Below, piece after piece: positions 1 to 23,561 of a stretch of 23,561 nucleotides of DNA (the first letter of the stretch is position 1; each line of letters starts with the position of its first letter). The translations under genes and the position numbers were made by a program. This stretch comes from a bacterium (GTDB lineage: Bacteria > Zhuqueibacterota > QNDG01 > JAFGCO01), in contig JAFGCO010000066.1 in NCBI GenBank assembly GCA_016932575.1, positions 1-23,561 on the forward strand. Direction: 5' to 3'. The notes under the pieces are model-generated. The model was not told where the DNA came from. It made no database searches and was given only the letters and a program-made list of their open reading frames with translations.

Positions 1-81
1 AATATCTATGATGAAGATACGCATAAACTGGTTCTTCCCAAAGGCGCATCCACGTACCGCAAGTTTACGATTATCCGTTGA
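1..81 (+). CDS. C-terminal end of an unidentified protein (partial)
   Basis: Frame 1 is open from the window edge to a TGA at 79-81 and encodes 26 residues ending KFTIIR. The alternating hydrophobic/polar pattern fits a final beta-strand of a beta-sandwich, and the same-strand glycosidase genes that follow make a carbohydrate-related protein plausible. The piece is too short to name a family. It is called coding because of its position and open frame only. Confidence 0.5.
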   Translation, partial: NIYDEDTHKLVLPKGASTYRKFTIIR

Positions 82-568
82 GCCGGAAGAACAGCTCCGC
101 TGCATCCAGGTTTTGTTGAAAAAAGAACATCCTGGTAACCATCTTCTGAAAATATGATTATCGTTTTGTAATTTTTCGAAGCGGATATGCTGTTTAAAAT
201 GTTGTCCAGTTCGCCTCATTTTATATCTGTCTTTTATTGTGATATCAGCCACGAAATCCGGAAGATATTACTTAACTGAGATTTCAGATTGTATACATTC
301 TCAAATTTCCCTTGCATTAATCAATTTTTATCAGCCATTGATAGTCACTATTTGCGTGTATTCGGATCGGGGTGACGAAAATTGATCCATTATACAATCC
401 GTGTATTTCATGTAACATAATTACCAGAAAAACAGCTTGATCGTTATATGCTGTTCTGGGTATTTTTCTGCCCGATAGCAGTCATGGCGGATGGCTTGTG
501 TCAGTGTATTGTATCATTGTTGGTCAGGTAAAATACGTTTTATATTATGAAAGTTACAGGGAGGCGGC
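82..568. other. Long intergenic region upstream of the GH31 gene
   Basis: I see no gene on either strand in this 487-base stretch. It contains one copy of a 49-bp element (405-453) that recurs upstream of the GH13 gene. Right after it is an imperfect hairpin of the type TGCTGTTCTGGG...CCCGATAGCA (about 449-481) without a following T-run, so it is more likely leader structure than a terminator. A weak CCAGG/CCTGG pairing near 107-138 is the only terminator-like structure behind the upstream gene. Confidence 0.5.
405..453 (+). promoter_or_regulatory. Repeated promoter-like element, copy 1 (upstream of GH31)
   Basis: This copy matches 3946-3994 at 42 of 49 positions and includes the identical 19-mer tgtaacataattaccagaa. 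Both copies can be read as a sigma70-type promoter: TTACCA at 421-426, exactly 17 bases, then TTATAT at 444-449. It lies 115 bases before the GH31 start. It may be a shared promoter or operator for co-regulation of the two glycosidases. The conservation is seen directly; the function is inferred. Confidence 0.5.
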
Positions 569-3385
569 ATGCGGTTTCGAAGCATCCTTTTCATTAATCT
601 GGCGGGTTTGTTATTGTGGTCGGGCTGCAGTGAGCGTCAGCTGAAAGTACAGAAAATCCGGAACGGGGTTCAGCTTGAAGATGACACATTGAGTGTGAAA
701 ATTCAATTTTTTTCCGAAAATATCGTTCATGTCATCAAGTGGCCGGAAGGCGGCTTGCCGGATAAGCAAAGCCTGTGTGTGATTCAAGATTCTTTTCCGG
801 ATGTGAATCTCGAAATCGAGGATCTGGGAAGACACCTTCACTTAAACAGCGGTGTGATATCTCTGCTTGTTTCAAAAGAGGACGGTTCAATTCGATATGA
901 TACATATGATAATACCCTCCTTCTGAGAGAGCAGGGGACTCCGGAGTTCGTACCGTTGACGTCTCCCTATGAAAAGGCTTTTCACGTTCAGCAAAATTTT
1001 ATTCTTACCGGTGAAGAAGGTGTGTACGGCCTCGGTCAGCACCAGTACGGTTATATGAATTATCGCGGGAAAAAAGTGCCCCTTGTACAGTCCAATACAG
1101 ATGCAGTCACCCCCTTTCTTATTTCAACGCAGGGATACGGGATTCTCTGGGATAATTACTCGAAAACCGTTTTCGATGATCGATCCAGAACAACGGGTTT
1201 ATGGTCGGATGTGGGTGACCAGATCGACTATTATTTTATTGCCGGAAAAAACATGGATGCAGTCATCAAAGGCTACCGCGATCTGACAGGTCATGCGCCC
1301 ATGTACGGAAAATGGGCTTATGGGTACTGGCAGAGCAAAGAACATTATGACAACCGGGATGAGTTGATGAGTGTGGCCGAAGAATACCGGAGGCGGAAGA
1401 TTCCCATTGACAATATGATTCAGGATTGGGATTACTGGAACGGACCTGAGAACTGGGGCGGCATGTTTTTTGATCCTGTACTTTTCCCCGAACCCGAAGC
1501 AATGATTGACCGGCTTCATCGCATGAATTATCATTTAATGATTTCTGTCTGGCCGGCACTGGGGCCGAATACGGCTATCTACAAGGAAATGGAGCAAAAA
1601 GGATATCTGTACGATCCTGTCGGCTGGGCCGGTTTCAAATATTATGATGCATTTAATCCTGATGCCAACCGGCTTTACTGGAAATATCTGAGAAAGGGGC
1701 TCTACTCCAAAGGTATTGATGCCTGGTGGATCGATTCAACGGAACCGGACGTGGTCAATGCACTTACCAAATCAGCAACGGAGTATGAAATGAAAAAGGT
1801 GGGCAGAAACCATCTCGGTTCCTGGGCCCGTTATCTGAACGCTTTTTCTCTGAAGATGACCGATGCGCTTTACCGGAATTTACGAGAAGCATCCGAACAG
1901 CAGCGCGCTTACATTTTAACCCGGTCAACATTTGCAGGCCAGCAGCGCAATGCGGCTACCACGTGGTCGGGAGATATCGGCGCAAACTGGGATGTGTATA
2001 AAAAACAGATTGCCGCCGGTCTTAATCATTCCATGTCCGGTATTCCGTATTGGACGTTTGATATCGGCGCGTTTGTGATCGGTGCTTACGGGGGCGTGTT
2101 CATGAACGGCGGCAAGGATCCCGCTTATCAGGAGCTGTACACCCGGATGTTTCAGTTTGGATCGTTTAGCCCGATTTTTCGATCTCATGGTTCAGAAACA
2201 CCCCGTGAGATCTGGGAAATGGGTGAGTTTGTACCCACGCTGGTAAAGTTTGATCATCTGCGGTATCGTCTGATACCTTATATCTATTCGCTGGCCTGGA
2301 AAGTCACCAGCGAAGGATATACACTCATGCGCGGATTACCCATGGATTTTACATCGGATAAAAACACGTATTCCATTTATGATCAATTTATGTTCGGTCC
2401 GGCCATGATGATCTGCCCGGTAACCGAGTTTATGTATTATCATCCACCCGAATCCAGTGTTCTCGTCGGAGCTGAATATTTCAGAACACCGGAAGGTGAG
2501 CCCGGATTGAAAGCCTCCTATTACAAAGATGCCGGTTATCAGCAGTTGAGCAAAGAGCAGATCGATTCCGATATCGATATATTCTGGTATACAGGCCGGC
2601 CCGATTATGTGACAGATTCCACCTATGCCATCCGCTGGGAAGGCAAGCTGGTTCCCAGGGAGACGGGTCTGCATCAGTTCCATTTCAAATGCTTTGATGA
2701 ATACCGGATTAAAATCGACGGCGAGGAGATTCCTTTCGTCTATCGCAGTACGGAACGTTATACTGAAAAGGTTGATTTTGAGGCTGGCAAATCCTATAAC
2801 CTCGTGGTCGAAGTTGAAAACCACTCCACCGGCGCCGCAAGGATGCGGATGTTCTGGAAGACGCCTTCCATCTTTGCCAAGGAAAACAGTAAGGTCAGCA
2901 CGCCCAAAAAGCGTTCTGTTTATCTGCCGGAAGGGCATCAATGGATCGATTTCTGGACAGGCCGTACATTTGTTGGCGGTCAAACCATAATCGCCGACGC
3001 TCCGATTGAAATCTGTCCGATTTTTGTCAAATCCGGGTCGGTTATTCCAACCGGTCCCTTTTTACAATATGCCACGGAAAAAGCGGCAGATCCGATTGAA
3101 CTGCGTATCTATCCGGGTGCTGACGGGCAATTTACCCTGTATGAGGACGAGAACGATAATTATAATTATGAAAAAGGACTGTTTGCAACCATTCGTTTTT
3201 TATGGGATGATGCAAAAAGACTGTTGACGATCGAAGCCCGTCAGGGGGATTTCCCGGGCATGCTGAATCATAGGACGTTTCATGTGGTTCTGGTGAAGGA
3301 GAATCACGGTGTGGATTTCAAAACGGAACCCATGCCGGACCGGATTGTCCGGTATAATGGTTCAGAAATGGTTGTGCAGATGTGA
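569..3385 (+). CDS. GH31 alpha-glycosidase (alpha-xylosidase/alpha-glucosidase type) lipoprotein with inserted PA14 domain
   Basis: A 938-residue exported retaining glycosidase that should cleave terminal alpha-linked xylose or glucose from oligosaccharides. The ATG at 569 follows AGGGAGG at 558-564. The N-terminus is a signal peptide with a lipobox-like WSGC ending at Cys20, so it is probably membrane-anchored; Trp at -3 is atypical. The GH31 barrel spans about 240-570: QDWDYW at 285-290, the nucleophile Asp389 in WWIDSTEPD, and the acid/base Asp469 in WSGD. A PA14 domain (about 643-766) is inserted after MICPVTE, splitting the proximal C-terminal beta-domain, which resumes at SVYLPEG (783-789). 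A DUF5110-like C-terminus follows. PA14 is common in alpha-xylosidases of this family, but substrate cannot be fixed from sequence. A GH13 gene follows with a shared upstream element. Confidence 0.93.
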   Translation: MRFRSILFINLAGLLLWSGCSERQLKVQKIRNGVQLEDDTLSVKIQFFSENIVHVIKWPEGGLPDKQSLCVIQDSFPDVNLEIEDLGRHLHLNSGVISLLVSKEDGSIRYDTYDNTLLLREQGTPEFVPLTSPYEKAFHVQQNFILTGEEGVYGLGQHQYGYMNYRGKKVPLVQSNTDAVTPFLISTQGYGILWDNYSKTVFDDRSRTTGLWSDVGDQIDYYFIAGKNMDAVIKGYRDLTGHAPMYGKWAYGYWQSKEHYDNRDELMSVAEEYRRRKIPIDNMIQDWDYWNGPENWGGMFFDPVLFPEPEAMIDRLHRMNYHLMISVWPALGPNTAIYKEMEQKGYLYDPVGWAGFKYYDAFNPDANRLYWKYLRKGLYSKGIDAWWIDSTEPDVVNALTKSATEYEMKKVGRNHLGSWARYLNAFSLKMTDALYRNLREASEQQRAYILTRSTFAGQQRNAATTWSGDIGANWDVYKKQIAAGLNHSMSGIPYWTFDIGAFVIGAYGGVFMNGGKDPAYQELYTRMFQFGSFSPIFRSHGSETPREIWEMGEFVPTLVKFDHLRYRLIPYIYSLAWKVTSEGYTLMRGLPMDFTSDKNTYSIYDQFMFGPAMMICPVTEFMYYHPPESSVLVGAEYFRTPEGEPGLKASYYKDAGYQQLSKEQIDSDIDIFWYTGRPDYVTDSTYAIRWEGKLVPRETGLHQFHFKCFDEYRIKIDGEEIPFVYRSTERYTEKVDFEAGKSYNLVVEVENHSTGAARMRMFWKTPSIFAKENSKVSTPKKRSVYLPEGHQWIDFWTGRTFVGGQTIIADAPIEICPIFVKSGSVIPTGPFLQYATEKAADPIELRIYPGADGQFTLYEDENDNYNYEKGLFATIRFLWDDAKRLLTIEARQGDFPGMLNHRTFHVVLVKENHGVDFKTEPMPDRIVRYNGSEMVVQM

Positions 3386-3639
3386 CAACCGGAAAACCGG
3401 CTGAGAAAAATAGTCCGGATGATGGTTTCAGTATTGCTCTAAGAAACTGCTTTAGTGGTTTGATATTCAGTGAACGCATGTCGGAAATACGTGCGTAAAT
3501 CCGAATTCTAAAGAATTTGTCTGCATTGATTAATTATCCAAATGCCAAAATGCTGTGTTTTATTAAAGCCGCAAAACCTAAGCAAGTCCGACATAAAAGC
3601 AAATTGTTAATATGGACGCTTGGATTTTAAGGAGGTCTT

Positions 3640-3903
3640 GTGAATCCGCAAACAGAAAGACGTATCGGGATTGTCAGTATCATTGTGTATGATCCGGACC
3701 GGGTCTACCAGAAACTCAATCAAATTCTGCATGATTACAGTGATTTGATCATCGGACGGATGGGCCTGCCTTACAGGGAGCGAAATTTTTCAATTATTGC
3801 GCTCATTGTCAATGGCACGACCGATGAAATCGGAGCGCTCACAGGTAAACTCGGCCAGTTGGAATCGCTTTCTGTTAAAACCAGCTTCGCCAAAGAGAAA
3901 TAG
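3640..3903 (+). CDS. TM1266-family iron-only hydrogenase system regulator
   Basis: An 87-residue protein that starts at GTG 3640 behind a perfect AAGGAGGT at 3629-3636. The sequence is diagnostic: RRIGIVSIIVYD, GRMGLPYRERNFSIIALIV and DEIGALTGKLGQL match the small ferredoxin/ACT-like fold (NikR C-terminal-like) proteins first described as TM1266. These are normally encoded with the hydE/hydF/hydG maturases and [FeFe]-hydrogenases and are proposed regulators of that system. No DNA-binding domain is visible. Here it stands alone between glycosidase genes with no hydrogenase gene in the window, so it may act in trans or belong to another redox process. Family assignment is secure; molecular role is not. 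Confidence 0.88.
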   Translation: MNPQTERRIGIVSIIVYDPDRVYQKLNQILHDYSDLIIGRMGLPYRERNFSIIALIVNGTTDEIGALTGKLGQLESLSVKTSFAKEK

Positions 3904-3945
3904 CCAGGCAGTTTTTTATCCGCATAACAATATTTCATTTTTGTC

Positions 3946-3994
3946 ATTTTATGTAACATAATTACCAGAATTACGGCTTGATCATTTTATGATG
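3946..3994 (+). promoter_or_regulatory. Repeated promoter-like element, copy 2 (upstream of GH13)
   Basis: Second copy of the element at 405-453, with the same core 19-mer and a conserved GCTTGATC block. It reads as TTACCA (3962-3967), 17 bases, TTTTAT (3985-3990). It lies 83 bases before the GH13 start and just after the TM1266-type gene, so the GH13 gene probably has its own promoter here. It is the most likely control site shared with the GH31 gene. Confidence 0.5.
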
Positions 3995-4077
3995 ACACCG
4001 CTACTTTTTTAATAGAAAATATAAGGTTGAGGATGCAATTTTCATAATCGTTGAAAATCATGGAGGGAGGATTGTTA

Positions 4078-5835
4078 ATGAAACGCAATATAATGCACAC
4101 CTGCGCTGGTCTTTGTGTAATAGGCGTTTTGATTTTGCGTGCAGCAGACGATATAAACATTGATTCCGCGGAAATCACCGGTAAGGTGGTCGTTCCGCCA
4201 GGACCGGAATATCTGCACAATGCGGTTTTTTATCAAATCTATCCACAAACGTTTTATGATACGAACGGGGACGGCATCGGGGATCTCGAGGGTATTATTC
4301 AAAAACTGAACTATGTGAAAAGCCTGGGTGTGGATGGTTTCTGGATCAATCCGTTTTTTAAATCACCATTCAATGATGCCGGTTACGATGTGTCCGATTA
4401 TTATCAGGTTGACCCGAGATACGGCACCAATGACGATGCCAGGCGGATGTTCGATGCAGCCGAAAAGCTGGGACTGAAAATTTTATTTGATTATGTCATC
4501 AGCTATACCAGTATTGAGCACCCCTGGTTTCAGGCGTCGGCCAAACAGGAAAAAAATAAATATTCAAACTGGTATATCTGGACAGACAACACCTGGATTA
4601 ATCCTCCTGATGCGTATAAGGACGCCTTTATCAAAGGATACAGCAGGCGCAATGGCCAGTTTATGCGTAATTTTTACTGGAGCCAGCCCGCATTGAATTA
4701 CGGTTTTGCAAAACCGGAAGCATCCTGGATGCTTCCGATCGATCATCCTGATATTCTCGCATTGCAAAAAGAGTTGATAAAGATGCTTCGTTTCTGGATG
4801 GATATGGGAGCGGATGGTTTTCGTGCGGATATGGCCGGAGCTTTGGTGAAGAATGCCAATGCGACCGGCAATGATCAGTTTTTCAGTACCCGGGATGAAG
4901 GCACCAAACTTTTCTGGAACAAGATTCGAACCATTATGGATACAGAATATCCCGGATCGATCATGGTGGCAGAATGGTCCCACCCGGAATCGGCATTATG
5001 CGGCGGCGGTTTTCATGCGGATTTTTATCACTGGTTTCAGGGATATAATGATCTATTGCAAAAAGAAAACTGGCGAATCTTGAATGGCTATTCCGAAGGG
5101 TACAGCTATTTTGATCAGGCGGGAAAAGGCAATGTTACCCATTTTCTGAAGAGCTATCTGGATCAATATCATAAGACCGTGGGCAGGGGCTATATTAACT
5201 TGCCGCTCGGCAATCATGACCTGTCCCGTTTAAATATCAAACGGTCCTTGGATGACCTGGAAATAATTTTTGCTTTTTCACTAACCATGCCGGGAATCCC
5301 TTTCATTTTCAATGGCAACGAAATCGGCATGAGGCAGCTTTACGGGAATCCGTTTGTAGAGGGTGCATATAAACCGAGGGCCGGGGCGCGTACACCCATG
5401 CAATGGACGGCCGGTAAAAACAGGGGATTTTCAACGGCTGAATCCGATGATTTGTATTTACCTGTGGATACTGCCGATGATGCGCCAAATGTCGAGGATC
5501 AGGAGAAAGATCCCGACTCCCTGTTGAACCGGGTTCGTAAGCTTATCGGGTTAAAAAAGGAAAAGAACGCCCTGCGGGCCTATGCGGAGTTTGTTCCGGT
5601 TTACGCGAAGAAGAATACATATCCATTCATTTATGCACGTGCCAATGGGGGCGAGGTGATTCTTGTTATTTTAAATCCGGCCTCGAAAAATGCGAAGGCT
5701 GATTTTTCATTAAAGCCTGTTTTCCATGAGCACCGGCTTCTGGCCGGAAAAGAGATTGTTATGAAAGTTCAGAACGGCCAGTATCAAATGTCTGTTCCCG
5801 GGCAGACCTATGCTATTTATCAACTGGTCCGATGA
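4078..5835 (+). CDS. Exported GH13 alpha-amylase-family glycoside hydrolase
   Basis: The ATG at 4078 is preferred over the longer TTG-initiated frame at 4051 because GGAGGGAGG ends at 4070, seven bases upstream, and the product then opens with a signal peptide (KR, then a hydrophobic run to about residue 20). The 585-residue protein has a full GH13 barrel. Nucleophile Asp251 is in GFRADMAG, acid/base Glu299 in VAEWSHP and transition-state Asp381 in NHDL. YDVSDYYQVDPRYGT resembles alpha-glucosidase, oligo-1,6-glucosidase and trehalose synthase relatives. Oddly, region I reads FDYVISY (137-143) rather than D-x-x-x-N-H, so the Asn and the substrate-contacting His are replaced by Ser and Tyr. An alpha-glucan or alpha-glucoside hydrolase/transferase acting outside the cytoplasm is likely; the exact reaction is open. 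Confidence 0.9.
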   Translation: MKRNIMHTCAGLCVIGVLILRAADDINIDSAEITGKVVVPPGPEYLHNAVFYQIYPQTFYDTNGDGIGDLEGIIQKLNYVKSLGVDGFWINPFFKSPFNDAGYDVSDYYQVDPRYGTNDDARRMFDAAEKLGLKILFDYVISYTSIEHPWFQASAKQEKNKYSNWYIWTDNTWINPPDAYKDAFIKGYSRRNGQFMRNFYWSQPALNYGFAKPEASWMLPIDHPDILALQKELIKMLRFWMDMGADGFRADMAGALVKNANATGNDQFFSTRDEGTKLFWNKIRTIMDTEYPGSIMVAEWSHPESALCGGGFHADFYHWFQGYNDLLQKENWRILNGYSEGYSYFDQAGKGNVTHFLKSYLDQYHKTVGRGYINLPLGNHDLSRLNIKRSLDDLEIIFAFSLTMPGIPFIFNGNEIGMRQLYGNPFVEGAYKPRAGARTPMQWTAGKNRGFSTAESDDLYLPVDTADDAPNVEDQEKDPDSLLNRVRKLIGLKKEKNALRAYAEFVPVYAKKNTYPFIYARANGGEVILVILNPASKNAKADFSLKPVFHEHRLLAGKEIVMKVQNGQYQMSVPGQTYAIYQLVR

Positions 5836-5927
5836 ATCGTTGGAAGAGAATGATATTTACGAGATAACACGGATCCTGATAGCCAATCCACATTTTTACT
5901 GTTCTATGCTGTCATGCAAATTGAAAC

Positions 5928-5961
5928 CACCCCTTTACTTTTTAAGGGGGTGATTTCACCT
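5928..5961 (+). terminator. Possible rho-independent terminator after GH13
   Basis: CACCCCTT (5928-5935) pairs with AAGGGGGTG (5944-5952) with one bulged G, followed by ATTT and, after an alternative small CACC hairpin, a run of five T. It lies about 95 bases past the GH13 stop and before the chemoreceptor gene. Confidence 0.5.
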
Positions 5962-6026
5962 TTTTATCAATTTTTCTTCTGTTCATTTCCATGTGTCTGC
6001 TCCTTTATATTTTTTAATTTGGGATT

Positions 6027-6055
6027 TTGGCAGAATTATTGCATTTATTTAACAA
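6027..6055 (+). promoter_or_regulatory. Candidate sigma70-type promoter of the chemoreceptor gene
   Basis: TTGGCA (6027-6032) is followed by exactly 17 bases and TAACAA (6050-6055). The -10 is poor. If real, transcription would begin near 6062, which favours a translation start at 6108-6120 over the longer open frame beginning at 6027. Confidence 0.3.
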
Positions 6056-6119
6056 TCAAACAAATCACTGCCTATGTTTGATCAGTTATTGTGTTTTGGG
6101 TAACAATGTGGTGGACAAC

Positions 6120-8507
6120 TTGAAAGAAAAGACACAACATCCAGGGATTCAACATTTCGCTGATCACAAAATTCAATATCTTTGTTTGATATTGTTTGTC
6201 GTATTCACGGTTTTGGGATTGTATGTGATCTCCGCTTTAAAAACGTATATCAATGCGGAGGATTCTGTCGCCTGGAACCTGTCCAGATGGATCGATATTA
6301 TTTTTGTCGGATACGGATTTTGTATGCTTTTATTGGTTTTTTGGATGTACCGAATCCGGATGAAACCTCACCAAAAAGTCATTAAAATCGGAAGGAAAAT
6401 TTCATCGGAAGACATGAATGCGGTATCGAGCGCCATTACTGAATTGTCCCAGGGAAATCTATCCAGGCAATTGGAATTCAATACCAAGCCGATAATGACA
6501 GCTGGCCGTGCATCGCGTATGAATGAAATCGTTGATATTTTTAACAGTATGATTCGGAATTTAAAGGACACGGCCCAGGCATTCAATAATGTCACCGGGA
6601 TTCCCTGCAAGCGGCTTTTTTATGTGGGCGCAGATTCATTTTTGGAGGGGCGGTATTGTGGTGAAATTATGGGGAGAATATTGAAAGGCAAAGGATGTGT
6701 GGTTGTTTCGGCCGAATCATTCAGTGCCACCAACCTGGATTTGCGCAGAAGAGGATTTTTAGGCCTGATCAGGGAAAAATATCCGGGGATCGAGGTTGTC
6801 GATTTTGTCGAAGCGAAGGCCGGGGGAGGTCAGGCTTATCGGGCAGCCGTGGAGATTTTAAAAAAGTTTCCCAATCTTTCCGGGATTTATATTGCTTGCG
6901 GCTCGCCTCCGGCCCAGTTTGCCAAGGCCCTTGTTGAATTGCACAAGGCCGGCGCGGTTAAAGTCATTTGTCATGATTTAATGGACGATACGATGCGCTG
7001 GGTGAAAGAAGGTGTGATTACTGCCACATTGAGTCAGAACTCATTTGCCCAGGGATATAATCCGATCATTCATATGTTCAATCACCTGGCTGCGGGGTGG
7101 AAACCGCCCATGCCGTTTCTGCTGACTGAACTTCAGGAAGTCAATCAGGATAATTACCGGGATTTCTGGAGTGAAGAACAGGGGATGATCCTCTCCGCCC
7201 AGGCGAGAGAGCGTATGGCCAAACCCGTGATTGATTCGGCGCCGAAGCCGCTTCGTATGGCTGTTCTGGGAAGAGACGACACAGCTTTCTGGCTGTCTAT
7301 CATGACCGGAAGCCAGGAAGCGGTTAAAGTACTTCAAGGCCATAATGTGACCGTGGATTGTTACGCGCCCAAAGAAGTACATCGGGTTCATGATTTTACC
7401 ATTGAAATATACGGGCCGTTGATTGAACGCATTATTCAGGATAAGTATGACGGCTTAATCACTGTCGCGCCCTTGAAAACATTTATCCCTTATATAAACC
7501 GGGCGGTTGAGGCCGGGATTCCCGTGGGACTTTATAACAGTGATCCCAGCAGCTTGAGGGCAATGATTCATACGGTCACGGAACAGGCACAGCATCTGAT
7601 GGGATTGAGTGAAACCCTGGCTGGCAATACCTATCAAACAAGCCAGGCAACGATGCAGATCAGAACAGCCATAGAGGGAGTCGCTCAGGGGAGCGTGTCT
7701 CAAAATAATCAGATTTCGAAAACAGAGGAAGCGTTGCATAATCTTCTCGATACGATCGAACTGATCAATCGCGAAGCGGAAAAAAGCGCAACGGCTACAG
7801 AAAATACAGCGAAGGCTGTGAGTGCGGGAACGGATGCCATGAATGAGACTCTGAAAACCATGAAAGAGATCGAGACATCCGTGACAAATGCGTGGGGTCT
7901 TGTGGAAGAATTGGGAGCCCATTCTGAAAAAATCGACAGTGTGGTTGAATTGATTAACGATATTGCCTCACGCGTGAATGTGCTTGCGCTGAATGCAAGC
8001 ATCGAAGCCACCAAAGCAGGAGAGTATGGAGCAGGGTTTATGGTTGTGGCAAAGGCCGTTAGGAAACTGGCAAAAAATACTGCAGATGCAACAAGGGAAG
8101 TCACGGATCTGATTCATACAGTACAATCAGACATATCTAAAGTCGAGCGGGTCATGCATGACGGGCTTGCCAGAATGAAACAATCCGCTTCGTTGGCTGA
8201 TCGCGCGGTGACCACTCTCAGTGATATTCAAAAAATGATTCAGTCGGATAAAGAACGCATTTTAAACATTGCCAGGTCCATGGGTAATATGCAAACCACA
8301 TCACATACGGTGGGCACGGCAATGGAAAACGTCGCTTCGGACAGTGAAAACAATATGGCTGCTGTTGAAGAAGTCAGCGCACTGACCAAAGAGATGACCG
8401 CTCAATTGGAAAATGTGACAGAACTTGCCCATGCCCTGGAATTGATGGCACGAAGCGAACAGCAGATGCTGGCCAAGTTTATACTGTTGGAGGAGAAATC
8501 GGAATAA
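6120..8507 (+). CDS. Membrane chemoreceptor-like protein: 2 TM, HAMP-like, permuted PBP1 sugar-binding domain, MCP signalling domain
   Basis: TTG 6120 (behind GGTGG at 6110-6114) gives 795 residues. GTG 6108 and TTG 6027 are alternatives; the residues before 6108 look non-coding. Two transmembrane helices (about 18-40 and 57-79) enclose only a short external loop, followed by a HAMP-like linker (80-155). Residues 164-340 match the second part of a LacI/ribose-type PBP1 domain (YVGAD...GRYCGEIMG, DGTP-like HDLMDD, KEGVITATLSQNSFAQGY). Residues 377-475 match its first lobe (RMAVLGRDDTAFW...GSQEAVK, ending AGIPVGLYNSD). The lobe order is thus reversed. The C-terminal part (about 485-795) is an MCP signalling coiled coil with the conserved hairpin LNASIEATKAGEYGAGF (623-639) and VRKLAKNTADATREV. 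Topology places the binding domain in the cytoplasm. It probably reports a sugar or related ligand to a CheA/CheW array, but no che gene is in the window. Confidence 0.88.
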   Translation: MKEKTQHPGIQHFADHKIQYLCLILFVVFTVLGLYVISALKTYINAEDSVAWNLSRWIDIIFVGYGFCMLLLVFWMYRIRMKPHQKVIKIGRKISSEDMNAVSSAITELSQGNLSRQLEFNTKPIMTAGRASRMNEIVDIFNSMIRNLKDTAQAFNNVTGIPCKRLFYVGADSFLEGRYCGEIMGRILKGKGCVVVSAESFSATNLDLRRRGFLGLIREKYPGIEVVDFVEAKAGGGQAYRAAVEILKKFPNLSGIYIACGSPPAQFAKALVELHKAGAVKVICHDLMDDTMRWVKEGVITATLSQNSFAQGYNPIIHMFNHLAAGWKPPMPFLLTELQEVNQDNYRDFWSEEQGMILSAQARERMAKPVIDSAPKPLRMAVLGRDDTAFWLSIMTGSQEAVKVLQGHNVTVDCYAPKEVHRVHDFTIEIYGPLIERIIQDKYDGLITVAPLKTFIPYINRAVEAGIPVGLYNSDPSSLRAMIHTVTEQAQHLMGLSETLAGNTYQTSQATMQIRTAIEGVAQGSVSQNNQISKTEEALHNLLDTIELINREAEKSATATENTAKAVSAGTDAMNETLKTMKEIETSVTNAWGLVEELGAHSEKIDSVVELINDIASRVNVLALNASIEATKAGEYGAGFMVVAKAVRKLAKNTADATREVTDLIHTVQSDISKVERVMHDGLARMKQSASLADRAVTTLSDIQKMIQSDKERILNIARSMGNMQTTSHTVGTAMENVASDSENNMAAVEEVSALTKEMTAQLENVTELAHALELMARSEQQMLAKFILLEEKSE

Positions 8508-8796
8508 GAATCATATTTGGGTTCGGTTCAAAGAGTCAGGAATTGTGGTATCATAGTTATTTATTTGAAACATTGCAGACTATTTTCCAGCGCTTTCTCA
8601 TCACAACTTTCGCGGTTCCGATAATGTTTTTTTCCTATTGATAATTTATGACAACTTTTTACATGAATATTACATTATCAATCGATTTGCTTTTTAAGTT
8701 AGTACACGGACTGTTTTACAAATAATTCGTGTTCGTCCGGGTGTTTCTGAATGTGATCGCCGGTAAACATCGACTTGATTTCAAGGGGAGGTGCTC

Positions 8797-9942
8797 TTGA
8801 GAGCGCATATATGTTTGAAGCTTTTTGTGACGGCCTTTTTTCTGAGTGTTGCTACGTCATCGGACAGCGCTGATTTGGTTCAGGATAATCCTGTGCTTGC
8901 TCCGGATCTTTCAACTCCACCAATTGTCGATGGTCAAGGCGATGACGCATGCTGGCAGGATCTTTCCTGGCAGAGTATGGATCAGGTATGGATTCCATGG
9001 GGAGGTACGGTGGATTCAGAGGATTATTCCGGACATTACAAAGTTGCCTGGTCGTCTGCAGAAAATGTCCTTTATTTTCTGGTTGAAATCAGTGATGACT
9101 ACCTGGTGGACGGATTTATACCGGCTCATACAGCGGATATTTACAATTTCGATATCATTGAAGTGTTCATTGATGAAGACAATTCCGGAGGATACCATGT
9201 GTTCGACGGGGCCGGTAATGTTGCCCAGCAATACGGGACGAATGCGGAGAATGCATTTGCATATCATATGTACTGTCCGTTTCCCGAGGATGGTCAGGTC
9301 GATGATAATTTATATGTCGGCGATTTGGATGGTACAAGCTGGTCGGATGTCCAGAATCCTAATTATGCCGATCATTTCCCGGCATTCGCTTTACGTAGAA
9401 ATGGCGACACAATCGTCCGGGAATTCTCACTGATGGTATATGATGATACCTATGAAAAAGGTCATGTGGATGCTGCCCGGGTGCAGTTGACTGAAGGCAG
9501 GGAAATCGGCCTCTCTCTGGCTTATTGCGACAATGACGGTATTGATGAAAATCCCAAAACCCGGGATAATTTTTTCGGATCTGTTTGGGTTCCTGCGGTG
9601 AAATTTAATGATCACTGGATCGATGCCGGTGATTTTGGCACTGTGAAGTTAACAGCATCCCCAATGTTTGTTGAGGTGAATAAAATGCCGGTTCAGCAAA
9701 TGCAGGTATTCCCCAATCCCGGGTCGACCAGCCTCCATGTCGAAATGCATAATGACTATTGCGGTGATGTAAAAATTTATCTTTATAATATTTTAGGGCA
9801 GAATGTGCTGCAGACGTCAGCATCAAAAATGAATCCGGTGCTTCAGAAATTACTTTCGCTGCAGCATTTGCCTCAGGGAGTCTATTTTCTGGAAGTGCGG
9901 ATGGGCATTACATTACTCAGGCGGAAAATCATCATTCATTGA
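8797..9942 (+). CDS. Secreted CBM9-like carbohydrate-binding protein with type IX (Por) sorting domain
   Basis: TTG 8797 is chosen over GTG 8791 because GGGGAGG ends at 8791, which would overlap the GTG, and because the next gene also begins TTG AGA GCG (Met-Arg-Ala). The 381-residue product has a signal peptide to about residue 25. A single CBM9-like/DOMON-type beta-sandwich (about 35-290) opens with PPIVDGQGDDACW and contains YKVAWSSAENVLYFLVEISD and IIEVFIDEDNS, both typical of CBM9. A C-terminal Por sorting domain (about 303-381) begins VFPNPGSTSLHVEM and ends GVYFLEVRMG...KIIIH. No catalytic domain is present, so it probably binds polysaccharide at the cell surface or outside. It is paralogous to the following gene. 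Confidence 0.85.
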   Translation: MRAHICLKLFVTAFFLSVATSSDSADLVQDNPVLAPDLSTPPIVDGQGDDACWQDLSWQSMDQVWIPWGGTVDSEDYSGHYKVAWSSAENVLYFLVEISDDYLVDGFIPAHTADIYNFDIIEVFIDEDNSGGYHVFDGAGNVAQQYGTNAENAFAYHMYCPFPEDGQVDDNLYVGDLDGTSWSDVQNPNYADHFPAFALRRNGDTIVREFSLMVYDDTYEKGHVDAARVQLTEGREIGLSLAYCDNDGIDENPKTRDNFFGSVWVPAVKFNDHWIDAGDFGTVKLTASPMFVEVNKMPVQQMQVFPNPGSTSLHVEMHNDYCGDVKIYLYNILGQNVLQTSASKMNPVLQKLLSLQHLPQGVYFLEVRMGITLLRRKIIIH

Positions 9943-10065
9943 TGCTGAAAAGCCGGAGTTTTTATTGCAATTTATCAATGCATTCCATATATTTTTCATT
10001 GTTCAACAGATTCTGACAAACATTATCGTTTAATTTCCATATCGATCTTCTGAAAGGGCAGGATT

Positions 10066-11712
10066 TTGAGAGCGACATTCCCTTTTCAACGAGCCGCTGT
10101 GTCGATTATGTTTTGTTTCGGTTTTTTTGCCCATGCCAAAAATGATGTTTGGCAGGTGCAAAGGGCTGCTTTTCCCCCCGTGATTGACGGTAAGATGGAT
10201 GAGCTCTATAAAACTGCGTCTTCAGAACGTCTTGTGAAGCTGAATGAGGACGATTCTGCGCTCCCTGATAACTATTCTGATCTGTTTGCTCAGGCGCGGT
10301 TATTATGGGATGAAGATAATCTCTATGCGTTTGTGAAAGTCGTGGATGATGAGATCAGCACTGATTCCGAGAATCCGTATGAAAACGACAGCGTTGAGAT
10401 TATGGTGGATGGTAACAACAGCAAGGTATTTCAGGGACGGGATCAGGACGACACCCTGATTCGCATTGAATATCAGGATGCCATGGTTACAGCGGTTGAC
10501 AATGCTCCTGAAGGCATGGCTTTCGCTGTAGCGGATTGTCAATATCCGGCCGGTGCTTCAGGATATGCTGTTGAAGCCGCTTTTCCATTAAATAGTTTAA
10601 ACATAGGCGGTGAGGCAGGCACAATTTTCGGTTTGGAAATCCAGGTCAATGACCGTGACAGCAGAGTTCGTGAGAATGTTATAAGATGGTGGGGCGCAAG
10701 TGATGATGCCTGGTTTTGGGCACATCTTTGGGGTGAGGCCGAATTGACGGATTATATGGCAGATACTGTGTTAACCATTCTTGGCAATTACAGAGGGGCT
10801 CCCGTAATTGATGGGATATTGGATGAACTATGGAAAGATACAGCTCCCGAGATTGATCAGGGCACGTATGTTTTTCTGAATAATGGAATTGGGTGGAATG
10901 GCTATAAGGAATTGGATTTATGGGATGATGCTCAGATGAGTTATCGGGCAATGGTATATGCTGATGCATTTTATTTCTGGTGTGAAGTGATTGATGACGA
11001 AATTAGCACATCGGGTGACGATCCCGGAGAAAATGACGGGATTGTCCTTTACTTTGACGGGGACAACAGTAAGAATAATTTTTCAATGGGTGTGCCATAT
11101 GACGAAAATGATCAGCGATTCAACTGGGTATACGGAACGGAGGAACCGGGCATAACCAATGGAAACGAGGTGCTGGCCTGGAGTGAGCCGGACAGCCTCA
11201 GCGGATATTCATTTGAGTTGATGATTCCGATGTCTGACCTGGCGTTCTATCCGCTGTATGATATTAAAATTGGATTCGAAGTACAAGTCAATGATCGGGA
11301 TCATGAAATCCTTGAGCATATCATCCGATGGTGGGGCAATGATCTCATGTCCTGTCTTGATGCGAGCCGGTTCGGTACGGCTCTTTTATTACCGGTACCC
11401 CCGCCGCCTCCTTCTCCTGCTTTTACGGCATATAACAATATAGGTCCCCACGGATTTGTATTATTCCAGAATTGTCCAAATCCCTTTAATTATTTAACTA
11501 CCATTTCATATTCTTTGCCCGAAATAAGTCAGGTGCGGTTCACGGTTCTTAATATACATGGAGATGAGGTGGCAGTGATGAATGAAGGGGTCAAGCCGCC
11601 CGGGTCATATAATATTCGGTTTGATGCTTCGCAGTTGAGCAGTGGTGTCTATGTATGTCAAATGGAAACCCGTTGCGGAGTCGTGACACAGAAGATGATG
11701 TTGATGAAGTAA
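10066..11712 (+). CDS. Secreted protein with two CBM9-like domains and a type IX (Por) sorting domain
   Basis: Starts at TTG 10066 behind AAAGGGCAGG (10053-10062); 548 residues with a signal peptide ending near AHA at 22-24. Two tandem CBM9-like domains follow, about 30-228 and 238-440. Each opens with PVIDG-x-(M/L)DEL and repeats the motifs DDEIST, the DG-D/N-NSK loop and the (R)ENVIRWWG/EHIIRWWG segment with EVQVNDRD. A proline linker (PVPPPPPSP, 443-451) leads to a Por sorting domain (about 464-548) with FVLFQNCPNPFN and SSGVYVCQMET. Expected role: type IX-exported carbohydrate binding, paired with the gene upstream from which it is separated by 123 bases. No enzyme domain is seen; the ligand is unknown. 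Confidence 0.87.
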   Translation: MRATFPFQRAAVSIMFCFGFFAHAKNDVWQVQRAAFPPVIDGKMDELYKTASSERLVKLNEDDSALPDNYSDLFAQARLLWDEDNLYAFVKVVDDEISTDSENPYENDSVEIMVDGNNSKVFQGRDQDDTLIRIEYQDAMVTAVDNAPEGMAFAVADCQYPAGASGYAVEAAFPLNSLNIGGEAGTIFGLEIQVNDRDSRVRENVIRWWGASDDAWFWAHLWGEAELTDYMADTVLTILGNYRGAPVIDGILDELWKDTAPEIDQGTYVFLNNGIGWNGYKELDLWDDAQMSYRAMVYADAFYFWCEVIDDEISTSGDDPGENDGIVLYFDGDNSKNNFSMGVPYDENDQRFNWVYGTEEPGITNGNEVLAWSEPDSLSGYSFELMIPMSDLAFYPLYDIKIGFEVQVNDRDHEILEHIIRWWGNDLMSCLDASRFGTALLLPVPPPPPSPAFTAYNNIGPHGFVLFQNCPNPFNYLTTISYSLPEISQVRFTVLNIHGDEVAVMNEGVKPPGSYNIRFDASQLSSGVYVCQMETRCGVVTQKMMLMK

Positions 11713-11741
11713 ACCGTGTCGAGAGGCAGAAACCTTAAGTG

Positions 11742-11781
11742 ATTGTGTCCTTGTGTCTTTGAGTCATTGGGTCGTTGAGTC
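11742..11781 (+). repeat. Tandem octamer repeat, five units of NTTGNGTC
   Basis: Five contiguous 8-base units without indels: ATTGTGTC, CTTGTGTC, TTTGAGTC, ATTGGGTC, GTTGAGTC. It sits 30 bases after the stop of the double-CBM9 gene and is non-coding. The unit is degenerate at positions 1 and 5 only. Confidence 0.8.
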
Positions 11782-11902
11782 ACAGGAAAAATAAACAATC
11801 AAGAAAGACAAAGAAATAAGAAGTACGAAAAAAATGTGGCAATATTACATTATCTTTTTATAATTTTTACGATTTCTTTTATCTATGAATAAAAGGATTG
11901 AC

Positions 11903-12298
11903 ATGGTGAGCATCAAACGACTGAGATGGAAGGCAGCAGGGATAATGATTGTTATTATTCCACTCGGTTTTTATACAAAACTGTATAGGGGCTCGATGTG
12001 GATTTGGGTGAATCACTCACTGGGCGGTGTATTGTATGAAATTTTCTGGTGTTTATTCATTGTCTGGCTTTGGCCCCGGGCCAAGCCTGTTCGAATAGCC
12101 TTTTGGGTATTTTTGGTGACTTGCTGTTTAGAATTATTGCAGCTTTGGCATCCATTTTTTCTTGAGAAAATACGGGGCACATACTTAGGACAGGCTTTGT
12201 TTGGAACAACATTTACATGGTGGGATTTTCCGCATTACATCATCGGATCAGTCATTGGAGGATGGATGATTGACAGACTTCAGAGAGCCACTTGTTAA
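11903..12298 (+). CDS. DUF2809 family small integral membrane protein
   Basis: A 131-residue membrane protein with about four hydrophobic segments: IMIVIIPLGFYTKLY, VLYEIFWCLFIVWLW, IAFWVFLVTCCLELLQLW and HYIIGSVIGGWMI. The pattern PLGFYTKLYRG, LGGVLYEIFW, CLELLQLWHP and FTWWDFPHYIIG fits the DUF2809 family, whose function is unknown. ATG 11903 is preferred to ATG 11885 because AAAAGG at 11891-11896 is well spaced for it, while nothing resembling a ribosome binding site precedes 11885. It lies 190 bases after the CBM9 gene and is probably separately transcribed; an AT-rich stretch upstream (11840-11880) could hold its promoter. Confidence 0.8.
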   Translation: MVSIKRLRWKAAGIMIVIIPLGFYTKLYRGSMWIWVNHSLGGVLYEIFWCLFIVWLWPRAKPVRIAFWVFLVTCCLELLQLWHPFFLEKIRGTYLGQALFGTTFTWWDFPHYIIGSVIGGWMIDRLQRATC

Positions 12299-12389
12299 TT
12301 TGCTGACCGTGCAAATTAAAATTCTGACACATATAAAATTTTTAAAAAAAGATGTGACAGTGACAGGGGATTAATACATGGTATTTATT

Positions 12390-12439
12390 AAAAAAAATCC
12401 CCCGACAGGTCATTGCGTTGTGCCACATCCCATCGGGGG
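12390..12439 (-). terminator. Minus-strand terminator-like hairpin without an obvious gene
   Basis: CCCCCGA (12399-12405) pairs with TCGGGGG (12433-12439) across a 27-base loop. Read on the minus strand, the stem is followed by A and then eight T (plus-strand A-run at 12390-12397). No minus-strand gene lies between it and the strong terminator of the DUF4097 gene at 12773-12806, so what it would terminate is unclear. Confidence 0.45.
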
Positions 12440-12772
12440 CGCCTTAGGGGGAAATTCATATTTTCGTTAAATAAATTTACAAAAGTTATGCCAGAGATCA
12501 AAGAAGAATCACATTTTCTTTGATTTTAAGAAAATGTAATAACAGTAATCAATAATAATTACCTAAGATGATTAAAATCAAAGCACTGTGTTATATAAAA
12601 AAAAGTCATGTTTTCGAGGTGAATTCCCCCATCGGACGATTGATGACGATATGAAGGACTCTATAGCAATTGGTTGTGGGAAAGAAGTGTTTCAGAATGG
12701 AAAAGTGTATCAAAGTGATACAAATTTTGGCAGTTTGTTGATTCATTCATTACGTGTACTGGAATTATGTTT

Positions 12773-12806
12773 AAAAAAAATCCCGGTGAAATCACCGGGA
12801 TTTTTT
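12773..12806 (-). terminator. Strong bidirectional rho-independent terminator
   Basis: The stem TCCCGGTG/CACCGGGA (12781-12788 with 12793-12800, four-base loop) is flanked by eight A on the left and six T on the right. It can therefore work on both strands. It lies 26 bases beyond the stop of the DUF4097 gene and ends that operon. Confidence 0.9.
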
Positions 12807-12831
12807 CAACTGAACTCTATTTATTTTTCTT

Positions 12832-13974
12832 TTATTCAGTCTCTTTTTTTTGTATGGATATATCTCCGCCGCATGTTTTTAAGTCAATGGATGGTCCGCC
12901 TCCCTGAATCATGCCGGTAGCCCGTATTTTTGTATCCGTGTCCTCTTCTTTCAGGGACATTTTCAGGGGAAAGTCTGAATATATTTGTTCTTCAGAATAC
13001 CCATACCTTTTTTGAATCTCAACATGAACAGTGGCTTTGATCGATGACGGCAGAGTGAGATCAATGTCTCCCGTACTTGATTCCAGAAGCATGGGTGATT
13101 TGAATGTAACTGCATCTGTAAGCGTTACCTCGATGTCACCCCCCCCGGTTTTAGCAGATAATGATCCGGAAACATCGGTGATTTCAATACAGCCACCGCC
13201 GACTTCGCATTGGGCGTTTCCCTGGATATTGCTAATTTCAATGTCGCCACCGCCGACTTTCAATTGAATGTCCTTCTGAACCTGATCAATTTCCAGGTCA
13301 CCTCCGCCCAGTTCCAGGATTACCGGTCCGGCACATTCTTCAATGTCTGCATCTCCGCCTCCCATCTTAATTTCAATTGGACCATCGGCGTTTTCTATTT
13401 CCAGATCTCCGCCACCCAGATGAATATTGATATCTTTTTTACAGCCTTCAATTTCAATGTCGCCTCCTCCAACATGGAGATCTGTCGGACCCAGCACATG
13501 TGCAATACTTACATCACCGCCCCCGATATGTGCATCGATTTTACCGTCGATTTCCTCAATTTCAAGATCTCCTCCTGAAATCTCAATGTCGCATTGAAAC
13601 TGCTTTGGAACATATATCTCGTAATTGCTATGAATGGCCTGGTTATCGAGTTTGATTCCTTCAATCAGGACCGTATTGGACACATGTTTATAGGTCATAA
13701 GGTGTTTTTTCTTGACAGCTTCAGCCTCGGCTTGTGTGAATACATGAATTTCATGGATGGATTTAATGCCCACCCTGCTTTCATGCCATGAATGAATAGT
13801 AACATCCCCATGGATTTCTGTCATTTTTAACAGACCGCCCGATTTCACGGTGAAGTCTTTTTCAGATTTCCATTGCCAGTGATTTTCCTTATCAATGATT
13901 TCCTGGGCATGTGCGGACATCCACAGCAACATCACTATTGCCGGAATCCATTTGGTCAATCTGTTTGTTTTCAT
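12832..13974 (-). CDS. Exported DUF4097-type beta-solenoid protein, third gene of ECF operon 1
   Basis: 380 residues; ATG at 13974 with GGAGAC seven bases upstream. The signal peptide ends about AHA-QE (residues 21-25). From about 128 to 289 the protein consists of nine repeats of exactly 18 residues built on GGGD-(I/L)-E-I. The Asp falls at 136, 154, 172, 190, 208, 226, 244, (Cys262) and 280, and further GD turns follow at 303 and 371. This is the DUF4097 putative-adhesin family and should fold as a right-handed beta-helix in the envelope. It is the last gene after an ECF sigma and its anti-sigma factor and is probably a target or modulator of that envelope response. Molecular function of the family is not established. 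Confidence 0.85.
   Translation of the reverse strand: MKTNRLTKWIPAIVMLLWMSAHAQEIIDKENHWQWKSEKDFTVKSGGLLKMTEIHGDVTIHSWHESRVGIKSIHEIHVFTQAEAEAVKKKHLMTYKHVSNTVLIEGIKLDNQAIHSNYEIYVPKQFQCDIEISGGDLEIEEIDGKIDAHIGGGDVSIAHVLGPTDLHVGGGDIEIEGCKKDINIHLGGGDLEIENADGPIEIKMGGGDADIEECAGPVILELGGGDLEIDQVQKDIQLKVGGGDIEISNIQGNAQCEVGGGCIEITDVSGSLSAKTGGGDIEVTLTDAVTFKSPMLLESSTGDIDLTLPSSIKATVHVEIQKRYGYSEEQIYSDFPLKMSLKEEDTDTKIRATGMIQGGGPSIDLKTCGGDISIQKKETE
13108..13593 (-). repeat. 54-base periodic repeat encoding nine 18-residue solenoid coils
   Basis: Codons for residues 128-289 of the DUF4097 protein. The period is exactly 54 bases with no insertion or deletion. On the plus strand it appears as recurring blocks such as tcaccgccccc, cgccaccgccgac and ctccgccaccc. 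The repeat in which Cys262 replaces Asp is the eighth. Confidence 0.85.
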
Positions 13975-14000
13975 TGCGAAGTCTCCTTTATTAATCGATT

Positions 14001-14924
14001 TTATTCTCGCCTGACATTTAATGCCTGTCTGGATTTTTCTGCATCCAGCACATATTGTATATATTCATCTTTTTCTGCTCGTTTTTCCAAGATGGACTGT
14101 ATTTCAGGATCATTGGACTGGATCAGTTTTTCAGTGACCTGGATCCGGATCCCCGGATTGGTATCCTGAAAAAGAACACGAATGAGCAGTGATTTCATTT
14201 TATCGTTTATGGGAAAATGTTTTAATAGTTTAATGGCTCGATAGCGCAATCCGGGATTGGGATCGTTCGCCAGAGTATGCAGCAATGCTTCTTCCACTGT
14301 CTCATTGTGAGACACTGTTTGAATCATGTCCATAGAGCGAAGACGCAGGTTGTCCCTTTCATCGGTCATTAATGCATAAGCCAGCAGGGTTTGGATATCA
14401 GGATCCTGAATTTCGCCCTGGATCCTTTTTTCGTTTTGATTCAGGAATCGGATTTCGATACGATCCGGGTGGGTTTCGGAAGGAATAATCCGGAACGATC
14501 CGGCCGACGCAGAGGCAAGTTCCGTCAGGAGGGCACGATTTGAAGCTCTGAATCCTATGGGCCAAAAATAATGCCCAACAAATATACCGGCGATCAGAAA
14601 GCACATGGCAGTGACCAGCCGTTTGGTTTCAATGCGGGAAGGGATACGTGATAAAATGGCCTCGAAGAATTGTGTCCGTTTTTTCGCTGCCTGCTTCCCG
14701 AGCAGAGCTTTAAACCGGTTTCTGGCCCGGATCAGAGATTCATTTTCTGTATGGTATAATGATTCCTGATGGAAAAGCCCCAGCCATTGTTTCATTTGCA
14801 TGCTACGAATTCTGCATTCATCGCATCTGTCGAGGTGATATTCAATATCCGCCATTTCCTGAAATGAAAGCTCGTGGATTAAATAGAGAAATAATTGCTC
14901 TTCATTGATATGTGGGTTTGACAT
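14001..14924 (-). CDS. zf-HC2 anti-sigma factor with periplasmic HEAT-like repeats, ECF operon 1
   Basis: 307 residues; start ATG 14924 behind AGAGGG (14931-14936), 12 bases after the sigma gene. The N-terminal cytoplasmic zinc-binding anti-sigma domain shows His30-Leu-Asp-Arg-Cys34-Asp-Glu-Cys37, the zf-HC2 signature. One transmembrane helix covers about 103-121. The outside part carries helical HEAT-like repeats (about 170-285) recognisable by NPGLRYRAIKLLKHF and NPGIRIQVTEKLIQS. It should hold the co-encoded sigma factor inactive until a signal is sensed. HEAT repeats on an anti-sigma factor suggest a protein-protein contact in the periplasm, perhaps with the DUF4097 product encoded 26 bases downstream. 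The partner is inference. Confidence 0.85.
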   Translation of the reverse strand: MSNPHINEEQLFLYLIHELSFQEMADIEYHLDRCDECRIRSMQMKQWLGLFHQESLYHTENESLIRARNRFKALLGKQAAKKRTQFFEAILSRIPSRIETKRLVTAMCFLIAGIFVGHYFWPIGFRASNRALLTELASASAGSFRIIPSETHPDRIEIRFLNQNEKRIQGEIQDPDIQTLLAYALMTDERDNLRLRSMDMIQTVSHNETVEEALLHTLANDPNPGLRYRAIKLLKHFPINDKMKSLLIRVLFQDTNPGIRIQVTEKLIQSNDPEIQSILEKRAEKDEYIQYVLDAEKSRQALNVRRE

Positions 14925-14936
14925 GGTGCTGCCCTC

Positions 14937-15521
14937 TTATCTTTCATGCATATATTTCAACAGATAACGGCGTATTTTTTGTGTGCTTCGAAACAGGGTG
15001 TTTTTTACAGTGCCCTCGGAACAACTGATAATCTCGGCGATGTCTTTGATTTTGAAGTCCTGATAGAACCGCAAAAGAAATATCGTACGTTGAATGACTG
15101 TCAACCGGTCCATAGCCTCCTGAATCTGATCCTGAATTTCCTGATTGATTGTCAGTTCATCAGGCAGTGGATTTTCATCCGCTGGTGTCCAGGATGTGTC
15201 ATCTGTCTGGTCGTCAGCGATCCAGGTGCGATTGAGGTGTTTGTTCCGCGTTTTTCGGTAATTGATTGCTGTATTCACCACAATTCGGTAAAGCCAGGTT
15301 TCAAAGGTGCTTTGAAAACGAAATGTGTGAATTTTTTTATACACGCGCATAAACACTTCCTGATAAACATCCTCGGTATCCTGCAGATTGCCCAGCATTT
15401 GCCGGGCCAATCCCAGTACTTTCTGATCATGCTCCTGAACCAGAAGTTGAAAAGACTCGGTATCTCCCTTTTGCGCCTTCCGGATCAGATCATTTGTTCT
15501 TTTTCTCTCAGGCTCTGTCAT
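14937..15521 (-). CDS. ECF RNA polymerase sigma factor, operon 1
   Basis: 194 residues with sigma70 region 2 (about 25-95: DTEDVYQEVFMRVYKKIHTF, FETWLYRIVVNTAINYRK) and region 4 (about 135-190: LTVIQRTIFLLRFYQDFKIKDIAEI, SEGTVKNTLFR), joined by an acidic linker. It directs polymerase to extracytoplasmic-function promoters and is followed by its anti-sigma gene. The ATG at 15521 has no recognisable Shine-Dalgarno sequence. An ECF-like promoter ends only about 10 bases upstream, so the mRNA may be nearly leaderless. Not assigned to a named ECF group. Confidence 0.92.
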   Translation of the reverse strand: MTEPERKRTNDLIRKAQKGDTESFQLLVQEHDQKVLGLARQMLGNLQDTEDVYQEVFMRVYKKIHTFRFQSTFETWLYRIVVNTAINYRKTRNKHLNRTWIADDQTDDTSWTPADENPLPDELTINQEIQDQIQEAMDRLTVIQRTIFLLRFYQDFKIKDIAEIISCSEGTVKNTLFRSTQKIRRYLLKYMHER

Positions 15522-15530
15522 TTTTCAAAA

Positions 15531-15562
15531 TATTAGACAAAAGTTAACAGAATAAGGTTTGC
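15531..15562 (-). promoter_or_regulatory. ECF-type promoter of sigma operon 1 (probable autoregulation)
   Basis: On the minus strand: GCAAACCTT (15562-15554), then TGTCTAATA (15539-15531), with 17 bases between AAC and TGTC. The AAC...N16-17...(C/T)GTC layout is typical of ECF sigma promoters and resembles the one before the second sigma gene. The predicted start point is only a few bases ahead of the ATG at 15521. Confidence 0.5.
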
Positions 15563-15595
15563 ATCAATGTGAAACATTTTTAAGTAAAAGGCAAG

Positions 15596-15628
15596 AAAAA
15601 AGCCTCTCGGGTTTCAAGAGGCTTTTTT
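15596..15628 (-). terminator. Bidirectional terminator between the two ECF operons
   Basis: AAAAAAGCCTCT pairs with AGAGGCTTTTTT; the GC core is 15602-15607 with 15617-15622 and the loop is about nine bases. It lies 188 bases past the stop of the last gene of operon 2 and immediately before the promoter of operon 1, so it insulates the two units. Confidence 0.88.
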
Positions 15629-15815
15629 CGGGGATATTGGAGAAGGCATCAGAGTGAGATCATCATCATTTTATTTGGTTTATTAAATACTGAGATTTAA
15701 ATATTATTTTCCATTCGGATTGTTACATTTGGAATTTCACCTCGTTAAATTGGCCAGAGATTCAATTATCTGTATCCGTCCGACAGGGAAAAGAATCAAG
15801 ACTCCTCTATGGATA

Positions 15816-16979
15816 TTACATATATTGCAGAACCAGTTTATTTTTTAATGAGTTTAAACTGATTTTTCCCTGATTATAGGCGTCCAGGTCACGTTTGGTC
15901 AATTGCATACGTATCGAAGAAGGGTTGCCGGAATCCTGGCCAAAGAATAAAATCCTTGGTCCTACAGTTACTTCAACGATAAATTGTTCCTCAGGTTTGA
16001 CCTGAAGCGTATGACCATAGGAAGCCATCAGATCGAACAGCTCGTCGCTCATATTTTGCAATAGCAAGCGGGTATCTGTTTCTTCTGCGGAACCTTGGGC
16101 ATTGGCAGTTAAACTGTAACCCGAAAGTGCGTCTCCACGATTATGAATTACAATCGAAAAAGACGTGTCGAGATTTCCGAATCGAAATCCGGGCTGGATA
16201 TCCATAAACAGCAGCGCTCCCAGTCCGTTGAGATACAATCCTGATGTGGATGAATAGTGCGGCTCTTTTGATGTAGCCATTGCCTGATCGAATATTTCTG
16301 TCATAATATCAATATCTTTTGCAATTGAGGCATCACCTGCATTTATATCAAAATGAATATTTGACTGTAAATGGTGATTATTCCCATGAGATTGCCTGAG
16401 TGCTTCTGCATGCTTTTGTCTGATCCAGGCAGTGATGAAACTGTTTTCCTGTGTCAGTGACCACCATCCGTTGAGATGCACCAGTACTGCGATTCGGTCG
16501 TTATCTTTCAGCATTGAGATAGAAGGCGCATAGTGGCTGAAGAACTCGGTGATCCCGGATTTAATGGCTTCAATGGATTCTTTTTCCAGCGTTTCCGTCT
16601 TCTTTTGGAACTCGGCCAGATTACTGTCTGAAAAAAGCCAGTTCTGCTGTTTTTCCACTTTTTTATTGAATTTGTTTCCGTTTGCCATCATTTGGCCGAT
16701 GTTTTTGTCCAGGGTCGGCAGCATCACCGGGTGATAAGGCTGTGGTTTTTCCATATAAAAAACCATCCCGTAATCAGGTATGTAGATTCCCCTTGAGTTT
16801 CCTGTGAATCGCATGTTTATATTATCCTGATCCAGTAGTTTATCGAGAACGCTTTCCATGATTTTCATGTCTCGTTTCAATCGAAATGTATCGATCTGAG
16901 CAGATTGTCCATGAAGAACAGCGGGTGAAAAGGCCACCAATAAATAGACGATTATGATCAATTGATAACGTTGAAGCAT
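15816..16979 (-). CDS. Exported protein of unknown function, third gene of ECF operon 2
   Basis: 387 residues; ATG 16979 with AAGGAAC just upstream and a signal peptide (IIIVYLLVAFSPAVLHG, cleavage near residues 24-26). After that it is soluble, with a helical charged segment at about 105-150 (NKFNKKVEKQQNW, KKTETLEKESIEAIKSG) and a beta-rich C-terminal half. No catalytic motif or named domain is recognised. It follows the operon 2 anti-sigma factor by 26 bases and occupies the same place as the DUF4097 gene in operon 1. It is therefore probably an envelope protein made under the ECF response. Function unknown. Confidence 0.75.
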   Translation of the reverse strand: MLQRYQLIIIVYLLVAFSPAVLHGQSAQIDTFRLKRDMKIMESVLDKLLDQDNINMRFTGNSRGIYIPDYGMVFYMEKPQPYHPVMLPTLDKNIGQMMANGNKFNKKVEKQQNWLFSDSNLAEFQKKTETLEKESIEAIKSGITEFFSHYAPSISMLKDNDRIAVLVHLNGWWSLTQENSFITAWIRQKHAEALRQSHGNNHHLQSNIHFDINAGDASIAKDIDIMTEIFDQAMATSKEPHYSSTSGLYLNGLGALLFMDIQPGFRFGNLDTSFSIVIHNRGDALSGYSLTANAQGSAEETDTRLLLQNMSDELFDLMASYGHTLQVKPEEQFIVEVTVGPRILFFGQDSGNPSSIRMQLTKRDLDAYNQGKISLNSLKNKLVLQYM

Positions 16980-17005
16980 CTGTTCCTTCTTTCTTTTTCA
17001 TGTAT

Positions 17006-17686
17006 TTAAGGCTGTGAGTCGGGAGAGCTGGTCATTCGGATCAGATCATTGATCAGGGTACTGGTCTGGTGATAGCGTCCTTCTGTCTGGCGATGCAGTC
17101 CCTGCAGTCCCTGGCCTACCAGCTGTAAATCCTGTTGTCGCCTTAATTCTTGCTGCTGAGAGAATTCGTTCAGGGCTAAGCTGAAATCCCGACGCTGACG
17201 TGCTTCACTTTCTTGAATCAGGGTCACCAGTTGTTCCATATTTCTCGATTGCAGCTCGGACAACTTTGTTTCCAATTTCGCTTCCATTTTTGCTTCAATC
17301 TGCGATTTGCTGGGCCCGTTTTTGCCAAAAGCGATTTGCCAGTTTCCATTTTCATATTTCACCTGGAAATGAAAGATAAACAAAAAAATGACGGCCGCAC
17401 TGGCCAGCACCGGAATGCTCCACGCCAGAGGCTTTTCTGTGTATCGCCGAATTTTATCTTTCCAGGATTGCCAGATTGTTGCCGGTTCATGGATAAAGAC
17501 TGTCTTCATGGCCGGCGTTTCGTCTTCCCACTGACCGAGTAAATTTGTGGTTTGCTGAAGTTCCTGGAAAATTTTCCGGCAAGTCGTGCAGCCTTCAAGG
17601 TGCTTTCGGACTTTTTTTTCGTCTTTTAGATCCAGTTCGTCATACAAAAGAGAAATCAGTGTTTCCGGCGCCATATCACATTTCAT
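17006..17686 (-). CDS. zf-HC2 anti-sigma factor with C-terminal coiled coil, ECF operon 2
   Basis: 226 residues. The start ATG at 17686 lies inside the sigma gene (11-base overlap), so translation is probably coupled. The zinc motif is His29-Leu-Glu-Gly-Cys33-Thr-Thr-Cys36. A single transmembrane helix (about 89-107, IPVLASAAVIFLFIFHF) separates it from an external domain. That domain is mostly a long charged coiled coil (about 126-200: IEAKMEAKLETKLSELQSR, then QQQELRRQQDLQLVGQGL). It should sequester the co-encoded sigma factor; the coiled coil may mediate oligomerisation or contact with an envelope partner. Confidence 0.85.
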   Translation of the reverse strand: MKCDMAPETLISLLYDELDLKDEKKVRKHLEGCTTCRKIFQELQQTTNLLGQWEDETPAMKTVFIHEPATIWQSWKDKIRRYTEKPLAWSIPVLASAAVIFLFIFHFQVKYENGNWQIAFGKNGPSKSQIEAKMEAKLETKLSELQSRNMEQLVTLIQESEARQRRDFSLALNEFSQQQELRRQQDLQLVGQGLQGLHRQTEGRYHQTSTLINDLIRMTSSPDSQP

Positions 17687-18278
17687 GGAGCAACACCTCC
17701 TTACTTAAATTGGATTCCTCCAGTACTTTTTTCATGGCTCGAAGCCCATAATACAGACGGGATTTAACCGTGTTGATCGGCTCGTTCAGTATATCTGCAA
17801 TTTCTGTAAATTTAAGTCCCTGATACTGTTTCATAACGATTACCACTCGTTGTTCGTCGGGTATTTTCTTTAGTGCATTCTTTATAATTGATTCCACTTG
17901 CTGATGCTGCATGAGATCTTCCGGAGACCGCGCTGAGCGGTCCTGAAATTGCCATTTGACCCGATTTTGATTCGTATCTTCGTCGGTAAGCGCATCGAAC
18001 GATACAAGACGACGGATTCGCTTTTTTTTGAATTCGTCTTTACATAAATTGAGTGCAATACGGTAAACCCACGAAGAAAATTTTTCAGGATCCTTTAATG
18101 TTTTTAATTGTTTGTACATGCGTATAAATACCGATTGACACAAATCTTTGGCAAGTTCTCTGTTCCCAATGGTCCGGAGAACGAAATTATATATTGGTTT
18201 TTCCCAGCGCCAAATCAACGTGTTAAAAGCATTGATATCGCCGTTTAAATATCGCTCGATTAATGCAGCGTCTGTCAT
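17676..18278 (-). CDS. ECF RNA polymerase sigma factor, operon 2
   Basis: 200 residues with region 2 (about 22-90: ELAKDLCQSVFIRMYKQLKTL, FSSWVYRIALNLCKDEFKKK) and region 4 (about 132-188: IPDEQRVVIVMKQYQGLKFTEIADIL, INTVKSRLYYGLRAMKK). The two regions are linked by about 40 polar residues. The gene is first in its operon, overlaps the anti-sigma gene and is preceded by a good ECF-type promoter, so autoregulation is likely. It is clearly distinct from the sigma factor of operon 1, so the duplication is old or the two were recruited separately. Confidence 0.92.
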   Translation of the reverse strand: MTDAALIERYLNGDINAFNTLIWRWEKPIYNFVLRTIGNRELAKDLCQSVFIRMYKQLKTLKDPEKFSSWVYRIALNLCKDEFKKKRIRRLVSFDALTDEDTNQNRVKWQFQDRSARSPEDLMQHQQVESIIKNALKKIPDEQRVVIVMKQYQGLKFTEIADILNEPINTVKSRLYYGLRAMKKVLEESNLSKEVLLHEM

Positions 18279-18712
18279 GTGGCCCGTTTCCCATTAAAAA
18301 ATGTCGCTGTTATTAAGACGCTGTTTAAAAGAAAAAGTTTTCATTTTTTTTATTTTTATGGGGAAAAATTTACAGCGCCGAATGCCGGTTGCAAAGGCAA
18401 TAATTGCCGGATCTGTTTTTATGATGATGCTGTCTTGATATAAAGATGTTCCGAAAGAGCAGCGGATAATTGACGGTTCCCGGTATTTCCCGTTTTAAAG
18501 CGAACAATGATTATAGTATAACTGTATAAATTAATTAAACTTGAATTTGGTCAAATTTTTGCTTCAAAATGAGTGAGAAATGAATTCGTCATGCAAATAT
18601 GACAGAAATGTAAAAACGGATCAATTCTTGCAACAATAGCCAATACAGGCAAGAGAAGATGATGTGTTGTGAAAAAAACGAGGTTTAATATTTTTTAATT
18701 GAGGTGAGTTTT
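18279..18712. other. Divergent intergenic region between ECF operon 2 and the small membrane protein gene
   Basis: Holds the ECF-type promoter at 18311-18342 on the minus strand. The rest (18343-18700) is AT-rich with no ORF I would defend. It includes a small inverted repeat GTCAT...ATGAC near 18588-18603 and a CTTGC...GCAAG pair near 18627-18654. A promoter for the plus-strand gene must lie here, but I cannot pick one with confidence. Confidence 0.5.
18311..18342 (-). promoter_or_regulatory. ECF-type promoter of sigma operon 2 (probable autoregulation)
   Basis: On the minus strand: GAAAACTT (18342-18335) and CGTCTTAATA (18320-18311), with 16 bases between AAC and CGTC. This is the classic ECF spacing and -10 core. 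The predicted start would be about 27 bases before the ATG at 18278. Confidence 0.62.
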
Positions 18713-18922
18713 ATGTTTGGATGGTGTGCAATCGCGTTTATCGCCGGGGGGCTTTGTGGGATGATGGGGATGTGTTTTCTGGCATATGGATCAAAAACTA
18801 ATTTGATGCGCGAAAATGGTGTGCTTCGCAGACGTTTATCGTTTTTAGAGAACGAAGATCCACGCCGCAAGTACAAACCTGTCAGAGATCCGCGTCCTGA
18901 GGTGCACAAACTGGTGAATTAA
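18713..18922 (+). CDS. Small single-pass membrane protein, DUF3789-like
   Basis: 69 residues from ATG 18713, chosen because GAGGTGA (18701-18707) is five bases upstream; GTG 18704 lies inside that site. One transmembrane helix (FGWCAIAFIAGGLCGMMGMCFL) is followed by a cytoplasmic, basic tail with RENGVLRRRLSFLENEDPRRK, which is probably helical. The layout resembles short DUF3789-type proteins. Function unknown. Confidence 0.65.
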   Translation: MFGWCAIAFIAGGLCGMMGMCFLAYGSKTNLMRENGVLRRRLSFLENEDPRRKYKPVRDPRPEVHKLVN

Positions 18923-19060
18923 ATTCTATTCGAACACGCGGATTGATTCACAGTGGATATGGTCTTCGGGGGGAGATCAATCCATGTGTGGCCGGAGTTT
19001 TTTCAGGTATATTTTATTGTTAAATAATCGGGTGTTCCGGACCATTTTCAAGTGAATCAG

Positions 19061-19099
19061 GAAAATGCTTCGTCTTAAATGAGCGGAGCATTTTCTGTT
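19061..19099 (+). terminator. Hairpin, probable terminator of the small membrane protein gene
   Basis: GAAAATGCTTCG (19061-19072) pairs with CGGAGCATTTTC (19084-19095) over 12 bp including one G-T pair; the loop is 11 bases. It is followed by TGTTTAT, a weak T-rich tail. It lies between the small gene and the tRNA promoter. Confidence 0.55.
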
Positions 19100-19119
19100 T
19101 ATCGTGCTGTAAATTTCAC

Positions 19120-19148
19120 TTGCGTCCCCATGTTAATTTCTTTATATT
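19120..19148 (+). promoter_or_regulatory. Promoter of the tRNA-His/tRNA-Glu unit
   Basis: TTGCGT (19120-19125), a 17-base spacer, then TATATT (19143-19148). Predicted start near 19155, about 10 bases before the tRNA-His gene. Confidence 0.55.
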
Positions 19149-19165
19149 ATACGACCGAAAAAATG

Positions 19166-19240
19166 GTGGGTATAGCTCAGTTTGGTCAGAGCGCCAGGTT
19201 GTGGCCCTGGAGGTCACGGGTTCAAGTCCCGTTACTCACC
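19166..19240 (+). tRNA. tRNA-His (GTG)
   Basis: Full cloverleaf. The acceptor GTGGGTA (19166-19172) pairs with TACTCAC (19233-19239). The anticodon stem CCAGG/CCTGG (19194-19198, 19206-19210) surrounds TTGTGGC with anticodon GTG at 19201-19203. The T-arm is ACGGG-TTCAAGT-CCCGT. The base before position 1 is G (19165) and the discriminator is C (19240), the extra G-1:C73 pair expected of tRNA-His. CCA is not encoded. Confidence 0.96.
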
Positions 19241-19285
19241 CTTTGTGGATATTTGATACGGTGTTGTTCTTTATATAGAGTTTAT

Positions 19286-19358
19286 CTCCCCATCGTCTAG
19301 TGGCCTAGGACTCAGGGTTTTCATCCCTGCAACAGGGGTTCGAGTCCCCTTGGGGAGG
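19286..19358 (+). tRNA. tRNA-Glu (TTC)
   Basis: The acceptor CTCCCCA (19286-19292) pairs with TGGGGAG (19351-19357) and the discriminator is G19358. The anticodon stem CAGGG/CCCTG (19313-19317, 19325-19329) holds TTTTCAT with anticodon TTC at 19320-19322. The T-arm is AGGGG-TTCGAGT-CCCCT. CCA is not encoded. The first pair is C1-G72, not the G1-C72 common in bacterial tRNA-Glu. The 3' part overlaps, antisense, the end of the serine recombinase gene. Confidence 0.95.
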
Positions 19359-20877
19359 CCCTAAGGGAAAGATTTTCAGAATTGGGATTCTTTCCCTTTT
19401 TTATTTCTCCTAACTCATTGATATTATTGGTCAGAATTGACAGCACTTCATTAACTTTCGGTGTTCGATACTTTTTGTCTTCATAAATAAGTTTCTCAGG
19501 GAATAACGAACTCACTATTTTCTGCTTTGTGATGGTATCCGCCTGAAGGTAATAGTCTTTTAAATGATAGAGGAGTGCAAAATCATATTCGACGTAATTC
19601 ATGAAATTTGTATCCTGCAAATCGATTTCCTGTAACTTGACTTGAATGGTATCTATTTTATTCTGATACCTTGATTTTGATTTGCTATATGTTTCCCTGT
19701 CCATTTCATCATTGATGAATTTATCCTCTGCCTTCTCAATTAGTTTTTTACATTCTTCTATCTGCAATTCAAGTTGTCTTTTTTCTTTTTCCCTTTGCTG
19801 GTCATCCTTTTTAAACAAATCTTTCATGACATGATAATACAGGTTTAAAACTTCTTCTGTAATTTGAAAGCTTTCCAGATATTTGATGAATTGCATGTTT
19901 GCCTCTTTTGCCGAAAAATTCTCTTTGCACCCGTACTTTCTCTGGCAATTATAATAATAGTATTTTTTACCTGCTTTATTCCGAACCGGCCCGCCTGAAA
20001 GATTACGGCCGCATTGTCTGCATTGAAGCAAACCTCTCAGAGGAAGGTTTTCATTGATTTTATTTTTCTTCTGTCCCTGTTTGCTTCTGCGTTTTAAAAG
20101 CTCCTGAACCTTGTAAAACAAGGCTTCATCAATGATGGATTCATGAAGACCGTCTACTAATTCCGCTTCATCTTCTTTCCATGCTTCGATATAAATTTTA
20201 CCGATATAAACAGGGTTCCTCATGACTTTTGGAAAATTTGACTTGGAACAATAATAACCTTTTGAACTCATGTGCCTTCTGACTTCTTCCAGATAGTATA
20301 CACCTTTTCCATACATTTCAAAGGCTTCCTGTATATATTTGGCATCTTCATTCGGCACTAATAGAGATTTGCCGCTTGACCGATCAAATGAATAACCTTT
20401 TGGCGGTGTGCCCGCCCAGCGGCCTTCACGTTTTGCCTGTCTCATGCCTCTTTTTGTATTTAAGCCCCTTCGGTCATTTTCAATTTGAGGCATTGCAAGG
20501 TTGATAACCTGAATCATCAAATTTTCAGGAATAGTCAAATCAACGTTATTCTCAAGGGTTCTTACTTCGACACCTATTTTTTTAAGGATTTGAATCATTG
20601 AAAGCGATTCATACATATTTCTTGAAAAACGGTCCCATCGTACAACCAGAAAAATATCTGCTTTCAGTGTTTTATTTCTTAAGTCAAAGAGCATGTTTTG
20701 AAATTCCGGCCTGTTGAAGTCTTTTGCTGAATGGTCTTCTTGAATATCAGCGACTATTTGCCATGAATTTTTTCTACAGTGCTTTGTTAATTGTGCCCTT
20801 TGATCCTGTAAACTGAATCCCTGTTCTTTCTGTTCATCAGTTGAAACTCGGCTGTAAATGATGGCTTTTCTCTGCAT
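19321..20877 (-). CDS. Large serine recombinase (site-specific integrase)
   Basis: 518 residues. An N-terminal resolvase catalytic domain (about 4-145) has the nucleophile Ser12 in YSRVSTDEQ and Arg residues in RWDRFSRN. A Recombinase domain (about 155-260) includes GTPPKGYSFD, RNPVYIGKIYI. A zinc ribbon follows with Cys286, Cys289, Cys311 and Cys317, then a coiled coil (about 350-420) typical of integrases that act in one direction. It should integrate and excise the island by double-strand cleavage through a phosphoserine link. The final SPRGLEPLLQG and the stop codon are antisense to tRNA-Glu; the stop lies in the anticodon loop. These end residues are probably a by-product of the insertion site. 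The start ATG overlaps the small ORF upstream by 41 bases. Confidence 0.92.
   Translation of the reverse strand: MQRKAIIYSRVSTDEQKEQGFSLQDQRAQLTKHCRKNSWQIVADIQEDHSAKDFNRPEFQNMLFDLRNKTLKADIFLVVRWDRFSRNMYESLSMIQILKKIGVEVRTLENNVDLTIPENLMIQVINLAMPQIENDRRGLNTKRGMRQAKREGRWAGTPPKGYSFDRSSGKSLLVPNEDAKYIQEAFEMYGKGVYYLEEVRRHMSSKGYYCSKSNFPKVMRNPVYIGKIYIEAWKEDEAELVDGLHESIIDEALFYKVQELLKRRSKQGQKKNKINENLPLRGLLQCRQCGRNLSGGPVRNKAGKKYYYYNCQRKYGCKENFSAKEANMQFIKYLESFQITEEVLNLYYHVMKDLFKKDDQQREKEKRQLELQIEECKKLIEKAEDKFINDEMDRETYSKSKSRYQNKIDTIQVKLQEIDLQDTNFMNYVEYDFALLYHLKDYYLQADTITKQKIVSSLFPEKLIYEDKKYRTPKVNEVLSILTNNINELGEIKKGKNPNSENLSLRASPRGLEPLLQG
19363..19402 (+). terminator. Terminator of the tRNA unit, lying inside the recombinase reading frame
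   Basis: A perfect 10-bp stem AAGGGAAAGA (19363-19372)/TCTTTCCCTT (19389-19398) with a 16-base loop; the T-run covers 19397-19402. It starts five bases after tRNA-Glu and works in the plus direction only. On the other strand the same bases encode about residues 492-505 of the recombinase. Confidence 0.85.
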
Positions 20878-21016
20878 TTTTCATCATATCCTTAAAATGG
20901 TTATAGTCTATCTCTCCAAGCTGGTATAAAAGCTCTCTAAGGGCTTTTATTTGCGTTTCTGAATAGACTCTGCCGTTCTTTTCAAGGATTGCCTTGCATT
21001 GTCTGATAGAAAGCAT
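20837..21016 (-). CDS. Small protein overlapping the recombinase start
   Basis: An ATG at 21016-21014 opens a frame of 59 codons ending at TGA 20837, overlapping the recombinase start by 41 bases. The product begins MLSIRQCKAILEKNGRVYS and continues ETQIKALRELLYQLGEIDY, two amphipathic helices. I recall similar short ORFs ahead of phage and island recombinases in Bacteroidota, but cannot verify this. GGAGCAGG lies upstream though rather far from the ATG. It may be a regulator of, or translationally coupled leader for, the recombinase. Function unknown. Confidence 0.6.
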   Translation of the reverse strand: MLSIRQCKAILEKNGRVYSETQIKALRELLYQLGEIDYNHFKDMMKNAEKSHHLQPSFN

Positions 21017-21100
21017 TTATTCGCATTTCCTGCTCCTTTCATACCTCTGGCCTTTATCCAGTCAGTATGATGTTTTTATATCATGTGAAATAATTTTTTA

Positions 21101-21964
21101 CTAATAATCAAATTTTCGTTTTAAAGTTTCTTCAATTTGAACGATTTTATCTGAATCTTTTTTTATGATAATTTCACCAAATTTACTATGCTTTAATAAT
21201 GATCCAATTCTTGTATTTACATCAACGTTTCTTTTTGCTTCTATATTTTTAATTTTACCTTCTTTTGTTTTTATCTGAATGCTTTTATAGCCATGTTTCC
21301 TTATTATATCTATTAATTCAAATTCTGCGTCTGTTAGATCCTTTGGAATATATTCATTAGAATTCTTCCCTATTGGATCAGTAGATAAATTAAATATTCC
21401 ATTTAAATTGATTGTTAAATGATGATCCATTCCAAACAATGAAATTCGGTCTCTATATTCACTATAGCTTAATATGTCTGCTTCATCATTTGAAAAAATA
21501 ATGAGATTATAAATATCATCCTTGAATGTGTTTATAATTGGTACATAATAATGAAATAAGTATTGTCTATAATGATTCTTATTTTCTTCGAGAATGCCTA
21601 AATCTTTACCGATATTGTAAATATTTTTAAGTGGCAATCCAAAATTTCTTAGTTCGCAAATTATTAATAACCAAAACCTGTCTAATAAACTAAATTTTCT
21701 CCAGCCTTTCTCATTTTTTCGATAGTAATTAAGAAGCCCCTTTTTTCCCCAATGATATAGAATCCTTGAGGATTTTAATTTGTTTATATAGATTTGCTTT
21801 TCTTCTAACGCTTCAATTGCTCGTTTTCCCCAGTCTTCATTTAAAAATGTATCGTACAGTGAATAAAATAGATTTGGCCTAAAGATGTGATTGGTTTCTT
21901 CAGGTTCAATTTTGAAAAATTTATATTTTTCTCGATTTTGAAAGTTGTTATAAAGTTTACTCAT
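21101..21964 (-). CDS. MerR-like helix-turn-helix regulator of the island (putative)
   Basis: 287 residues; ATG 21964 behind GGGAAGG. Residues about 66-115 resemble a MerR DNA-binding domain: SSRILYHWGKKGLLN, then GWRKFSLLDRFWLL and LRNFGLPLKNI match the usual Y-W-x-x-x-G-L-L, G-x-R-x-Y-S and L-R-x-x-G-x-x-L-x-x-I pattern. The remaining 170 residues are unassigned; a C-terminal segment (DLTDAEFELIDIIRKHGYKSIQI) may be a second small domain. The coding sequence is strongly AT-rich. A consensus promoter with an imperfect inverted repeat lies directly upstream, so self-regulation is likely. The target could be this island's own genes. Weaker alternative: a non-MerR winged-helix protein. Confidence 0.6.
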   Translation of the reverse strand: MSKLYNNFQNREKYKFFKIEPEETNHIFRPNLFYSLYDTFLNEDWGKRAIEALEEKQIYINKLKSSRILYHWGKKGLLNYYRKNEKGWRKFSLLDRFWLLIICELRNFGLPLKNIYNIGKDLGILEENKNHYRQYLFHYYVPIINTFKDDIYNLIIFSNDEADILSYSEYRDRISLFGMDHHLTINLNGIFNLSTDPIGKNSNEYIPKDLTDAEFELIDIIRKHGYKSIQIKTKEGKIKNIEAKRNVDVNTRIGSLLKHSKFGEIIIKKDSDKIVQIEETLKRKFDY

Positions 21965-22291
21965 AAACCTTCCCTATATGTAAAGTTACTATAATATAAA
22001 TAAACCTTACACATATGTCAAGTTTAATTTTATTACTATTAATGTAAAATTCATTATTTTATAGACTCGATTTGCTTATAGCCTTCCTGCAAATTTGCAC
22101 AAACAATGCAATTTTGTTTATAATGATGATAAGATATTCAGTAAATACCTTTTTATTTTATCTTGATTTTTCTGTAATTTCAAAGTAAATTCAAAAAATA
22201 TTTACAACATTAATTTAAGAACTACCATTATTTATTGATCGACGAAAAAAGTGTTACATTTCAAAGAATGAATTGACAGGTTCATTTTATT
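21965..22291. other. Divergent AT-rich intergenic region of the island
   Basis: It separates the regulator gene (minus) from the restriction gene (plus). It contains the minus-strand promoter at 21991-22021. The remaining 270 bases are very AT-rich with no ORF. I see no clear sigma70 promoter for the restriction gene, although several TA-rich stretches could serve. Confidence 0.5.
21991..22021 (-). promoter_or_regulatory. Promoter with overlapping inverted repeat before the MerR-like gene
   Basis: On the minus strand TTGACA (22021-22016, perfect consensus) is followed by TATATT (21998-21993, 17-base spacer) or TATTAT (21996-21991, 19-base spacer, the stretched spacing typical of MerR-controlled promoters). 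The arms ATATGTGTAAGGTT and AACTTTACATAT flank the -10 and form an imperfect inverted repeat, a good operator candidate. Confidence 0.55.
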
Positions 22292-23470
22292 ATGTCATTA
22301 TTTCAAAAATCAGTCGAAAAGAAATATCTAAACGAAATTGATTCATCACTGATTGATGATAAATATAGTGCATTTCAATCATATTTCGGCAATGATGAAA
22401 TACAAGAGAATATTAAAAAGTCGATTGAAGAACAATTTCAAGAAGGATTCTTAAGAGAGTTGTTTGTTAAAATATTAGAATATACGCTTAATCCAGAACC
22501 AAATTTTAATTTAACAACAGAGTTGAAAAATATTGGAAATAGTAAAAGGACTGATGGAGCTATTCTCCGAGATGGAGAAGCTCTTGCAGTCATTGAATTA
22601 AAATCAACTTTAACATCAGACTTGGATTCTGTCGAAGCGCAAGCCTTTGGATACAAAAATCATCATCCGGAATGTGAATATGTCATTACTTCCAATTTTG
22701 AGAGGTTACGGTTTTATATTCAAAATGCTGTTGAATATATCGAATTCGATTTGTTCAATCTGACAAGGGATGCTTTTGCTTTGCTTTGGCTTTGCCTCTC
22801 AAAAGATTCAATTTTCAGGGATTTACCACTCAAAATTAAAGAATCATCCGTTTTAGAGGAAGGGAATGTTACAAAGAAATTATATGATGATTATTCAAGA
22901 TTCAGAGAAGTCATTTTTGAAAACATTGTAAAGAACAATCCTGATATTGATAAACTTATACTTTTTAAGAAAACACAAAAACTGCTTGATCGTTTTCTAT
23001 TCATTTTCTTTGCTGAAGACCGGCTTTTGTTACCTCCTAATTCAATTAGTGAGATTGTGAATCAGTGGACTGATTTAAAAGATAAATACGATGAATATTT
23101 TCCGCTGTACGAACGATTTAAGAAATACTTTGGATATATGAATACAGGGTATAAAGGGAAAAAGTATGATGTTTATCCTTACAATGGCGGTCTGTTTGCA
23201 CCGGATGAAATTCTTGACAATCTTTCAATTGATGATGATGTATTGCACGAACATACTTTAAAATTGAGTGCTTATGATTTTGAAACTGAAATCGATGTGA
23301 ACATTTTAGGCCATATTTTTGAACACTCATTAACTGAAATTGAGAATGTTCAGGCGGAAATCAAAGGGCAGGAAATTCAAAGGCAGAAAACAAAACGGAA
23401 GAAGGAAGGCATATATTATACACCTAAATATATTACTAAATATATTGTTGAAAATACTGTTGGAAAACTT
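22292..23470 (+). pseudogene. Type IIG (Eco57I-like) restriction enzyme/N6-adenine methyltransferase, cut by an insertion
   Basis: The ATG at 22292 opens a frame that matches the N-terminal part of large single-chain restriction-modification proteins: FQKSVEKKYLNEIDSSLID, EEQFQEGFLRELFVKILEY, NPEPNFNLTTELKN. A PD-(D/E)xK nuclease site is visible as DGAILRDGEALAVIELKS (Asp...Glu-x-Lys). It continues with LFKKTQKLLDRFLFIFFAEDRLLLP, YNGGLF and NILGHIFEHSL. The methyltransferase domain begins at GIYYTPKYITKYIVENTVGKLC, and homology stops there. The frame then runs 17 codons into insertion-sequence DNA to TAA at 23527. A complete family member is about 1000 residues, so this 393-residue remnant lacks the methyltransferase and specificity parts. 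The rest may survive beyond the insertion. Confidence 0.82.
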
Positions 23471-23561
23471 TGTGTGTGTATTCCGGCGAAAGTTGCCACC
23501 CATTCCGGAGGAAAGTTTACCACTTAACTCCTCCGCACATATTAACCTAATTTAAAAATAA
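23471..23561. mobile_element. End of an IS21-family-like insertion sequence (partial)
   Basis: Right where homology of the restriction gene stops, the sequence changes to TGTGTGTATTCCGGCGAAAG and shows two tandem, related 22-25 base units: ATTCCGGCGAAAGTTGCCAC (23480-23499) and ATTCCGGAGGAAAGTTTACC (23502-23521). Multiple terminal repeats of the ATTCCGG-x-GAAA...CCAC type beginning with TGT are characteristic of IS21-family ends. The transposase genes would lie beyond the window. The exact first base is between 23471 and 23475. Confidence 0.65.

Follow-up and report, generated by a model that had tools for sequence, protein, structure and literature searches.

The window analysed here is a stretch of 23,561 nucleotides of bacterial DNA (contig JAFGCO010000066.1 of assembly GCA_016932575.1, phylum Zhuqueibacterota). 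At 6120..8507 on its forward strand, which holds all features of the gene described below, lies an open reading frame for a chemoreceptor of the MCP type, recognised from the list of open reading frames and by Pfam. The frame is open from TTG 6027; the start at TTG 6120, which gives a protein of 795 amino acids, follows the numbering of an earlier note on this DNA. The protein begins with two transmembrane helices, residues 21-39 (6180..6236, seen by hydropathy and as a helix in the AlphaFold2 model) and residues 58-76 (6291..6347, seen by hydropathy), joined by a loop of 18 residues. A divergent HAMP-like segment follows (residues 80-159, 6357..6596), the second helix of which, residues 132-159, continues in the model into a sensor made of two blocks. 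The first block comprises residues 162-345 (6603..7154; Pfam, PDB profile, local HMMs and model), the junction linker residues 346-371 (7155..7232; deduced from comparison with a secreted relative) and the second block residues 372-476 (7233..7547; Pfam, PDB profile and BLASTP). Signalling helices leaving the hinge and the MCP hairpin occupy the remainder (7548..8504; Pfam and model), including the MCPsignal domain at residues 586-740 (7875-8339; PF00015, whole-protein E=4e-35), which is present in 35/35 aligned members of the family. In the model, a pair of HAMP-like helices precedes the sensor, which a long helix leaves at residue 479.

The 20 residues after the second transmembrane helix carry a net charge of +7, read as inside, and hydropathy detects no further hydrophobic segment beyond this helix in the window receptor. 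Since two transmembrane helices precede the sensor and none follows, the permuted domain described below is cytoplasmic, and the same topology was found by hydropathy in 40 of 50 members. The placement proposed in the earlier note, on the cytoplasmic side between HAMP and MCP modules, is thus upheld, with the HAMP assignment resting on the model and on relatives: PF00672 matches this segment in 16 of 26 members and gives no significant match in the window protein itself.

The sensor was read in the earlier note as a single complete PBP1 domain in permuted order, and this is borne out by the order of HMM matches, by a fold search and by about 40 homologues of the same architecture. Peripla_BP_4 matches residues 162-321 with profile positions 92-252 of 258 (Pfam, whole protein E=2e-32) and the later block, submitted as a 132-residue fragment from 7203, with positions 46-103 (E=1e-6), so that the model positions appear in the swapped order that the earlier note had suggested looking for. 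The same swap is seen against the glucose-binding protein of Thermotoga maritima (2qvc/2h3h), which has the same halves in N-C order and the same pocket core: the first block corresponds to chain positions 98-254 and the second to 3-92, and the second block alone reaches an i-E of 1.8e-9 against this protein with a profile of 35 relatives. In BLASTP comparisons with normal-order secreted relatives, the first block matches their C-terminal part at about 35-45% identity (E of about 1e-32 to 1e-44) and the second block their N-terminal part at about 33-41% identity (E of about 1e-13 to 1e-20). The window MCP is therefore confirmed to carry one complete type I PBP (Peripla_BP_4) domain, circularly permuted, between the HAMP-like linker and the signalling rod.

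The AlphaFold2 model of the sensor, a monomer without ligand, is confident and compact (mean pLDDT 87.6, pTM 0.83) and has a permuted fold. In a structure search, which stands in for a permutation-aware alignment, normal-order PBPs superpose on the first block only (about 190 residues, model positions ~27-224). Among the chains listed, TpMglB-2 (6bgc/6bgd/5jx2) is the only one that aligns along most of the model, with 283 residues for 6bgc (Z 22.3, 3.5 A, model 19-330). The first block, the counterpart of the last two thirds of a normal PBP1, contains the C-lobe together with the returning strands, and the second, the counterpart of its N-terminal third, contains N-lobe strands 1-4 and stops at the first hinge, between NSD and PSSLR. 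The reversed lobe order announced in the earlier note therefore holds in that the halves are swapped; because the first block also holds N-lobe strands that normally return late in the chain, the chain has been circularly permuted at the first hinge, and its two lobes have not simply changed places.

Several other explanations were rejected. That the two blocks match by chance is contradicted by the Pfam, PDB-profile, family-profile and BLASTP matches, and two degenerate PBP copies by local HMMs that find each half profile once. A single, normally ordered PBP in the first block, which the earlier note had named as a possible objection together with a further membrane crossing, is incompatible with a match that covers no more than profile positions 92-252 and, in solved structures, the C-lobe part. 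An assembly artefact is contradicted by the number of distinct homologous receptors (41).

A scan of 84,980 species genomes yielded 56 loci, in which the order of blocks was scored with local HMMs for the two PBP halves and the MCP domain. The order C-N-MCP was found in all 41 distinct MCP-fused receptors, the window protein included, and all are cut at the same hinge, with a linker of 19-27 residues and near-full cover of both half profiles; one of them ends at a contig edge. These MCP-fused members come from KSB1, Chitinivibrionales, Chloroflexota and one Acidobacteria-named bin. The window genome holds three paralogues with the same layout. At E<=1e-30 the sensor was found in 10 of 82 genomes of the phylum, including 8 of the 12 genomes of its own order (the window genome counted), one of which is a MAG named candidate division KSB1. 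One member comes from an isolate, Leptolinea tardivitalis YMTK-2 (L084), and another is encoded by a plasmid of 212 kb in Leptolinea sp. HRD-7 (L075, AP024711.1). In two permuted receptors (L064 and L068) the MCP match ends early, after ~60-70 residues, and these genes are possibly truncated or frameshifted.

All 11 free secreted relatives are unpermuted: nine are single proteins of N-C order, in which the N-terminus, wherever present, shows a signal peptide or lipobox (assigned by eye), and two are tandem proteins of the order N-C-N-C. The secreted CUT2 proteins of Chloroflexota and Spirochaetota (L077-L087) have the same halves and the same pocket core as the receptors, but they are not receptors themselves and lie beside ABC permease and ATPase genes. 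Permuted receptor and secreted protein were never found together in the ten genomes checked, and the 199 genomes of the class of genome G059 yielded two secreted relatives and no permuted receptor.

The two tandem proteins (L070:4842-6884 and L071:4797-6959) each consist of two nearly identical complete copies, and their genes each adjoin a permease-like and an ATPase-like ABC transporter gene. The C-N arrangement of the receptors spans their copy junction, although these proteins are secreted, hold two complete copies and lack an MCP domain. The window sensor aligns unbroken across the junction in both (39% over 338 columns in L070). The copies share 98-99% DNA identity within a gene and 73% between the L070 and L071 genes, so they represent either separate recent events or copies kept alike by conversion. 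As judged from these sequences, the two proteins show that the intermediate type occurs; being recent duplications, neither is put forward as the ancestor. The receptor linker resembles the C-terminus of a secreted protein (VTxxNxxxFW) joined to a mature N-terminus (KPVD..KPLRIAVLG), and the cut in the receptors lies at the first hinge, between FNSE and xxxRLFYVGAD. The simplest reading would be that a secreted CUT2-type protein was duplicated in tandem and that the outer half of each copy was then lost, which would leave a C-terminal half, a linker and an N-terminal half, with both chain ends at the first hinge.

A tree was built on rejoined halves with six more distant SBPs as outside group. 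All receptors fall on one side of a single branch (bootstrap 87, SH-aLRT 96; the group appears in 86% of bootstraps) next to the secreted proteins (92/99), and the six distant SBPs fall outside (100/100). The C-block tree alone recovers the receptor group (96), and the short N-block tree alone does not. The tree favours, with moderate support, one permutation event in a secreted CUT2 sugar-binding protein. Taken with the domain order and the topology, we put the probability at roughly 80% that the gene encodes a membrane-anchored chemoreceptor with a predicted sensor inside the cell, formed by a circularly permuted type I sugar-binding-protein domain that descends from a secreted CUT2-type protein. 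As a rule, a natural circular permutation is deduced from its end states. In this family an unpermuted parent clade and tandem duplicates survive alongside about 40 permuted descendants, which allows duplication and trimming to be traced in sequence, and a secreted transport protein is seen recruited as an intracellular sensor.

Conservation of the ligand pocket was scored on an alignment to E. coli RbsB for 50 receptor rows, some of which duplicate one record. The RbsB sequence used agrees with 1urp/2dri over residues 1-271, and the pocket positions follow the numbering in general use. R141 is kept in 50/50 rows, F15, D104, D215 and Q235 in 49/50 each and N89 in 48/50; position 16 is Trp or Phe in 49/50, with W16 also among the positions kept in 43-50 of the 50. 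Position 214 is His in 49/50 receptors as opposed to Phe or Tyr in 13/13 secreted rows. Because the core residues are kept and F214H is nearly fixed, these comparisons suggest a working pocket of the sugar type with altered specificity. A competing explanation accepts the domain's origin as a permuted PBP but supposes that it no longer binds a ligand and acts in the rod only as a structural spacer or a protein-docking platform. Positions 13, 164 and 190 would fit such a role, as the receptors depart there from the secreted relatives and are not uniform among themselves, but the conservation of the six core residues and the nearly uniform change at position 214 speak against it, and we regard it as improbable.

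For a sensor with a working pocket, the points of chain entry and exit offer a possible route to the output. In the model the HAMP-like helix would lead into the C-lobe, while the signalling helix would leave from N-lobe strand 4, and by comparison with the parent protein these two points appear to be neighbours at its first hinge. A cytoplasmic ligand, probably a sugar or a sugar-like metabolite, would close the clamp; since the entry and exit points adjoin at the parent's first hinge, closure would shift the entering and leaving helices against each other, and this shift would control a CheA/CheW complex encoded elsewhere in the genome. We infer in this way a chain of ligand binding, clamp closure, helix displacement and kinase control. 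Going one step further, and with odds that we hold to be slightly better than even, the permutation itself may be the signalling device: cutting at the hinge would let the clamp interrupt a continuous helix, each lobe holding one helix end, so that closure drives the rod. The receptors would then form a class of inline hinge-spliced Venus-flytrap chemoreceptors, which arose a single time when a secreted transport protein was duplicated, trimmed and moved inside the cell. Entry and exit of the signalling helix at the hinge of the clamp point to a mechanical reason for the permutation that can be tested, and the isolate member makes both ligand and mechanism accessible to experiment.

MCPs are homodimers, and a linker of 19-27 residues might permit exchange between chains. 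The clamp could thus be formed by a domain swap, in which the first block of one chain pairs with the second block of the other chain in the dimer. The monomer, which is modelled as a confident and compact fold, points the other way, and a swapped clamp seems to us about as unlikely as a spacer without ligand.

Circular permutation of a type I PBP has one precedent among the systems found. TpMglB-2 (Tp0684) of Treponema pallidum was described as a 'Type Ic' circularly permuted glucose-binding protein, in which three N-lobe strands have moved to the C-terminus (PMC4990184; PDB 5jx2, 6bgc, 6bgd). The two share the permuted fold, with N-lobe strands 1-3 C-terminal in both. The cut in TpMglB-2, however, falls between N-lobe strands 3 and 4 and precedes that of the receptor by one strand; four strands are moved in the receptor, the fourth of which (model 335-338) is C-terminal and lies beyond the range 19-330 aligned with TpMglB-2. 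TpMglB-2 is moreover a periplasmic ABC-transporter lipoprotein without MCP fusion, and its identity to the cytoplasmic, MCP-fused sensor is 13%. The receptor sensor is not filed as a 'Type Ic' member because cut, location, fusion and sequence all differ. That the permutation was inherited from solute-binding proteins of the TpMglB-2 type rather than having arisen afresh is very unlikely: it would account for the only fold listed from the PDB that aligns along most of the domain, but the strand counts and the low identity contradict it. TpMglB-2 also lies outside the best 60 PDB matches of the family profile, with which the normal-order T. maritima protein scores 5e-48, and the sequences found to be closest belong to secreted proteins of normal order. 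An extracytoplasmic domain, reached by an unrecognised membrane crossing, would agree with the secreted nature of all unpermuted close relatives but can be practically dismissed, as the stretch from sensor to MCP hairpin is free of hydrophobic segments in 49 of 50 members, the single extra peak lies within the sensor and the hairpin must meet cytoplasmic CheW/CheA.

The earlier note had set the receptor against PBP-linked chemotaxis through periplasmic binding proteins. This contrast stands in so far as no MCP with a permuted PBP between HAMP and rod was found in the open-access literature searched; TpMglB-2, the only precedent found there for the permutation, had gone unnamed. MCPs with a cytoplasmic sensor after the HAMP domain exist, as do transcription factors of the LacI/XylR type with cytoplasmic PBP1 sensors, and in both a cytoplasmic ligand-sensing domain is coupled to an output, as proposed here. 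A protein of Rhodopirellula baltica (PDB 5er3) also seems to be circularly permuted in nature, at yet another cut: its chain positions 275-328 correspond to sensor positions 9-62, and 32-267 to profile positions 94-339.

Chemosensory partners are encoded in the window genome in one cluster (L116:4482-13236), with two CheW proteins, CheR, CheB and a CheA-like kinase of the layout Hpt-HATPase-CheW-receiver. As neither flagellin nor the CheA dimerisation domain PF02895 was detected in this genome, the output may be pili/twitching or another process rather than swimming. A CUT2 permease (PF02653) was likewise not detected in the genome; given this and the separate occurrence of receptor and secreted protein, the receptor does not appear to act through a CUT2-type transporter. 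The genome is 94.5% complete, which makes these absences strong but not absolute. At L117:2614-6000 (reverse strand) in the same genome, a Reg_prop and Y_Y_Y propeller is fused to an MCP signalling domain, with a similar open reading frame in L118; this propeller is usually met in hybrid two-component sensors.

Genes of the GH31 and GH13 type lie upstream of the receptor in the window, and the earlier note had placed its proposed sugar or metabolite sensor in a glycosidase neighbourhood. Among the paralogues and homologues inspected, none was seen to have these glycosidases as neighbours, and the neighbourhood therefore says little on the ligand. Deriving the ligand from gene neighbourhood was rejected, the operon of the secreted relatives naming no substrate either. 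This operon, which recurs in L078, L086, L071 and relatives, holds genes for a CUT2 permease, SBP, ATPase, DUF4380 protein (mutarotase-like), creatininase and MtaA/URO-D-like methyltransferase. Downstream of the receptor, positions 8791-11712 of the window encode two CBM9-like proteins with Por_Secre_tail sorting domains. Further on, positions 12835-18278 of the reverse strand hold two open reading frames whose translations resemble sigma factors, a putative anti-sigma or zf-HC2-type protein behind each of them (zf-HC2 was matched), and a DUF4097 protein with GGGD repeats.
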